64,000 nt of DNA from Rothia koreensis (GTDB taxonomy: Bacteria; Actinomycetota; Actinomycetes; Actinomycetales; Micrococcaceae), in contig NZ_NOIQ01000001.1 of assembly GCF_004136575.1 (NCBI RefSeq), positions 682,001 through 746,000 of the forward strand, written 5' to 3'. The notes beneath the pieces were generated by a model that was not told the DNA's origin, searched no databases, and worked only from the letters and a program-made list of their open reading frames with translations. This document shows positions 1-64,000 of this stretch, one piece after another (within the stretch, counting starts at the first letter, position 1; each line of letters opens with the position of its first letter). Both the position numbers and the translations under genes were made by a program.

Positions 1-920
1 GCACGTCCCTCGCGTTGGGCCAAGGTCGAACCTCCCGGGAAGAGGTACGCCTCGGTGAAGGTCACCAGCCCCGGGTTCTCCATGGCACCCAGGTTGTATT
101 CGGGAACGAAGGCCTGGTCGTACTTTCCCCACGGATAGGGGTAGTCGAAGAGTTCCTGGAAGAAGTCGAGCCCCTTCGATACCAGGTCGAAGATCGCATC
201 GGATTCCATGTGAACGGCCATCGATGCGCGACAGTACAGGGACATCGTGGTCTGCTCAAAGCGATCGTTGTCGGGCCGGTGGAGCGCGCTGACCGTGTGG
301 TACTGGCCCGCGAGGAGCGTGGTGATGTAGGTCGACATGCGCAGGGTCGGAGCGAAGACTCGTTTGCTGACACCCGGTGTCGCCGGGTCCTCGTGGGTTG
401 AGACGATCTCGGTATTCGACGCGACCGTCCAGTCCTCGGGCGCCGTGATCGAAAAGCGGAACACCGCCTTGAGGTCCGGTTGCTCGAAGGCAGGAAACAC
501 CCGTCGACAGTCACTCGGCTCATACTGCGTGTACAGGTAGGTGCGCCCGTCCTCGGGATCGATGAATCGGTGCAGGCCTTCCCCGGATCGGGAATAGAGG
601 GAACGCCCACGAACGGTGAGGGTGTTCGTCGGGGCCAGCCCGGGGAGCCGGATCCTGCTGCCTTCCACGACGTCGGACACGCGCAGTCTGCGCCCGTTCA
701 GCTCAACGGAGTCGACGCTGTGATGGATGTACTCGATGAACGTTTCCGCTTCCGTCGTTTCTTCCGTGTCGGCACGGAAGGTGACGGTCGTCGAGGTAGG
801 AAAGGCCTGCATCGACGGGTCTGCGGCATGGGTGAGGTCGATGTCGACGTCGTACCTGTCGACCTCGAGGAGATCGGAACGGAAGCGGGCTTCTTCGGCA
901 GTCAGATTGTCGTTGCGCAC
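1..920 (-). CDS. pepN: Aminopeptidase N (M1 family), 5' part only
   Basis: Zinc metallo-aminopeptidase that removes N-terminal residues from peptides in the cytoplasm. The gene runs off the left edge, so only about the first 306 residues are present. The reverse strand reads the M1 exopeptidase signature GAMENPG near positions 75-95, preceded by an actinobacterial PepN N-terminal domain (YDVDIDLT, YTQYEPSDCRRVFPAFEQPD). The zinc-binding HExxH motif lies outside the window. I place the start at GTG 920: TATACT sits exactly six bases upstream (927-932), the leaderless arrangement seen elsewhere here, and the N-terminus then aligns with known PepN proteins. Alternative ATGs at 923 and 956 are in frame. 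Identity is secure; the start is inferred. Confidence 0.9.
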   Translation of the reverse strand, partial: MRNDNLTAEEARFRSDLLEVDRYDVDIDLTHAADPSMQAFPTSTTVTFRADTEETTEAETFIEYIHHSVDSVELNGRRLRVSDVVEGSRIRLPGLAPTNTLTVRGRSLYSRSGEGLHRFIDPEDGRTYLYTQYEPSDCRRVFPAFEQPDLKAVFRFSITAPEDWTVASNTEIVSTHEDPATPGVSKRVFAPTLRMSTYITTLLAGQYHTVSALHRPDNDRFEQTTMSLYCRASMAVHMESDAIFDLVSKGLDFFQELFDYPYPWGKYDQAFVPEYNLGAMENPGLVTFTEAYLFPGGSTLAQREGR

Positions 921-926
921 CATCAA

Positions 927-932
927 AGTATA
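927..932 (-). promoter_or_regulatory. -10 hexamer of a leaderless pepN promoter
   Basis: On the minus strand this reads TATACT and is followed by six bases and GTG. No Shine-Dalgarno sequence precedes any candidate start. A TGACCC-like -35 lies about 18 bases further upstream. The spacing predicts transcription starting at the start codon. Confidence 0.55.
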
Positions 933-980
933 GGTGGCAAAAGTGTTCTGGGTCATTCGGCCAGGGACGAGGGACACGAA

Positions 981-1010
981 AGCGGGCCGCCTGCGCAGAG
1001 ACGGCCCGCT
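981..1010 (-). terminator. Hairpin after the acyl-CoA dehydrogenase gene
   Basis: Perfect 9-base arms AGCGGGCCG and CGGCCCGCT enclose a 12-base loop, 23 bases past the stop of the minus-strand acyl-CoA dehydrogenase gene and before pepN. There is no clear T-run, so it may be a weak or factor-assisted terminator. Confidence 0.55.
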
Positions 1011-1032
1011 CCGTGGTGAGTCAGGGAATCCG

Positions 1033-3204
1033 TCAGCGCTTCTTCCGCGCCGAACCCTTGTTCGATTTTCCTCGGTTCATCTTCTTGAGCGTCTTCTCAT
1101 CGATCGGAGCATCCGAGGACGCCCTCAGCTTTCTGTAGTACTCTTCGGCATCGGCCTGGCGCACGGCCTCGATGCCGCTCGAGATCTCCGCACGCAGGTG
1201 GGCCTGCTTGTAACCGAAGGCTTCCACGAGTTGCAGCGAATACGGCTCGATCTTGTCCAACAACCTGTTGATGTACTCACCGAGAACACGGCCTCGTTGC
1301 GTCGAGACCAGGCCATAGGAGATGTACCAGCCGAGATTCTGCTCGATCAGGGTCAGGCCGAACAGGTCTCGCAGAGACGTCATGACCTCCGCGGTCTTGC
1401 CTTCCATCGTGCCGACCGCTTCGGTCATGGCTTCCCATTGCAACAGCTCGGCGTGCGAGCGCGCTGCGTCGATGAGTTTGACCTGCTGGGAGTTGAAGAG
1501 CTTGGTTGCGACCTCCGGACGCATCTTCCTCGCCGGGCGCAGGGCATCGGCTGCTTCGGAGATCAGGGTGTGCACCCGGTCGCCCAGGAGATCCCGCTGG
1601 ATCTTGGGATCCTTGAGAGCTTGCGCCGATTTCTTGCTTCCTCCGGTGTCCTGGATGATCTGTGCGGCCCGGCGGAGCCCGGTCCTGTTGACCGCCAGAT
1701 CTTCGGCCCGCGAGGACACGTACTTCGTGATCGTCCCGAAATCGAGGCCCGCGAACTCCTTGGAATAGTCTCCGAGCAGACGCTTGGCCACCAGCTGCAA
1801 GAGAATATGGTTGTCGCCCTCGAACGTCGCGTAGACATCGAGATCCTGGTACAGGGACGTGAACCGGTTCTTGGTCAGGTACCCCGATCCGCCGCACGCC
1901 TCGCGGCACACTTGGAGGGTCTCCAGAGCATTCCACGTGGACATGGGCTTGAGGGCGGCCGCCAGGGTCTCGAGCTCGGCCCGGTTCTCCGGGGTATCCT
2001 CCCGGCCGGAGAACACACCGTCGAAGGTTTCGAGCAGATCGTGGTGAGCGAAGGCTTGCGCGTACGTGCGAGCCAGCAACGGCAGGAGCCGGCGCCGATG
2101 GAGCTGGTAGCTCATCAGCGTGGCCTCGCTGTCTCCGCCCGAAGAGAACTGGCGCCGTTCATAGGCGTACCTGATGGCGATGCTCAGCCCGATCTTGGCG
2201 GCATTGACTGACGATCCGTCCAAGGAAACACGCCCCTGCACCAGGGTGCCGAGGGTCGTGAAGAACCGCCGGCCGGGGGAGTCGATGGGAGAGGTGTAGG
2301 TCCCGTCCTCGGAGACCTGTCCGTACCGGTTCAAGAGATTGAACCGCGGAATCCGGACGTGGTCGAAAGCCAGGCGTCCGTTGTCGATTCCGTTGAGGCC
2401 GCCCTTGCGGCCATCATCCTCGGAGCTGACCCCGGGGAGGTTGTATCCTTCTTCGTCACGAATCGGTACGTAGAAGGCGTGCACGCCGTGATTCACGCCG
2501 CGAGTGATGAGTTGCGCAAAGACGACCGCTGCCACGCCGTCCTGGGCCGCATTGCCCAGATAGTCCTTCCACGCCGCCTTGAATGGAGTATGGATCACGA
2601 ATTCGTCCGTGTCCGGGTCAAAGGTCGCGGTGGTCCCGACCGAGGCGACGTCGGAGCCGTGACCGATCTCCGTCATGGCAAAGGCTCCCGGCGTCTTCAA
2701 CGACATGATGTCGGGCAACCACGCCCGATGGTGCTCTTCGGATCCCAGCTGATGAACCGCGGCACCGAACAGGCCCCACTGCACTCCGGCCTTGATCTGC
2801 AGCGAGGGGTCCGCGGCCACGAGCTCTTCGAATCCGGCAATGTTTCCGCCGGGGTTCTCCTGGCCACCCACATACTCGGGGTAGGCGCGGTGCACTGCTC
2901 CCTGGTCGACCAGAATCTTGAGCTGCTCCAGGACGCGTTTCCTCTGGTCCTGGTACGACGCAGTCTCGTCCTTGTGCAGGGCAGGGTCCTCGATCATGTC
3001 CCGAGTCGTCTGGCGAATCTCCTGCCACTTGCCCATGAGCTCATCGTGGATTGCCTCAACGTCGATCCGTTCCGTGCCGTGGGGATCCTGAACCGGACTG
3101 ATCTCCTCGACCGGTCCTTGGGACGACGGCTCCGGGGAGCCCTTGTGCCGAGGCGCTGATTCGGTCTCCTGTGCCGTAGGCGCAACGTTGTCATTGAGCG
3201 GCAT
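1033..3204 (-). CDS. Acyl-CoA dehydrogenase / acyl-CoA oxidase-like flavoprotein
   Basis: FAD enzyme predicted to introduce the 2,3 double bond into acyl-CoA, the first step of beta-oxidation. At 723 residues it is longer than classical dehydrogenases (about 380-600) and resembles the acyl-CoA oxidase type. FAMTEIGHGSD (about residue 195) is the flavin/substrate motif; ACGGSGYL and TFEGDN (about 435-465) match the oxidase-type catalytic region, with the Glu of FEGDN the likely base. The C-terminus is Lys/Arg rich. AGGAGGA precedes the ATG and a TACACT -10 lies at 3231-3236. It sits 61 bases downstream of a TetR gene and near the thiolase-FabG-MaoC operon, so it supplies the first step of that pathway. 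Oxidase versus dehydrogenase cannot be decided from sequence. Confidence 0.85.
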   Translation of the reverse strand: MPLNDNVAPTAQETESAPRHKGSPEPSSQGPVEEISPVQDPHGTERIDVEAIHDELMGKWQEIRQTTRDMIEDPALHKDETASYQDQRKRVLEQLKILVDQGAVHRAYPEYVGGQENPGGNIAGFEELVAADPSLQIKAGVQWGLFGAAVHQLGSEEHHRAWLPDIMSLKTPGAFAMTEIGHGSDVASVGTTATFDPDTDEFVIHTPFKAAWKDYLGNAAQDGVAAVVFAQLITRGVNHGVHAFYVPIRDEEGYNLPGVSSEDDGRKGGLNGIDNGRLAFDHVRIPRFNLLNRYGQVSEDGTYTSPIDSPGRRFFTTLGTLVQGRVSLDGSSVNAAKIGLSIAIRYAYERRQFSSGGDSEATLMSYQLHRRRLLPLLARTYAQAFAHHDLLETFDGVFSGREDTPENRAELETLAAALKPMSTWNALETLQVCREACGGSGYLTKNRFTSLYQDLDVYATFEGDNHILLQLVAKRLLGDYSKEFAGLDFGTITKYVSSRAEDLAVNRTGLRRAAQIIQDTGGSKKSAQALKDPKIQRDLLGDRVHTLISEAADALRPARKMRPEVATKLFNSQQVKLIDAARSHAELLQWEAMTEAVGTMEGKTAEVMTSLRDLFGLTLIEQNLGWYISYGLVSTQRGRVLGEYINRLLDKIEPYSLQLVEAFGYKQAHLRAEISSGIEAVRQADAEEYYRKLRASSDAPIDEKTLKKMNRGKSNKGSARKKR

Positions 3205-3230
3205 GGTTCCTCCTGTGGTCGAAATTCTGA

Positions 3231-3254
3231 AGTGTATTGGTTCGTGTTGGTTCG
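3231..3254 (-). promoter_or_regulatory. Promoter region of the acyl-CoA dehydrogenase gene with an 8-bp direct repeat
   Basis: On the minus strand a TACACT -10 (3236-3231) abuts two copies of CGAACCAA (plus-strand TTGGTTCG at 3237-3244 and 3247-3254). The copies are 10 bases apart, one helical turn, a spacing typical of protein-binding sites. What binds is unknown. Confidence 0.4.
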
Positions 3255-3265
3255 ATGGCCACGGC

Positions 3266-3967
3266 TCACGGCCCGTACTGGAGCGGCATGAGTATCCACT
3301 GGGTCAGCCGGGACACCACGACTTCCCGCGAGGGACCGTCTCCCTGTGCATTCGCGCGGCTCCACTTCTCCGTCACGGAGTTGACCATCCCGACGACGGC
3401 CCTGGCCCAGTAGTCCAGCATGAGCTCGTCGTCCATCGACGTCGCCTCAAAACTGTGGGGGACCGATCGCAGAGACGAGATGAGGAGCGCGGCAATGTGG
3501 TCGGCGAAGTGCCCCAACGACGCCGTCGGAGCGTCGTCGTTCGTGGTCCTCGACCATCCGAGTCCTGCTTGAGTGGTCACGAATTCGTGGATCGCCGGCG
3601 AGCGCTGGACCATCGTCAGATACACATCGATCATTCGTTCGACGACGTCCTGCGGCGTCGAACCGCTCTTGGCCGCCTGAGCGATCTTCGGTTCGATGCC
3701 GGCCAGCAGAAACTCTCCCAGAGCCTGGCTCAGGCCGGCCTTGTCGGTGAAGTACCTGTAGAAGACGGATTTTGAGGTTCCGGAATGCTGTGCGATCTCT
3801 TCCATCGAAGCTTGCGGTCCGAGCTTGTGGATGGCCTTCCGAGCCTCGCGCAGGAGTTGACGGCGACGTACTCGGCGGTGCGAGTCCCATCGCGCAACTC
3901 GTCCGTCCCGGTTGCTTGCCGGAGACGGCGACCTTTCGCGGTCATCGATGTCCTGTTCGGTGTTCAC
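3266..3967 (-). CDS. TetR-family transcriptional regulator
   Basis: Probable local repressor of the flanking fatty-acid genes. An N-terminal helix-turn-helix is clear (ASMEEIAQHSGTSKSVFYRYF, about residues 45-65, with KAGL just after), followed by a helical ligand-binding domain. Start chosen at GTG 3967: extending to the in-frame TTG at 4009 would put the palindromic operator inside the gene, and neither start has a good Shine-Dalgarno. TACTCT seven bases before the GTG suggests a leaderless transcript. It is divergent from the thiolase operon and precedes the acyl-CoA dehydrogenase on the same strand. Ligand is inferred to be an acyl-CoA from context only. Confidence 0.85.
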   Translation of the reverse strand: MNTEQDIDDRERSPSPASNRDGRVARWDSHRRVRRRQLLREARKAIHKLGPQASMEEIAQHSGTSKSVFYRYFTDKAGLSQALGEFLLAGIEPKIAQAAKSGSTPQDVVERMIDVYLTMVQRSPAIHEFVTTQAGLGWSRTTNDDAPTASLGHFADHIAALLISSLRSVPHSFEATSMDDELMLDYWARAVVGMVNSVTEKWSRANAQGDGPSREVVVSRLTQWILMPLQYGP

Positions 3968-3990
3968 GATACGCAGAGTATCAGGTACTC
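3968..3990. promoter_or_regulatory. Tandem overlapping palindromes, probable TetR operator
   Basis: Two 5-5-5 palindromes overlap: GATAC-5-GTATC at 3968-3982 and GAGTA-5-TACTC at 3976-3990. They lie directly upstream of the tetR start and cover its putative -10, in the divergent gap before the thiolase gene. This is the usual place for an autoregulatory operator; the regulator assignment is inferred. Confidence 0.6.
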
Positions 3991-4102
3991 TTGTCTTTTG
4001 TAACCCCAATCACAAGGGCTGCACGTGTTCGGTCATGACCTGCGGTAAACAAGGGCAGGGGCCTCGAACGGCGGCACGCCCCAACAAAGATCCGGAGGAT
4101 CC

Positions 4103-5407
4103 ATGTCCCAGGCCTACGTACTCGGCGGCAACCGAATTCCATTCGCACGCTCCAATGGGGCCTATGCGTCCTCGAGCAATCTCGAGATGCTGACCACCGC
4201 CTTCGACGGACTGGCTGCCCGTTATGGGCTCGCCGGTCAGCCGTTGGGCGAAGTGGCCGCCGGGGCCGTGCTCAAGCACTCGAAGGATTTCAACCTGACA
4301 CGTGAGGCGGTGCTGGGCTCGGCCTTCGAGTCCTCGACACCCGCATACGACGTCCAGCAGGCCTGTGCGACCGGGCTCGAAACCGTCTGGGGGCTGAGCA
4401 ACAAGATCAGACTCGGCCAGATGGACTCGGCCGTTGCCGGCGGCGTCGACTCCGCATCGGACGCACCGATCGTGGTCTCCGAGGGCCTTCGTCGCAGCCT
4501 TCTCGAGCTGGCCCGGGCCAAAACGCTCAAGCAGCGCCTGGCCGCGGTCTCGAAGCTGCGCCCCGCGGACATCAAGCCAGCTGCTCCGACCACAGGCGAA
4601 CCCCGCACCGGGTTGTCGATGGGGGAGCACCAGGCCATCACCACAGCGGCCTGGGAAATCTCGCGGGAGGATCAGGACGAGTTGGCTTTGGCCAGCCACA
4701 AGAACCTCGCGGCGGCCTACGAGCGCGGATTCTTCGACGACCTGTTGACGGGATTCCGGGGACTGGGCAAGGACAACAACCTGCGCGCCGACTCGACACT
4801 CGAAAAACTGGGCGGGCTGAACCCTGTCTTCGGTCGGAACCTCCCCGAAGAAGCGACGATGACGGCTGGCAACTCGACGCCGCTGACCGACGGCGCATCT
4901 GCCGTCCTCCTGGGCAACCGAGAGTGGGCGGACGACCACCAGCTCACTCCGCTCGCCCGCGTGGTCGATGCGCAGACCGCCGCGGTCGACTTCGTCCAGG
5001 GTGAAGAAGGTCTGTTGATGGCTCCGGCCTACGCCGTCCCCCGTTTGCTCGAGCGAAACAACCTCGAGTTGAAGGACTTCGACTACTACGAAATCCATGA
5101 GGCATTCGCATCGACGGTCCTCTGCCACCTCAAGGCCTGGGAGTCGGAAGAATTCGCTCGCGAGAAGCTGGGCCGACAGACCGCGGTCGGAAGCATCGAT
5201 CGGAGCAAACTCAACGTCAACGGCTCCTCTCTGGCGGCCGGACACCCCTTCGCCGCCACGGGCGGACGGATTGTGGCCACGCTCGCCAAGCAATTGCACG
5301 AATCGGCTCAGGAAACGGGCAAGGCCCAGCGCGGTCTGATCTCCGTCTGTGCCGCGGGCGGACTCGGAGTGACGATGATTCTCGAAGCGGATCAGCCCAC
5401 CCGGTAG
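4103..5407 (+). CDS. fadA: Acetyl-CoA acyltransferase (thiolase)
   Basis: Thiolase cleaving 3-ketoacyl-CoA with CoA, the last step of beta-oxidation, or running the reverse condensation. It has 434 residues, normal for the family. The nucleophilic Cys is in QQACATGLE (about residue 94), the GHP histidine in LAAGHPFAATGGR (about 380), and the second catalytic Cys in CAAGGLG near the end. A GGAGGAT ribosome site lies just before ATG 4103. It is first in a three-gene operon with fabG and maoC. In Mycobacterium tuberculosis a related set is fadA2-fabG4-htdX next to fadE5 (recalled synteny, not searched). Confidence 0.92.
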   Translation: MSQAYVLGGNRIPFARSNGAYASSSNLEMLTTAFDGLAARYGLAGQPLGEVAAGAVLKHSKDFNLTREAVLGSAFESSTPAYDVQQACATGLETVWGLSNKIRLGQMDSAVAGGVDSASDAPIVVSEGLRRSLLELARAKTLKQRLAAVSKLRPADIKPAAPTTGEPRTGLSMGEHQAITTAAWEISREDQDELALASHKNLAAAYERGFFDDLLTGFRGLGKDNNLRADSTLEKLGGLNPVFGRNLPEEATMTAGNSTPLTDGASAVLLGNREWADDHQLTPLARVVDAQTAAVDFVQGEEGLLMAPAYAVPRLLERNNLELKDFDYYEIHEAFASTVLCHLKAWESEEFAREKLGRQTAVGSIDRSKLNVNGSSLAAGHPFAATGGRIVATLAKQLHESAQETGKAQRGLISVCAAGGLGVTMILEADQPTR

Positions 5408-5441
5408 AAGAGCGACCCGAACAGGGAGGATATTGCGACAA

Positions 5442-6788
5442 ATGAAGGACTCATACGCACAGATCGTGAACTCGTCCGTCGGCAAGAAAGTCGCGGGGGC
5501 CCTCGGCCTTCCGCAGCCGGTTGAGCTCCGGCGCTATGCACCGGGCCAGGACCTGCTGAACGACCGGAAGGTCCTCGTGGTCGGCGGGCAGAGCGCCGAC
5601 GGACTCGCCGAAACGCTGCTCGATTGGAACCTCGAGGTCCGGAGACATCCCGAGAGCCGGACACGCTACGGGGCGATCATCGCCGACTTCACCGATGCGG
5701 CGACGCCGGCCGATCTCCAGAACGGAGCGTTGGCTGTCGGGGCCGCGCTGAGGAGCTTGGGGACATGCGGGCGAGTGATCGTGCTCGGCCGATCCACGGA
5801 CCATGAGGACGACGAGTCGTCACCCGAGCTGGTGGCGACCCAGAAAGCGGTCGAGGGGTTCATGAGGTCCCTCGCCCACGAGATGCGCAAGGGATCGACG
5901 TGCAACCTGCTGAAGCTCGCCCCCGAGCTCGGCCCGGAGCACGAGAGCGTCCAGGGGCCCTTGAAGTTCCTGCTGTCCGCTCGCTCGGCCTACATCAGCG
6001 GCCAACCCTTGTCGGTCGACCCTGCCAAACCGCACACGGTGGAAGCCGACGCGCCGGTGGACGGCAAGGTGGCCGTGGTGACGGGCGCCGCCCGCGGAAT
6101 TGGTGAAGCCATCGTTCGGCGCCTCCACGACGACGGTGCGGAGCTGATTCTGGTTGATGTCCCGGCGGCGGGCGAGGCGCTCTCGAAGGTTGCCAACAGC
6201 GTCAACGGCGTTGCCCTCCAGCTGGACATCACCCAGAAGGACGCAGGATCGAAGATCGCCGAGACGGCCCGCAAGCACTTCGGGCACCTCGACATCGTGA
6301 TCCACAATGCGGGCATCACCCGGGACAAGATGCTTGCAAATATGGACGAGAACAAGTGGGGGTCGGTCCTCGCGGTCAACCTGGCCTCGCAATTGGCGAT
6401 GAACCGCCAGCTCTTGGACTCCGGAGCGCTCGGCCCGAATCCCAGGGTCGTCTCCTTGGCGTCGACGAGCGGTATCGCCGGCAACCGCGGACAGACCAAT
6501 TATGGTGCGTCCAAGGCAGGAATCATCGGAATGGTCTCGGCCATGGCCGTCGACTTCGCGCAAGCGGGAGGAACGGTCAATGCGGTGGCCCCAGGTTTCA
6601 TCGAGACCGAAATGACCAAGGCCATGCCGACCGTGACCAGAGAGGTCGCTCGGAGGCTCAATTCGCTGCAGCAAGGCGGCAAGCCGGAGGACGTCGCCCA
6701 GGCCGTGGGTTTCCTGGCCTCGAACGCCGCGGCGGGAATCAACGGTCAGACCTTGCGTGTCTGCGGTCAATCCATGGTGGGAGCGTAA
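5442..6788 (+). CDS. fabG: High-molecular-weight 3-oxoacyl-ACP/CoA reductase (FabG4-like SDR)
   Basis: NAD(P)-dependent short-chain dehydrogenase interconverting 3-ketoacyl and 3-hydroxyacyl thioesters. At 448 residues it is about 200 longer than normal FabG: the first ~200 residues form a degenerate flavodoxin-like domain, and the catalytic SDR domain follows, with cofactor loop TGAARGIG (about residue 213), NAG, catalytic Ser in LASTSG and YGASK. This layout is the HMW FabG class. ATG 5442 is preferred over TTG 5433 because GGGAGGA lies 11 bases before the ATG but only two before the TTG. It sits between the thiolase and MaoC genes, so it probably serves the 3-hydroxyacyl-CoA dehydrogenase step of beta-oxidation. 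Confidence 0.88.
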   Translation: MKDSYAQIVNSSVGKKVAGALGLPQPVELRRYAPGQDLLNDRKVLVVGGQSADGLAETLLDWNLEVRRHPESRTRYGAIIADFTDAATPADLQNGALAVGAALRSLGTCGRVIVLGRSTDHEDDESSPELVATQKAVEGFMRSLAHEMRKGSTCNLLKLAPELGPEHESVQGPLKFLLSARSAYISGQPLSVDPAKPHTVEADAPVDGKVAVVTGAARGIGEAIVRRLHDDGAELILVDVPAAGEALSKVANSVNGVALQLDITQKDAGSKIAETARKHFGHLDIVIHNAGITRDKMLANMDENKWGSVLAVNLASQLAMNRQLLDSGALGPNPRVVSLASTSGIAGNRGQTNYGASKAGIIGMVSAMAVDFAQAGGTVNAVAPGFIETEMTKAMPTVTREVARRLNSLQQGGKPEDVAQAVGFLASNAAAGINGQTLRVCGQSMVGA

Positions 6789-7795
6789 TGAAGATTCCTC
6801 GCATACCGATCAAGGGCAGCAGGGGACGCGGCGCCAAGGGCGGATTCGCCGATGCCGTTCGGGACAAGGCCGGACCTGCGGGCATGTACGTGAACATTCT
6901 GGGCAAGGAAGCGACCTCCCTCGTCGGCAGGCGCCGAACGGACCGCAAGGGCCCGAGCGACGCCGCCATTCCGAGCCCCGCCTCGTTGCCTCCTGTCGAG
7001 CGCCGCATTCGCATTGCCGCGACCGACGACGCCGCATTTCGGAGTGTCGTCGCAGCCAGGGAGGGGGAGTACGCCCACGGTGGGTATCTGCACGCCGTGA
7101 CGTTCCCGATTGCGATGGAACTGATGTCCAAGAAATCATTCCCGCTCCGTCTTCTGGGCCTGATTCATCTCGAGAACTCGGTGACCCAGCATCGGCCGGT
7201 CACGTTGGACACCACGGTCAAGGTCAGGGTCCGAGTCAAGGAATTCGGGAGTCACCGTCGGGGGACCACCGTGCGAATCCTGGCCGAGATCTGGGACAGC
7301 AGCGGCGAGCTCGCCTACACGGACGAGTCCCTCTATTTGTCCAAGCAGGCGTCTGGAGGAGCGGAGAAGTCGGATCGCGCGACAGCATCCGGAAATTCTG
7401 CTCGAGATCACAGGCCGGATCCCAGAGTCGGACTGACTCTGATCGGCCAGTGGCGGTTGCCCTCGACCACGGGTCGCGCCTATGCCAAGGTTTCGGGTGA
7501 TGCGAACCCGATTCATCTGAGCAATGCCTCGGCGAAGCTGTTCGGCATGAAGGGCGCCATCGCACACGGTATGTATTGCGCGTCGCGGGCTCTGAGCCAG
7601 GTGACGTCCGATCCCTCGGCCCCCTGCGAGTGGACCGTGGAATTCGGCGCGCCCGTGCAGTTGCCCTCGACCGTCAGCATCTGGCGTGATCTGTCCTCCG
7701 AATCGTCCGGCACGCGCACGCTATTGCGCGGCGTCGGCCCCAAGAAGAGGAAGAATTTCGAGTTCTCGTGGCAGAGCGCAGGCACCTCCGGCTGA
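6788..7795 (+). CDS. MaoC-type hot-dog enoyl-CoA hydratase
   Basis: Predicted (R)-specific hydratase/dehydratase acting on enoyl- or 3-hydroxyacyl thioesters, completing the beta-oxidation set with the adjacent thiolase and FabG. It has 335 residues; the C-terminal half carries the MaoC hydratase-2 signature YAKVSGDANPIHL with Asp and His catalytic residues and then GAIAHGMY. The N-terminal half looks like a second, degenerate hot-dog unit. The start ATG overlaps the fabG stop by one base (TAATG), indicating translational coupling. Confidence 0.88.
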   Translation: MKIPRIPIKGSRGRGAKGGFADAVRDKAGPAGMYVNILGKEATSLVGRRRTDRKGPSDAAIPSPASLPPVERRIRIAATDDAAFRSVVAAREGEYAHGGYLHAVTFPIAMELMSKKSFPLRLLGLIHLENSVTQHRPVTLDTTVKVRVRVKEFGSHRRGTTVRILAEIWDSSGELAYTDESLYLSKQASGGAEKSDRATASGNSARDHRPDPRVGLTLIGQWRLPSTTGRAYAKVSGDANPIHLSNASAKLFGMKGAIAHGMYCASRALSQVTSDPSAPCEWTVEFGAPVQLPSTVSIWRDLSSESSGTRTLLRGVGPKKRKNFEFSWQSAGTSG

Positions 7796-7913
7796 CCGGA
7801 GGAAACAGGGTGTGACAACTGTCACCTGGCGTGGGCTATTCAGGATTTGCGCAGGCCTGAGGCATCAAGTAAGTTATTACTCGTTGCCCGGAAGCAAGCT
7901 TCCGAGATCACCT

Positions 7914-8002
7914 GCGCGGGTGGCGGAATAGGCAGACGCGCTAGCTTGAGGTGCTAGTCCTCGTATTAGAGGGTGGGGGTTCAAGTCCCCCCTCGCGCAC
8001 CA
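7914..8002 (+). tRNA. tRNA-Leu (GAG anticodon)
   Basis: A complete 89-base class II tRNA with the long variable arm of tRNA-Leu. The acceptor arms GCGCGGG and CTCGCGC pair with one G-U. The anticodon stem CTAGC/GCTAG encloses the loop TTGAGGT, giving anticodon GAG (reads CUC/CUU). The T-loop GGTTCAAGTCC is normal, and CCA is encoded at 8000-8002. Confidence 0.95.
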
Positions 8003-8005
8003 CGG

Positions 8006-8054
8006 AACCGGTTCGTCGTTCAACTCTCATGGTTGAACGGCGAACCGGTTTTTT
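8006..8054 (+). terminator. Intrinsic terminator of tRNA-Leu
   Basis: Eighteen-base arms (8006-8023 and 8033-8050), complementary except for one G-U, enclose a nine-base loop and are followed by a run of T to 8054. It starts four bases after the tRNA CCA. Confidence 0.92.
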
Positions 8055-8202
8055 CGTTGTTCGAGCGTGTTCCGACGTCGCATGCTCCATCGACAGGCTC
8101 CCTCGTGCTGGCAGTGGGACCGGTGGCCGAGCTCGTGACCGGGTGCGATGTGACCAATCCACGCCCTTCCAAGGCGGTGTTTCCCCGAGGGGGAAAGTCG
8201 GA

Positions 8203-8208
8203 TAGTTT
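8203..8208 (+). promoter_or_regulatory. -10 hexamer (TAGTTT) of a leaderless promoter
   Basis: TAGTTT lies six bases before ATG 8215. The AGAGG between them is too close to the ATG to serve as a normal ribosome binding site. The stretch 8055-8202 holds no gene. Confidence 0.5.
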
Positions 8209-8214
8209 AGAGGC

Positions 8215-8538
8215 ATGACTACCGATCCGCGCGTCGCGCTCAACTCGCTCATCCAGGCCTTCGAAGAACATCTGACTGCCCTGGCCGCCAAGCGCGGCGA
8301 GCAGGACACGGCCGTCGAGAATGCCTACTTGGGCATTGCGGACGCGTTCGAGGTCTACGAGGACGCCATCTACGTCGCCTACAACGAGGTCACACCCCTC
8401 GAAGTCTTCGTCGAGGACGAGGATGAGGACGACGAGGATGAGGACGAGTTCGATGAGGACTACGAGGACCTCGACGAGAACGAGGACGACGACCTCGACG
8501 AAGACCTGGACGATATCGAGGCGGAAGACCTCAAATAG
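8215..8538 (+). CDS. Small highly acidic protein
   Basis: 107 residues. Residues 1-65 form an ordinary, probably helical domain (TTDPRVALNSLIQAFEEHL and so on); residues 66-107 are almost entirely Asp and Glu. Similar proteins occur in Micrococcaceae and are often labelled primosomal protein or DNA primase, but nothing here supports that enzyme activity. The acidic tail could mimic nucleic acid or bind basic proteins; that is inference. It stands alone between tRNA-Leu and uppP, with its own leaderless promoter. Confidence 0.75.
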   Translation: MTTDPRVALNSLIQAFEEHLTALAAKRGEQDTAVENAYLGIADAFEVYEDAIYVAYNEVTPLEVFVEDEDEDDEDEDEFDEDYEDLDENEDDDLDEDLDDIEAEDLK

Positions 8539-8637
8539 CGTTTTCGCACGTGGGAGCCGCCTGAACGGAATCGGCAAACTGGCTGTAACTTCACCCACAG
8601 CCGGCAATGACTGACACGGTAGCCACCGCCTTTTGGG

Positions 8638-8643
8638 TAAAGT
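8638..8643 (+). promoter_or_regulatory. -10 hexamer (TAAAGT) of leaderless uppP promoter
   Basis: TAAAGT is separated by six bases from GTG 8650. No ribosome binding site is visible before this start. Confidence 0.5.
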
Positions 8644-8649
8644 CGAACC

Positions 8650-9480
8650 GTGGCATGGTTTCAAGCAATTATTCTCGGCCTTGTTCAAGGCCTGACAGAG
8701 TTCATCCCGATTTCGTCATCGGCGCACATCAGCATCGTGGGGCAACTCCTGCCGAATGATCAGGACCCCGGATCGGCCTTCACGGCGGTGACCCAACTGG
8801 GCACCGAATTGGCGGTCCTGCTGTTCTTCTGGCGTGACATCGTGCGCATCATCTCGAGATGGTTCGGTTCCCTGTTCGGAAGGGTGGACAAGTCCGATCC
8901 GGACGCCAGGATGGGCTGGTTCATCATCATCGGTTCGATCCCGATCGGAGTCCTGGGTCTGCTTCTGCAGGACTACATCGACACCGAATTCCGGAGCCTC
9001 TGGATCACGGCGACGATGCTCATCGTCTTCGGCGTGTTCCTCGCGATTGCGGATCGGATCGGTCGGGAACAACTGGAGACCAAGGATCTGACGGTCAAGC
9101 ACGGCATCTTCTACGGCCTCGGTCAGGCACTGGCTCTGATCCCTGGGGTGTCCCGCTCGGGCGGAACGATCATGACCGGCCTGTTCATGGGATACACCCG
9201 TGAAGCCGCTACCCGGTACTCCTTCCTCCTCGCTATTCCAGCCGTCTTTCTGTCCGGCCTCTACAAGTTGGCCACGTCGCTGACCGATGGCTTCGACGAT
9301 TACTACTCCGTGGGTCCGACTCTTCTCGCCACCGTTATCGCCTTCGTCGTCGGCTACGTGATGATTGGGTGGTTGCTCAAGTTCATCTCGAACCACAGCT
9401 ACAACATCTTCGTCTGGTACCGGATTGTCCTCGGCGCCGTCGTCTTCGCGCTGTTGGGCACGGGAGTGCTCTCCGCCTGA
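8650..9480 (+). CDS. uppP: Undecaprenyl-diphosphatase UppP (BacA)
   Basis: Integral membrane phosphatase that recycles undecaprenyl pyrophosphate to the monophosphate carrier used for peptidoglycan. 276 residues, normal length. Two family motifs are intact: [13 protein letters not shown] (residues 13-25) and GVSRSGGT (about 169-176). Multiple hydrophobic helices run throughout. The start is GTG 8650 with TAAAGT at 8638-8643, six bases upstream, and no Shine-Dalgarno, so the mRNA is probably leaderless. It also confers bacitracin tolerance in other bacteria (family knowledge). Confidence 0.94.
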
Positions 9481-9523
9481 TTCCGCCCCGCAACGCTGCA
9501 CACGTCTTCACTGAAAGGTACAT

Positions 9524-10828
9524 ATGCGCGCCTGGTCCGCCCCCGAAATTCCAGCGCTCCACGACAGAGCCCCCGTACCGTCGATCTTCGACTCCCGCCT
9601 CAACGAAATCGTCGGACTTCCCCGGGACACCGACTCGGCAAGGCTCTATGTTTGCGGGATCACACCTTACGACGCGACCCACATGGGTCACGCGGCCACG
9701 TACGTGGCTTTCGACCTTCTGAACCGTGCGTGGCGCGATGCGGGGTACCAGGTCACCTTCGTCCAGAACGTGACCGACGTCGACGACCCCTTGATTGAGC
9801 GGGCAGAACAAACCGGTGTCGACTGGAAAGCTTTGGCCGAGGACCAGACGGATTTGTTCAGGGCGGACATGGAAGCGCTGTCCGTGATTCCTCCGGAGCA
9901 CTACATCGGAGCGACCGAGTCCGTCGACTGGATCGTCCCGTGGGTCGAACAAATGGTCGACGACGGCTTGGCCTATCGGGCGGAAGGGTACGTGGACGCT
10001 GAGGGAACCGAGCATCCTGCCGGGGATGTCTACTTCAGCGTTCGCAAGGCAGCAGACACGCACAACGACCCCGCTCGCTGGTATCTGGGGTACGTGTCCA
10101 ATTATTCGGAGTCCGACATGGCCCCGTTGTTTGCCGAGCGCGGGGGAGACCCTGACCGTCCTGGCAAGCACGATCCTTTCGATGCCCTCTTGTGGAGAGC
10201 TCACCGCGAGGGGGAGCCCGAATGGGACGGCGGCTCTCTCGGACCCGGGAGGCCCGGCTGGCACATCGAGTGCACCGTGATCGCCGAGAAATACCTGGGT
10301 ATGCCCTACACCGTGCAGGGCGGGGGCAACGATCTTCGCTTCCCGCACCACGAGATGGGTGCAGGGCACGCCTTCGCGATGACCGGCGAGCTCATGGCCG
10401 AACACTATGCTCATACGGGAATGGTCGGGCTCGACGGCGAGAAGATGAGCAAGTCCAAAGGCAACTTGGTGCTCGTTTCCTCCCTGCGTCAGCAGGGCAT
10501 CGACCCGGCGGCCATCAGGTTGGCGATCCTGTCCAACCATTATCGGGCCGACTGGTCGTGGAGCGAGGCCTTGCTCGGGGAGGCCACCGAGAAGCTCGCC
10601 CGGTGGAGGGAAGCGCTTCGGCAGGAACCGACGGAACCCGAGCCGGACACGTCACCGAGCGATCGTTTGGTCTCGGATGTCCGTGACGCACTGGCGGACG
10701 ACCTCGACGCGCCCTCCGCGGTCCGAGCCATTGACGGGTGGGCCTCGGCCGCCCTGTCCGGGGAACCGGCAGGCAGCAGGGACGACGTCGCCGCCCTCAT
10801 CACTGCCCGCCTGGGCATTGCGGTGTGA
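9524..10828 (+). CDS. mshC: Mycothiol ligase MshC (cysteine:GlcN-Ins ligase)
   Basis: ATP-dependent ligase joining cysteine to glucosaminyl-inositol in mycothiol biosynthesis. It is related to cysteinyl-tRNA synthetase but shorter (434 residues) and without the anticodon domain. The N-terminus [12 protein letters not shown] is typical of MshC rather than CysS. The HIGH-like motif is THMGHA after the zinc Cys in YVCGITPYD, and the KMSKS loop is present (about residue 306). AAAGG precedes the ATG. The M50 protease gene follows after six bases, suggesting co-transcription. It shows the cell makes mycothiol. Confidence 0.93.
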
Positions 10829-10834
10829 TGACTC

Positions 10835-11947
10835 ATGACTTCGGCTGACGGGCTCTCCCTCGGGCGCATCGCGGGCATTCCCGTGCGGCTCTCGCGGTCA
10901 TGGTTCCTTCTGACTCTTCTGATCGTTTTCGGCTACGGCAGTTTCCTCTCGTCCAGATTCCCGTGGCTGGGGCCGGGTGCCTACGGAGCTGCACTGGTTT
11001 TTGCCGTGTTGCTTGCGGTCTCTGTCCTGATCCACGAGCTGAGCCACGGTCTCTCCGCGAAAGCGTTCGGGTGGTCGGTGGCCGGCATCAATCTGACCCT
11101 GATGGGAGGTCATACGACCTTCCCCTCGGGCCGCGCCAGCGCGGGCCGCTCGGCGCTGGTCTCGCTGGCTGGTCCGGTTTCGAACCTGGTTCTGGCCGCG
11201 ATCGGGTGGGCGGTACTTGCCTGGGCCGACGTCGGGGGATGGCCGGCCCTGGTGCTGTACCTGTTGACGACGTCGAACGGTTTCGTCGGCATTTTCAATC
11301 TGCTGCCCGGCATCCCACTGGACGGAGGCTACGTTGTGGAAGCCCTCGTCTGGAAGGTCACGGGGTCACGGGATGCGGGGACGCGCGCAGCCGCCGTTCT
11401 GGGATTCGTTGCTTCGGCGGGCCTCCTGGTCTGGCTCGTGGCATCAGGCGCGTGGCACAGCCTGGGAATGATCGTCCTGACGGTCATGGTCGCCTTCATC
11501 ATCCTGTCCGGTTCCCTTCAGGCGTATCGGAACATCGCCATGCGCAAGGCCGTGGGGACCCTCTCCGTGGCGGGACTGGCCAGGCCGACGGTTCCCGTCG
11601 ACCGGATGCAGCCCCTGAGCGATTTCCCGTCCCTCCCGGATCCTCGGGCCGTGTTCGTCGTCACCGGAACGGACGGCAAGGGACTCGGTGTCGTGGATGG
11701 CCAGGCCATGATGGCCGCGGATGCGGCGGGTGACCTGTCTGCGACCGCGGAATCCCTCATGGTCTCCGTCGCGTGGGACAACCCGGTTCCGGGCAACCTG
11801 AAGGGACAGGCGCTCGTCTCCCAGATCGCCCGCCTCCCCGGGCGCATTTGGCCCGTAGCATCCTGGCAAGGACGCGGTTCGGTCCTGTTCGAGACCGACG
11901 TCATCGACGCCGTCAAACGCGGTCAGTCCGATCGAAACCACCCGTAG
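10835..11947 (+). CDS. M50 site-2-type zinc metalloprotease with CBS-like tail
   Basis: Membrane-embedded protease that cleaves substrates within the bilayer. 370 residues. HELSHG (about residue 69) supplies two zinc ligands and the catalytic Glu, and NLLPGIPLDGG (about 155) the third ligand Asp. Four or more hydrophobic segments occupy the first 230 residues; the soluble tail resembles a degenerate CBS pair. It follows mshC and precedes trmI and the pupylation genes, an order common in actinobacteria. The substrate is unknown; it is not the Rip1 class by context alone. Confidence 0.87.
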   Translation: MTSADGLSLGRIAGIPVRLSRSWFLLTLLIVFGYGSFLSSRFPWLGPGAYGAALVFAVLLAVSVLIHELSHGLSAKAFGWSVAGINLTLMGGHTTFPSGRASAGRSALVSLAGPVSNLVLAAIGWAVLAWADVGGWPALVLYLLTTSNGFVGIFNLLPGIPLDGGYVVEALVWKVTGSRDAGTRAAAVLGFVASAGLLVWLVASGAWHSLGMIVLTVMVAFIILSGSLQAYRNIAMRKAVGTLSVAGLARPTVPVDRMQPLSDFPSLPDPRAVFVVTGTDGKGLGVVDGQAMMAADAAGDLSATAESLMVSVAWDNPVPGNLKGQALVSQIARLPGRIWPVASWQGRGSVLFETDVIDAVKRGQSDRNHP

Positions 11948-12031
11948 TCGCTGGCGGGGCGAGGTCGGCGACGATACCTCGTGAGACAATAGGCGACGAT
12001 CCTCAAGCCCTACACCAGGAGATCCACTTCC

Positions 12032-13075
12032 ATGGCCTCAGACACCTCGGCATCCCACGACGAAACGGCGACCGGCGCCCACAACCGGCGCGGTCCTTTC
12101 CGATCGGGAGACCGTGTCCAGCTGACGGACGAGCGCCGCCGAATGAATACGATCACGCTGGAAGAGGGCGGGGAATTCCACACCCACCGCGGTGTCCTGG
12201 TGCACGATGATCTCATCGGTCAGCCCGAGGGCACGGTGATCACCAATTCGGTGGGCGTCCAGTACCAGGCGTTGAGGCCCCTGCTGAAAGACTTTGTTCT
12301 CTCGATGCCTCGGGGCGCCGCGGTCGTGTACCCCAAGGACGCGGGCCAGATCATCACCATGGCCGACATCTTCCCTGGGGCCCGCGTCATCGAAGCCGGG
12401 GTCGGATCCGGCGCGCTCAGCATTTCGCTGCTCCGCGCGATCGGCGACACGGGTCACCTGCGGTCCTTCGAACGTCGCGAAGAATTCGCTGAGATCGCCC
12501 AGGGAAACGTTGAAACCATGTTCGGAGGACCCCACCCGGCCTGGAACCTCACTCTGGGGGACCTCGCCGAGCAACTGGGGGAATATGAGGCCCCGGGCAC
12601 GGTCGACCGGGCGGTCCTGGACATGTTGGCCCCCTGGGAATGCGTCTCGGCGGTGGCCACCGCGCTCGTTCCCGGCGGCGTCGTCATCTGCTACGTCGCC
12701 ACGGTGACCCAGCTGTCCCGGGTGGCAGAGGCCTTGCGGGCTGACGGAAGGTTCACCGAACCGGAGTCCTTCGAGACCATGGTCCGTGGGTGGCACGTCG
12801 AAGGCCTTGCGGTTCGCCCCGATCACCGAATGGTTGCGCACACCGGCTTCCTCATCTCCGCACGGAGGCTCGCGGACGGATCGGGGCGGCTTGCTCCGAA
12901 ACGACGGGCGTCGAAGACGGAATTCACCGAGGAGGACATGAACGCCTGGACTCCCATGGCATTGGGTGAGAGAAATGTTTCCGATCGAAAATTGCGGCGG
13001 GCTGCGCGAGATGCTCGCAAGCTTGCCGATCGCGCCGCGTACCAAGGCCACGATGCGGACCCGAGTGGAGACTAG
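12032..13075 (+). CDS. trmI: tRNA (adenine-58-N1)-methyltransferase TrmI
   Basis: SAM-dependent enzyme methylating A58 in the T-loop of tRNAs. 347 residues, somewhat longer than usual because of an unstructured N-terminal 35 residues and a basic tail. The SAM-binding loop is VIEAGVGSGALS (about residue 113), and the TrmI family start RRGPFRSGDRVQLTD is recognisable. AGGAGAT lies before ATG 12032, and a GACAAT -10 lies near 11983-11988. trmI precedes arc in many actinobacteria, which supports both calls. Confidence 0.92.
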   Translation: MASDTSASHDETATGAHNRRGPFRSGDRVQLTDERRRMNTITLEEGGEFHTHRGVLVHDDLIGQPEGTVITNSVGVQYQALRPLLKDFVLSMPRGAAVVYPKDAGQIITMADIFPGARVIEAGVGSGALSISLLRAIGDTGHLRSFERREEFAEIAQGNVETMFGGPHPAWNLTLGDLAEQLGEYEAPGTVDRAVLDMLAPWECVSAVATALVPGGVVICYVATVTQLSRVAEALRADGRFTEPESFETMVRGWHVEGLAVRPDHRMVAHTGFLISARRLADGSGRLAPKRRASKTEFTEEDMNAWTPMALGERNVSDRKLRRAARDARKLADRAAYQGHDADPSGD

Positions 13076-13101
13076 CCTGCCCTCAGTGCCATGCTTGATG
13101 C

Positions 13102-14811
13102 ATGGCCCAGTCTGACTCCACAGTGAACCAACGAGATTTCGAGATGACCCAGCGACAGGTGAACACGTTGCGCGACCAGCGCGCGGAGCTGAACCGCCGC
13201 CTCAAGGACACCACGGAGCGCAACGAGAAGCTCGTTCGTGCGCTGGAAAACGCCAGGGGAGACATCCAGCGCCTGAAGCAGGTCATCGCCCAGGATCTCG
13301 AGGCGCCCATGAACCAGGCCAAGGTGGTGAGCGTCAACCGCAGAAACCTCTCCGCGGCGTCGATGGCGGAAGACGCTCCTCCGCTGATCGCCACGCAGGA
13401 GAGTCTCGACGTCGTGATGGGTGGACGTCGCGTCCGGGTCCCGGTGAGCCCGGTTCTGGACATTGAGGACGTCCAGGTGGGTATGACCGTGCTGTTGACC
13501 GAAACCGTGGGCGCCTGCGCCTGTGTGGGTTTTCAGCAGACCGGCGACATCGCGACAGTCCGCGAACTCCTGGGACACGAACGGCTCGTCCTGGGGACGG
13601 GGTCGAATACGCAGGTCGTCGTTCTGCGATCCGGCCAACTGGCCCACCAGGAGATCAGAGTCGGCGACGCCGTCGCCTACGACCCCTCCAGCGGAGTCGC
13701 CCTGAGCATGGTTCCCAAGACGGACGCCGAGGATCTGGTGCTGGAGGAAACTCCGGACGTGTCCTACGAGAATATCGGCGGTCTCTCGTCCCAGATCGAG
13801 CAGATTCGTGACGCCGTCGAATTGCCCTTCCTTCATCCGGACCTCTACCGCGAATATGATCTCAAGCCGCCCAAGGGCATTCTGCTGTACGGGCCGCCAG
13901 GAAACGGCAAGACCATGATCGCCAAGGCCGTGGCCAAGGCCCTGGCAGATCGCATGACCGGGCAGAAGCCTGACGGGACGCTCCGCGGATACTTCTTGAA
14001 CATCAAGGGGCCGGAACTGCTGGACAAGTTCGTGGGCGAAACCGAACGGCAGATTCGCGCCATCTTCTCCCGCGCCAGGGACAAGGCCACGGCGGGCAAT
14101 CCGGTGGTCATCTTCTTCGACGAAATGGAATCCCTGTTCCGCACGCGGGGTGCGGGGAAGTCCTCGGACGTGGAGACGACGATCGTTCCGCAGCTCCTGG
14201 CCGAGATCGACGGAGTCGAGTCGTTGGACAACGTAATCGTGATCGGCGCGACGAACCGTGAGGACATGATCGATCCCGCCGTCCTGCGCCCCGGTCGCCT
14301 GGACGTCAAGGTCCGCGTGGACCGCCCGGACTACCAGGGCACGGCCGAAATTTTCGGCCTCTACGTTCATCCCGGACTCCCTCTCGAGGAACAGGAGCTG
14401 GCCCGCCACGCGGGCGACAGGGACGCGACGGTCTCGCGTTTGATCCATGAAGTCGTGGCCGAGATCTTCTCGAGGGACGAGGACCGGCGCTACCTGGATG
14501 CCGTGCTTGCCGACGGCCGCCGTATCACCACATACTGGTCGGACTTCCTGTCCGGAGCGCTGATCCGGAACATCGTCGATCGTGCCAAGAAACTCGCGAT
14601 CAAGGACTACCTGGACCACGGGCGCCGGGGCCTGAGCCTCGAGCATCTGAGGACCAGTGCCCGCGACGAATTCGAGCAGCAGCGTGACTCCGCATCCCGT
14701 GGAGACATCGAGGACTGGCTGAACTACATCGGATATTCGGTCCCGCTGACGGGCATCGAACCGCCCGAAAGCGGTACACGCGCTCGGGAGGACGAGAGGG
14801 CGGCGTCGTGA
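13102..14811 (+). CDS. arc: Proteasome-type AAA ATPase ARC (Mpa) without docking tail
   Basis: Hexameric AAA+ unfoldase that recognises Pup-tagged proteins. 569 residues: an N-terminal coiled coil (about 8-75) that binds Pup, a double OB region (about 80-215), then the AAA domain with Walker A GPPGNGKT (about 263) and Walker B VIFFDEME (about 337). The end reads ARAREDERAAS; the GQYL-type C-terminus that docks mycobacterial Mpa on the 20S proteasome is missing. dop follows with a four-base overlap. With no prcBA in the cluster, ARC probably unfolds or disassembles pupylated proteins without degrading them here, as in corynebacteria. CATGCT lies six bases before the ATG. Confidence 0.93.
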   Translation: MAQSDSTVNQRDFEMTQRQVNTLRDQRAELNRRLKDTTERNEKLVRALENARGDIQRLKQVIAQDLEAPMNQAKVVSVNRRNLSAASMAEDAPPLIATQESLDVVMGGRRVRVPVSPVLDIEDVQVGMTVLLTETVGACACVGFQQTGDIATVRELLGHERLVLGTGSNTQVVVLRSGQLAHQEIRVGDAVAYDPSSGVALSMVPKTDAEDLVLEETPDVSYENIGGLSSQIEQIRDAVELPFLHPDLYREYDLKPPKGILLYGPPGNGKTMIAKAVAKALADRMTGQKPDGTLRGYFLNIKGPELLDKFVGETERQIRAIFSRARDKATAGNPVVIFFDEMESLFRTRGAGKSSDVETTIVPQLLAEIDGVESLDNVIVIGATNREDMIDPAVLRPGRLDVKVRVDRPDYQGTAEIFGLYVHPGLPLEEQELARHAGDRDATVSRLIHEVVAEIFSRDEDRRYLDAVLADGRRITTYWSDFLSGALIRNIVDRAKKLAIKDYLDHGRRGLSLEHLRTSARDEFEQQRDSASRGDIEDWLNYIGYSVPLTGIEPPESGTRAREDERAAS

Positions 14812-16394
14812 TTTTCGAGCGCATCATGGGCACCGAAACCGAATACGGCGTCGTGTGCCCGTCCAAGCCATCGGCTCACGAGACGGTCCTCTCGACTCTC
14901 GTGGTCGATAGCTATGAGGACGCCGCGGCGGAAGCCGGATGGGACTACGAATCGGAGACCCCACTGGAGGATGCCCGGGGCTACAGCATGGGCGCCGCAG
15001 AAGCCCACCCGAGCCAGCTCACCCACCAGGGACATGTGTTGACCAGCGAGGACGTCGCGCGGGAGCTCTACGAGGAATCCCCGGACATGCTCAGCCCAGC
15101 GTTCTGGGACAGGGCGGTCATGAACCGTGTCCTCCCCAACGGTGCCCGGTTGTACGTCGACCATGCGCATCCGGAGTATTCGGCTCCCGAGACCACCGAC
15201 CCGTGGGCGGCGACCGCCTGGGATCTCGCGGGAGACCGCATCGCGGCAGCGGCTGCGGCGTCGGTGACGGACCGATACGGTTCGAGCTGGCCGGAACCCA
15301 TCAACCTGTACAAGAACAACACCGACAACAAGTCCGTCTCCTACGGTGCCCACGAGAACTATCTCGTCCCGCGCAGCCAAGACTTCCAGAGTCTCGCCAG
15401 GGACTTCATCCCGTACCTGGCCACACGCCAGGTCATCGCTGGTGCGGGCCGTGCCGGTATCGGCGCGGACGGAGTGCGGCCCGGCTTCCAAATCAGTCAG
15501 CGTGCGGATTTCTTCGAACGGGAGATCGGTCTCGAGACAACGATTCGCCGGCCCATCGTCAATACCCGGGACGAGCCGCACGCGGATTCCGACAAGTACC
15601 GCCGTCTGCACGTCATCACCGGGGATTCCAACCTCGCGCACACCTCCGTCCTTCTGAAGCTCGCGAGTGCGGCCGCGGTGCTCACACTCATCGAACACGG
15701 TTGCGCACCTGACCTCCGACTCGCCCGGCCGGTTGAAGCAATGCGTATTGTCAGTCATGATCCCGACCTCCGGGCGACGCTCGAACTGCAGGACGGACGT
15801 CGCATGACCGCGGTCCAGATGCAGCGCTCCTACGCGGAAGCCGCTCAGGACCTCGCCGACCGCGAAGGGTGGGACTCGGAGTCGAGCCGCAAGACCTTCG
15901 GAATATGGTTCGAGGTGCTCGAAGGGTTGGAGAAGGACCCCCTCTCACTCGCCGACCGTTTGGATTGGGTCGCGAAATATTCTCTGATTCGCCAGTACGA
16001 GGCGCGCGGCATCGGCGTCGATCATCCGAAGATCCAGGCGCTCGACCTCCAGTATTCGGATCTGCGTCCGGAGAAGAGTCTCTACACCAAGCTGGAATCG
16101 CTCGGACGGATCAGAAGACTGATCGAACCGGAGCGGATCGACGCCGCCGTCTCGACGCCGCCGGAAAACACTCGCGCGTATCTGAGAGGAAAACTGATCG
16201 GCCGCTGGCCCCAGGAGGTCGTATCGGCCGGCTGGGAGGTCCTGTCCGTCAAGGACCCGAGCACGGACAGAACCCACCGATGGCTCATGGACGAGCCAAC
16301 GAACTGCACCAGCGAGCAGGTTCAGCACGTGCTCGAATCGAGCAACAACGCGCATCAGGCGCTGAGCCGCATCGGTCTCCGAAGAATCCCCTGA
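14808..16394 (+). CDS. dop: Pup deamidase/depupylase Dop
   Basis: Glutamine-synthetase-fold enzyme that deamidates the C-terminal Gln of Pup to Glu and also removes Pup from substrates. 528 residues. The start region MIFERIMGTETEYGV carries the catalytic Glu cluster on the first strand; the nucleotide-binding segments NTDNKSVSYGAHENYL and NTRDEPHAD are well conserved. GTG 14808 overlaps the arc stop; ATG 14826 would be a shorter alternative. pup follows after 18 bases. Since Pup here ends in Gln, Dop is needed to activate it. Confidence 0.94.
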   Translation: MIFERIMGTETEYGVVCPSKPSAHETVLSTLVVDSYEDAAAEAGWDYESETPLEDARGYSMGAAEAHPSQLTHQGHVLTSEDVARELYEESPDMLSPAFWDRAVMNRVLPNGARLYVDHAHPEYSAPETTDPWAATAWDLAGDRIAAAAAASVTDRYGSSWPEPINLYKNNTDNKSVSYGAHENYLVPRSQDFQSLARDFIPYLATRQVIAGAGRAGIGADGVRPGFQISQRADFFEREIGLETTIRRPIVNTRDEPHADSDKYRRLHVITGDSNLAHTSVLLKLASAAAVLTLIEHGCAPDLRLARPVEAMRIVSHDPDLRATLELQDGRRMTAVQMQRSYAEAAQDLADREGWDSESSRKTFGIWFEVLEGLEKDPLSLADRLDWVAKYSLIRQYEARGIGVDHPKIQALDLQYSDLRPEKSLYTKLESLGRIRRLIEPERIDAAVSTPPENTRAYLRGKLIGRWPQEVVSAGWEVLSVKDPSTDRTHRWLMDEPTNCTSEQVQHVLESSNNAHQALSRIGLRRIP

Positions 16395-16412
16395 TCAGAA
16401 AGGACCACAGAC

Positions 16413-16613
16413 ATGGCACAATTTCGTGAATCCTCGCAAGACCGTCAGCAGAACCAGGCACGTGAGGAGGACCAGGAACTGATCGGCGCCCAGCAGCCGG
16501 TCGATCAGGGTCTCGTCAACGACACCGACGACATCCTCGACGAGATCGACAGCGTCCTGGAGGAGAACGCCGAGGACTACGTGCGCGGTTTCGTCCAGAA
16601 GGGCGGCCAGTAG
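16413..16613 (+). CDS. pup: Prokaryotic ubiquitin-like protein Pup
   Basis: Small disordered modifier attached to lysines of target proteins. 66 residues, very acidic and Gln rich, ending VQKGGQ: the C-terminal Gln must be deamidated by Dop before PafA can ligate it. The helix-forming segment that binds ARC lies in residues 25-52. GAAAGGA precedes the ATG. The gene ends only five bases before pafA; prcB and prcA, which normally separate the two, are absent. Confidence 0.96.
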
Positions 16614-16618
16614 GCCCC

Positions 16619-18052
16619 ATGGAGCAACGAATCTTCGGTATCGAAACCGAATTCGGTATCCGGTACTCAATGACCGGAATGGGGCAGCTCGGCCCGGAGG
16701 AGGCTGCGCGCAAGCTGTTTCGCCCCGTCGTCGAGTGGGGGCGGTCCTCCAACGTGTTCCTGGAAAATGGCTCGCGTCTCTACCTTGATGTCGGGTCCCA
16801 TCCGGAATATGCGACCGCTGAGTGTGCGGATCTGACTGATCTCGTCCGCCAGGACAAAGCAGGGGAGCGGCTCTTCGAAAAGCTCGCAGACCAGGCCGAG
16901 GAAGCCCTCAACCGGCAGGGGCTGGAGGGCAAGCTGTATCTGTTCAAGAACAACGCGGATTCGGCCGGCAACTCCTTCGGATCCCACGAGAACTATTTGC
17001 TCTCACGCAAGGCCGAATTCTCCAGGCTCGTGCGGTTCCTGGTTCCGTTCCTGGTGAGCCGACAGTTGGTTGTCGGTGCGGGCCGTGTCCATCCGTCGGG
17101 TCCTCCCCAGATCAACGGCGCGCCGGAAAGCGGACAACCTTCCTATTCCTTCTCCCAGAGGGCGGACTATGTGTGGGAGGCGGCTTCCTCTGCCACCACG
17201 CGATCACGACCGCTCATCAACACGCGGGACGAACCGCATGCCGATGCTGCGCAGTATAGGCGCCTTCACGTGATCGTGGGGGACTCGAACATGTCGGAGA
17301 CGACCACCTTGGCCCGAGCCGGGATGACCGACCTCATCCTGAGAATGATCGAGGACCGGCAGGGTCTGGACGATCTCGAGCTGGCGAACACCGGTCAAGC
17401 GCTCCGAACCTTGTCCCACGACCTGACCGGGCGGACCACCGTCGAGTTGAAGGATGGCCGGAAGATGTCCGGCCTCGACCTGCAGAGGCTGTATCTCGAC
17501 GCTGCGGTTTCCTACACGGATCAGCAGGGGGCACCTCGCCCGGAGACCGAATACGTCCTGGACCTCTGGGGTCGCACCCTGGACGCGATCGAAACGCAGG
17601 ACACCTCGGCGATTGATACCGAAATCGACTGGGCCATCAAGAAAAAGCTCCTGGACCGAACCGCAGAGAAGCTCGACGCCGACTATTCTCACCCACGCAT
17701 CGCACAAGTGGATCTCGCCTACCACGACATCAAGCAGAACCGAGGAGTGTTCTACCTGTTGCAGGCCAAGGGGTTGGCCCGCCGCTGGGTCAGTGAGGAG
17801 TCCGTGACCAGGGCGGAGACCGTACCTCCGGAGACCAGGGCTGCTCTTCGCGGGCGGTTCATCGCAGCGGCCCGTGCCGCGGGTCTGGATTACACGGTCG
17901 ATTGGGTGCATTTCAAGATCAATCAGCAGATTGCGCTGTCTCACTCATGCCAGGATCCCTTCGCGACGGAGGACGCCGAGGTGGAAAAATCGATCCGTGC
18001 AATGCAGGACGCGACGCGCCGGGATCAACGGGCCATGCCGCCGTTGATCTGA
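16619..18052 (+). CDS. pafA: Pup-protein ligase PafA
   Basis: Ligase that phosphorylates the C-terminal Glu of Pup and joins it to a substrate lysine. 477 residues, same fold as Dop. FGIETEFGIRYS at the N-terminus holds the catalytic Glu residues; FKNNADSAGNSFGSHENYL and NTRDEPHAD form the ATP site. It lacks the Dop-specific loop, which separates it from its paralogue upstream. Translation follows directly from pup. Downstream lie two FKBP genes and pafBC, as in other actinobacterial loci. Confidence 0.95.
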   Translation: MEQRIFGIETEFGIRYSMTGMGQLGPEEAARKLFRPVVEWGRSSNVFLENGSRLYLDVGSHPEYATAECADLTDLVRQDKAGERLFEKLADQAEEALNRQGLEGKLYLFKNNADSAGNSFGSHENYLLSRKAEFSRLVRFLVPFLVSRQLVVGAGRVHPSGPPQINGAPESGQPSYSFSQRADYVWEAASSATTRSRPLINTRDEPHADAAQYRRLHVIVGDSNMSETTTLARAGMTDLILRMIEDRQGLDDLELANTGQALRTLSHDLTGRTTVELKDGRKMSGLDLQRLYLDAAVSYTDQQGAPRPETEYVLDLWGRTLDAIETQDTSAIDTEIDWAIKKKLLDRTAEKLDADYSHPRIAQVDLAYHDIKQNRGVFYLLQAKGLARRWVSEESVTRAETVPPETRAALRGRFIAAARAAGLDYTVDWVHFKINQQIALSHSCQDPFATEDAEVEKSIRAMQDATRRDQRAMPPLI

Positions 18053-18155
18053 CCGGCCTCTTCGGCTGTGGCTCAGGTGTAATACAGTCATTCAGGGCGG
18101 TGGCACGTCACTCACGAGCTCTCACCGCTCACTCACGACGACGAGGAAACCAACA

Positions 18156-19163
18156 GTGCGCAAATCTCTCAAACTTTCTGCCGCCGCAATCGCTCTCACC
18201 CTCGCTCTGGCAGGGTGCGGCGGCAGCAACGATCTCGAATCCGTGGACTTCAAGGATCAGGGCAAAGGCAAGGCCCCCTCGGTGTCCTTCGACACCCCCC
18301 TGTCCGTCAAGGACGAAGACAGCCGTGTCCTGGACGAGGGCGACGGCGAGGACGTCAAGGAAGGCGACACGGTGCTCGTGGACGCGGCCGTCTTCAGCGG
18401 TGCGGACCAGAAGAGCCAGGGCGATACCTATTCCGGCTCTCCGATCACGATCACCGTCAACGACCAGCTCAAGGAAAAGCTTCCCAAGGTCTACGACATC
18501 CTGAAGGACACCAAGGTCGGAACCAGCTTCGCCTATGCCAAGAAACCCGAAGACAACTCATCCCAGGGTTCGTCGGGTGGTTCCGACGACAAGGATGCGA
18601 GCGCCGTGGAGATCTACACCGTCTCCAAGAAGCTCAAGAAGTCAGCCGAAGGTTCCGAGGTCCCACCCCAGGAGGGCCTCCCCAAGGTCACGATGAAGGA
18701 CAGCGGCCCGGAGATCTCGATCCCCGAGGGCCAGGAAGAGCCGAAGAGCGTCACCGCGCAGAACCTCATCGACGGCAGCGGAGACGAGGTCAAGGACGGC
18801 GAGAAGGTCTACGTCAAGTACTCGGGCGTGACCTGGTCCGACGGCAAGCAGTTCGATTCGAACTGGACCAAGGACCCCACTGGCTTCCCGCTGGACCAGG
18901 TCATCAAGGGGTGGGGCGAAGGTCTCAAGGGCAAGAAGGTCGGCGACCGAGTCCTCCTCGAAGTTCCCACCGACAAGGCCTACGGCAGCAAGGAACAGCT
19001 CGGTTCCGAGTCCCAGCAGCCGGCCGGTCCGCTGGTCTTCGTGATCGACATCCTGGGGACCTCCAAGGCGGATCCGCCGGAGGATTCCCAGGGCGGCTCC
19101 GGCATGCAACAGGGCGGCCAACAGGGCGGTGCCCAACAAGGCGCGCAACAGGGCGCCCAGTAG
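18156..19163 (+). CDS. FKBP-type peptidyl-prolyl isomerase lipoprotein
   Basis: Extracytoplasmic cis-trans prolyl isomerase, likely aiding folding of exported proteins. 335 residues from GTG 18156 (AGGAAA upstream). The signal peptide ends in a lipobox LALAGC at about residues 16-21. Residues 40-150 look like a degenerate FKBP domain; residues 195-305 are an intact one (VYVKYSGVTWSDGKQFDSNW, GWGEGLKGKKVGDRVLLEVP, PLVFVIDILG). The last 25 residues are a Gln/Gly/Ala repeat tail. It is separated from pafA by a 103-base gap with a TAATAC-like -10. Confidence 0.9.
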   Translation: MRKSLKLSAAAIALTLALAGCGGSNDLESVDFKDQGKGKAPSVSFDTPLSVKDEDSRVLDEGDGEDVKEGDTVLVDAAVFSGADQKSQGDTYSGSPITITVNDQLKEKLPKVYDILKDTKVGTSFAYAKKPEDNSSQGSSGGSDDKDASAVEIYTVSKKLKKSAEGSEVPPQEGLPKVTMKDSGPEISIPEGQEEPKSVTAQNLIDGSGDEVKDGEKVYVKYSGVTWSDGKQFDSNWTKDPTGFPLDQVIKGWGEGLKGKKVGDRVLLEVPTDKAYGSKEQLGSESQQPAGPLVFVIDILGTSKADPPEDSQGGSGMQQGGQQGGAQQGAQQGAQ

Positions 19164-19197
19164 CAGCGATTCACGATCCATTTCTGAAAGGAACCCC

Positions 19198-19599
19198 ATG
19201 TCATTCGGACAGCGCAATCTCGACCGCACCAAACCCGAGATCGATTTTCCTGAAGGACCTGTGCCCGAGTCGCTGCGCGTGACCGACCTGATCGAGGGAT
19301 CAGGCCGGGCGGTGGAGCGCGGAGACCAGGTCACGTGCCATTACGTCGGAGTGACATTCGACGGCGGCGAAGAATTCGACGCGTCGTGGAACCGGGGAGA
19401 GCCGCTGGCGTTCCGGGCCGGCGTCGGACAGGTCATCCAGGGTTGGGACGAAGGTCTGATCGGAATGAAGGTTGGTGGGCGCCGCCGATTGGAGATTCCG
19501 TCCGAGCTCGCATACGGCAAGCGCGGCGCCGGGAACGTGATTGGCCCGGATCAGGCCCTCGTATTCGTGGTCGACCTCGTCGAGGCCCGCTCATCGTGA
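19198..19599 (+). CDS. Cytoplasmic FKBP-type peptidyl-prolyl isomerase
   Basis: Single-domain prolyl isomerase of 133 residues without a signal peptide. The FKBP core is complete: VTCHYVGVTFDGGEEFDASW, VIQGWDEGLIGMKVGGRRRL, PSELAYGKRG and ALVFVVDLVE. GAAAGGAA precedes ATG 19198, 34 bases after the lipoprotein FKBP, so the two are probably one operon and form a secreted/cytoplasmic pair. The pairing next to pafA and pafBC is common in Micrococcales. Confidence 0.92.
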   Translation: MSFGQRNLDRTKPEIDFPEGPVPESLRVTDLIEGSGRAVERGDQVTCHYVGVTFDGGEEFDASWNRGEPLAFRAGVGQVIQGWDEGLIGMKVGGRRRLEIPSELAYGKRGAGNVIGPDQALVFVVDLVEARSS

Positions 19600-19637
19600 A
19601 CTCGAAGTCAGCAGACCCTCAAAGTTAGGCCGATCCT

Positions 19638-21662
19638 GTGCCCGTCAAGGTTCCCGAGCGCTTGTTCGCGCTGTACGGTTTCATGCTTTCCCACGAGCGG
19701 CCGGTTCCGAGGCAGAGGATCCGGGACAGCATCGACGCGTACCGGAGCATCGGTTCGGACTCGGCCTTCGAGCGAACCTTCGAGCGAGACAAGGCTGCCC
19801 TGCGACATCTGGGCATGAAGATTGCGGCCATCCAGGATTATGGCGAGACCCTGTATCGGATCGAGCGGGAGAATCTGTGGCTCGGTCGCGAGGAATTCAC
19901 CCCGGCGGAGAGGCTGACGCTCGGAATTGCGGCACGCCTGTGGTCCGATCCCAATTATGCGAACGACGCCGAGCGGGCCGTCCGGCGGCTCGGCTACGGT
20001 GAACAGGATGCTGACGGCGCCGTTGCGCTGACGCACGTGACACCGCGCCTCAGCGGAGGCGGGGGACATCTCGAAACGATTCTCGGGGCGCTGGCGCACG
20101 GCTCCGAGGTTTCCTTCTCCTACAGGTCCGCCCATTCCCTGGACACATCACGACGCCGCTTTCGCCCGTGGGGCGTAGGTCAGCGATTCGACCATTGGTA
20201 TGTCAGCGGGTGGGACGCCGATCGGCAGGCTCTGCGCAACTTCCGTCTGTCGCGAATGACGTCCATGTCGGTGCGCGAATCGAGCCTTCCCGGAGCGCCC
20301 GAGGACTTCTCGATGCAGTCCGTGTTGGAGGGCATTTCGGAATCGCCCGCGCCGGAGGTCGTCCTCCGTTGCACGGTGGGTGCAGCCCCCGTGGTCCTGG
20401 ACTGGTCGGAATCGGGTACGGGATTGCGGCTCCAAGAAGCTTTCCCGGAGACCGACTCCGTGACGCGAATCGTTGAAGCTGCTGTCGATGTTCCGGATGT
20501 CCTCGAATTCGTTCGTTGCCTGGCCGAGTTGGGTTCCGGAGTCGAGTTCAGCGTCCCCGAGGGGCAGGAGCTCGATGAGGACTCCGTTCGTCGCGAGGTG
20601 GATCGCACCATACAGAGGGCGATCGACCTCCAGGGGCGCGTTTCCGCGGCCGTCACCGACCGGGATACCGAGATCATCGAGCCCAAGCGTGGCAGGAACA
20701 GAGAGTCCAACGACCGTCGATTTGTGCGACTCGTGGATCTGGCGTCTTACGTGGGAAGCAACCCGGGGTGCGCAATCCGGGACATCTCTCGGCATCTACA
20801 TGTCAGTGCGGCCCAGGTCAGGCAGGATATCGACGCCCTTGCCAACGCGAGCGACGAGATTCTCGGCGGAGCGTATCTGCGGGTGACGGCGTACGACGAC
20901 GAAGTCTTCGTCGAACTTCCCGAGGAGCTCGGGCGTGCACTGAACTTGGCGCCGGACCAGACGATCCGACTATTGCTGGCAATCCAACTGCTGGGCCAGG
21001 TTTCCCCGGACCACGCGCGCACCGTTGAAGAGATCTCCCGAAAACTCGTCAGTGGCGCCAACGGCGCGGGCGTGTCCTCCGACCAGCTGTCGATTCGCTT
21101 GGAACCACAGATCGCGAAAACCGTGGATGCCCTGCGAGCAGCTGCCGATAGCGGACGGATGGTCGAGATCGATTACCGCTCGCGTGGCCAGACGGCCCCC
21201 AGCGAACGACGGGTGAGACCCCACGACGTCTATTCACGAGGAAATACCTGGTACCTCGAGGCGGAAAGTCCTGCTCATGCAGAGATCAGGACCTATCGGA
21301 TTGAGGCGATTCGTGGTCTTCGGGTGGTCGAGGCCGCTGAGGACGACGTCGTCCCGGCGCAACGGGAGTCTCGCCCTGAGCCCGCTCGAACTCTCGTGTG
21401 GGTCGCCGCCGATGCCGAGCCTCTGGCGGAAGTCTTGGGGGGAGAGATCCTCGGTCACGCGGACGTTCCGGGCTCGGCGGACGACGGCGAAACGCCGCAA
21501 TCCGGACTCGTGATCGAGATCGATGTCATCGACTGGTTCAGCCTGTACCGATTGATGCTCCATCATGCCGGGTCCATGGCATTGTGGAGGGCGCGTCCCT
21601 GGACAACGCAGTGGTACGAATCCGCGAAGGCGCGGGGGATCGATGTCGCCGGGTCCTGGTGA
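19638..21662 (+). CDS. pafBC: PafBC fused WYL-domain DNA-damage regulator
   Basis: Transcriptional activator of the LexA-independent DNA-damage response in actinobacteria. 674 residues, about twice a single WYL protein: two copies of winged HTH, WYL and WCX domains in tandem (roughly residues 1-320 and 345-674). In mycobacteria these are separate pafB and pafC; a natural fusion is known in Arthrobacter. Each WYL core is visible (WGVGQRFDHWYVSGWD; YSRGNTWYLEAE). The start is GTG 19638, with TAGGCC six bases upstream and no Shine-Dalgarno, so it may be leaderless and separately controlled from the FKBP genes. Confidence 0.92.
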   Translation: MPVKVPERLFALYGFMLSHERPVPRQRIRDSIDAYRSIGSDSAFERTFERDKAALRHLGMKIAAIQDYGETLYRIERENLWLGREEFTPAERLTLGIAARLWSDPNYANDAERAVRRLGYGEQDADGAVALTHVTPRLSGGGGHLETILGALAHGSEVSFSYRSAHSLDTSRRRFRPWGVGQRFDHWYVSGWDADRQALRNFRLSRMTSMSVRESSLPGAPEDFSMQSVLEGISESPAPEVVLRCTVGAAPVVLDWSESGTGLRLQEAFPETDSVTRIVEAAVDVPDVLEFVRCLAELGSGVEFSVPEGQELDEDSVRREVDRTIQRAIDLQGRVSAAVTDRDTEIIEPKRGRNRESNDRRFVRLVDLASYVGSNPGCAIRDISRHLHVSAAQVRQDIDALANASDEILGGAYLRVTAYDDEVFVELPEELGRALNLAPDQTIRLLLAIQLLGQVSPDHARTVEEISRKLVSGANGAGVSSDQLSIRLEPQIAKTVDALRAAADSGRMVEIDYRSRGQTAPSERRVRPHDVYSRGNTWYLEAESPAHAEIRTYRIEAIRGLRVVEAAEDDVVPAQRESRPEPARTLVWVAADAEPLAEVLGGEILGHADVPGSADDGETPQSGLVIEIDVIDWFSLYRLMLHHAGSMALWRARPWTTQWYESAKARGIDVAGSW

Positions 21663-21706
21663 CCAGTTCAACCCTGCCTGACGGTCAGGGGAGCGGTATC
21701 GATGTT

Positions 21707-21712
21707 TATAAT
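21707..21712 (+). promoter_or_regulatory. Consensus -10 (TATAAT) of a leaderless promoter
   Basis: A perfect TATAAT is followed by six bases and ATG 21719, with no ribosome binding site. It drives the small membrane protein and probably tatA. Confidence 0.7.
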
Positions 21713-21718
21713 GAACGT

Positions 21719-22090
21719 ATGCCTTGGTGGTTTTGGATACTCTTGTGGACGGTCCTCGTCCTCGTATCCGCGGCGATTCTCGGGTGGTTGGCCTGGCGAA
21801 CCGTACAGCGGTTCCTGGGTGCTCTCGAGGACGTCGGTTCACTCGGGGAAGATATGACCAACCGGTGGGAGACATCGGCCAGTTCAGTGGCTACGGGAAT
21901 CCGTGAGGCACCCGTTCCCGGAATACTCGTCCCAATCCACCGAGCTCGTGAAGAGTATCTTCGCGAACGCTCGACGCGACATCAACGAAAAGCAGCCCAG
22001 CGCATCGCGCGGCGGGACCGTCTCGGTCAGCCCCAGAACTTCAGGGATCTGATGCGAGGCGACAAGAAAGGAAGAACCCATGCTCGGTAG
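21719..22090 (+). CDS. Small single-span membrane protein upstream of TatA
   Basis: 123 residues, function not recognised. One strong N-terminal membrane segment (about residues 3-26, PWWFWILLWTVLVLVSA and on) is followed by a basic cytoplasmic tail rich in Arg, Lys and Gln. Its 3' end overlaps the tatA start by 11 bases, so the two are co-translated and it may act with the Tat translocon; this is context only. Its topology resembles TatA/TatB, but the TatB-type FG hinge is absent. Confidence 0.75.
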   Translation: MPWWFWILLWTVLVLVSAAILGWLAWRTVQRFLGALEDVGSLGEDMTNRWETSASSVATGIREAPVPGILVPIHRAREEYLRERSTRHQRKAAQRIARRDRLGQPQNFRDLMRGDKKGRTHAR

Positions 22091-22370
22091 GCTCTTTGAC
22101 CACCCCGTCTATCTCCTGATTCTCCTGGTCATCATTCTCTTGCTCTTCGGCGCCCCGAAACTTCCCGGCATGGCGCGCAGCCTGGGCCAGTCGATGAAGA
22201 TCTTCAAGTCCGAGGTCAAGGACATGAAGGATGACAAGGACGAGACCTCGGCCAAGAATCACGTCGTCAACGGTGAAGTCGTCGACAACGGAACCGGACG
22301 GGGCTCGCATTCCACCGAGTCCTCGACCGATGCTTCCGATGTCCGGGATCAGGGCACGACGAAGAATTAG
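22080..22370 (+). CDS. tatA: Twin-arginine translocase subunit TatA
   Basis: Pore-forming subunit of the Tat system that exports folded proteins. 96 residues: an N-terminal membrane helix (LLILLVIILLLFGAPKLP) with the FGAPKLP hinge, an amphipathic helix (MARSLGQSMKIFKSEV) and a charged variable tail. tatC follows after 94 bases. No tatB is adjacent, which is usual in this group. Confidence 0.93.
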   Translation: MLGRLFDHPVYLLILLVIILLLFGAPKLPGMARSLGQSMKIFKSEVKDMKDDKDETSAKNHVVNGEVVDNGTGRGSHSTESSTDASDVRDQGTTKN

Positions 22371-22379
22371 CCGCTGATG

Positions 22380-22434
22380 CTCCGGCCGCAAGAACCTCCG
22401 TCGCAGAGACGGTGAGGTGAGACAGCGGCCGGAG
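22380..22434 (+). other. Stem-loop between tatA and tatC
   Basis: Arms CTCCGGCCGC (22380-22389) and GCGGCCGGAG (22425-22434) are perfectly complementary; an inner imperfect stem (CTCCGTC with GACGGTGAG) fills the loop. It may stabilise the tatA message or lower read-through into tatC. Confidence 0.6.
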
Positions 22435-22464
22435 TTCTGCTGACTCGAGGACACGGACCGAAGC

Positions 22465-23307
22465 ATGGCATCCAAATACAGTCGCAAGGGCAACCCCCAG
22501 GCGCAGATGGCGTTGCGCGAACACCTCCGGGAGTTTCGCAACCGAGTGATCAAGGCGGCCATAGCCACCGTGTTGGCAGCTGTAGCCGGGTTCTTCTTCT
22601 ATTACCCGGTCATGCGCGCGATCACTGCGCCGATCGCTGATATTGCTCAGGACCACGGGCGACACGCCAGCATCAACTTCAACGGCGTTGCCTCGGCGTT
22701 CGACGTCATGGTCCAGGTTTCACTGGCCATCGGTCTGGTTCTGGCATCACCGGTCTGGCTCTACCAGCTGTGGGCGTACATCACTCCAGCTCTCCACAAG
22801 AAGGAAAAGCTGTACGCCGTCAGTTTCGTGTGTGTCTCGGTTCCGTTGTTCCTTCTGGGCATCTGGATCGCTTGGCTGTGCATGCCGACTGCTGTCAAGA
22901 CCCTGACCGCGTTCACACCCGACGGCCAGTCCAACTTCATTGAGGCGAAGACCTACATCTCCTTCGTCGTCAAGTTGATCATCTCCTTCGGCATCTCCTT
23001 CGTTATTCCGGTCGCTCTGGTGGGCGTGAACATGATGGGGCTGATCCGGGGGCGCACCATCCTCAAGTCCTGGCGTTGGGTCGTGGTCGTCGTCGCTCTG
23101 CTCGCCGCGATGACGGCCCCGGGCACAGATGTGATGACGATGTTCTATTTGATGGCACCGCTGTTGATCCTGTTCTTCCTCGCCATCGCCATTTGCATGT
23201 TCAATGACAAGCGCCGGGACAAGAAGAACGCAAAACTCGTGGAGTCCTACGGCGTCGATTCCCACCAGACCACGGACGAAGAGGGCCTGGAACAGATCGG
23301 TCGGTAG
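22465..23307 (+). CDS. tatC: Twin-arginine translocase subunit TatC
   Basis: Receptor subunit of the Tat system that binds twin-arginine signal peptides. 280 residues, six membrane helices. The conserved N-terminal EHLREFRNRV (residues 14-23), the periplasmic SAFDVMVQVSL region and PVWLYQLWAYITPALHKKEK loop are typical. The C-terminal tail is charged. It is followed by helY in the order seen in mycobacteria. Confidence 0.94.
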   Translation: MASKYSRKGNPQAQMALREHLREFRNRVIKAAIATVLAAVAGFFFYYPVMRAITAPIADIAQDHGRHASINFNGVASAFDVMVQVSLAIGLVLASPVWLYQLWAYITPALHKKEKLYAVSFVCVSVPLFLLGIWIAWLCMPTAVKTLTAFTPDGQSNFIEAKTYISFVVKLIISFGISFVIPVALVGVNMMGLIRGRTILKSWRWVVVVVALLAAMTAPGTDVMTMFYLMAPLLILFFLAIAICMFNDKRRDKKNAKLVESYGVDSHQTTDEEGLEQIGR

Positions 23308-23383
23308 GAGAGTCTCAGGCCTGCAGTCCGTAGCCGAGTGCGGCGTAGAGCTGAATCGGTACGTGCGCGTGCGCGCGTGCCGA

Positions 23384-23389
23384 TAGGCT
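23384..23389 (+). promoter_or_regulatory. -10 hexamer (TAGGCT) of leaderless helY promoter
   Basis: TAGGCT is six bases before ATG 23396; no Shine-Dalgarno is present. An alternating purine-pyrimidine tract (about 23361-23380) lies just upstream. Confidence 0.5.
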
Positions 23390-23395
23390 GGTGTC

Positions 23396-26245
23396 ATGCC
23401 CAGTTACGCCGAGAAATACGAAGCGGCCAAGGCCCGCAGCGAGTACCTCAAGAGCTCTGTCGGGCTTTTCGAAAGCTCCCTCGACTTTCCGCTCGATGAT
23501 TTCCAGCGGGAGGCATGCGAGGTATTGCAGGACGGCGACGGCGTCCTGGTCGCCGCGCCCACAGGCGCCGGCAAGACGGTCGTGGGCGAATTTGCGGTAT
23601 TCCTGGCCCGACGTCAGGGCAAAAAGGCCTTCTACACCACGCCCATCAAGGCTCTGTCGAACCAGAAATTCCATGACCTCAGTCGGATTCACGGAGCCGA
23701 GAACGTCGGACTTCTCACGGGGGACATCTCCGTGAACTCGGAAGCCCCCATCATGGTCATGACCACGGAAGTTCTGCGCAACATGCTGTATGCGCAGTCT
23801 TCGACCCTTTCCTCGCTCGGTTTCGTGGTGATGGACGAGGTCCATTACCTGGCCGACCGGTTCCGCGGAGCCGTCTGGGAAGAGGTCATGATCCACCTGC
23901 CCGAATCCGTGGCCGTCGTATCACTGTCCGCCACCATCTCGAACGCCGAGGAATTCGGACAGTGGCTCGATACAGTGCGTGGGTCCACCCGAGTTGTCGT
24001 CTCGGAACATCGTCCCGTTCCGCTCTGGCAGCACGTCATGGCCGGACACCGCCTGTACGACCTGTTTGCGGACAACACGACCATTTCGAAGGCGGCGGAC
24101 ATCGTGCGCCGGGACGGCGCCGAGAAGATCAAGGTCAACACGGATCTGTTGAAGGCCACGTCCCGTCGGGGCCCGGGACCCCGCCGCGGGCCCCGACGCG
24201 GCAAAGGAAAGGGCCAAGGCCGCAGCGGTCCGCCGCCCATGCGGCGCGCCCCTCGGCCCGTCGTTCTGAGATCTCTCGACGAGAACGGGCTGCTGCCCGC
24301 GATTTACTTCATCTTCTCCCGCGCAGCGTGCGACGACGCCGTGCTGCAATGCATCGCCTCGGATATCCGATTGACCGACCAGCGCCAAGCCCAGATGATT
24401 CGTGCCTACATCGCCGAGGCCACGGCGTCGGTGGACCTGAAGGATCTCAGGGTCCTGGGCTTCGACGACTGGCGCGAGGGCCTGTCCCGGGGGATTGCCG
24501 CCCACCATGCCGGAATGCTTCCGCTGTTCAAGGAAATCGTCGAACATCTATTCACTCTGGGGCTGGTCAAGGCGGTCTTCGCGACCGAAACCCTGTCCTT
24601 GGGCATCAACATGCCGGCCCGGAGTGTGGTGATTGAGAAACTCTCCAAATTCAATGGCGAGCAGCACGTCGATATCACTCCCGGTGAGTACACCCAGCTG
24701 ACGGGGCGCGCCGGACGCCGGGGCATCGACGTCGAAGGTCACGCCGTGGTGCTCTGGAATGACGGGATGGATGCCAAGGCTATCGCCGGACTCGCTTCTC
24801 GACGCACGTACCCGCTCTACTCGAGTTTCAAACCGACCTACAACATGTCGGTGAACCTCCTGGACCAGTTCGGGGTCGACCGCGCGATGAGCATCCTGGA
24901 ATCCTCTTTCGCCCAGTTCCAGGCAGACAAGTCGGTGGTCAGCCTCGCGTCCAAGGTGAGACGACAAGAGAAGGCCCTGTCCGGCTACGAAGAGTCCATG
25001 ACCTGTCACTTGGGCGATTACGTCGAATATGCCAACTTGAAGTACAAGTTGAATCAGACCGAGAAGCGTCGCTCCAAGGAGCGGAAGCGCATGACTCGAT
25101 CCGCCGCGGAGTCAACGATGCAGCTGCTGGTTCCCGGCGACGTCGTCGATATTCCCCGTGGGCGGAACTCGGGACCCGCGGTCGTGGTGGGGAAACCCCA
25201 GGGCGGATTCGAGACTCGAATCGGAGTCGTGACGATGTCTGCCCATCTTCGTGTGATCGGCCCGTCCGAATTCGACGGAAGCATTCAACCTATATCCAAG
25301 GTAAAGGTTCCCAAGCACTTCACCGGACGGACGCCCCAGGACCGACGCGACATGTCAGCGCGGGTCAAGTCTGCACTCGATGAGGGGAAGCCCGGTCGAA
25401 CCATCAAGCCGCCGAAATCTCCGGACTTCGAATCCCCGGAGGAAGACCAACGCGAAATCGACAGGCTGAGGCGGGCCGTCGAGTCCCACCCGTGCCACGG
25501 TTGTTCGGAACGGGAAGACCACGCTCGATGGTTCAACCGATGGGTCAAGTTGAAGAAGGAAACCGATTCTCTTCGGCATCAGATCGATTCGAGGACCAAT
25601 ACGATCGCCCAACGATTCTCGAATATCCTCGATTTGCTCGCGGATTACGATTACGTCGGTCCGGACGATTCGGGGGAGCCCCAACTGCGCAGCGCGGGTG
25701 AGACTTTGCGGAAAATCTACGGCGAACGGGACCTCCTGACGTCGCTGGCGTTGCGTGACGGCTACTTCGAGGGACTGGACCCGGCGGCACTGTGCGCGGC
25801 GGCGTCATCCTTGGTCTATTCGGGGAAGCGTGACGAGACCGTCTTCCTCCGGAACTACCCGGCAGGCCTGCAGGAGAGGGCGAACCGACTGCACGGCTTG
25901 TGGACGGACCTCGCGGGTCGTGAACGCCATCACCGACTGCCAGAGACTCCCGTACCGGATGTCGGGCTCATGTGGTCCGTCTATCGCTGGGCCAGGGGAG
26001 ACTCGTTGTCGAAGAGCCTGGAAGGTTCGGGCCTGGTCGCCGGGGATTTCGTGCGCGCGACCAAGCAAGTCATCGACGCCTTGGATCAGTTGGGGCACGC
26101 CGTGGACGATCCGATGTGGCGCACCGGATGCGAAGCGGCCACCAATCTCATCAAGCGCGGCGTCATTGTCCACGAATTGGAGACTCCCGCCGGCTCGGAC
26201 GACGACGTCATCGGCCAGGAATGGGAAGAATCGGAAGAAATATGA
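23396..26245 (+). CDS. helY: Ski2-like DEAD/DEAH helicase HelY
   Basis: ATP-dependent RNA helicase of the Ski2/Mtr4 group, probably acting in RNA turnover or repair. 949 residues. Walker A APTGAGKT (about residue 54), motif II DEVH (about 147), SAT (about 181), and motif VI TGRAGRRGID (about 437-446) are all intact. The C-terminal half holds the helical region with a Cys/His cluster (HPCHGCSEREDH, about residue 698). An unusual Arg/Gly/Pro-rich stretch occupies residues 255-285, between the two RecA lobes. The stop overlaps the start of the next gene (ATGA). Confidence 0.92.
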   Translation: MPSYAEKYEAAKARSEYLKSSVGLFESSLDFPLDDFQREACEVLQDGDGVLVAAPTGAGKTVVGEFAVFLARRQGKKAFYTTPIKALSNQKFHDLSRIHGAENVGLLTGDISVNSEAPIMVMTTEVLRNMLYAQSSTLSSLGFVVMDEVHYLADRFRGAVWEEVMIHLPESVAVVSLSATISNAEEFGQWLDTVRGSTRVVVSEHRPVPLWQHVMAGHRLYDLFADNTTISKAADIVRRDGAEKIKVNTDLLKATSRRGPGPRRGPRRGKGKGQGRSGPPPMRRAPRPVVLRSLDENGLLPAIYFIFSRAACDDAVLQCIASDIRLTDQRQAQMIRAYIAEATASVDLKDLRVLGFDDWREGLSRGIAAHHAGMLPLFKEIVEHLFTLGLVKAVFATETLSLGINMPARSVVIEKLSKFNGEQHVDITPGEYTQLTGRAGRRGIDVEGHAVVLWNDGMDAKAIAGLASRRTYPLYSSFKPTYNMSVNLLDQFGVDRAMSILESSFAQFQADKSVVSLASKVRRQEKALSGYEESMTCHLGDYVEYANLKYKLNQTEKRRSKERKRMTRSAAESTMQLLVPGDVVDIPRGRNSGPAVVVGKPQGGFETRIGVVTMSAHLRVIGPSEFDGSIQPISKVKVPKHFTGRTPQDRRDMSARVKSALDEGKPGRTIKPPKSPDFESPEEDQREIDRLRRAVESHPCHGCSEREDHARWFNRWVKLKKETDSLRHQIDSRTNTIAQRFSNILDLLADYDYVGPDDSGEPQLRSAGETLRKIYGERDLLTSLALRDGYFEGLDPAALCAAASSLVYSGKRDETVFLRNYPAGLQERANRLHGLWTDLAGRERHHRLPETPVPDVGLMWSVYRWARGDSLSKSLEGSGLVAGDFVRATKQVIDALDQLGHAVDDPMWRTGCEAATNLIKRGVIVHELETPAGSDDDVIGQEWEESEEI

Positions 26246-27096
26246 GCATGATCACACACAACTACGGTGACGCGACGGTGATGTACAGGAACGGGTCGGT
26301 CTACAGCCCCGCCGACCCCTTTGCGACGGCCGTCCTGGTTCAAGGCGACCGCGTCGTTTGGGTCGGAGAAGAAGCAGGGGCCGACTCCCTGACGGATGAC
26401 AAAGTGACCACGGTGGACCTGGACGGTCTCGTGCTTGTTCCCGGGTTCGTCGGCCGAGCGGACTCGACGCCGGGGGAGAGCGATCGATCGGCCATGATCG
26501 CGGCCGGATACACCGCATGCATCGTCGATGACACGCAGCGTTCCATCCAGTTGCATTCCTTTTCGGAGGAACCCGATCGTGAGCTTCCGGCCGAGGTTGT
26601 CGTCCGGCGTCAGTCTCAACCAGCCGACTCGTCGGGGAAGAGCGAGATGCTGATCGAGGCCAGTCTGTCGGATACCGGCTGGATTGACCTGGTTCGGGAG
26701 GAATTGCGGCTCGGCTCCGCTGTCGGGTTGCTGCCGGGCGGTCAGATGGTGGGCGCGGAGAGCACCGTCAACCCGTGGGCCTGGGCGACCTTGGGCCTCC
26801 GGAGCGACGTCGACGAGGTCGGGCTGCCCACCCGTGCTACGTTCACGGCGCAGACTCGTGGCGTGAAGAGGCTGTTTCGCGCAGGAGGTCCCTTCGGCGG
26901 TCAGATCGTTCCTGACTCTCTGGCGGAATTCACCGGATGGCGGGCCGAGGCCCTCATGGTTCAAACGGCGGACTCCCGAATTGCCGCATGGAGCACGGAC
27001 CCTCGTGCGCGGACCCCCTTGCTCCCGGAACTCGTGGGGGAGAAATATCCGGTCTTCGAGCTGTCCCGGATTGGAAGCACCGAGTACCGGATGTGA
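26242..27096 (+). CDS. Degenerate amidohydrolase-like protein
   Basis: 284 residues. The N-terminus looks like the small beta domain of the amidohydrolase superfamily (YRNGSVYSPADPFATAVLVQGDRVVWVG, then VDLDGLVLVPGFV), but where a real enzyme has a HxH metal motif this one reads PGFVGRADST, and the remaining metal-binding His and Asp positions are not evident. It is shorter than family enzymes (about 400 or more). So it is probably a non-catalytic relative; function unknown. It overlaps the helY stop by four bases, implying coupling to the helicase. Confidence 0.7.
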   Translation: MSMITHNYGDATVMYRNGSVYSPADPFATAVLVQGDRVVWVGEEAGADSLTDDKVTTVDLDGLVLVPGFVGRADSTPGESDRSAMIAAGYTACIVDDTQRSIQLHSFSEEPDRELPAEVVVRRQSQPADSSGKSEMLIEASLSDTGWIDLVREELRLGSAVGLLPGGQMVGAESTVNPWAWATLGLRSDVDEVGLPTRATFTAQTRGVKRLFRAGGPFGGQIVPDSLAEFTGWRAEALMVQTADSRIAAWSTDPRARTPLLPELVGEKYPVFELSRIGSTEYRM

Positions 27097-27224
27097 CGGA
27101 CAAGCCGGAACAGCTCGTCAGGATATTGTGCACGAGTTGGGATAAAGTAGCGCCGGAACTGAATATCACGAAGTGACACGAGGGCGACCTCACTGACTTC
27201 AAGACCTCCGCAGGAGCATTCACA

Positions 27225-27980
27225 GTGGAACTCAAGACCCTGACAGTGATCCCCACGTACAACGAGCTCGAAGCTCTTCCTGTGGTGATCGAGCGCCTGC
27301 GTGCCGCACAGCCCGAGGTCCACGTCCTCGTGGTCGACGACAACAGCCCGGACGGAACCGGTGAGCTCGCCGATCGGCTCTCCCACGAGGACGAGAAAAT
27401 TCATGTGCTCCACCGGAAAGGCAAGGGAGGCCTGGGGGCGGCCTACATCGCCGGATTCACGTGGGGCATGGAGCGAGACTACGATGTGCTCGTCGAGATG
27501 GATGCTGACTGTTCCCACCAGCCGGAACAACTGGGGCGTTTGCTCGAGGCCGTCGAGCGAGGCGCGGACCTCGCCATCGGCTCTCGGTACGTACCCGGGG
27601 GAAAGACCGTCAACTGGCCCTGGCACCGTCAGTTCCTCTCTCGCGGAGCCAATTTCTATGCTCAGACGATGTTGGGAACTGATGTTCGCGATATCACCGC
27701 TGGATACAGGGCATTTCGTCGCGGGACTCTGGAACGCCTCGATCTGGAAACGATCGACTCGGTAGGCTACTGCTTCCAGATCGATCTCGGGTGGCGAGCC
27801 GAGTTGGCGGGACTCACCATTACTGAGGTTCCGATCACGTTCGTTGAACGTGAGGTCGGGGATTCGAAGATGGACTCCGGAGTCATCCTGGAATCGATGA
27901 CGAAAGTGGCCCGTTGGGGGCTCGGGGCTCGCGCCAAGACCCTGTGCAACAAGCTTCGCGCCGTGCGCGCCACGGCGTAG
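27225..27980 (+). CDS. ppm1: Polyprenol monophosphomannose synthase (Ppm1-like GT2)
   Basis: Family 2 glycosyltransferase that moves mannose from GDP-mannose to polyprenyl phosphate, the donor for lipoglycan and protein mannosylation outside the membrane. 251 residues. [11 protein letters not shown] (about residue 37) and the metal-binding DADCSH (about 91) are characteristic of the DPM1 class; [12 protein letters not shown] lies towards the C-terminus. In Mycobacterium tuberculosis Ppm1 is fused to an apolipoprotein N-acyltransferase; here it stands alone. Start GTG 27225. rbpA lies convergently downstream, as in mycobacteria. Confidence 0.9.
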
Positions 27981-28015
27981 GCGGCGGACCGGGCCCGGGG
28001 CACACCGGGCGGAGA

Positions 28016-28062
28016 GACAAAGATCGGGGCGACACCCAGTGGGTGTCGCCCCGATCTTTGTC
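28016..28062. terminator. Bidirectional terminator between ppm1 and rbpA
   Basis: Two perfectly complementary 22-base arms (28016-28037 and 28041-28062) enclose a three-base loop. The arms begin GACAAAGATCGGGG. It lies between two convergent genes and should stop transcription from both sides. Confidence 0.9.
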
Positions 28063-28093
28063 GTCTGCTCGTACGGCGTTGCCAGAACTAGGG

Positions 28094-28447
28094 TCAGCTC
28101 TCCTGGTCGGCCGGAATTTCGTGACGTTCACGGTAGTAATCGATGCGCTTCTGCAAGGTCTCCTCAAGCTCTTCCATCGATCGACGCTCGAGCAACATGT
28201 CCCAGTGCGTACGTACGGGCTTCTCATTGCTCGTGTCCGGCTTGCTGCCGTCCATGAGCAGAGCCTCCTTGCCCGACTTCGCAGTCCAGGTAGCCGGGAT
28301 CTCGGCCTCCGCAGCGAAGGTCACGAAAACCTGTTCGCCGTCGTCGGTCCGGTACTCGACCCGCTGGCGCGGAGCAGGCTGCACGCCCTGTTCGGACTCC
28401 ATGGACTGGGAGCCCAAGCGCATACCTCGAAGGCTGCGGTCACTCAT
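28094..28447 (-). CDS. rbpA: RNA polymerase-binding protein RbpA
   Basis: Actinobacteria-specific factor that binds RNA polymerase and the primary sigma factor and promotes open-complex formation. 117 residues, normal length. Recognisable are the N-terminal RSLRGMRLGSQS, the core YRTDDGEQVFVTFAAEAEIPATW and the C-terminal sigma-interacting helix (RTHWDMLLERRSMEELEETL). GGAAGG stands before the ATG. Its presence fits the many promoters here with an extended or weak -35. Confidence 0.95.
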   Translation of the reverse strand: MSDRSLRGMRLGSQSMESEQGVQPAPRQRVEYRTDDGEQVFVTFAAEAEIPATWTAKSGKEALLMDGSKPDTSNEKPVRTHWDMLLERRSMEELEETLQKRIDYYRERHEIPADQES

Positions 28448-28588
28448 AGATCATTTCCTTCCCGAGTAGGAACGGGGTCACGGCATCATGTTCAGCGACA
28501 CAACGCCCACGTTTATTCCTGACTATGGTCTCATTCTCCCGAGCGGAGGCTAAATCAGCGCTCCGCAAGGGGAGAGGACCGGTGGCTA

Positions 28589-29764
28589 CTAGCGCCCCGG
28601 AATGCCGTAGTCATCGCCGTCGTTCCCGGAATCCTCCGTGGTGGTGGGCGCACCGGAATCCGGGCCGGGCTGATCGTCCATCGCGGGCGAAACCGGCTCG
28701 TCCGGATCGATGCTCGAGGGCGGCATCTCGAAGTCGTCAGGGTTGACGCTGGTCTGGTTGACGTCCGGGTTGAGGTCGTCCTCGGTGACCTTGAGATCCG
28801 GGGAGTCCACGATGGGTTCTTCCGAATCGTCGGATTCCGTGGACGTTGGTTCTTCCTCCGACGCCGGGGCAAAGGGATTCATCGGGTCGACACCCTGACC
28901 GTCCCCGAAGGCCTTGCCGATGCCTCGCAGCGCGTCGCCCAGCTCGGTCGGGACGAACCACAGCTTGTTGGAATCGCCCTCGGCCAGCTTCGGAAGCGTC
29001 TGCAAGTACTGGTAGCTGAGGAGTTTCTGCGACGGATTTGCCTTGTGAATGGCGGAAAACACCTTGTGAATGGCCTGCGCCTCACCGTCTGCACGAAGGA
29101 TGGCTGCTTTCGCGTCACCTTCGGCCGAGAGGATCGAGGCCTGGCGTTCGCCTTCGGCCGTCAGAATCGAGGACTGCTTGGCGCCCTCGGCGGTCAGGAT
29201 GGCCGCACGACGATCACGCTCGGCGCGCATCTGCTTCTCCATGGAGTCCTGGATGGACACGGGCGGCTGGATTTCCTTGATGTCGACGCGAGAAACGCGA
29301 AGACCCCAACGACCCGTGGTGCTGTCCAGAACACCGCGCAACTCGGCGTTGATCTGGTCGCGCGAGGTCAGGGCCTGCTCGAGGTTCAACCCGCCGACGA
29401 CGTTGCGCAGCGTTGCGCTCGTGAGCTCGTCCACGGCGTGGATGTAGTTCGTGATTTCGTAGGTTGCGGCCCGAGGGTCGGTGACCTGGAAGTACACCAC
29501 GGTGTCGATGCCGACCACGAGGTTGTCCTCGGTGATAACCGACTGGGACGGGAAGGAAACCACCTGTTCGCGCAAATCGATGAGCGGCAGAACGCGGTCG
29601 ATGAAGGGGACCACGAAGTGCAATCCCGGGTTGAGAGTCGAATAATATTTTCCAAGTCGCTCAACGATGCCGGCCTTGGCCTGGGGAATGATGCGCACGG
29701 CCTTGAACAGTGCGATCACGACCAGCAGGATCAGCAGCACGAGCACAATGATGAGTGGTGCCAT
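28589..29764 (-). CDS. SPFH/band 7 membrane protein (stomatin-like)
   Basis: Membrane-anchored scaffold protein of the prohibitin/stomatin class, usually linked to membrane microdomains. 391 residues from ATG 29764 (AAGGAAGG upstream). An N-terminal membrane helix (residues 3-22) leads into the band 7 domain (about 25-260) with a coiled Ala/Glu-rich part containing repeated ILTAEG/ILSAEG units. The last 90 residues are an acidic, Ser/Pro-rich tail that looks disordered. nfeD lies 49 bases upstream in the same operon, the usual partner. Confidence 0.9.
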   Translation of the reverse strand: MAPLIIVLVLLILLVVIALFKAVRIIPQAKAGIVERLGKYYSTLNPGLHFVVPFIDRVLPLIDLREQVVSFPSQSVITEDNLVVGIDTVVYFQVTDPRAATYEITNYIHAVDELTSATLRNVVGGLNLEQALTSRDQINAELRGVLDSTTGRWGLRVSRVDIKEIQPPVSIQDSMEKQMRAERDRRAAILTAEGAKQSSILTAEGERQASILSAEGDAKAAILRADGEAQAIHKVFSAIHKANPSQKLLSYQYLQTLPKLAEGDSNKLWFVPTELGDALRGIGKAFGDGQGVDPMNPFAPASEEEPTSTESDDSEEPIVDSPDLKVTEDDLNPDVNQTSVNPDDFEMPPSSIDPDEPVSPAMDDQPGPDSGAPTTTEDSGNDGDDYGIPGR

Positions 29765-29813
29765 GGGGATGTACCTTCCTTGGTGGTGCCTCGAGTCGGG
29801 AACGTTTCGCCGG

Positions 29814-30302
29814 TTATTCGGGCCTGTTTTCTCCGGTGGAAGCATCGACCACGGCGGTTGCCCCGTCAATGCTCTGAACGACCGCGGTCGACCCTGCGGG
29901 AAGGACCACGTCATGAGTCGATGTCCGTGCTGTCCAGTGGTCACCCTCGAGTCGGACGAGCCCGGAGACCTGGGAGACGTCTTCGAGCACCTCGACGCGC
30001 TGACCGACCAAACGATCGACATTGCTCAGCGTCTGGGGCGTGTTCCGGTTCAGACGCCGCACAATAATCGGTCGAACCAGGAAGATCAGCAGGACCGACG
30101 CCACGGCGAAAACCAGAACCTGTATGGTCCAGCTGTCGGTGGCCAACGCAGTCAACGTCGCGGCGAAACTTCCGCCGGCCAGCATGAGACAGAAGAAATC
30201 CAGGGACAGCATTTCGACCACCGCGAGAACAATGGCGGCGATCAGCCACACCGCAAAAGGATTTTCCACGATCCAGGTCAGCACGAGCGACGTTCCTTCC
30301 AT
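29814..30302 (-). CDS. NfeD-like membrane protein
   Basis: Short NfeD-type protein, 162 residues, with three or four N-terminal membrane helices (about residues 8-90) and a C-terminal OB-fold domain (VGQRVEVLEDVSQVSGLVRLEGDHWTA, about 100-150, given as key start VGQRVEVLED). These proteins pair with SPFH proteins at the membrane, and the SPFH gene follows directly. The protease domain of long NfeD proteins is absent, as expected for the short form. Confidence 0.88.
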   Translation of the reverse strand: MEGTSLVLTWIVENPFAVWLIAAIVLAVVEMLSLDFFCLMLAGGSFAATLTALATDSWTIQVLVFAVASVLLIFLVRPIIVRRLNRNTPQTLSNVDRLVGQRVEVLEDVSQVSGLVRLEGDHWTARTSTHDVVLPAGSTAVVQSIDGATAVVDASTGENRPE

Positions 30303-30450
30303 CGGTTGTACTCACCATGTTGCCTGCAAAACTGCTGGGGACCAAGGATCACCGCACCACATCAACCATCCCGCTAACGCCGATAATCTACATTATGTAA
30401 AGTAATGCTTTCGGCCCGGCCCCCGATCGCTCCTGATCTCAGCGCTGGGA

Positions 30451-30456
30451 TAGATT
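30451..30456 (+). promoter_or_regulatory. -10 hexamer (TAGATT) of a leaderless promoter
   Basis: TAGATT is followed by six bases and ATG 30463. Confidence 0.5.
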
Positions 30457-30462
30457 CGATAC

Positions 30463-30882
30463 ATGCCCTCCATCGAATCAGCTCATACCGCGAACCGCAC
30501 CGACCAGCGCCAGACGACGTCGGCGTCCGTGTGGCCCTATGTCGCGGCCGACCTCGTGCTCGTCATCCTCTTCGCTGCCATTGGCCGCAGTTCCCACGGC
30601 GAAAGTCTCGCGGGAACGGCCCTGACGGCATGGCCATTTCTCGTGGGCGCCATTGTTGGTTGGCTGTTGTCCAAGGCCTGGCGCGCCCCTGCAAGCCTGA
30701 TCCCTTCGGGTGTGACCATCTGGCTTGCGACGGTCATCGTCGGCATGCTTCTGCGCGCTGCGACAGGAAGCGGGACACATTGGTCCTTCATCATCGTGGC
30801 AACCATCGCCAATGCGGTCTTTCTGCTGGGTTACCGCGTGCTGGCACGAGTCATAGCGAAGATCGCCCAGCGGCGGCCGTGA
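30463..30882 (+). CDS. DUF3054 membrane protein
   Basis: 139 residues with four predicted membrane helices (VAADLVLVILFAAIGR; TAWPFLVGAIVGWLL; VTIWLATVIVGMLLR; WSFIIVATIANAVFLLGY). This pattern matches the DUF3054 family of actinobacteria, which has no known function. TAGATT lies exactly six bases before ATG 30463 and no ribosome site is visible, so the mRNA is probably leaderless. It converges with trpD. Confidence 0.82.
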   Translation: MPSIESAHTANRTDQRQTTSASVWPYVAADLVLVILFAAIGRSSHGESLAGTALTAWPFLVGAIVGWLLSKAWRAPASLIPSGVTIWLATVIVGMLLRAATGSGTHWSFIIVATIANAVFLLGYRVLARVIAKIAQRRP

Positions 30883-30918
30883 GACCCGGCATCGTCGACT
30901 CAGGGTATCACTCATTTA

Positions 30919-30939
30919 CCTTAAAGTATAGGTTTAATC
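30919..30939. repeat. AT-rich motif shared with the uppS-pyrD gap
   Basis: The stretch around TTAAAGTATAGGTTTAAT lies across the 3' end of trpD, in the convergent gap after the DUF3054 gene. Nearly the same string, with one gap and one change, occurs on the minus strand at the 3' end of uppS (45909-45930). Such AT-rich runs stand out in this GC-rich DNA. Confidence 0.45.
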
Positions 30940-31989
30940 TTTGAGGAACCTGATCCACGACGTCAGGACTTCCTCCGCACGTCCGGAATCCAGCGCATCC
31001 TGAGCCCGAGAGATTGCAGCATTGAGGCGATCGGTCAACGGGCTCGATGCTTCCTTCTCGGCAGCGACAAGGCCAGCGGCCGCATTCAGCACGACCGTGT
31101 CGCGAATGGGGCCGCTCTCCCCCGCCATGACCCGCTGAATGACTTCGGCATTGAACTGCGCATCCTTGCCGGTGATGTCGGCCAAGGTGTTCGACGGGAG
31201 GTCGAGGTCGGCCACCTCAATCACGCTCTCTGTGATGTGACCGTCGTGGGCCTCCCACATCTGAGTCGGCCCGATCAGGCTCAACTCGTCGAGATTCAGC
31301 GGTCCCGTGAATACCAGCGCGTGGTCACCACGGCGGGCGAAGACATCCGCCATGAGGGGTGCGATGCGTGTGCTGGACACCCCGATCACGGATGAGGCGA
31401 CGCGTGCCGGATTGGCCAGTGGTCCCAGATAATTGAAAACGGTGGGAACCCCGAGCGTCTTGCGAATGGGGCCGATGTACCGCATGGCCGGATGGTAGGT
31501 GTTGGCAAAAAGGAACGAGATGCCGACCTCGCCGACGGAGGCCTCGACCCTCGCCGCGGGTGCGTCGAGAGGCAGGCCCAGCCGTTCCAGGGCGTCCGCA
31601 GATCCTGTTGACGACGACGACGCCCGGTTGCCGTGCTTCACGACCTTGACGCCTGCCCCGGCAATGACGAGAGAAGCCATCGTCGAGATGTTGACCGTGT
31701 TGTGCTGATCACCACCGGTTCCCACGATATCCACCGCATCTCGTGGGCCGCCGTATGGCTCGGCCATATCCAGCATCTGCTCCGAAAGTCCGTGGAGCTC
31801 CTCCGCCGTCTCCCCCTTGGTGTGCAGTCCAACCAGGAAGGCGGCCACCTGAACGGGGTCAGCCAGGCCGGACATCATCTCTCGCATGGCCCACGCGGCC
31901 TCGTCATAACTCAGGTCTTCGTGCCGTTCGATCGCGTTGATCAGACTCTTCCACGTTGGCTGCGCGCCGGCGCTCTCGGTGTTGCTCAT
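30934..31989 (-). CDS. trpD: Anthranilate phosphoribosyltransferase
   Basis: Second step of tryptophan synthesis: joins anthranilate to PRPP. 351 residues. The PRPP loop GTGGDQHNTVNIST (about residue 88), KHGNRASSSSTGSAD (about 116) and the DDxx metal region are conserved. It stands alone and divergent from ctaE, as in mycobacteria (trpD beside ctaE). ATG 31989 has TAGGGT six bases upstream (minus strand, 32001-31996) and no Shine-Dalgarno, indicating a leaderless transcript. No trp attenuator is visible. Confidence 0.94.
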   Translation of the reverse strand: MSNTESAGAQPTWKSLINAIERHEDLSYDEAAWAMREMMSGLADPVQVAAFLVGLHTKGETAEELHGLSEQMLDMAEPYGGPRDAVDIVGTGGDQHNTVNISTMASLVIAGAGVKVVKHGNRASSSSTGSADALERLGLPLDAPAARVEASVGEVGISFLFANTYHPAMRYIGPIRKTLGVPTVFNYLGPLANPARVASSVIGVSSTRIAPLMADVFARRGDHALVFTGPLNLDELSLIGPTQMWEAHDGHITESVIEVADLDLPSNTLADITGKDAQFNAEVIQRVMAGESGPIRDTVVLNAAAGLVAAEKEASSPLTDRLNAAISRAQDALDSGRAEEVLTSWIRFLKD

Positions 31990-31995
31990 ACGACA

Positions 31996-32001
31996 ACCCT
32001 A
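31996..32001 (-). promoter_or_regulatory. -10 hexamer (TAGGGT) of leaderless trpD promoter
   Basis: Minus-strand TAGGGT lies six bases before ATG 31989. The divergent gap 31990-32241 also holds the ctaE promoter; nothing else is seen in it. Confidence 0.5.
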
Positions 32002-32229
32002 GGCGATGAAATACCCCTTCCTGTGGCCCCTACGCCGATGTCCTGTGCGAAAGCTGGATGAACCCTGGGTCTTCGACTGTGGCGGCCGTCCCACCATTAC
32101 GTGACTTTAAAGGCCAGAACCGAGACGAAGCCCTGCAAATCCGCGCCAGCGAGGCGATCCGCGGGGCTCAGGATGACACGCCGGAGCAACGCGCACCGGC
32201 TCCTGTTGGTTCGGCGGGAGTTTTACCGA

Positions 32230-32235
32230 CATAAT
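32230..32235 (+). promoter_or_regulatory. -10 hexamer (CATAAT) of leaderless ctaE promoter
   Basis: CATAAT lies six bases before GTG 32242, and TTGGTT lies 18 bases upstream of it as a fair -35. No ribosome site is present. Confidence 0.6.
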
Positions 32236-32241
32236 GTCTAT

Positions 32242-32880
32242 GTGACAACTGCAACCCATACTCCCAGTAAGTCGGCACAACCGACGCTCAATCGCCCCAA
32301 CATCGTGTCCGTCGGCACGGTGGTATGGCTCGCGAGTGAGCTGATGTTCTTTGCCGGACTGTTTGCCATGTACTTCACCCTGCGGGCTACGTCGCCCGAC
32401 GTGTGGGCGGAGAACACTCACCACCTGAATATCCCGCTGGCCCTGACGAACACGATCGTGCTCGTCCTGAGCTCGGTCACCTGCCAGTTCGGCGTGTTCA
32501 AGGCCGAGCAGCTCAAGGCCCGTCGCACAGGATCGATCTTCCAGGTCGGCCAGTGGGGCATGGTTGAGTGGTTCCTCCTGACCTTCGTCATGGGCGCCTT
32601 CTTCGTCAGTGTCCAGGCCATGGAGTACGCGACCCTGGTCTCCGAAGGCGTTTCCATCGCGGCCAGCGCCTATGGTTCGGCGTTCTACATCACGACAGGC
32701 TTCCACGCATTGCACGTGACCGCCGGTTTGATCGCGTTCCTCTTCATCATTGGACGCGCGTACGTCGCCAAGCGATTCGGACACTACGAGGCAACCTCGG
32801 CAATCGTGGTTTCCTATTACTGGCACTTCGTCGATGTGGTCTGGATCGTGCTGTTCATCGTGGTCTACTTCGTGAAGTAG
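32242..32880 (+). CDS. ctaE: Cytochrome c oxidase subunit III
   Basis: Subunit III of the aa3 terminal oxidase in the cytochrome bcc-aa3 supercomplex. 212 residues, five membrane helices; [26 protein letters not shown] and [15 protein letters not shown] are conserved. The reading frame is open further upstream, but family length and the leaderless promoter place the start at GTG 32242. qcrC follows after 55 bases, giving the ctaE-qcrCAB order found in other actinobacteria. Confidence 0.93.
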
Positions 32881-32935
32881 CTCCGCGGATCGCCCGCCCA
32901 CACATCAATCACACACAGACAAAGGAACTCTTGAC

Positions 32936-33730
32936 GTGAAGGCACTCTCCCAGAAGCGGCGTCACCCGCTGGCGGCCATCATTCTGTTGGCTGTCGCCCT
33001 CGTCCTGACTGGTGGCCTCTATGCAGTTGCCTCCGCCACCAATCAGGCCAAGGCCGACTCGGAACAGAACTACACTGCCGACGACATCGCCGCAGGACAG
33101 AAGCTGTTCCAGTCGAACTGCGCAACCTGCCACGGAACCAGCGGCGAGGGCACCGACAACGGTCCGTCGCTGGTCGGCGTCGGCGCCGCTGCGGTTGACT
33201 TCCAGGTCGGAACAGGACGTATGCCCATGCAGATGCAGGGCACTCAGGCTCAGATCAAGCCGGGTCAGTTCACTGACGATCAGACCAAGCAGCTGTCCTC
33301 CTACGTCGCTTCCCTCGGTGCCGGTCCCGGAGTTCCGGACAAGGAATCCCTGGACACCAGCAAGGGAGATGCCGCCAACGGCGCCAAGGTGTTCCTCGCG
33401 AACTGCGCAATGTGCCACAACGCCGCGGGCTCCGGCGGTGCGCTGACGCGCGGCAAGTTCGCTCCCACCCTCATGAATGTCTCCGAGGAGCACATCTACG
33501 AGGCCATGGAAACCGGTCCTCAGAACATGCCGGTGTTCAACGACGCCAACATCACCCCGGATGAAAAGCGTGACGTCATTACCTACCTGAAGGCTCAGGA
33601 GAGCAACAGCTCCCCCGGCGGTCTGGCGCTCGGCTCGCTCGGCCCCGTGTCGGAGGGCCTGTTCATCTGGACCATTGGTCTGGGTCTGGTCATCGGTTTC
33701 ACCGTGTGGCTGACCTCGCGGTCCGCGTAA
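32936..33730 (+). CDS. qcrC: Cytochrome bc1 complex diheme cytochrome c subunit
   Basis: Membrane-anchored diheme cytochrome c that passes electrons directly from the bcc complex to the aa3 oxidase, so no soluble cytochrome c is needed. 264 residues. An N-terminal membrane anchor is followed by two heme-binding motifs, CATCH (about residue 62) and CAMCH (about 157), and a C-terminal membrane helix. Axial Met candidates lie in GRMPMQ and NMPVF. Start GTG 32936. Part of the qcrCAB operon. Confidence 0.95.
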   Translation: MKALSQKRRHPLAAIILLAVALVLTGGLYAVASATNQAKADSEQNYTADDIAAGQKLFQSNCATCHGTSGEGTDNGPSLVGVGAAAVDFQVGTGRMPMQMQGTQAQIKPGQFTDDQTKQLSSYVASLGAGPGVPDKESLDTSKGDAANGAKVFLANCAMCHNAAGSGGALTRGKFAPTLMNVSEEHIYEAMETGPQNMPVFNDANITPDEKRDVITYLKAQESNSSPGGLALGSLGPVSEGLFIWTIGLGLVIGFTVWLTSRSA

Positions 33731-33788
33731 GCCCGACCGCGCATCACACACCTACCAGCAGCTCGTACCAAGGAAGTTAGAGGATCAC

Positions 33789-34880
33789 ATGGGCAACCAT
33801 CGTGACGGAGCACCGGAGCGTTCCGGCGCCGTTGCTACCTCAGGAGACCAGAATCAGGAACAATTCCCGGATCCCGGTCTCCCTCACCACGAACCGCGTC
33901 TGACCGATCTGGACCCCAAGCGCGCCAAGCGCGCCGAACGCCAGGTCTCCTGGCTCTTCATCCTGTCCATCGTCGGAGCGTTCGTATTCTGGATCGGCTT
34001 CTTCGCCATCAAGGCGGACGGGGACATGTTCAACGTGAACAATCCGGATCCGACCAGCAACCTTCGGCTCCAGAACCTGTTGCTCGGCCTCGGCATTGCG
34101 TGCACGATGTTCGGTATCGGCATCGGAATCGTGCAGTGGGCTCGTACCCTGATGCCCGACCACGAAATGGTCGAGATGCGCCACGAGATCAGCTCGGAAG
34201 AATCCAGGGCTTCTGCTCAGGAGATCGTCGAGACGATCATCGACGAGTCCGGGATCAAGCGCCGTCCGTTGCTGCGCAACACGATGATCGGCGCGATCAT
34301 TCTTGCGCCACTGACTTTCATCACGCTGTTCCGCGAGCTCGGCCCCATCGATCCCAAGGTTCTCTCGCACACATTGTGGGACAAGGGTGTCCGGCTGGTC
34401 CGTGACCCCTCCGGGACTCCCATCAAGGCCTCGGATGTCACCTTGGGCTCCGCTTACCACGTCTTGCCGGAAAACATCTTGGACATTTCCCATGAGGACG
34501 GATACCTCGAGGAGAAGGCCAAGGCAGTGGTTTTGCTGATGCGCATGGACCCCGAAGAGCTCCATGTGTCCGATGACCGCAAGGATTGGAACGTTGACGG
34601 GATCATCGCCTACTCCAAGGTGTGCACCCACGTCGGTTGTCCCATCGCCCTGTACGAGCAGCGCACGCACCACTTGTTGTGCCCGTGCCACCAGTCCACG
34701 TTCGACGCGGCCAACGAATGCGCTGTCGTGTTCGGCCCCGCCGCGCACGCTCTGCCCCAGTTGCCGATCACCGTCGATTCCGAGGGATACCTCGTGGCGC
34801 GCAGCGACTTCCACGAGCCGGTCGGCCCGGCCTACTGGGAGCGGGGCAAGCAGAAGCAAGAGATGGCGAGTGAGGCCTAA
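33789..34880 (+). CDS. qcrA: Cytochrome bc1 complex Rieske iron-sulfur subunit
   Basis: Rieske 2Fe-2S protein that takes electrons from menaquinol. 363 residues, the long actinobacterial form with three N-terminal membrane helices (about 55-75, 95-115, 170-190). The cluster-binding boxes are CTHVGC (about residue 279) and CPCHQS (about 299), each with Cys and His ligands. It is followed by qcrB with a two-base gap. Confidence 0.95.
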   Translation: MGNHRDGAPERSGAVATSGDQNQEQFPDPGLPHHEPRLTDLDPKRAKRAERQVSWLFILSIVGAFVFWIGFFAIKADGDMFNVNNPDPTSNLRLQNLLLGLGIACTMFGIGIGIVQWARTLMPDHEMVEMRHEISSEESRASAQEIVETIIDESGIKRRPLLRNTMIGAIILAPLTFITLFRELGPIDPKVLSHTLWDKGVRLVRDPSGTPIKASDVTLGSAYHVLPENILDISHEDGYLEEKAKAVVLLMRMDPEELHVSDDRKDWNVDGIIAYSKVCTHVGCPIALYEQRTHHLLCPCHQSTFDAANECAVVFGPAAHALPQLPITVDSEGYLVARSDFHEPVGPAYWERGKQKQEMASEA

Positions 34881-34882
34881 AC

Positions 34883-36511
34883 ATGTCTAATGCTGTAAAC
34901 GAATACCAGGCCTCGACCACCCCGGGGCGCATCGCAAACTTTGTGGACACTCGCGTGGGCATGTCCGGCATTGTCCGCGAGTTCGGTCGGAAGATCTTCC
35001 CGGACCACTGGACGTTCATGTTCGGCGAGGTTGCTCTCTACAGCCTCGTGATCCTGATCCTGTCCGGGACGTACCTGACCTTCTTCTTCGACCCTTCGAT
35101 GACGTCGAAGGTCTACGACGGAAGCTATGTCCCGATGAAGGGCGTCGAGATGTCGGCCGCCTACGCTTCCGCATTGCACATTTCATTCGACATACGTGGC
35201 GGCCTGTTCATGCGACAGGTTCATCACTGGGCCGCGCTGCTGTTCGTGGTTGCCATTGCCGTGCACATGATGCGCGTGTTCTTCACCGGTGCGTTCCGTC
35301 GGCCTCGTGAGCTGAACTGGGTTGTCGGTGGCATGCTCTTCGTGCTGTCCATGGCGGCAGGCTTCACCGGGTACTCCCTCCCCGACGATGTGCTCTCCGG
35401 CAACGGTCTGCGCATCATCGACGGCGTCATGAAGGCCATCCCCCTCGTCGGCACTCACTTGTCCCTGTTCTTCTTCGGAGGCGAGTTCCCGGGTCACGCC
35501 GTCATCGGGCGCCTGTACACGTTGCACATCATGATCATCCCCGCGCTGATCCTGCTGACCGTGGCCATTCACCTGTTCATGGTGGTTGTTCACAAGCACA
35601 CCCAGTACCCGGGCCCGGGCCGTACCGAGAAAAACGTGGTCGGGTTCCCCGTGGGGCCGGTGTACGCGGCCAAGGCCGGCGGATTCTTCTTCGTGGTCTT
35701 CGGCATCATTGCTCTCATGGCCGGCACGGTGACGATCAACGCGATCTGGAACTACGGCCCCTACGATCCCTCCCCCGTTCAGGCTGGTACGCAGCCCGAC
35801 TGGTACATCGGTTGGGTCGACGGCGCCCTGCGCCTCATGCCCGGTGCATGGCCCTGGCACTGGCAGGTCCAGGCCGGCGGAACCTGGGTCCTGGCAGTTC
35901 TGCTTCCGATGGTTCCGGCCGCAATCCTCCTGGGTCTGTTCTTCACCTGGCCCTGGCTCGAGCGCTGGGTCACCAAGGACAATCGCGAACACCACATCCT
36001 GGACCGTCCTCGCAACGCTCCTTTCCGGACGGGTGCGGGCGTCGCGGGCGTCACCTGGTACTCCATCATGATGATGGCTGCGAGCTCTGACCTCATTGCG
36101 ACCCACTTCCATGTGGCGCTGAACGATGTGGCCTATGTGCTTCGGTTCTTCTTCTTCTTTGGACCGTTCATCGCCTTCGAGATCACTCGCAGAATCTGCC
36201 TCTCGCTGCAACGCAAGGACCGCGAACTGGTGCTTCATGGCATCGAAACCGGCCGAGTGGTCCAGTTGCCGCACGGTGAATTCATCGAGGTCCACGAACC
36301 GCTCAATGAGTACGACAGGTACCGCCTGGTGAACTTCAATTCGCCCGTGGTCTCCCCGGCTCAGCCCGACAAGAAGGGCAAGATCAGCGGTGGTGAGAGG
36401 GTTCGCGGCCGGTTGTCGCGTCTCTTCTTCGAGGACCGTGTTGCCCCGGTTTCGCCCGAGGAACTGGAAGCAGCGCACAAACACCACGAGCTGGAATCCG
36501 GTAGCCACTGA
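34883..36511 (+). CDS. qcrB: Cytochrome bc1 complex cytochrome b subunit
   Basis: Cytochrome b subunit that oxidises menaquinol and holds hemes bL and bH. 542 residues, with eight membrane helices and an actinobacteria-type extended C-terminal tail of about 120 residues. HHWAALLFVVAIAVHMMRVFF and the second helix-pair TLHIMIIPALILLTVAIHLFM (start THLH region) carry the heme His residues. It ends the operon and is followed by a strong hairpin. In mycobacteria this subunit is the target of Q203-type inhibitors (family knowledge). Confidence 0.95.
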   Translation: MSNAVNEYQASTTPGRIANFVDTRVGMSGIVREFGRKIFPDHWTFMFGEVALYSLVILILSGTYLTFFFDPSMTSKVYDGSYVPMKGVEMSAAYASALHISFDIRGGLFMRQVHHWAALLFVVAIAVHMMRVFFTGAFRRPRELNWVVGGMLFVLSMAAGFTGYSLPDDVLSGNGLRIIDGVMKAIPLVGTHLSLFFFGGEFPGHAVIGRLYTLHIMIIPALILLTVAIHLFMVVVHKHTQYPGPGRTEKNVVGFPVGPVYAAKAGGFFFVVFGIIALMAGTVTINAIWNYGPYDPSPVQAGTQPDWYIGWVDGALRLMPGAWPWHWQVQAGGTWVLAVLLPMVPAAILLGLFFTWPWLERWVTKDNREHHILDRPRNAPFRTGAGVAGVTWYSIMMMAASSDLIATHFHVALNDVAYVLRFFFFFGPFIAFEITRRICLSLQRKDRELVLHGIETGRVVQLPHGEFIEVHEPLNEYDRYRLVNFNSPVVSPAQPDKKGKISGGERVRGRLSRLFFEDRVAPVSPEELEAAHKHHELESGSH

Positions 36512-36536
36512 GCGTCGGACACAGTGCCTGAGAGCA

Positions 36537-36565
36537 GGCCCCGCCCCCATGCCAGGGGCGGGGCC
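36537..36565 (+). terminator. Terminator after qcrB
   Basis: GC-only arms GGCCCCGCCCC and GGGGCGGGGCC enclose a short loop 25 bases after the qcrB stop. It also marks the edge of the accessory stretch that follows. Confidence 0.8.
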
Positions 36566-36610
36566 TTCGTGCTGTCTGAGCCCTTGGGAGAACGACGTGA
36601 ACTGCGTGTC

Positions 36611-37024
36611 TCAAGGCAGGACGGCGTCATTGACGGGTCCAGGTGCCCAAGCGATCTCCCAGCGGTACCCATCAGGGTCGGCAAAATATCCGCTGTACCC
36701 GCCCCACTCGCGATGGGCCGCCACAGACACGAAGGGCGCGCCGGTCTCGCGGGCACCTCGCAGGACCCCATCAACTTCCTCTGCTGACCCAACATTGTGA
36801 GCGAGTGTGAGTGGCACAAGCCCCGGCCCCGGAGCAGCAGCTCCAACCTCCTCCTCGAACGCTTCCTGACGCCACAGGGACAAGATCAGATGCTCCCCGG
36901 CTCGCATCATCAGGACGTCGTCGGCCTCCAGATCAGGGGCCCATCCGAGACCGTCGACATAGAACCGTCGAGACGCGTCCAGATCCGAGGTGGCCAGTGT
37001 GATGAGTGATATTCGCTGCTCCAT
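36611..37024 (-). CDS. VOC-family (glyoxalase/bleomycin-resistance fold) protein
   Basis: 137 residues with the paired beta-alpha-beta-beta-beta fold of the vicinal oxygen chelate superfamily: SLITLATSDLDASRRFYVDGLGW at the N-terminus (key: ASRRFYVDGLGW) and GYSGYFADPDGYRWEIAW at the C-terminus. Members include glyoxalases and antibiotic-binding proteins; the substrate here is unknown. ATG 37024 has TAGGCT six bases upstream, so it is probably leaderless. It is convergent to qcrB and divergent from cmx, and belongs to the small accessory island. Confidence 0.85.
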   Translation of the reverse strand: MEQRISLITLATSDLDASRRFYVDGLGWAPDLEADDVLMMRAGEHLILSLWRQEAFEEEVGAAAPGPGLVPLTLAHNVGSAEEVDGVLRGARETGAPFVSVAAHREWGGYSGYFADPDGYRWEIAWAPGPVNDAVLP

Positions 37025-37030
37025 CGGTCC

Positions 37031-37036
37031 AGCCTA
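37031..37036 (-). promoter_or_regulatory. -10 hexamer (TAGGCT) of the leaderless VOC gene promoter
   Basis: Minus-strand TAGGCT is six bases before ATG 37024. The same hexamer and spacing are used at helY. Confidence 0.5.
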
Positions 37037-37159
37037 CCCATGACGACACTCCGCTCACGGGGGCTCGGTGGCAGGGATATCACCTTGATTGCCAGGTGAG
37101 CCGACCATGATGACCCACCGTGCGAAGCACTGAGGGCCACCGCGTGTAGAGTCTGAGGC

Positions 37160-37225
37160 ATGCAGAGTCCCGAATCAGACAAGTCAGGGGTTGTCGGATC
37201 AACCGCCAACCCCTTGAACATGTAG
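37160..37225 (+). CDS. Leader peptide of the cmx attenuator
   Basis: A 21-codon reading frame, starting MQSPESDKSG and ending NPLNM before TAG, lies 100 bases upstream of cmx. TAGAGT stands seven bases before its ATG, so it may be the 5' end of a leaderless mRNA. Leader peptides of this kind regulate chloramphenicol exporters by ribosome stalling (family knowledge); that this one does is inference. Confidence 0.6.
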   Translation: MQSPESDKSGVVGSTANPLNM

Positions 37226-37260
37226 ATATGCTGTCCGCCGCCTGAAGGCGCGCGCATATC
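37225..37260 (+). promoter_or_regulatory. Attenuator hairpin 1, directly after the leader peptide
   Basis: Outer arms GATATGC and GCATATC with an inner CGCCT/AGGCG stem form a two-part hairpin that begins at the leader stop codon. A stalled ribosome on the leader would cover its left arm. Confidence 0.6.
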
Positions 37261-37282
37261 CCTTCCAGGGCGTTGGCCGTGG

Positions 37283-37318
37283 TCCGAGAAGAGTCATCTT
37301 CAGTCATCTCATCTCGGA
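37283..37318 (+). promoter_or_regulatory. Attenuator hairpin 2 sequestering the cmx ribosome site
   Basis: TCCGAGA (37283-37289) pairs with TCTCGGA (37312-37318), which contains most of the Shine-Dalgarno CGGAG (37315-37319) of cmx, six bases before ATG 37326. Closed, it should block translation of cmx. Confidence 0.6.
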
Positions 37319-37325
37319 GTATTCA

Positions 37326-38507
37326 ATGCCTTTCGCTCTCTACATGCTTGCCCTGGCCGTTTTCGTCATGGGCACCTCAGAATTCATGCTCGCGGGTCTT
37401 CTGCCCGCCATCGCGGCCGAACTCGATGTGCCGATGGGCACCGCGGGACTACTCAGCTCCGCTTTTGCCCTGGGCATGATCGGCGGGGCGCCGCTCATGG
37501 CCGCCTTCAGTCGTAGTTGGCCACGTCGGGTCACGCTGGCCGTAACCCTGCTGCTCTTCGCTGCCAGTCATTGCGTTGGGGCCATGACAACCGCATTCTC
37601 GCTCCTCCTCATGTCCCGGGTGCTGAGCGCTGTCGCCAACGCGGGATTTCTCGCCGTAGCATTGAGCGCCTCAACCGCCGTGGTGCCAGAGCAGCAGAAG
37701 GGCCGTGCGCTGTCGGTGCTGCTCTCCGGAACGACGATAGCCACCGTCGCTGGAGTTCCCGCAGGAGCACTGCTCGGTTCGCTTGGGGGCTGGCGAATGA
37801 CGTTCTGGGCGATTGTCGTCTTGTGCGCGCCTGCCCTCTACGGCGTAGTGCGTGGAGTACCAGGTGGTACCGAACAGGATCCTCCCCCCCCCTCGGACTC
37901 CCCGAAGTTGCATACCGAACTCCGGCAGCTGACCGACATCCGGGTCATTCTTGCCATGACCCTTGCAGCTTTGGTCAACGCGGGAACCTTCGCGGTTTTC
38001 ACCTACCTGGCGCCAGTAGTGACCGATCTGGCCGGGCTACCCGAAGCGTGGGTGTCCGTCACCCTGGTGCTTTTCGGCGTCGGGTCATTCATCGGCGTAT
38101 CGATGTCCGGCCGTCTGTCAGACACTCGATCAGGTCTTGTCCTTTGTCTTGGAGGACCGCTGTTGCTGATGGGATGGACAGTTCTCGCGCTCGTCGCCGC
38201 CGATCCTGTTGCCCTCATGGGGATGGTCTTGATCCAAGGCGTACTGTCTTTCGGAGTAGGCAGCACACTCATTGCCCGCGTCCTGTATGTTGCTTCGGGC
38301 GCACCGACCATGGCCGGGGCGTACGCCACGACGGCGTTGAATATGGGAGCTGCTGCTGGTCCCGCGCTGGGGGCCTTGGCGCTGGGATCAGGCTTCGGGT
38401 TGCTCGGCCCGGTGTGGGTGGCCTGCGGGCTGACGACCGCGGCCCTCATCATCGTCCTGTCCGGGGGGAACCTGATCACGAAGAGCGCGGACGACTCAGA
38501 ATCCTAA
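37326..38507 (+). CDS. cmx: Cmx-type chloramphenicol exporter (MFS, DHA1)
   Basis: Twelve-helix major facilitator drug:proton antiporter. 393 residues. The start MPFALYMLALAVFVMGTSEF and the body closely resemble the Cmx/CmlR exporters of corynebacterial Tn5564 and Streptomyces (from memory, no search made), which pump out chloramphenicol. A run of nine C (37884-37892) encodes Pro residues in the central loop and could slip. The gene has a leader peptide and two hairpins upstream. It sits between the convergent qcrB and ctaF genes, where relatives have none, so it was probably acquired. No transposase is next to it. Confidence 0.88.
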   Translation: MPFALYMLALAVFVMGTSEFMLAGLLPAIAAELDVPMGTAGLLSSAFALGMIGGAPLMAAFSRSWPRRVTLAVTLLLFAASHCVGAMTTAFSLLLMSRVLSAVANAGFLAVALSASTAVVPEQQKGRALSVLLSGTTIATVAGVPAGALLGSLGGWRMTFWAIVVLCAPALYGVVRGVPGGTEQDPPPPSDSPKLHTELRQLTDIRVILAMTLAALVNAGTFAVFTYLAPVVTDLAGLPEAWVSVTLVLFGVGSFIGVSMSGRLSDTRSGLVLCLGGPLLLMGWTVLALVAADPVALMGMVLIQGVLSFGVGSTLIARVLYVASGAPTMAGAYATTALNMGAAAGPALGALALGSGFGLLGPVWVACGLTTAALIIVLSGGNLITKSADDSES

Positions 38508-38716
38508 ACCCACGAGAACGTGCCGCTGATTGCGTGTACGCGTCGGCAACGCAGGGTCAATGTCGGGGTGGTTCCGGTTCTTCACAGCGGCGGTGGTCGC
38601 TGGACGTCAGGGGCCATATGCGCTCACGCCCGGACGGGAAGAATGGGGGCGCACCCCGTGTGGCACGGACCATGGCCTGTGATGGTACGCCGTTGCTTGC
38701 ATCCACGGTTACTCGG
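38508..38716. other. Gap after cmx
   Basis: About 210 bases between cmx and the shared terminator. I see no credible gene; a short open frame here has no recognisable product. It may be a remnant of the acquired segment. Confidence 0.4.
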
Positions 38717-38762
38717 ATAGGAAAGAGCCCCGATCCTCGTACGGATCGGGGCTCTTTCCTAT
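38717..38762. terminator. Bidirectional terminator between cmx and ctaF
   Basis: Twenty-base arms (38717-38736, 38743-38762) are perfectly complementary around a six-base loop. Each arm contains AAAGAGCCCCGATCC or its complement, giving T-rich outer ends in both directions. Confidence 0.9.
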
Positions 38763-38789
38763 CTAATAAGTCGCTGTGCGGTGATCACC

Positions 38790-39191
38790 TTAGTGGGCGT
38801 GGTTACCGCGGCTGTACTCGTAAACCCAGCCGACCAGGCCGATGAGCGCCACCGGTGCGGCCAGCATGAGCATCCACCAACCGATGGCCATCGCGACGAC
38901 GCCGATCGCGGCAGCGATAGCCAACAGCAACGGCCACCAGCTCCAGGGAGAGTAGAAGCCGTAGTCGCCGGCGGCGTCGACGATCTCACCATCGAGGTTG
39001 TCCGACGGCTGGTTCGGGTGCTTCTTCGCGGTGAAGCTGAAGAAGAACCCGAGGAAAGCCGACATCAAAGCCGTCAGGAGCAGGGCCGGGAAGCCGACCC
39101 ACTCGGTGAACCCCGTCATGAATCCGTACACGATCGTTACCGGAATCAAGAAGATGAACAAGATCCAGAACAGAATGGCATTTTCGCGCAT
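38790..39191 (-). CDS. ctaF: Cytochrome c oxidase subunit IV (actinobacterial type)
   Basis: Small actinobacteria-specific subunit of the aa3 oxidase. 133 residues, four membrane helices, with the conserved GFYSPWSWWPLLL segment (about residues 77-90) and an acidic DGEIVDAAGDYGFYSP stretch before it. It follows ctaD with a gap of 11 bases and is clearly in the ctaC-ctaD-ctaF operon. Confidence 0.9.
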   Translation of the reverse strand: MRENAILFWILFIFLIPVTIVYGFMTGFTEWVGFPALLLTALMSAFLGFFFSFTAKKHPNQPSDNLDGEIVDAAGDYGFYSPWSWWPLLLAIAAAIGVVAMAIGWWMLMLAAPVALIGLVGWVYEYSRGNHAH

Positions 39192-39202
39192 CTACGTGCC
39201 TC

Positions 39203-40906
39203 CTACGAGTTGACCGTGGCGGCCTGGCGGGCTGCCGAGGCGACATCGTGGTTGGTGGACAGCTCCGGATGGTGCAGGTCCAGGGCCGGACGCTCGGAAC
39301 GGATCCTGGGCAGGGCCGTGAAATTGTGACGAGGCGGCGGGCACGACGTCGCCCACTCCAGCGAGCTGCCGAAGCCCCACGGATCGTCGACCTCGACCTT
39401 CTTGCCATTGCGGGTGGTGATGTAGACGTTCCAGAAGAACGGCAGCATCGAGACCGCCAACAGCATCGCACCGATCGTGGAGAACTGGTTCATCCAGGTG
39501 AATCCGTCCTCGGGCATGTAGTCCGCGTAACGGCGGGGCATACCGTCCACACCCAGCCAGTGCTGGATCAGGAAGGTTGCGTGGAAGCCCGTGAACAACA
39601 ACCAGAAGTGGATCTTGCCCAGACGCTCGTTGAGCATCTTGCCGGTGAATTTCGGCCACCAGAAGTAGAGACCGCCGAACATGCAGAACACGACCGTACC
39701 GAACACCGTGTAGTGGAAGTGGGCCACCACGAAGTAGGAATCGGAGAGGTGGAAGTCCAACGGCGGGGTGGCGAGGATGATGCCGGTGACGCCGCCGAAC
39801 AGGAAGGTCAGCAGGAAGCCGAAGATCCACAACAGGGGCGTTTCGAAGGTAATGGATCCTTGCCACATCGTGCCGATCCAGTTGAAGAACTTCACGCCCG
39901 TGGGCACGCCGATCATCATCGTCATGAAGGAGAAGAACGGGAGCATGACCGCACCCGTGACGTACATGTGGTGGGCCCACACGGTGACGGACAGCGCGGC
40001 AATCGCGATGGTCGCGTAGACCAGGCCCTTGTACCCGAAGATGGGCTTCCGAGAGAACACGGGGATGATTTCCGAAACGATGCCGAAGAATGGCAGCGCC
40101 AGGACGTACACCTCGGGGTGTCCGAAGAACCAGAAGAGGTGCTGCCAAAGCATCGCACCACCATTTTCGGCGTCGAAGATGTGGCCGCCGAGCCGGCGGT
40201 CCATACCGAGGGCGAACAGCGCCGCCGCGAGCGGCGGGAAGATCATGATCAGCAGAATGGCGGTAATCAGGGTCGTCCACGTGAAGACCGGCATACGCCA
40301 CATCGTCATGCCCGGAGCACGCATGCACAGGATCGTGGTCAGGAAGTTGACGCCACCCATGATGGTGCCGAAGCCCTGGAGCGCGAGACCGAAGACCCAG
40401 AGGTCACCACCCACGCTGGGGCTGTATGTCGTGGAGTTCAACGGCGCGTAGGCGAACCAACCGAAGGATGCCGCGCCCTGCGGGGTGATGAAGCCGGAGA
40501 TGGCGACCAGCGAGCCGAAGAGGAAGAACCAGAACGCCAGGGCGTTGAGCCGCGGGAAGGCCACGTCGGGGGCACCGATCTGCAGAGGCACGATGACGTT
40601 CGCGAAGCCGATGAACATGGGCGTGCCGAACATCAGCAGCATCAGGGTGCCGTGCATGGTGAACAGCTGGTTGAACTGTTCCTTGGTCTCCAGGATCTGC
40701 ATTCCGGGCTCGAAAAGCTCAAGGCGCATCACGAGCGCCATGATTCCTGCGAGCAGGAAGAAGACGAAAGACGAAATCAGGTACATGTACCCGATGGTCT
40801 TGTGGTCGGTCGAAGTCAACCAGCTGACAACGATCCGACCCCGCGAGCGGGGTACGGTGCGTTGCGCAACCGTTGTTTCTTCAGCTGAATACTCGAGTGT
40901 TGACAC
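39203..40906 (-). CDS. ctaD: Cytochrome c oxidase subunit I
   Basis: Catalytic subunit of the aa3-type heme-copper oxidase: reduces oxygen and pumps protons. 567 residues, twelve membrane helices. Visible motifs include [11 protein letters not shown] with the CuB His and cross-linked Tyr, AHHMYVTG with the two further CuB His residues, and the paired heme His region [11 protein letters not shown]. The K-channel motifs are of the A-type oxidase. Starts 10 bases after ctaC ends. Confidence 0.96.
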
Positions 40907-40916
40907 CGGTACTCCC

Positions 40917-41774
40917 CTACTTCGATTCGTTCATGTTGGGATTGCGGTTGTACTCATCGCCCAGGCGGCCATTGTTGCCCTGGTCCTTGAGGTCCTGCAT
41001 GTGCTGGTCGTATTCCGCCTGGGACACAACCTTCACGTTGAAGAGCATCTCGGAGTGGTACTCACCGCAGAGCTCGGCGCACTTGCCCTGATAGTCACCG
41101 GGGCCGCCGGTCTTGAAGTCCATGTAGTTGGTCTGACCCGGGATGGTGTCGATCTTCTGCAAGAATGCCGGCACCCAGAACGAGTGGTTCACATCGCGGG
41201 ACTTGAGCTGGAGCTCAACCTGGGTGTTCTCGGGCAGGTAGAGGGTCGGCAATTTGTCTTCCTTGCCGGGTTGGCCGTCAAGACCTGCTTGCGTGCCCGA
41301 GGTGTAGGTATCGCTGTCCAGGTAGTTGAAGTCCCACGCCCACTGCTTGCCGTAGACCTCGACTGTGACGCCGGGATCGTCCCAGCGGCTGTCGACGGAA
41401 CGCTCTGCTTTGTCGGAGAAGGCGAAGAGGCTCACGATCAACACAATCGGGATGACCGTGTACATGATTTCGAGAGGAAGGTGGTAACCCAGCTGGCGCG
41501 GGTACCCGGTTTCGCCCTTGCGGCGGCGGTACGCGATGATGCACCAGAGCATGAGGCCCCAGGTAACAAGACCAACGGCCAGTGCAGCGATCCAGGAACC
41601 GATCCAAAGATCCATGATCGTGTCGACGTTGTCGGTCGTTCCGCGCTTGGTCGGCAAGAACCCGACCTTGGCAGTGTCCGAACAACCCGTCAACAGCAGC
41701 GTGGCGGCCGCGGTCGCGCCAATGGCTACGATGCCCTTGGTGCGGCTGCTACCGGTTCGTTTCTGCGAACTCAC
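40917..41774 (-). CDS. ctaC: Cytochrome c oxidase subunit II
   Basis: Subunit II, which takes electrons through the binuclear CuA centre. 285 residues as a lipoprotein: lipobox LLLTGC (about residues 21-26), two membrane helices, then a periplasmic cupredoxin domain. The CuA ligands are in [12 protein letters not shown] (about 246). The reading frame is open further upstream, but GTG 41774 has GGAAGGG before it and gives a proper signal peptide. First gene of the ctaCDF operon. Confidence 0.94.
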
Positions 41775-41996
41775 AGACTGCCCTTCCTCTAATATCCGTG
41801 CGTGTGATGAACACTCGCTCTCCCACCGCTGATGTGTGGTCGGGCCATAGCGTTCCTGTCTCGGTACGAGCTTACTCGCACCTGCGGATTCCCGCTGACA
41901 GTGTGTCACCACAGTACCCCGAAAACGGAGTGGGATTCAGCTTCGACATGGCCGCCATGAGCGTGTTGGAGCCCGCATTACCGACTTCTACAAGCC

Positions 41997-42037
41997 TATG
42001 GCCCGGCAGTTCCCCTGCCGGGAACCACCGGGCCATA
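41997..42037. other. Large two-part hairpin between erpA and ctaC
   Basis: Arms TATGGCCCGG and CCGGGCCATA enclose an inner GTTCCC/GGGAAC stem. It lies 31 bases past the erpA stop and upstream of ctaC, so it may end erpA transcription or mark a ctaC 5' structure. The rest of 41775-42068 shows no gene. Confidence 0.6.
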
Positions 42038-42068
42038 TTACGCATCGACCGGACGCGATCTATGTCAC

Positions 42069-42431
42069 TCAGTTGAAGGAGTCACCGCATGCGCACGATC
42101 CCTGAGCATTCGGGTTGTCGATGGAGAACCCTTGCTTCTGGATCGTGTCCTCGAAATCGATCGTGGAGCCCTCGAGGTACGGGGTGCTCATGCGATCAAC
42201 GATCACCTCGACGCCGTTGAAATCGCGTACGGCGTCGCCGTCGAGCACGCGCTCGTCGAAGTACAGCTGGTAGATGAGACCCGAGCAACCACCGGGCTGG
42301 ACGGCGACGCGCAGTCGAAGATCCGTGCGTCCTTCCTGCTCCAGAAGTGCGCGGACCTTCTCCGCCGCGCCATCGGTGAGATTCACACCGTGAGTCGGTA
42401 TCTCGGTCTTCGTATCGGGTGCAACAGTCAT
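42069..42431 (-). CDS. erpA: Iron-sulfur cluster insertion protein ErpA
   Basis: A-type carrier that delivers Fe-S clusters to target proteins. 120 residues from ATG 42431 (GGCAGG upstream). The three conserved Cys are in QPGGCSG (about residue 50) and GSCACGDSF (about 112). It lies upstream of the ctaC operon on the same strand, consistent with a housekeeping role in respiratory proteins. Confidence 0.92.
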   Translation of the reverse strand: MTVAPDTKTEIPTHGVNLTDGAAEKVRALLEQEGRTDLRLRVAVQPGGCSGLIYQLYFDERVLDGDAVRDFNGVEVIVDRMSTPYLEGSTIDFEDTIQKQGFSIDNPNAQGSCACGDSFN

Positions 42432-42580
42432 ATCGCGACCTGCCTTTCTGCTCGCCTCAAGCCTAGCCATTGCTCTCGGGCCAGTGTAACCCCGCAGACA
42501 GCGGATCTATTCCTCGGTCTAAGCCGAGGACGATCGGGCCCGCGGTCAGGACGGATTCCCGCGCCAGACGTGGAGCGGGA

Positions 42581-44011
42581 CTACAGTTTTGCGTTCATTC
42601 GGGACAGGAAGAGCGCCTCGGACTCGATGGCGCGCTGGAAATCAGGGATGTAGAGAGACTCGTTGGCGCTGTGTGCCCGCGTGTCAGGATCCTCGATGCC
42701 CGTGATGAGAATCGCCGCATCGGGGAACGTCCGGGTCAGCGACGCGACGAACGGGATGGATCCTCCCATGCCCATCAACGCGGCGTCGGTGCCCCACGCA
42801 TCTCGCATGGAATCCAGCACCGCGCGGGCAGGTTCGCTGGTCACGTCCGATTCGAAGGGCTGGCCTGCCTCGCCGCCGTCGTATTCCACGGTCGACCCCC
42901 ACGGAGCGTGCTCGGACAAGTGCTTTTCGAGGAGTCGATGCGCTTCGTGAGGATCCTGGCCAGGGGCCAGTCTGAGGCTGACGCGGGCGCGGGTACTGGC
43001 CGCCATCGTGTTCGAGGACTGATCCACCGAGGTGATGTCTATTCCGATCACGGACAGGGCAGGCTGGTTCCAGAGTCGGGACGAAATACTGCCTCGTCCC
43101 GTCAGCCGGAAGTTCTCCAGCGCACCGGCGTCCTCACGGAAATCCTTCTCGGCGTAGTCGAGGTCGGGTTCCTGACCCCGAACCAGTCCTTCGATTGCGA
43201 CGGCGCCGTCGTCGTCGTGCAAGGAGGCCAGGAGCCGGACCATCGCCGTGTTCGCGTCGACCAGAGGTCCACCGAACATTCCGGAATGCAGGGCATGGTC
43301 CAGGGTCCGCACCGTAATCGTTCCGGAGATGACACCGCGCAGGCTCGTGGTCAGAGCAGGGACTCCCGCCCGCCAGTTCGAGGAATCGGCCACGACGATG
43401 ACATCCGCCTGCAGCTTGTCCCGATACATCTCGAGAAAGTTCACGAAACTCGGCGAGCCCGCTTCTTCCTCGCCCTCGATGAAAAGAGTGATGCCGATCC
43501 CGAGATCGTCGCCGAGCACGTCATCGACGGCTTGCACCGATGCCAGGTGGGTCATCAGACCGGCCTTGTCATCCGCGGCGCCCCGTCCGAAGAGTCGGTC
43601 CCCCTGTCGCGTCGCGACCCAGGGATCGGTGTTCCAGTCGGCGCCATCGCCCACGGGCTGGACGTCATGGTGCGCGTACAACAGGACCGTGGGGTATCCG
43701 GGCTTCGGGTGTTTTCTCGCGACGACCGCGGGCATGCCTTCGCCGCCCTCCGGCTTGGGAGCCGTCAGGATCTCGACGTCGTCGAAGCCGCCGTTGCGGG
43801 CCAATTCCGCGACGCGTTCGGCGCTCTCCCGAACGCGGGAGAGATCATGGCTTTCCCAGGCGACCGACGGGATGGACACCAATCCCTCGAGAGTCGAGAG
43901 TGTGGCATCGAAATTCGTCTCCACGTGTGCCTTGACCTCGGTTGTGACCGAAGATTGAGGGTTGGCTGCCTCGCTCGTGCTCTTCTCAGCGTTTTTCTCC
44001 ATATGCGCCAC
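42581..44011 (-). CDS. M20-family dipeptidase
   Basis: Zinc-dependent cytoplasmic peptidase. 476 residues. Metal and catalytic residues appear in YAHHDVQP (about residue 112), GRGAADDKAG (about 144) and IEGEEEAGSP (about 178); the lid/dimerisation domain lies around residues 215-375. GTG 44011 has GGAG six bases upstream; ATG 44002 is a shorter alternative. It diverges from the DUF3043 gene. The exact dipeptide is unknown. Confidence 0.9.
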   Translation of the reverse strand: MAHMEKNAEKSTSEAANPQSSVTTEVKAHVETNFDATLSTLEGLVSIPSVAWESHDLSRVRESAERVAELARNGGFDDVEILTAPKPEGGEGMPAVVARKHPKPGYPTVLLYAHHDVQPVGDGADWNTDPWVATRQGDRLFGRGAADDKAGLMTHLASVQAVDDVLGDDLGIGITLFIEGEEEAGSPSFVNFLEMYRDKLQADVIVVADSSNWRAGVPALTTSLRGVISGTITVRTLDHALHSGMFGGPLVDANTAMVRLLASLHDDDGAVAIEGLVRGQEPDLDYAEKDFREDAGALENFRLTGRGSISSRLWNQPALSVIGIDITSVDQSSNTMAASTRARVSLRLAPGQDPHEAHRLLEKHLSEHAPWGSTVEYDGGEAGQPFESDVTSEPARAVLDSMRDAWGTDAALMGMGGSIPFVASLTRTFPDAAILITGIEDPDTRAHSANESLYIPDFQRAIESEALFLSRMNAKL

Positions 44012-44056
44012 TGTATGCTCCGGGCTGGTCGGAAGATAACAGGGCGCGCCATCAAG

Positions 44057-44062
44057 TATCCT
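44057..44062 (+). promoter_or_regulatory. -10 hexamer (TATCCT) of a leaderless promoter
   Basis: TATCCT is six bases before GTG 44069; no ribosome site is visible. Confidence 0.55.
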
Positions 44063-44068
44063 GGTCGA

Positions 44069-44668
44069 GTGTTCGGAAGCAAGAAGAAATCCTCAGCCGC
44101 AAGTGACGCGGCAGATCAGTCATCGGAGCCGATGAATTCTGCCGATCAGACGATGCCTCAGGGCAAGGGCCGCCCCACTCCCACGCGCCGAGAGCGCGAG
44201 GCGGCGCGCAAACGGCCTCTCGTCCCCGACGACCGCAAGGAGGCGAAGCAGAAGGAACGGGAAGCCGCCAGGGAAGCACGCCTTCGCCAGAACCAGGCGA
44301 TGCAGACCGGCGATGACCGTTACCTTCCGGCTCGCGATCGCGGCCCGCAACGTCGCTACGTTCGCGACTACGTCGACGCCCGGTTCAACGTCGGCGACTA
44401 CTTCATCATCATTCTGATCGTGATCTTCGTGCTGGGGCTCGTGATGCCCTTGCCGATCCAGCAGTACACGATTTACGTCATGTGGATCTTCATCGCGATC
44501 TGGATCCTCGATTTCTTCCTGTTGTGGCGAAAGCTCAAGAAACTCGTCGTGGCCAAGTTCGGTTCGGTCGAACCGGGATCCGCCATGTATGTGTTCAACA
44601 GGGTCATGATGATTCGCAAGTTGCGGATGCCGAAGCCCCAGGTCAAGCGCGGGGAATACCCCTCCTGA
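44069..44668 (+). CDS. DUF3043 membrane protein
   Basis: 199 residues of unknown function, family DUF3043, common in actinobacteria. The N-terminal 95 residues are strongly charged (RREREAARKRPLVPDDRK and similar, likely disordered); two membrane helices follow (about 110-130 and 137-155) and then a basic tail. GTG 44069 is chosen because of the leaderless promoter and because the family begins VFGSKKK-like. In other actinobacteria it stands near erpA and the cta genes, as here. Confidence 0.85.
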   Translation: MFGSKKKSSAASDAADQSSEPMNSADQTMPQGKGRPTPTRREREAARKRPLVPDDRKEAKQKEREAAREARLRQNQAMQTGDDRYLPARDRGPQRRYVRDYVDARFNVGDYFIIILIVIFVLGLVMPLPIQQYTIYVMWIFIAIWILDFFLLWRKLKKLVVAKFGSVEPGSAMYVFNRVMMIRKLRMPKPQVKRGEYPS

Positions 44669-44694
44669 TCGATCTTGAGCAATCCTTGTCGGCG

Positions 44695-44736
44695 CTGAGG
44701 GCGGCGGACCACGAAGAAGTGGTCCGCCGCCCTCAG
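44695..44736. terminator. Bidirectional terminator between the DUF3043 gene and pyrD
   Basis: Eighteen-base perfect arms (44695-44712 and 44719-44736) around the loop GAAGAA, between convergent genes. Confidence 0.88.
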
Positions 44737-44758
44737 TCGTGCACGGGTGCCCTCATCG

Positions 44759-45850
44759 TCAGTGTCCGCGGTGCTTCATCTGCTTCTTGAGACGCCAATT
44801 GATGGTGGCGGCCCAGAACGGCCCCTCGTAGAGAAAAGCCGTGTACCCCTGGACCAGAGTTGCGCCTTGTCGGAGGCGTTCTGCCACGTCGTCGCCAGAG
44901 GTGACACCCCCGACCGAAATGATCGTCATGTCCGGTCCCACACGGTCCCGCACCATCGCCAGGACCTCCGATGACCGCGCCGCTACCGGTTTCCCGGACA
45001 GCCCACCGGCACCGCACGACTCGATCTCCTCGGTTGTTGACCGGAGACCAAGGCCTTCCCTCCGGATGGTGGTGTTCGTCGCAATGATTCCTTCGAGACC
45101 GAGCTCGACCGCCAGGTCAGCAATCGCGGCGATGTCCTCGTCCGACAGGTCGGGGGCGATCTTGACCAATACGGGCACATGCCGGCCCGCCGCCTTGTCC
45201 GCTTCCTCGGACACGGCGCTCAGCAGCGGCCGGAGAGCATCGATGTGCTGAAGATCGCGCAGGCCGGGCGTGTTCGGCGAGCTGACGTTGACCGCAAGGT
45301 AATCCGCCTGGGGCGCCAGGGTTCGAGTGCTGTGGAGATAGTCATCGATGGCTTCGTCGACCGGCACCACCTTGGTCTTGCCGATGTTGACGCCGACGAT
45401 CGGTCGGGTGCCCCGTTCGTAGTCGTGCCACAGGTCCGCGTGGGCGGCGGCGAGACGAGGGCCGATCTGGTCGGCGCCGTCATTGTTGAATCCCATCCGG
45501 TTGATCACGGCTTTGTCCTTGATCAGGCGGTGGAGACGAGGACGAGGATTTCCGGGTTGGGGTCGGCCCGTCACGGTGCCCACCTCCACGTGGCCGAATC
45601 CCAGATCGGTCAGCGCGTTGATCCCTGTCGCTCCCTTGTCGAAGCCCGCCGCCAGCCCGAACGGCGAAGGGAAAGTCAGGCCCATGGCTTCCGTTCGCAG
45701 GGACGGATCGGGTGCGGTGATGCGACGGAGGATGCGAGACACGCCCGATGCCCGGCATGCCCTGATGGCAGCGAAACCGAGAGCATGTGCCTTCTCGGCG
45801 TCCATGCGGGTGAACACTGCTTTGAAAAAGGCTGGATAGAGTTTGGCCAC
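44759..45850 (-). CDS. pyrD: Dihydroorotate dehydrogenase (quinone), class 2
   Basis: Membrane-associated flavoenzyme oxidising dihydroorotate to orotate in pyrimidine synthesis, passing electrons to quinone. 363 residues. FMN motif GVNIGKTKVVP (about residue 142), nucleophile segment VNVSSPNTPGL (about 173) and phosphate loop SVGGVTSGDD (about 305) identify class 2. Start GTG 45850 is chosen because GGAG lies five bases upstream. It converges with the DUF3043 gene; uppS is upstream on the same strand. AT-rich palindrome-like sequence lies just before it. Confidence 0.94.
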   Translation of the reverse strand: MAKLYPAFFKAVFTRMDAEKAHALGFAAIRACRASGVSRILRRITAPDPSLRTEAMGLTFPSPFGLAAGFDKGATGINALTDLGFGHVEVGTVTGRPQPGNPRPRLHRLIKDKAVINRMGFNNDGADQIGPRLAAAHADLWHDYERGTRPIVGVNIGKTKVVPVDEAIDDYLHSTRTLAPQADYLAVNVSSPNTPGLRDLQHIDALRPLLSAVSEEADKAAGRHVPVLVKIAPDLSDEDIAAIADLAVELGLEGIIATNTTIRREGLGLRSTTEEIESCGAGGLSGKPVAARSSEVLAMVRDRVGPDMTIISVGGVTSGDDVAERLRQGATLVQGYTAFLYEGPFWAATINWRLKKQMKHRGH

Positions 45851-45880
45851 GACGTCTCCTGAACGCACGACGGATGGTTA

Positions 45881-45930
45881 AACGTTAACTTATAGTTTAA
45901 GGATGCGGATTAAACTTATACTTTAGGTTT
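45881..45930. promoter_or_regulatory. Paired AT-rich near-palindromes between uppS and pyrD
   Basis: One copy, TTAACTTATAGTTTAAGG at 45885-45902, lies about 35 bases before pyrD. A second, TTAAACTTATACTTTAGG at 45910-45927, overlaps the uppS stop and resembles the motif at the 3' end of trpD. They may bind a regulator of pyrD or form its promoter; TATA cores make a -10 likely. Confidence 0.45.
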
Positions 45931-46701
45931 GGATACGGAATCGATGGCTCCCCCGTATCTGCGATCCCGTTGGGCATATTCTTCGACGGCGTCCCAGAGG
46001 ACCAACCGATCGACATCCGGCCAGAGGATGTTCATGAACACCATCTCGGCATAGGCGCTCTGCCACAACAGGAAGTTGGAGAATCTCTGCTCTCCCGATG
46101 TCCTGAGGAACATGTCCACGTCCGGCAGGTCCGGTTCGTCCAGGTATCGGGCGAACGTCTTCTCGTTCACCTGGCCCGGTTTGATCTTTCCCGCCGCGGC
46201 ATCCGCGGCGATCGTGGCTGCGGCGTCGGCGATCTCGGCCCTGCCCCCGTAGTTCACGCACATGACCAGGGTGCAGACCGAGTTGCCTGCTGTCTCGCGT
46301 TCGCAGACTTCGAGCTGACGGATGACGGATTTCCACAGTTTGGGGCGACGTCCTGCCCATCGGATGCGGACTCCCCACGATTTCAAAGTCTCGAGTTGGC
46401 GTTCGAGCACATCCCCGCAGAAGGTCATCAGGAAGTTGACCTCATCCAGGGAGCGCTTCCAATTCTCCGTGGAGAACGCATACGCGCTCACCACAGGTAT
46501 TCCCATCTCGATCGCTCCCGCCACGACGTCCAGGAGGGCCCGCTCCCCTGCTTTGTGGCCCTCATTGCGCGGGAGCCCCCGTTCGTTGGCCCACCTGCCA
46601 TTGCCGTCCATGACGACGGCCACGTGCCGTGGAACGAATTTCTGGGGTATAGACGGTGCGCTCTGGCCGGAAGGGTGCGGATAGGGGGTCTGAGCGGTCA
46701 T
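45916..46701 (-). CDS. uppS: Isoprenyl diphosphate synthase (cis-prenyltransferase UppS)
   Basis: Makes the long-chain polyprenyl diphosphate that becomes the lipid carrier of cell-wall synthesis. 261 residues. The catalytic [10 protein letters not shown] (about residue 29), [10 protein letters not shown] (about 81) and the C-terminal [20 protein letters not shown] box (key RTSGEQR, SNFLLWQ) are intact. ATG 46701 overlaps the recO stop (ATGA) and has AAAGGA upstream. Gene pair recO-uppS is typical in actinobacteria. Works with UppP at 8.65 kb in the same lipid cycle. Confidence 0.94.
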
Positions 46702-47456
46702 GAGGTCCTTTCGAGCAGAGCAAAAGAGCGGAACTCGCGTTCCAGGTGCCACTGTACATAACGCCTCAGGAGGGCTCCGACCCGCTGACCCGCAGTGGGA
46801 TCTTCGATGCCTTGGAGAACTTCCCAGGACCCTGTGGCGACGCCACGCAAGTACTGCATCATGTCCCCGCTCAGGGGCCGGTCCCCTGCTTGAGCACATT
46901 CGGTACAGACGATCCCTCCTCCGGCCATGGACCATGACACAAGACCGTCTTGAGTGCCGCAACGCACGCAGGCCTCCGTCTCGATGTACCAGCCCGCGAT
47001 CCGCATGGACCGTGCGAGGTAGGAATTCAGCACGTCCTGTGCGGCGTGCGTTCGTCGTGCCAGGGCCGAGAGAGCGCCCGCGGTCAGGGCAAAGATTTCG
47101 GAGGCAGTCTCGCCGTCGCCCTGGGCCACGTACTCAGCCACCTCGGCGATCGCAGAGGCGTGGGTGTAGGCATCGTAGTCCGCAACGATCGGGGCGGCGT
47201 AGGCCTTGCGGGTCACGGCCTGGGTCACCGTATCCAGATTGCGCCCGTGGACCAGCGACACGTCGCTGATCATGAAGGGCTCGAGACGGGCTCCCAGTTT
47301 GGAACTGCTGCGGCGGACGCCCTTGGCCACGGCCCGAAGGAGTCCGTGGCCCGACGACAGGCAGACGACGATCCTGTCCGACTCTCCCAAAGGGTAGGTG
47401 CCGAGAACGATCACGGTCTCTCGGTACGTCCTGGAAGCAGCTGTTGTGGTCGGCAC
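46698..47456 (-). CDS. recO: DNA repair protein RecO
   Basis: RecFOR-pathway mediator that loads RecA onto single-stranded DNA and anneals strands. 252 residues: OB-fold N-terminus ([18 protein letters not shown]), helical core and a zinc-binding C-terminal part with CVRCG (about residue 177) and CTEC (about 201). GTG 47456 has GACAAT exactly six bases upstream and no Shine-Dalgarno: leaderless. The stop overlaps the uppS start. Confidence 0.92.
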
Positions 47457-47462
47457 GGACCC

Positions 47463-47468
47463 ATTGTC
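47463..47468 (-). promoter_or_regulatory. -10 hexamer (GACAAT) of leaderless recO promoter
   Basis: Minus-strand GACAAT is six bases before GTG 47456. Confidence 0.5.
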
Positions 47469-47484
47469 CCACGCCCTGAGGGCA

Positions 47485-47531
47485 GCAGGACGACGCCGTG
47501 GGCACGAGGTTCTCCTCCGACGTCGTCCTGC
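47485..47531 (-). terminator. Hairpin after leuA
   Basis: Arms GCAGGACGACG and CGTCGTCCTGC are perfectly complementary; a small GAGG/CCTC stem sits in the loop. It starts 24 bases past the leuA stop. Confidence 0.6.
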
Positions 47532-47554
47532 GGGCCCTGCAAGGACGGGATCTC

Positions 47555-49372
<1,818 letters not shown>

Positions 49373-49391
<19 letters not shown>

Positions 49392-49411
49392 CACATAAGG
49401 AGGAGGTTCAT
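49373..49411 (-). CDS. leuL: leuA leader peptide
   Basis: Twelve-residue frame MNLLLMCRSEAS followed by TAA, about 80 bases upstream of leuA. Three consecutive Leu codons (CTC CTC CTT) stand at codons 3-5 just ahead of the attenuator hairpin. No convincing Shine-Dalgarno precedes it, so the leader transcript may begin at or near its ATG. Confidence 0.75.
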
Positions 49412-49524
49412 TGTTGTATGACTCACGAGAATCAAAGTATCACTCGCCTGGGACGCCACGCGCGACCGGCCCCGTGCCGTCCCACAATGTGGACGTCGCG
49501 GGGCCGGGTCGGTGTCGGCGGGGA

Positions 49525-51006
49525 TCAGTAGGAGAACGTCTGCTGGCAGGTCTGCTGATCAGCGGTCTGCCCGTTGGCGCCGCCCACGATCGAGGAATCG
49601 TCCTTCTTGACGGTATCCCCGGACGTGAAGTCCTGGCCTACCGTCACGCCGATACCCGAGATCGCGGAGCTCTCAACCACCTGCTCCTGGGAGACTCCGA
49701 ACTTGTTGGCGATCTCCTGGGCCTGATCCTGGTAGCCGGGGGCGTACTGGATGGTCGTGGACTCCGACGGTTGCCCCAGGTCCTGGTAGGTCACGTTGGA
49801 GTATCCCATCTCCTCGACCTTGCCGCTCAGGGACTTGGCCCGGCCCTCGGCACCCGAGGCATCCGTCATCGCAACCGGTGCGGAACGGTCGATGTCCTTT
49901 TTTTCCTCGTCTCCCCCGCCCTGGGAAGAGTCGTCGTTCTTGTCGGCCAGAGATCCGTCCTTCTGGAGCGTCTTGAACACCTGATCGGATTCGGCGGACA
50001 GCTGCAGCTTGTTCTCGTCATTGACGTACGGCTCGGTCGGCGCAGTCGCGAAGACGATGTCGGACAGATCCACGCCCGAGAGAATCTTTCCGATGTCGAC
50101 GAAGGTCGCAGGATCCGTGAACCCGTTGTCCACGGTGACGTTCTGCGTGATGGCTTCCGCAATGCCGTACATCTTGCCGGGGTTCGACAGCGTTCCCTGC
50201 TCCTTGACCTTCCTCATGAGGGAAGCCAGGAAGCCCTGCTGGGCCTGGATGCGGCTGGTATCGGACCCGTCGCCGAAACCATGACGCGACCGCAAGAAGG
50301 ACAGTGCCTGCTCGCCCTTGACATCGGAATGTCCCGCCGGAAGGTCCAATCCCGAGTACTCGTCCTTGACGGGTCGCGTCACGCACACGTTGACGCCTCC
50401 CACGACCGTGCTGAGCTGCTTGACCGCGTTGAAGTCAACGAGCATGAAGTGGTCGATATTGACGCCGGTGATCTTGTTGATCGTCGCCACGGTGCACCCC
50501 GGTCCCCCGTTGTTGAGGGACTCGTTGATCTGGGTGTCCTCGGACGGCGGGTACGTCTTTCCGTCGGAGCCCTTGCACTGCGGAATGTCCACCATGAGAT
50601 CGCGAGGGAAGGAGAGGACGTTGACCTTCTTGTGGTCTTCGCTGATCTGCATCAACATCATGACGTCGGACCTGGCGCCGCCTTCGGCGTCCGCTTGGTC
50701 TCCGTAGTCTCCGTTGTTGCCCGTACGGGTGTCCGAACCGATCACGAGGATGTCCAGAGGACCGTCCGAGAGCTCCTTGTCGCCATTCATCCCCGAGCCC
50801 AGATTCAACGCTTCGGTCGAGACGTTGGACCGCAAACGCATTGCGGCAAAGCCGCCAGCGCCCATGACGACGATCAACAAGCCTACGCAGCACAGCGAGA
50901 GCCAGAGGCCACGCTTCGACTTCTGCGCACGGTTCTTGTAGTGGCGACCGCGGGGATCGACGCGCGGCGTTCGCGCTTCATTCGATGTCTCGGGCGACTG
51001 GGGCAC
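49525..51006 (-). CDS. LytR-CpsA-Psr (LCP) cell-wall polymer transferase
   Basis: Membrane enzyme that attaches lipid-linked polymers (teichoic acid-like or arabinogalactan-like glycopolymers) to peptidoglycan. 493 residues: basic cytoplasmic N-terminus, one membrane helix (about 35-57), the LCP domain (about 85-245) with VIGSDTRTG, SFPRDLMVDIP and SFLRSRHGFGDGSD, and a C-terminal LytR_C domain (about 395-450) ending in a Gln/Thr-rich tail. GAGAGG is spaced properly for GTG 51006, not for the ATG six bases further up. Confidence 0.9.
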   Translation of the reverse strand: MPQSPETSNEARTPRVDPRGRHYKNRAQKSKRGLWLSLCCVGLLIVVMGAGGFAAMRLRSNVSTEALNLGSGMNGDKELSDGPLDILVIGSDTRTGNNGDYGDQADAEGGARSDVMMLMQISEDHKKVNVLSFPRDLMVDIPQCKGSDGKTYPPSEDTQINESLNNGGPGCTVATINKITGVNIDHFMLVDFNAVKQLSTVVGGVNVCVTRPVKDEYSGLDLPAGHSDVKGEQALSFLRSRHGFGDGSDTSRIQAQQGFLASLMRKVKEQGTLSNPGKMYGIAEAITQNVTVDNGFTDPATFVDIGKILSGVDLSDIVFATAPTEPYVNDENKLQLSAESDQVFKTLQKDGSLADKNDDSSQGGGDEEKKDIDRSAPVAMTDASGAEGRAKSLSGKVEEMGYSNVTYQDLGQPSESTTIQYAPGYQDQAQEIANKFGVSQEQVVESSAISGIGVTVGQDFTSGDTVKKDDSSIVGGANGQTADQQTCQQTFSY

Positions 51007-51116
51007 AAACATTCCTCTCGAAAAGGCCTCAAAATTCTTAAGACACTGTACGGGGCCGGGTCGTCAGATTCCCAACCCTTCCGCGCAGAGTTTTCTTCCT
51101 CTTCCGTGTGAATGTG

Positions 51117-52184
51117 CTAGAAGCCGAGCCGTCCCAGGGCCCTCGGATCACGTTGCCAATCCTTGGCCACCTTGACGTGGATGCTCAGATAGACTTTGGC
51201 GCCCAACAACGGCTCGATACCTTGCCGCGCCTTGGTTCCGATCTCGCGCAACCGCGACCCGCCTTTGCCGATGATGATCGCTTTCTGGGAATCCCGCTCC
51301 ACGAAGAGGTTCACGTGGACATCCACCATGGGGTCGTCCTCGGGACGGCCCTCGCGGTCGTTCATTTCTTCCACGGTGACGGCCACGGAATGGGGCAACT
51401 CGTCGCGGACTCCCTCGAGTGCGGCCTCACGGACGAGTTCGCCGACCATCACGGCCTCGGGCTCATCGGTGAGGTCACCATCGGGGTAGAGCGGCGGAGA
51501 ATCTGGCAGGTGGTGGCTCAGGACCTCGGACACGCCGTCGACCTGGTAGTCCTTGACCGCCGAGACCGGAATGATGTCGGCCCAGCCGCCCTGGCCGTCG
51601 TCGGCGGGCTGCGGGGACGAGACGGCGTCCATGGTCTGTTCGGCGCGATCGTCAACCGTTGTTCCCCCGCGACGACGGGACCGACGCTGGGCACGCTCTG
51701 CGCGGGCGCGTCTTTCGGCCGTCATGACCTCATTGCCGAGGGCCGTGACGGCGACGAGCTGTTTGGCAAGACGGTCGGAAGGGACCTTGTCGGCCTTCGT
51801 CACGATGGCGACGATCGGCTTGTTGCCTGCAGCCGCGAGTTGGGCGGCAATGTACCGATCGCCGGGACCGATCTTCTCGTCGGCAGGGATGCAGAAACCG
51901 ATGACGTCCACCTCGGACAGCGTCTCGGCAACGAGGTCGTTCAGACGCTCGCCCAAGAGGGTGCGGGGACGGTGCAGTCCTGGCGTGTCGATCAGGATCA
52001 GTTGCGAGTGCTCCCGGTGCACGATGCCGCGAATCGTGTGACGGGTCGTCTGGGGTCGGTTCGATGTGATCGCGACCTTCTGACCTACCAGTGCATTGGT
52101 CAACGTGGATTTTCCCGCGTTCGGTCGACCCACCAGGACGGCGAATCCGGCGACGTAGTCCTCCGGTACGCTTGCAAATTCCAT
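51117..52184 (-). CDS. era: GTPase Era with an inserted linker
   Basis: Essential ribosome-assembly GTPase that binds the 3' end of 16S rRNA. 355 residues instead of about 300: VGRPNAGKST (residue 19), DTPG (about 68) and TKAD (about 131) are normal, then about 45 extra residues (about 153-198, Arg-rich then acidic) come before VSAVKD, and the KH domain with IIGKGGSRLREIG closes the protein. ATG 52184 is preferred over ATG 52190: GGAGGA lies seven bases before it but touches the other. Follows corC with a three-base overlap or gap. Confidence 0.93.
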   Translation of the reverse strand: MEFASVPEDYVAGFAVLVGRPNAGKSTLTNALVGQKVAITSNRPQTTRHTIRGIVHREHSQLILIDTPGLHRPRTLLGERLNDLVAETLSEVDVIGFCIPADEKIGPGDRYIAAQLAAAGNKPIVAIVTKADKVPSDRLAKQLVAVTALGNEVMTAERRARAERAQRRSRRRGGTTVDDRAEQTMDAVSSPQPADDGQGGWADIIPVSAVKDYQVDGVSEVLSHHLPDSPPLYPDGDLTDEPEAVMVGELVREAALEGVRDELPHSVAVTVEEMNDREGRPEDDPMVDVHVNLFVERDSQKAIIIGKGGSRLREIGTKARQGIEPLLGAKVYLSIHVKVAKDWQRDPRALGRLGF

Positions 52185-52186
52185 GT

Positions 52187-53473
52187 TCATTCCTCCGGGG
52201 TCTCCTGCCCGTCGCTGTCTTCCTCCGAGGGTTCCCGCCACGCGAGCACGGTGCCGACCCGGTTCCGCCGTCCTTCGAGTTTAACCGCTTTGAGCCGGAT
52301 CCCGTAGATCGCGGCGGTCGATCCGACGATCGGGACTCGTCCCAGCGCCTTGGCCAGAAGGCCCCCGACGGAGTCGACGTCGTCGTCCTCGAGGTCGATA
52401 TCGAACAGTTCGCCGAGGTCCCCGACGCTCATGCGGGCCGAGACACGGTACGCGTCGCCTTCGGGTGTCACCTCCGGTTCGACCGTGTCGTACTCGTCCA
52501 CGATCTCCCCGACCAGCTCCTCGATCAGATCCTCGAGCGTGACCAATCCGGCCGTTCCGCCGTATTCGTCGACGACGACGGCCACGTGAGTGCCTTCCCT
52601 CTGCATTTGGGGAAGCAGCTCCGAAACCTTCTGGGACTCCGGGACGAATCGCGCCGGCCTGAGCAACTCCTGAACGCTTGCCCCGGTGCGACGGTCCTGC
52701 CGGGGCAGGATGGCCTCCGCAACGTCCTTGAGGTACAGAAAGCCCCGGACGTCGTCGAAATCCTCGCCAAGAACCGGTATACGGGAGTAACCCGAACGGA
52801 GAAACAGATTGAGGGCGTTCTCCACGGTGTCGTCCAGGTCGAACGTCACGGTGTCCGTCCGAGGGACCATGACCGCGCGGATACGGGTGTCGTCCAGTTC
52901 GAAGATCGAATGCAGCATCGCCGCCTCGCTGTCCTCGATGACGTCCGTCCCGCTGGCCCGGTCGACGAATTCGCGCAATTCTTCTTCCGTGAAGAACCCC
53001 GCGTTCTCGTCCTCGGGCTGCGAGAATGCCGATCCGCCACGCATGAGCCATCGAGGCAGTGGGCCCAGAATTGCGGTAATCACCAGAAGGAACCCTGAAG
53101 TTCTCGCGGCAACGGTCAACGGATGCGATCGTCCGACGTGGCGGGGCGAAACCCCGATCAGCACGAATCCGAGCAACGTTGCAATCACGACGGCGATCAG
53201 CGCGGAGAGCCACACCATCGGGATGAATTGCAGGAACAGGATCGTCAGAATCACCGAGACCAGGGACTCGCAGAAAATGCGGGCGAACCTCAGGGCGTGC
53301 ATGCAGGGTCGGGGATCTTCGAGAACCTTTTTCAGGCTCCGACGCGCGTCGGCCTGCGAGGCCTTTTCGGCATCGTGTCGAGGCAGGTAGGTGAATGCTG
53401 ATTCCGCGGCTGTCAGGACGAACGCGACGCCCAGCAGCAGCAGTGTCGCCAAGGCGAGAAGTGCCGTGATCAT
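52187..53473 (-). CDS. CNNM/CBS-domain transporter-like protein (CorC/HlyC family)
   Basis: Membrane protein of the hemolysin C family, implicated in magnesium or cobalt export. 428 residues: N-terminal DUF21/CNNM membrane domain (about residues 1-180), two CBS domains (about 200-320, with MVPRTDTVTFDLDDT and VVVDEYGGTAGLVTLEDLIEELVGEI; key EYGGTAGLVT) and a C-terminal CorC_HlyC domain. It follows ybeY by six bases in the phoH-ybeY-corC-era operon, an arrangement conserved widely. Confidence 0.9.
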   Translation of the reverse strand: MITALLALATLLLLGVAFVLTAAESAFTYLPRHDAEKASQADARRSLKKVLEDPRPCMHALRFARIFCESLVSVILTILFLQFIPMVWLSALIAVVIATLLGFVLIGVSPRHVGRSHPLTVAARTSGFLLVITAILGPLPRWLMRGGSAFSQPEDENAGFFTEEELREFVDRASGTDVIEDSEAAMLHSIFELDDTRIRAVMVPRTDTVTFDLDDTVENALNLFLRSGYSRIPVLGEDFDDVRGFLYLKDVAEAILPRQDRRTGASVQELLRPARFVPESQKVSELLPQMQREGTHVAVVVDEYGGTAGLVTLEDLIEELVGEIVDEYDTVEPEVTPEGDAYRVSARMSVGDLGELFDIDLEDDDVDSVGGLLAKALGRVPIVGSTAAIYGIRLKAVKLEGRRNRVGTVLAWREPSEEDSDGQETPEE

Positions 53474-53479
53474 GCCTGG

Positions 53480-54013
53480 TCAGTGCCTCGTTTCCACGGG
53501 TGCCGCGTGGCCCAGGAATTCTTCGAGGATCCCGCGCTGGAGAGCGAACATTTCTTTTTCCTCGTCACGGGTGCCGTGGTCGTAGCCCAGGCAGTGCAGG
53601 ATACCGTGCACCGTGAGCAGGCACAGTTCGTCGGCCGTACTGTGGCCTGCGGCCTGTGCCTGGCGGGACGCGACCGTGGGGCACACCGCGATGTCGCCCA
53701 ACGTGCCCTCGGCCGGTTGGTCCGGGGAACCGGGACGCATCTCGTCCATCGGGAAGGACATGACGTCCGTCGGCCCGGCCAGATCCATCCAACGGAGGTG
53801 GAGCTCTTCCATCTCTGCTTCCCCGACCAGGGCCACCGAAGCCTCGGTACGGGCAGACACGTGCAATGCGTCGAAGGCAAAAGCGACCAAGGCCCGCAAT
53901 TGTGCAAGATCTGCCTCGGCGAAGGCGGTCTCCTCCGCCGGGGTCTCAGGTTCGGAGGCTTCTATCTCGACGAACGGCAACCTTTCCTCCGCGTCAGCTT
54001 GGTCGGCGTTCAC
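53480..54013 (-). CDS. ybeY: rRNA maturation RNase YbeY
   Basis: Zinc-dependent endoribonuclease needed for 16S rRNA maturation and ribosome quality control. 177 residues. The metal site HGILHCLGYDH (about residue 138) is intact and FPMDE/LGDIAVC are typical. The first 25 residues are an acidic extension. Start overlaps the phoH stop by four bases. Confidence 0.94.
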   Translation of the reverse strand: MNADQADAEERLPFVEIEASEPETPAEETAFAEADLAQLRALVAFAFDALHVSARTEASVALVGEAEMEELHLRWMDLAGPTDVMSFPMDEMRPGSPDQPAEGTLGDIAVCPTVASRQAQAAGHSTADELCLLTVHGILHCLGYDHGTRDEEKEMFALQRGILEEFLGHAAPVETRH

Positions 54014-55089
54014 TGCGCGTCTCCTTCCGGACGGTGATCCCGCTGCGAGTCCGTTCCGCGCCGCTCACGGCGGCCTCCCGACCGTCGGTGGGACACGGAC
54101 TGCTGCTGATCCTCCCACTGCCCGTAAGCCGTCACGATGTCGCTCACGAGCTGGTGCCGAACGACGTCGACGGCCTCGAGCTGCGAGAAGTGGATGTCCT
54201 CGACGTCGTTCAGAATGTTGCGCACCTGCCGCAACCCCGACGCCGAACCGGTCGGCAAATCGACCTGGGTCACATCTCCGGTCACAACGATCTTGGAACC
54301 GAACCCCAGGCGCGTCAGGAACATCTTCATCTGCTCGGCCGTGGTGTTCTGGGCCTCGTCCAGGATCACGAACGCATCATTCAGGGTGCGACCACGCATG
54401 TACGCCAGGGGTGCCACCTCAATGGTTCCGGCCTCCATCAGGCGCGGGATGGATTCGGGTTCCATCATGTCGTGCAGCGCATCGTAGAGCGGCCGGAGGT
54501 AGGGGTCGATCTTCTCATTGAGACTGCCCGGCAGGAACCCGAGGTTCTCCCCCGCTTCCACGGCCGGACGGGTGAGGATGATGCGGTTGACTTCTTTCGA
54601 CTGAAGGGCCTGCACGGCCTTGGCCATGGCCAAATACGTCTTGCCCGTGCCCGCAGGCCCGATGCCGAAGACGATGGTGTTCGAGTCGATGGCCTCGACG
54701 TACTTGGACTGGTTGAGGGTCTTCGGTCGGATCTTGCGTCCGCGAGAAGAAAGAATGTTCTGGGTCATGCTCGGAGAGGCCGCCGACATGTTCTTGATCA
54801 GCAAGTCCACCAGTCGTTTGACGACCTCAGCACTGATCACACCTTCCTGGGAGGACAGGACCTCCAATTCCTCGAAGAGTCGAATGACCAGGTCGACCTG
54901 CGCCGAGGGGCCGGTGACAACGACGTCGAGTTCCTTGGCCGCCACGGAGACCTCCGTGAAGGACTGCTCGATGATCAGCAACGACGAATCCTGCGGTCCG
55001 AGGACCTCCACCATCGACTCTCGGCTTCGGAACGTGTAACTCCTCGAAACGGACAGGGGGCGAGAAGAACCTGGTGTGGATGCTGTCAT
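54010..55089 (-). CDS. phoH: PhoH-like ATPase
   Basis: Cytoplasmic RNA-helicase-like ATPase, often co-operating with YbeY. 359 residues. Walker A GPAGTGKTYLA (about residue 151) and Walker B FVILDEAQN (about 254) are clear; the N-terminal KH-like part is at residues 35-130. The C-terminal 40 residues are basic and disordered. Start ATG 55089; GGAGAGG is about 14 bases upstream, unusually far, so a TTG directly before it is possible. First gene of the phoH-ybeY-corC-era set. Confidence 0.92.
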   Translation of the reverse strand: MTASTPGSSRPLSVSRSYTFRSRESMVEVLGPQDSSLLIIEQSFTEVSVAAKELDVVVTGPSAQVDLVIRLFEELEVLSSQEGVISAEVVKRLVDLLIKNMSAASPSMTQNILSSRGRKIRPKTLNQSKYVEAIDSNTIVFGIGPAGTGKTYLAMAKAVQALQSKEVNRIILTRPAVEAGENLGFLPGSLNEKIDPYLRPLYDALHDMMEPESIPRLMEAGTIEVAPLAYMRGRTLNDAFVILDEAQNTTAEQMKMFLTRLGFGSKIVVTGDVTQVDLPTGSASGLRQVRNILNDVEDIHFSQLEAVDVVRHQLVSDIVTAYGQWEDQQQSVSHRRSGGRRERRGTDSQRDHRPEGDAQ

Positions 55090-55316
55090 CAAATGCGGAA
55101 TAACCTCTCCTTCAAAGGGTTGCGAACCCGCCGTGCTGGGGATCCGGTGATTGTTCCAGACTACCGGTCCCGAGTCAGGGTCACCACGAGTCTCCTCTGA
55201 CAGCTGAGCGACGGGCTCGGAACACACCGAGGCCACCCGGATACCACCCGACACCGTAGACTGGACCCACGGACCCCGCGGCCCAGAGGCCGCGACCTGA
55301 TCTGGAGGCCGAGGAC

Positions 55317-56234
55317 ATGATCTCACGCGCATGGCGCCCCGCCGCCGGGGTTGTCGCGGGCCTCTTCGTGCTCCCCAGTGTGCTGAGCGGTTGTGGTTTG
55401 CTCGATGCCGCGAACCAGGTGGGTGAGTCCGAAGAATCGGCGTCCCCGACCTCGGAGGCCTCGCCGTCGGCCCTCAAGGTTCCGCTGTACTGGATCGGCG
55501 CCACCGGCAAATCCTCGTTCCTCTACCGGGAATATCACGACTACAAGGCGGACGACGCCGCGTCGAGGGGCGACGTCGTGGCGACCGCGGTGTCCATGCT
55601 GACACGGGTCCAGCCTCGCGACCCCGACTACCACAACCCATGGAATCCCGCGGGCTCGGTCGGATCCTCCATGTCGAAGGACGGAACCCTGACGCTGAAC
55701 CTGTCCTCCGACGCCTTCGACCACTCGATATCTGCCGACGAGGCCAACCTGGCCGTGCAGCAACTGGTGTACACCGCGACCGCCTCAGCCGCCGTGGGCG
55801 GAATCTCGGATGCCGGGCCCAGCACCAAGGTCATCGTGCTGGTCGACGGGCACCGCGGATACAAATTCGGAAATCAGACGCTGGGTCAGACCGTCGTCAG
55901 GGACGAAGCCGTCGCGGCCCCGCTGTGGATCATCGATCCGGAGCAGAATTCCGTATTCGGCACCACGACCACGGTCAAAATGGTGGCCACCAATGTGGCG
56001 TCCCGGGTCTACTGGGACATCCGCAAGAATGGTTCCGAAGTTGCGGCAGGATCGGAAGATCTCTCCGGCGACGACTCCGGGCTCCAGGAGATTCAGTTCA
56101 GCCGAAACCTGGCCGAGGGAGACTACACGATCCGCATCTACATCAAGACCGAGGACCTCAAGGACCCCGGGCTGGCCGTATCGGATCAGGAGGTCAGTCT
56201 CTACGACGACCACCAGTTCACGGTCAACAAGTAG
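55317..56234 (+). CDS. GerMN-domain lipoprotein
   Basis: Exported lipoprotein, 305 residues: signal peptide with lipobox VLSGCGLL (about residues 22-29), GerMN domain (about 55-190, ALKVPLYWIGATGKSSFLYRE to GYKFG) and a C-terminal Gmad2-type beta domain (about 200-303). Such proteins in non-spore-forming actinobacteria are cell-envelope proteins of unknown function. GGAGG precedes the ATG. It is convergent to rsmE with only seven bases between stops and no terminator. The gap 55090-55316 to phoH holds no gene. Confidence 0.85.
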   Translation: MISRAWRPAAGVVAGLFVLPSVLSGCGLLDAANQVGESEESASPTSEASPSALKVPLYWIGATGKSSFLYREYHDYKADDAASRGDVVATAVSMLTRVQPRDPDYHNPWNPAGSVGSSMSKDGTLTLNLSSDAFDHSISADEANLAVQQLVYTATASAAVGGISDAGPSTKVIVLVDGHRGYKFGNQTLGQTVVRDEAVAAPLWIIDPEQNSVFGTTTTVKMVATNVASRVYWDIRKNGSEVAAGSEDLSGDDSGLQEIQFSRNLAEGDYTIRIYIKTEDLKDPGLAVSDQEVSLYDDHQFTVNK

Positions 56235-56241
56235 ACGGCTG

Positions 56242-57009
56242 TCACTGCCACAGGCCGGTCACGGCGTTGATCACCGCGATCGCCGCCGCCCCGGCCGTGG
56301 AGCTCCTCAGGACGTCGTGACCCAGAACTGCTGTTCGGGCACCGACGGATTCGAGGCTCCGAAGTTCTTCCGGACCGATTCCACCTTCCGGGCCGACGAC
56401 GACGAACAAACGTCCGTCTCCTGAGAAGCCGCGCGAGACCTGCAGGTCGTCCAATACAGCGAGAAGACTCTGCCCGGCCTGCTCGTGGAGAACGATCATC
56501 GAGTCCTCGGGACCGACGGCCCGCGTCAACTGGGCGGTCGAGACCAGGTGGTCGACATCAGGTACCAGCGAACGCCGGGCCTGCTTCGCGGCGGCCTTCG
56601 TGGTCTTGGCCCATTTTGCGTGTGCCTTGGCGGCGCGGTCCTGTTTCCACCTCACGATGCTGCGGTCTGCCTGCCACGGGACAATGGCTCGGACGCCCAG
56701 CTCGGTCGCCATTTCCACGGCCATCAGATCCCGGTCGCCCTTGGCGAGGGCCTGTACGAGAATCACCGGACTCCGCGGGTCCCGTTCGGGTCCCTCCTCG
56801 ACGGTGATCGCGAGTCCGTCCTGGAGGATCTCGCTCACGGTACCGACGATGCGCCGGCCCTCGCCGTCGACCAGGTCGAGGGCCTCGCCCGCCCCGAGTC
56901 GTTTGACCGTCTTGGCGTGATGGCCTTCGTCTCCCGTCAGCTCGAACCGGTCCCCCGGGGCCAAGGCCCCGAGGGACTCGGGATCGATGTAGAAAACCGG
57001 ATGCGTCAC
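56242..57009 (-). CDS. rsmE: 16S rRNA (uracil-1498-N3)-methyltransferase
   Basis: SPOUT-class methyltransferase modifying U1498 in 16S rRNA. 255 residues: an N-terminal PUA-like domain (RFELTGDEGHHAKTV) and the SPOUT knot with VVVGPEGGIGPEEL (about residue 206) and LGHDVLRSSTAGAAAI at the end. It follows dnaJ by nine bases, the common hrcA-dnaJ-rsmE order of actinobacteria. Confidence 0.94.
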   Translation of the reverse strand: MTHPVFYIDPESLGALAPGDRFELTGDEGHHAKTVKRLGAGEALDLVDGEGRRIVGTVSEILQDGLAITVEEGPERDPRSPVILVQALAKGDRDLMAVEMATELGVRAIVPWQADRSIVRWKQDRAAKAHAKWAKTTKAAAKQARRSLVPDVDHLVSTAQLTRAVGPEDSMIVLHEQAGQSLLAVLDDLQVSRGFSGDGRLFVVVGPEGGIGPEELRSLESVGARTAVLGHDVLRSSTAGAAAIAVINAVTGLWQ

Positions 57010-57018
57010 GGCGTGCCT

Positions 57019-58149
57019 CTAGTCCTGGAAGCGGTCGCGCAGGCGGGAGAAGAACCCCTGGCCGGTGTTCTGCAGAGTCTCGCCGACGGCGTCGTCCTCC
57101 CCACGCAACTCGGCCAGCCGCTTCAGAAGCTCGCGCTGTTCGTCGTTCAACTTCGACGGGGTCTCGACGTCGAAGTGCACCACGACGTTGCCGCGGCCGT
57201 TGCCGCGCAACTTGGTCACGCCCAGGTCGCGGAGCGTAGTGGTCTGGCCGGTCTGCGTACCGGGCTTGACCGTGACGTCCTGAGGGCCGTCGAAGGTCTC
57301 GAGGCTGATGGTCGTGCCGAGGGCGGCCGCGGTCATGGGCACCGTCATCGTGGCGTGGAGGTCGTCGCCCTCGCGGGTGAAGGTTTCGTCCGGGTTGACC
57401 CGCAGTTCGACGTAGAGGTCGCCATTCGGCCCGCCACCCGTTCCGGCCTCGCCCTGGCCTCCCAGACGGATGCGGGTTCCGGTCGCGACGCCCGCCGGAA
57501 TCTTGAGGGTCAGGGGCTTGCGCTGGCGAACGCGTCCCTCGCCGTAGCACTCGGGGCAAGGATGCTTGATGACGGTTCCGAAACCGCGGCAGCTCGGGCA
57601 TTCGGCGGTGGTGACCACGTTGCCCAGAATGGACTGGACCTGGCGCTGAATGTGCCCCTGGCCGTGGCAGACGTCGCAGGTCTCGGGCTCGGTCCCCTTC
57701 TCGGTTCCCTGGCCCTCGCACAGCGTGCACGTCACGGCGGTGTCCACCGTGACCTCCTTCTCGGTTCCGAACACGGCATCGCGGAGGCTGACCCGAACGT
57801 TGATCAGTGCGTCCTGACCCTGACGGACCCTGCTCTCCGGTCCCCGGGCGCCGCCGGCGCCCTGGAAGAAGGTCTCGAAGATGTCCGAGAATCCGAATCC
57901 GCTGCCCGGGAATCCGCCGCCGAAGCCGGTATTGTTTCCGTTCTCGTTTCCGGTCGCGTCGTAGACGCGTCGCTTGTCCGGGTCGGAGAGAACGTCGTGG
58001 GCATGCGAGACCCGCTTGAATTCCTCAGCGGCCTCTGGCGAGGGGTTCACGTCCGGGTGGAGCGTTCTCGCCTTCTTGCGATACGCCTTTTTGATCTCTT
58101 CCGGGCTGGCGTCCCTGGAGACGCCGAGGGTCTGGTAGTGGTCGCTCAC
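57019..58149 (-). CDS. dnaJ: Molecular chaperone DnaJ (type I, DnaJ2)
   Basis: Hsp40 co-chaperone that activates DnaK. 376 residues: J domain with LHPDVN (about residue 33), Gly/Phe-rich region, four zinc motifs ([32 protein letters not shown], about 140-215), then two substrate-binding beta domains. AAGGAAG precedes GTG 58149. It sits downstream of hrcA, so it belongs to the HrcA-controlled heat-shock operon; a second dnaJ with dnaK is expected elsewhere. Confidence 0.96.
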
Positions 58150-58215
58150 TGAACTTCCTTGATCTGCGGTGGGCACCGCGTGGGTTCCAATTCGTCAACG
58201 GCTGTACGTGCCGAT

Positions 58216-59229
58216 TTATTCGTGCAGGATGCGGGAGAGGTACCGCGCGACGGCCCTCACCGCGGACATCGTTCCCGGATAATCCATGCGAGTCGGTCCG
58301 ACGACGCCCAATTTCGAGGCAAGTTGCGGCCCGTACCCGGTGGCCACCACCGACGCGTCCGACAATGGGCTTTCAGCGTTTTCCCTCCCGATCCTCACGG
58401 AGACGCCACGGGCGTCGTCGTCGATCTCGGAGAGCAACCGCAACATCACGACCTGTTCTTCCAGGACATCGAGGATCGGGGCGATGTTGCGATTGAAGTC
58501 GTCGGTGGATTCGGCCAGATAGGAGGTGCCTGCCATGAGCAGCCTTTCCTCCTGTTCGTTCCGACCCAGGATAGTCACCATTCCGGCCAGGATCGCGGCG
58601 GATTTCTGGTGCATCGGCTCACATCTGGTCACGGCCGGGACCAGTGCTTCCTCGAGTTCGCCGACGGGTTGGTCCAGGATGGCGTCGAGGAACTGCGCGC
58701 GCATGGTCTTGAGCGTTTCCTCGGTCAGGTCCTCCGGGACCTCGACCACACGCTGCCCGACTCCGCCACGAGTGGTGATCATCACGACGAGAACGAATTT
58801 CGGCGCCATGGTCACCAGCTCCAGGTGACGAACGCGGGCACCGGTCCTGGTCGGATACTGGACGAGAGCAACTTGGCGGGTCAGCTGCGACAACAGCCTG
58901 ACCGTCTTCTCCATCATCTGGTCGACGTCGTCGGAGGAATCCAGGAAGCTCGAGATCGCACGACGTTCCGCCACGGACAGCGGTTTGACCGACGCGATCT
59001 GGTCGACGAATGCCCGGTATCCCTTGTCGGTGGGGATCCTCCCGGCACTCGCATGGGGGGCCATGATCATGCCCGCTTCTTCCAGGGCTGCCATGTCATT
59101 GCGAACGGTAGCGCTGGAGACGCCGAGCCGATGCCGATCGACCAATGCTTTGGAGCCGACGGGCTCCCGCGAATGGACGTAGTCCTCGACGATCGCGCTC
59201 AGGACGTCGAGCCGGCGCGGCTGATTCAC
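58216..59229 (-). CDS. hrcA: Heat-inducible transcription repressor HrcA
   Basis: Repressor of heat-shock genes that binds the CIRCE element. 337 residues: winged HTH at the N-terminus (SATVRNDMAALEEAGMI, about residues 40-56), central GAF-like domain and C-terminal dimerisation part. GGGAGAG lies just before GTG 59229; longer frames upstream lack support. A CIRCE-like sequence lies 54 bases upstream of the start, so it controls itself and dnaJ. Confidence 0.95.
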   Translation of the reverse strand: MNQPRRLDVLSAIVEDYVHSREPVGSKALVDRHRLGVSSATVRNDMAALEEAGMIMAPHASAGRIPTDKGYRAFVDQIASVKPLSVAERRAISSFLDSSDDVDQMMEKTVRLLSQLTRQVALVQYPTRTGARVRHLELVTMAPKFVLVVMITTRGGVGQRVVEVPEDLTEETLKTMRAQFLDAILDQPVGELEEALVPAVTRCEPMHQKSAAILAGMVTILGRNEQEERLLMAGTSYLAESTDDFNRNIAPILDVLEEQVVMLRLLSEIDDDARGVSVRIGRENAESPLSDASVVATGYGPQLASKLGVVGPTRMDYPGTMSAVRAVARYLSRILHE

Positions 59230-59282
59230 GGTCTCTCTCCCTACTGGCTCGTCCTGGTCATGGTGGCGGAGGGCCATGTGCA

Positions 59283-59309
59283 CTGGCACTCTCCGCGCTC
59301 GACTGCTAA
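59283..59309. promoter_or_regulatory. CIRCE-like HrcA operator
   Basis: On the minus strand it reads TTAGCAGTC, nine bases, GAGTGCCAG. This matches the consensus TTAGCACTC-N9-GAGTGCTAA with three changed bases, and it lies in front of hrcA. Confidence 0.85.
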
Positions 59310-59431
59310 GTCTACGCCGCGAAACCGCCGTCGGAAAACGCTTCCGGCGTGCTCAGCTCTCGGCGGAGCGACTATATTGGGTCGGTACCCATGTCCTCGA
59401 TCCAGGACCGTCATCACACAAGGAGAAGCGC

Positions 59432-60295
59432 ATGGACCGCTACGGATGGGGGCCCCAGGACCTCGGCAGCGCGGGGTTGAGCCACCGTCCCCCTGAGCCG
59501 CGGGATCTCGAGGTCAGGCAGGGAATGGTCATCGAAGAGGTCCAATCCGGCTGGGTGGGTGCGGCAGTGTCCCTGCAGTCCGTGGGCGGTCAGCGCGTCG
59601 TCGGCCTCGAGGACCGGCACGGCGCCGTACGGTCCTTTCCGCTCGGTGACGGCTTCCTGTATGAAGGCGAGCCGGTGCGTCTGGTGGTCCCGCGGCCGAA
59701 GAAGACGACGACGCCGGGGCGCACCCGGTCCGGTTCGGTGGCGGTGCCCGGGGCCAAAGCCCGTACGGCTCGGGCTTCCCGCATGCTGGTCGAGGGACTC
59801 CACGACGCCGAGCTGATCGAGAAGGTCTGGGGAGACGATCTCAGGATCGAAGGCATCGTCGTCGAGCCCATGCACGGCCTGGACCACGTCGAAGAAATCA
59901 TCGAAGAATTCGCGCCCTCCCCTCAAAGACGCCTCGGTATCCTGGCAGACCATCTGGTCGAGGGAAGCAAGGAGTCGCGGTTGGCCGACCAAGCCATGAA
60001 ACTGGCCGGGGCCCAGGGGAATGTGCTGTTCGTGGGGCATCCCTACGTGGACGTGTGGGAATCGGTCAAGCCCAAGGCGGTGGGACTGCGCGAGTGGCCG
60101 TCCGTGCCTCGCGGCGAAGACTGGAAGACCGGAATCCTGCGTCGCATCGGTTGGCCCCACGAGACACCTGCACAGCGGGCCAGAGCGTGGAAAAAGATCC
60201 TCGCGAGCGTGAACACCTACGCCGACCTCGATCCGGGGATCCTGGGGCCGGTCGAGCACATCATCGACTTCCTGACGGCGGCGCCCGAGCATTGA
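59432..60295 (+). CDS. DUF3097 family protein
   Basis: 287 residues of unknown function, actinobacterial family DUF3097. The N-terminus MDRYGWGPQDL and the central MLVEGLHDAELIEKVWGDDLR (key VEGLHDAELIEKVWG) suggest a Toprim-like fold with conserved acidic residues. AAGGAGA precedes ATG 59432, and a TATATT -10 lies about 60 bases upstream. It is divergent from hrcA; this neighbourhood (hrcA and hemW) is conserved in the group. No enzymatic activity can be assigned. Confidence 0.85.
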   Translation: MDRYGWGPQDLGSAGLSHRPPEPRDLEVRQGMVIEEVQSGWVGAAVSLQSVGGQRVVGLEDRHGAVRSFPLGDGFLYEGEPVRLVVPRPKKTTTPGRTRSGSVAVPGAKARTARASRMLVEGLHDAELIEKVWGDDLRIEGIVVEPMHGLDHVEEIIEEFAPSPQRRLGILADHLVEGSKESRLADQAMKLAGAQGNVLFVGHPYVDVWESVKPKAVGLREWPSVPRGEDWKTGILRRIGWPHETPAQRARAWKKILASVNTYADLDPGILGPVEHIIDFLTAAPEH

Positions 60296-60387
60296 GGCGC
60301 CGAGGTCCCCTTGGCCCGGAAACGACTTCCGTGACATTGTTTGGGGGAATGCATCCCCTTTTGCGGCGACCAGCCGGTAATATTTGA

Positions 60388-60408
60388 GTGCGTGTCCCCG
60401 ACACGCAT
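60388..60408 (+). other. Small palindrome abutting the DUF4870 start
   Basis: TGCGTGTC-CCC-GACACGCA (60390-60408) is a perfect 8-base-arm hairpin whose right arm includes the first two bases of ATG 60407. It could hide the start codon in mRNA. Confidence 0.5.
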
Positions 60409-60853
60409 GTATCTGCCCGAAAGACAAGGCGAGGTTTTGACGATCACTTCCACTGATAAGAAGCCACCGTTCGAGGGTGTGTCCGCGAACCCGGAGCCCC
60501 TGAGCGTCAAGGATGACCGCTCGATGGCCACGATGGCCCATTTCGGCGGGGTCATCGGGTGCATTCCGGCCGCCATCATCTACTCGACGTTGCGCACCCG
60601 CGGCCGTTTCACGGCCCAGGAAGCGCGCGAGGCACTGAACTTCACGTTGCTGCCGTCGGTGATCATCGTTGTCAGTGTCGGGCTGTCGGTCCTGCCCGGC
60701 ATCGGCTGGATCTTCGGCCTGATCGCCGCGCTCGTCTGGGTCTACCTCGCCGTGTTCTCGCTCATCGCGGGCATCCGGGTCAACAGGGGGAACCCCTACC
60801 AGTACAAGTACAACACGCGCACCTTCGACTGGTTCTCGCACCGGAGGCGCTGA
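60407..60853 (+). CDS. DUF4870 membrane protein
   Basis: 148 residues. The soluble N-terminal 40 residues are followed by three membrane helices (GGVIGCIPAAIIY; LNFTLLPSVIIVVSVGL; WIFGLIAALVWVYLAVFSLIAG) and a short tail, matching the DUF4870 (Tic20-like) family. Conserved YSTLRTRGRFTAQEAREALNF follows helix one. Start uncertain: ATG 60407 is used; GTG 60392 and TTG 60437 (with AGGCGAGG close by) are in frame. Function unknown. Convergent to hemW. Confidence 0.8.
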   Translation: MYLPERQGEVLTITSTDKKPPFEGVSANPEPLSVKDDRSMATMAHFGGVIGCIPAAIIYSTLRTRGRFTAQEAREALNFTLLPSVIIVVSVGLSVLPGIGWIFGLIAALVWVYLAVFSLIAGIRVNRGNPYQYKYNTRTFDWFSHRRR

Positions 60854-60858
60854 CAGGC

Positions 60859-60879
60859 CGGTGCCCCGCCGGGGCACCG
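60859..60879. terminator. Bidirectional terminator between the DUF4870 gene and hemW
   Basis: Perfect nine-base arms CGGTGCCCC and GGGGCACCG around GCC, between the two stop codons of convergent genes. Confidence 0.85.
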
Positions 60880-60886
60880 AGACCTT

Positions 60887-62113
60887 TCATGCAGTGAGCT
60901 CTCGGACCACGGCGTCGCCCAACAGACGGCCCTCGAGGGTGAGGCGCACGACGTCGTCATTGAGCGCCTGCGGGTCGATCAGACCCTGTTGCGCGAGCCA
61001 AGGCGTCCTGTCTCTGCCCTCAGCTCTCAACCGGTTCAGGGGCAGGCCGTCCCGAATCCTGGCAGCCAGCATGACGTCCTCCATGTAGCGCGTGTCCTCG
61101 TCGAGAATCTCTCGGGCCGCAGCCGGCGAGGACCGATCACGCAGACGCTGCGCGTACGGCACGGGATGCTTGACATTCCACCACCGGGTCCCGTTGACGT
61201 GGGAGTGTGCGCCCGGCCCGATACCCCACCAGTCCTGGTTGTGCCAGTACGCGAGGTTGTGGGCGGAACGTTTCTCCACGGACGCAGCCCAGTTCGAGAC
61301 CTCGTACCAGCCGTAACCGGCCTCCTCGAACAGGCGGCTGGCCAAGAGGTACATGTCGGCCTGCTGGTCGTCGTCGACCGGGGTGTGGACGCCGCGCGCT
61401 ATCTGTGCAGCCAGCTTGGTCCCGGGCTCCACGATGAGTGAATAAGCGGAAATGTGATCCGGCCGGTAACTGATCGCCGCTTCGACCGACGTCTGCCATT
61501 CGTCGAGGGTCTCGCCCGGGGCACCGGAAATCAGATCCACGGAGACCTCGAGGCCGATCTCACGGGCCCAGCCGACGACCTTGGGCACGTTCGCCGGCTC
61601 GTGAGTCCGTTCCAGAACTTCGAGGACACGGGGAACGGCCGACTGCATCCCGAAGGAGACCCTGGTGAATCCCGCCTCCTTGAGCGCAACGAGATCCTCG
61701 CGCTCCACCGAGTCCGGGTTGGCTTCCGTGGTGACCTCGGCGCCCGGTTCCAGTCCGAAGATTTCGATGGCCGTGCCCAGGATCCGCACCAGGTCGTCGG
61801 TGGGGATCCGTGTGGGCGTGCCTCCTCCGAAAAAGGCCGAGTGCAGCGGCCGGGCTGGCAAGCCCGATTCCTTGAGCACCTTCTCGGCGAAGCGCAATTC
61901 CGCGAGGGCATCCCTCACATAGGTGAGGCGCCCGACGTCGTCGCCGAAGTCTTCCTTGGCGTACGTGTTGAAGTCGCAGTATCCGCAGCGCACGGAACAG
62001 TAGGGCACATGGACGTACAGACTGAGGGACCGGCCGTCGGCTCCCTCCAGAACGGAGGCGGGCAACCGCCCGTCGCGGGGTGCGGGGTCTCCCGTGGGTT
62101 GGGCCGGGCTCAC
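60887..62113 (-). CDS. hemW: Radical SAM heme chaperone HemW
   Basis: Radical SAM protein related to oxygen-independent coproporphyrinogen oxidase but acting as a heme chaperone. 408 residues. The Fe-S site is CSVRCGYC (Cys-x3-Cys-x2-Cys, about residue 44), with FFGGGTPT (about 100) and a C-terminal HemN-like domain. GTG 62113 overlaps the lepA stop (GTGA), which fits translational coupling. Typical location downstream of lepA. Confidence 0.92.
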
Positions 62114-63966
62114 TTCTTCGCTTTGTCCTTGGTCTCCTCCGAGGAGCTCAGAGCGGCCACGAATGCTTCCTGCGGCACGTCGACCCGTCCGATCGTCTTC
62201 ATTCGCTTCTTGCCCTCCTTCTGCTTCTCGAGGAGTTTGCGCTTGCGGGAGATGTCGCCGCCGTAGCACTTGGACAAGACGTCCTTGCGGATGGCCCGGA
62301 TGTTCTCGCGTGCAATGATGCGGGATCCGATGGCCGCCTGGATCGGGACCTCAAATTGCTGCCGAGGAATGAGTTCCTTGAGCTTCGAGGCCATGGAGGT
62401 GCCGTAGGCGTACGCCTTGTCCCGGTGCGTGATCGCCGAGAAAGCGTCCACGCGTGCTCCCTGGAGGAGAATGTCGACTTTGACGAGGTCCGATTCCTGC
62501 TGCCCGTCGAGCTTCCAGTCCAGGGAGGCGTAGCCGCGAGTCTTGGACTTGAGCTGATCGAAGAAGTCGAACACGATCTCCGCCAACGGAAGCCGATACC
62601 GCAGTTCGACGCGCTCCTGCGAAAGATAGTCCATGCCGCCGATCTGACCGCGGCGGGACTGGCACAGTTCCATGATGGCTCCGACGAATTCGCTGGGGGC
62701 GATGATCGTGATGGCCACCATGGGTTCCGCGATGGTTTCGAGTTTGCCTTCGGGGAATTCGCTGGGGCTCGTGACCCGCATGGACGAACCGTCCTCCGCG
62801 ACGACGTCGTAAATGACGTTCGGGGCGGTAGAGATGAGGTCGAGGTTGAATTCCCTCTCCAGCCGCTCGCGCACGATCTCCAGGTGGAGCAGGCCCAGAA
62901 AACCGCAACGGAACCCGAATCCGAGCGCACCGGAGGTCTCGGGCTCGTACATGAGGGCGGCGTCGTTGAGCTTGAGCTTGTCCAAAGCATCACGCAGCAC
63001 GGGATAATCGGACCCATCGATCGGGAACAGCCCCGAGAACACCATGGGTTTGGGGTCCTCGTAGCCACCGAGCGGCTCATCGGCCGGCTTCTTCCCGTCC
63101 GTGACGGTGTCCCCGACTCGGGACTGCCGAACGTCCTTCACACCCGTGATCAGATACCCGACCTCCCCCACACCGAGGCCGTCGGTGGCCTTCGGCTCGG
63201 GAGATATCACGCCGATCTCCAGAAGTTCGTGTTCGGCACCCGTGGACATCATGGCGATCCGTTGCCTCGGGTTCAGCTTGCCGTCGACCACGCGGACGTA
63301 GGTCACCACACCGCGGTAGGAGTCGTACACGGAATCGAAGATCATCGCTCGGGCCGGTGCGTCCGCGTCGCCTTCGGGGGCAGGAATCTCCCGAACGATT
63401 CGGTCCAGGAGTTCCTCCACGCCTTCACCGGTCTTGCCGGAGACCCTCAGGACGTCCTCGGGCTCGCCGCCGATCAGGTTGGCGATTTCCTCGGCGTACT
63501 TGTCCGGCTGGGCCGCGGGCAGATCGATCTTGTTCAGCACGGGGATGATGACCAGATCGCTCTCCATGGCCAGATACAGGTTGGCCAACGTCTGGGCCTC
63601 GATTCCCTGTGCAGCGTCCACGAGAAGGAGGGCGCCTTCGCACGCGTCGAGGGAACGGGATACCTCGTAGGTGAAGTCCACGTGGCCCGGCGTGTCGATC
63701 ATGTTCAACGCGTAGGAGGTGCCGTCGACCTCCCAGGGCATGCGCACGGCCTGAGACTTGATGGTGATGCCGCGTTCGCGCTCGATGTCCATGCGGTCCA
63801 GGTACTGCGCCTTCATCTCCCGCGGGGTCAGGACACCGGTGGCTTGGAGCATCCTGTCGGCGAGGGTCGACTTGCCGTGGTCGATGTGGGCGATGATGCA
63901 GAAGTTGCGCAGAATCGCCGGATCGGTTGTGGCGGGCCGTGGGGCCTGACTCGCCTGAGGTGCCAC
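62110..63966 (-). CDS. lepA: Elongation factor 4 (LepA)
   Basis: Ribosome-associated GTPase that can back-translocate stalled ribosomes and helps ribosome assembly. 618 residues, complete. G motifs AHIDHGKST (residue 27), DTPGHVDF (about 92) and NKIDLP (about 146) are present, and the LepA-specific C-terminal domain (about 510-600) is intact, with [21 protein letters not shown] (key: [11 protein letters not shown]). GAAAGGAAG stands before GTG 63966. First gene of lepA-hemW. The remaining bases to 64000 hold no gene. Confidence 0.96.
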
Positions 63967-64000
63967 GGATGTCTTCCTTTCCTGGATGGACGCACACGGG

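Follow-up and report, generated by a model that had tools for sequence, protein, structure and literature searches.

Actinobacteria that keep pupylation without a 20S proteasome, and whose ARC ATPase has no proteasome tail, have already been published (extracts of PMC3511204 and PMC8223512). In Corynebacterium glutamicum, ARC takes apart pupylated ferritin without degradation (extracts of PMC8223512 and PMC12288473). The 20S-less locus of that bacterium keeps arc, dop, pup and pafA, with pup directly before pafA and no prcBA, and the locus described here has the same composition. A first-pass annotation of the present sequence had likened it to corynebacteria, rightly, and the arrangement was already in print: pup directly before pafA, the ATPase kept and the C-terminal proteasome motif of ARC gone, as it also is here (extract of PMC3511204). 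Our locus lies in the window, a 64,000-nt stretch (682001-746000 of NZ_NOIQ01000001.1) of the Rothia koreensis genome, which is 2.91 Mb long in 44 contigs, 99.95% complete and unclosed. Corynebacterium belongs to a different actinobacterial order from Rothia. Genomes, genera, loci and families are labelled below with G, g, L and f numbers; the window genome is G000 and Rothia is g1.

The annotation had described arc, dop, pup and pafA as intact, and four open reading frames indeed stand at 13102-18052, all of whose products pass their NCBIfam cut-offs (Table 1). The arc and dop genes overlap by 4 nt. ARC has intact Walker A (GPPGNGKT) and Walker B (FFDE) motifs, and the conserved residues are present in Dop (E10, E12, D118, H121, E123) and in PafA (E9, E11, D57, H61, E63). 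Pup ends in GGQ beside an intact dop, in line with the earlier observation of a terminal Gln with Dop present, and deamidation by Dop is therefore required before ligation. Among Pup proteins of named organisms the nearest is that of Rothia santali (71% identity), from a search in which very close records may be missing. The reported gap of five bases was also found, with the pup stop ending at 16613 and the pafA ATG starting from 16619, whereas in 20S-bearing relatives the two genes are 1483-1701 nt apart. FKBP genes such as those downstream have been named as pup-locus neighbours (extract of PMC2588565). Promoter and terminator scans gave nothing above chance.

Table 1. Features of the pupylation locus and its neighbours (positions in the window)
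Feature	Position	Strand	Description
TrmI-type tRNA methyltransferase	12032-13075	+	upstream neighbour of arc; outside the pathway, served as tree marker
M50-type membrane peptidase	10835-11947		sole protease gene among the scanned operon neighbours
arc	13102-14811	+	Mpa/ARC AAA ATPase, 569 aa; TIGR03689, 670.4 bits
dop	14808-16394	+	depupylase/Pup deamidase, 528 aa, GTG start; TIGR03688, 574.4 bits
pup	16413-16613	+	66 aa, C-terminal GFVQKGGQ; TIGR03687, 71.1 bits
pup-pafA spacer, 5 nt	16614-16618	+	position of prcB and prcA in 20S-bearing relatives
pafA	16619-18052	+	Pup ligase, 477 aa, ATG start; TIGR03686, 655.5 bits
Two FKBP-type prolyl isomerase genes	18156-19163; 19129-19599 (second ORF scanned from 19201)	+	
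PafBC-like regulator	19638-21662	+	single ORF, 674 aa; WYL and PafC HTH matches

The absence of prcB and prcA held up in the test that the annotation itself had named, a genome-wide search: PF00227 (20S alpha and beta subunits, HslV) gave zero matches across the whole 2.91-Mb genome. Positive results from the same search in 10 of the 14 controls and in 135 of the family's 245 genomes indicate that a prcBA of ordinary divergence would not have escaped it; its limit is seen in G093, where PrcB was detected and a divergent PrcA missed, both genes being readable in the sequence. The comparison with neighbours gave the same result, as the 17 other sampled Rothia genomes also had no PF00227 match (18/18 negative with the window genome). 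Pup is kept in all 18, and the absence of the 20S is thus not a matter of chance. As Anbu is a member of PF00227, the search also yielded neither HslV nor Anbu as a substitute core, and the proteasome activator Bpa (PF10759) had no match in the window genome. The strongest local evidence, absent from the annotation, is the C-terminus of ARC itself, which reads ...PPESGTRAREDERAAS and does not contain the 20S-docking motif GQYL. That prcBA is present and escaped through an artefact of annotation or assembly has a practically negligible probability: the genome is in 44 unclosed contigs and a very divergent subunit can evade PF00227, as PrcA of G093 did, but a gap of 5 nt separates pup from pafA within one contig and the 17 congeneric genomes that are likewise negative include the single-contig G233.

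The pathway is nevertheless kept. In the Micrococcaceae, Pup was found in 244 of 245 genomes and PF00227 in 135 (236/236 and 131/236, respectively, among the good genomes), and the sole Pup-negative one, G067, is 82% complete. The annotation's view of prcBA between pup and pafA as the usual actinobacterial layout is therefore weaker within this family, 110/245 genomes of which have no PF00227 match. The window ARC, used as a protein query, found a match in all 245, the weakest of which (G189, 4.8e-38) could represent another AAA protein. At the level of the order (248 genomes), PF00227 was matched in 144 and Pup in 226; cross-tabulated by hand, 143 had both, 83 Pup only, one PF00227 only (G401, 77% complete) and 21 neither. 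The checked catalytic positions are invariant regardless of the 20S: the five PafA residues in 121/121 rows, their Dop counterparts in 120/120, and the ARC Walker A and B residues in 119/119 save one Walker A position, which is C, N or T. Between the window and L161, dN/dS was 0.098/1.493 for ARC and 0.106/2.185 for PafA, values with dS near saturation; dS exceeds 1 in most window comparisons within Rothia, and close pairs agree (L166 versus L167, PafA, 0.019/0.290). The four window genes are thus intact and under purifying selection. A decaying remnant in the course of being lost would suit the 21 order genomes with neither Pup nor PF00227, of which at least 15 belong to f19 and two more, by elimination, are G455 and G465, as well as the smaller size of 20S-less genomes (median 2.80 Mb, n=29, versus 3.85 Mb, n=20). 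It is, however, very improbable and largely refuted by the retention of Pup in every good family genome, by the invariance of the conserved residues and by the low dN/dS.

Comparison of 120 genomes (the window and 119 others in 120 stretches, G167 being represented twice; a non-random set chosen for genus coverage) related the ARC tail to the 20S. With prcBA present (50/120), ARC ends in GQYL in 45 genomes and is without it in five: G001 (g2) and G093, G110, G155 and G167 (g21). With prcBA absent (70/120), 68 have no GQYL, one has it (G008), and in G148 (L224) ARC lies off the fetched piece. Tail and 20S status therefore agree in 113 of 119 genomes, and the six exceptions show, at the level of sequence, what appear to be both orders of decay. 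Among 80 named loci, the 53 with a whole ARC comprised 46 with GQYL and prcBA, seven with neither and none mixed, and in the other 27 loci, where ARC was not whole, prcBA was present in 25. Flags for prcB in L233, L234 and L236 were discarded: they were weak (47.8-53.1 bits, against at least 218 bits in 20S-bearing loci), fell on an ORF overlapping pup and vanished with a trimmed query. In an independent-pairs test of 20S against tail, seven pairs on starred branches gave a mean of 4.7 in the same direction and 0 in the opposite one (p 0.0625, not significant); 20S against Bpa (p 0.0625) and against genome size (p 0.125) were not significant either.

G008 (L178) is the case in which the 20S core went first. 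Its pup-pafA spacer of 272 nt encodes the 3' end of prcA (best tblastn match 43 columns, 58% identity to g15 PrcA, E 3.5e-12, against a single short stretch), and its ARC C-terminus is intact (NTGQYL). For Bpa, G008 has a 139-aa frame in which STGQYL is preserved but from which, judged by eye against full-length Bpa, an internal segment and the greater part of the N-terminal region are missing. The 20S of G008 seems to have been lost recently.

The opposite order is suggested by the trees. On RpoB+RpoC (54 genomes, 49 of the family and five outgroup; 2455 columns, quick IQ-TREE), Rothia and g5 form a clade (support 100, starred) that is sister to the remaining sampled family members (support 94), and none of its sampled members keeps either the 20S or the tail. 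A second clade (support 100, starred), which we call X and which was defined after the tree was seen, comprises g12, g3, g14, g2, g16 and g21; the tail is missing from all its rows, and the 20S persists only in g2 and in some of g21. This tree requires at least 8 changes in the 20S and 6 in the tail, or 11 and 7 if only losses are allowed. A single loss for all sampled 20S-less members was rejected (AU p 3.86e-59), as were one clade of all tail-less rows (AU p 6.34e-9) and a single 20S loss inside X (p 1.79e-47). In the PrcB+PrcA tree (59 rows), g2 and g21 are sisters (100, starred) on a branch of 1.52, beside g30, g22 and g17 (88, unstarred). A return of prcBA to g2 and g21 by transfer is disfavoured by this placement near the species-tree position of X, an argument weakened by the long branch; the 20S may yet have been regained, as the count of 8 changes allows gains. 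The trees thus favour a history in X in which the tail would have been lost first, with a surviving 20S and, if it was never regained, five later losses; several points limit this reading: a placement supported at 88, the length of that branch, the quick method and the dependence of one loss on the g3+g14 clade (82). In the locus tree (TrmI+ARC+Dop+PafA), Rothia and g5 fall within a single clade without the tail (support 1.0), with loss-only counts of 13 for the 20S and 5 for the tail; RpoB+RpoC does not group them in this way, with a weak AU p of 0.041 for a clade of X, g1 and g5. In our judgement, the locus tree is distorted by fast evolution after uncoupling. The 20S was probably lost secondarily, and the relatives show repeated 20S change with pup kept.

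In g2 and g21, prcBA still sits between pup and pafA. PrcB has intact Thr1, Asp and Lys motifs, and the pair G110-G155 gave low dN/dS (PrcB 0.037/0.599, PrcA 0.058/0.83), indicating from this one pair within g21 that its prcBA is still under selection. GQYL was absent from ARC of G001 in three frames around the stop and from the ARC end in G093, G110, G155 and G167 (the last 71% complete), and Bpa had no match in any of the five. Loss of the alpha-ring pocket was mostly rejected as an explanation: of the PrcA residues contacting GQYL (taken from an extract of PMC9599533), R26, K52, E119 and D144 are kept in the five aligned rows, with S146 changed to T and K22 to Q or A (S and K in 115/115 others). 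A Cdc48-type ATPase was sought as a Cpa candidate with TIGR01243, and none scored above the cut-off in 18 genomes including G001, G093, G110 and G155 (G167 being outside the set); the model served as a proxy with no Cpa-bearing actinobacterium as control, and a divergent Cpa could escape it. Propionibacterium acnes, with prcBA and neither ARC nor Bpa (extract of PMC4254994), resembles g2 and g21 in having a 20S without the usual activators; g2 and g21 differ in that ARC, Pup, Dop and PafA are all retained next to prcBA, only the docking tail of ARC being gone. We tentatively propose, as an account that may well prove wrong, that in the Micrococcaceae the ATPase-Pup module is the conserved function and the 20S dispensable, and that one clade lost the tail first, an uncoupled working 20S surviving in g2 and g21 with an undescribed activator or none and being otherwise lost repeatedly.

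Bpa largely follows the 20S. PF10759 matched 120 of 245 family genomes, 119 above the cut-off; counted by hand, these were 118 of the 135 with PF00227 and one of the 110 without it, the shortened Bpa of G008. The 17 PF00227-bearing genomes with no Bpa above the cut-off belong to g2 (one), g15 (three), g21 (four), g25 (two) and g31 (five), together with G106 and G076, the latter having a weak match only. A 2021 review places Bpa in every 20S-bearing actinobacterium (extract of PMC8223512). This statement does not hold in our sample (17/135), which includes draft genomes, none of the 14 control genomes having Bpa.

With a probability of roughly 65%, the locus is a pupylation operon whose 20S was secondarily lost and which is kept for a non-proteasomal job. 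Most likely, ARC would disassemble or unfold pupylated complexes and Dop would recycle Pup, as in the published model for the ferritin of C. glutamicum. Dop would deamidate Pup-Gln to Pup-Glu, PafA would ligate Pup-Glu to lysines of target proteins, and ARC would grip Pup and unravel the tagged subunit with no transfer to a protease. Assemblies would be dismantled or inactivated in this way, and Dop would strip Pup, the tag and the subunit being available for reuse. The window genome has one ferritin-type and one Dps-type gene, and release of cofactor or iron from ferritin is possible there, judging from gene content. PF00210 was matched in 41/41 genomes, 23 with a ferritin-type gene and 18 with the Dps type only, classes that correspond to scores of at least 105.6 bits and at most 91.7 bits, with ten sequences read. 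Among the 34 genomes without a 20S, 19 have the ferritin type and 15 only weaker matches in the Dps range, so that ferritin cannot explain retention everywhere and was rejected as the general reason for keeping pupylation. The targets in Rothia are probably wider than ferritin.

The annotation had offered unfolding, release of stored cofactor or a different protease as possible outcomes, and its interpretation as a whole is partly supported. Two other functions have to be weighed against non-proteasomal disassembly. ARC might hand pupylated proteins to another protease, such as Clp or FtsH, with degradation continuing, and the conserved Walker motifs (119/119) are consistent with continued threading; yet among 20S-less genomes the end of ARC varies from lineage to lineage, where a new docking motif should be conserved, and the M50-type peptidase, alone among the scanned neighbours, is not a known ARC partner, which makes this route unlikely. 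Alternatively, Pup might be a reversible, non-degradative mark that alters activity or partners, ARC acting occasionally or for something else. The checked PafA and Dop positions, invariant with and without the 20S, would fit such a mark, but we think it improbable, as ARC is kept in 69 of 70 20S-less loci (the L224 piece stops before arc) and thus points to a part in the retained function.

The Pup-proteasome of Mycobacterium tuberculosis has homologous ARC/Mpa, Dop, Pup and PafA, and the window genome is without its PrcA, PrcB, GQYL tail and Bpa. Within the family of Rothia, Micrococcus luteus appears in a figure legend describing 20S-less loci (extract of PMC8223512), and the Micrococcus loci studied here (g3) are, like the window, without prcBA and GQYL. 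On RpoB+RpoC, the clade of Rothia and g5 is separate from the one that holds g3, which under a loss-only history means a separate loss. Full-text searches of open-licence papers turned up no 20S-bearing actinobacteria whose ARC is tail-less, no prcA stump and no count of 20S losses in the Micrococcaceae. The family comparison makes the role of pupylation without a proteasome testable through natural experiments: G008, with its seemingly recent 20S loss, intact ARC tail, shortened Bpa and prcA stump; the within-genus contrast of G077 with six congeners; and g21, in which ARC has no 20S tail and prcBA is yet selected. The window locus itself adds one more example of an arrangement already in print, and it is the family history that is new.

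Loss of the 20S proteasome is, as read from sequence, in progress in the 20S-less Micrococcaceae genome G008, where a 3′ stump of prcA persists in the pup–pafA spacer (L178), ARC still ends in GQYL, the C-terminal 20S-docking tail, and Bpa (PF10759) is incomplete, with segments missing (L383). At the order level (248 genomes surveyed), the pathway seems to have been lost in family f19, since Pup was absent from at least 15 genomes of this family among those listed, and none of these 15 had a match to PF00227, the family of 20S subunits and HslV.

Five genomes keep prcBA beside an ARC without GQYL, namely G001 (locus L241) and four of genus g21 (L183, L186, L187 and the two stretches L189/L190). 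No Bpa match was found in any of them, and K22 and S146 of PrcA are altered in all five. Among the 135 PF00227-bearing genomes of the family-wide survey (245 genomes), 17 had no Bpa match over the cut-off; these include all three genomes of g15 and both of g25, and the two ARCs read from each of these genera end in GQYL.

Pup ends in GGE, rather than GGQ, in 7 of the 118 loci with a Pup match (L176, L177, L189, L214, L217, L218 and L220). All seven carry dop, whose product would be needed there only as a depupylase. A Pup 50% identical to that of the window is encoded on a contig labelled as a Candidatus Saccharibacteria MAG (L021), possibly a mis-binned actinobacterial contig.

NCBIfam gave no match for the PafB/PafC-like ORF tabulated below, and the tRNA gene is the sole RNA gene detected in the window.

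Other features of the window
Feature	Position	Evidence
674-aa ORF, PafB and PafC apparently fused	19638-21662	WYL and HTH_PafC Pfam matches
tRNA-Leu (gag)	7914-8002
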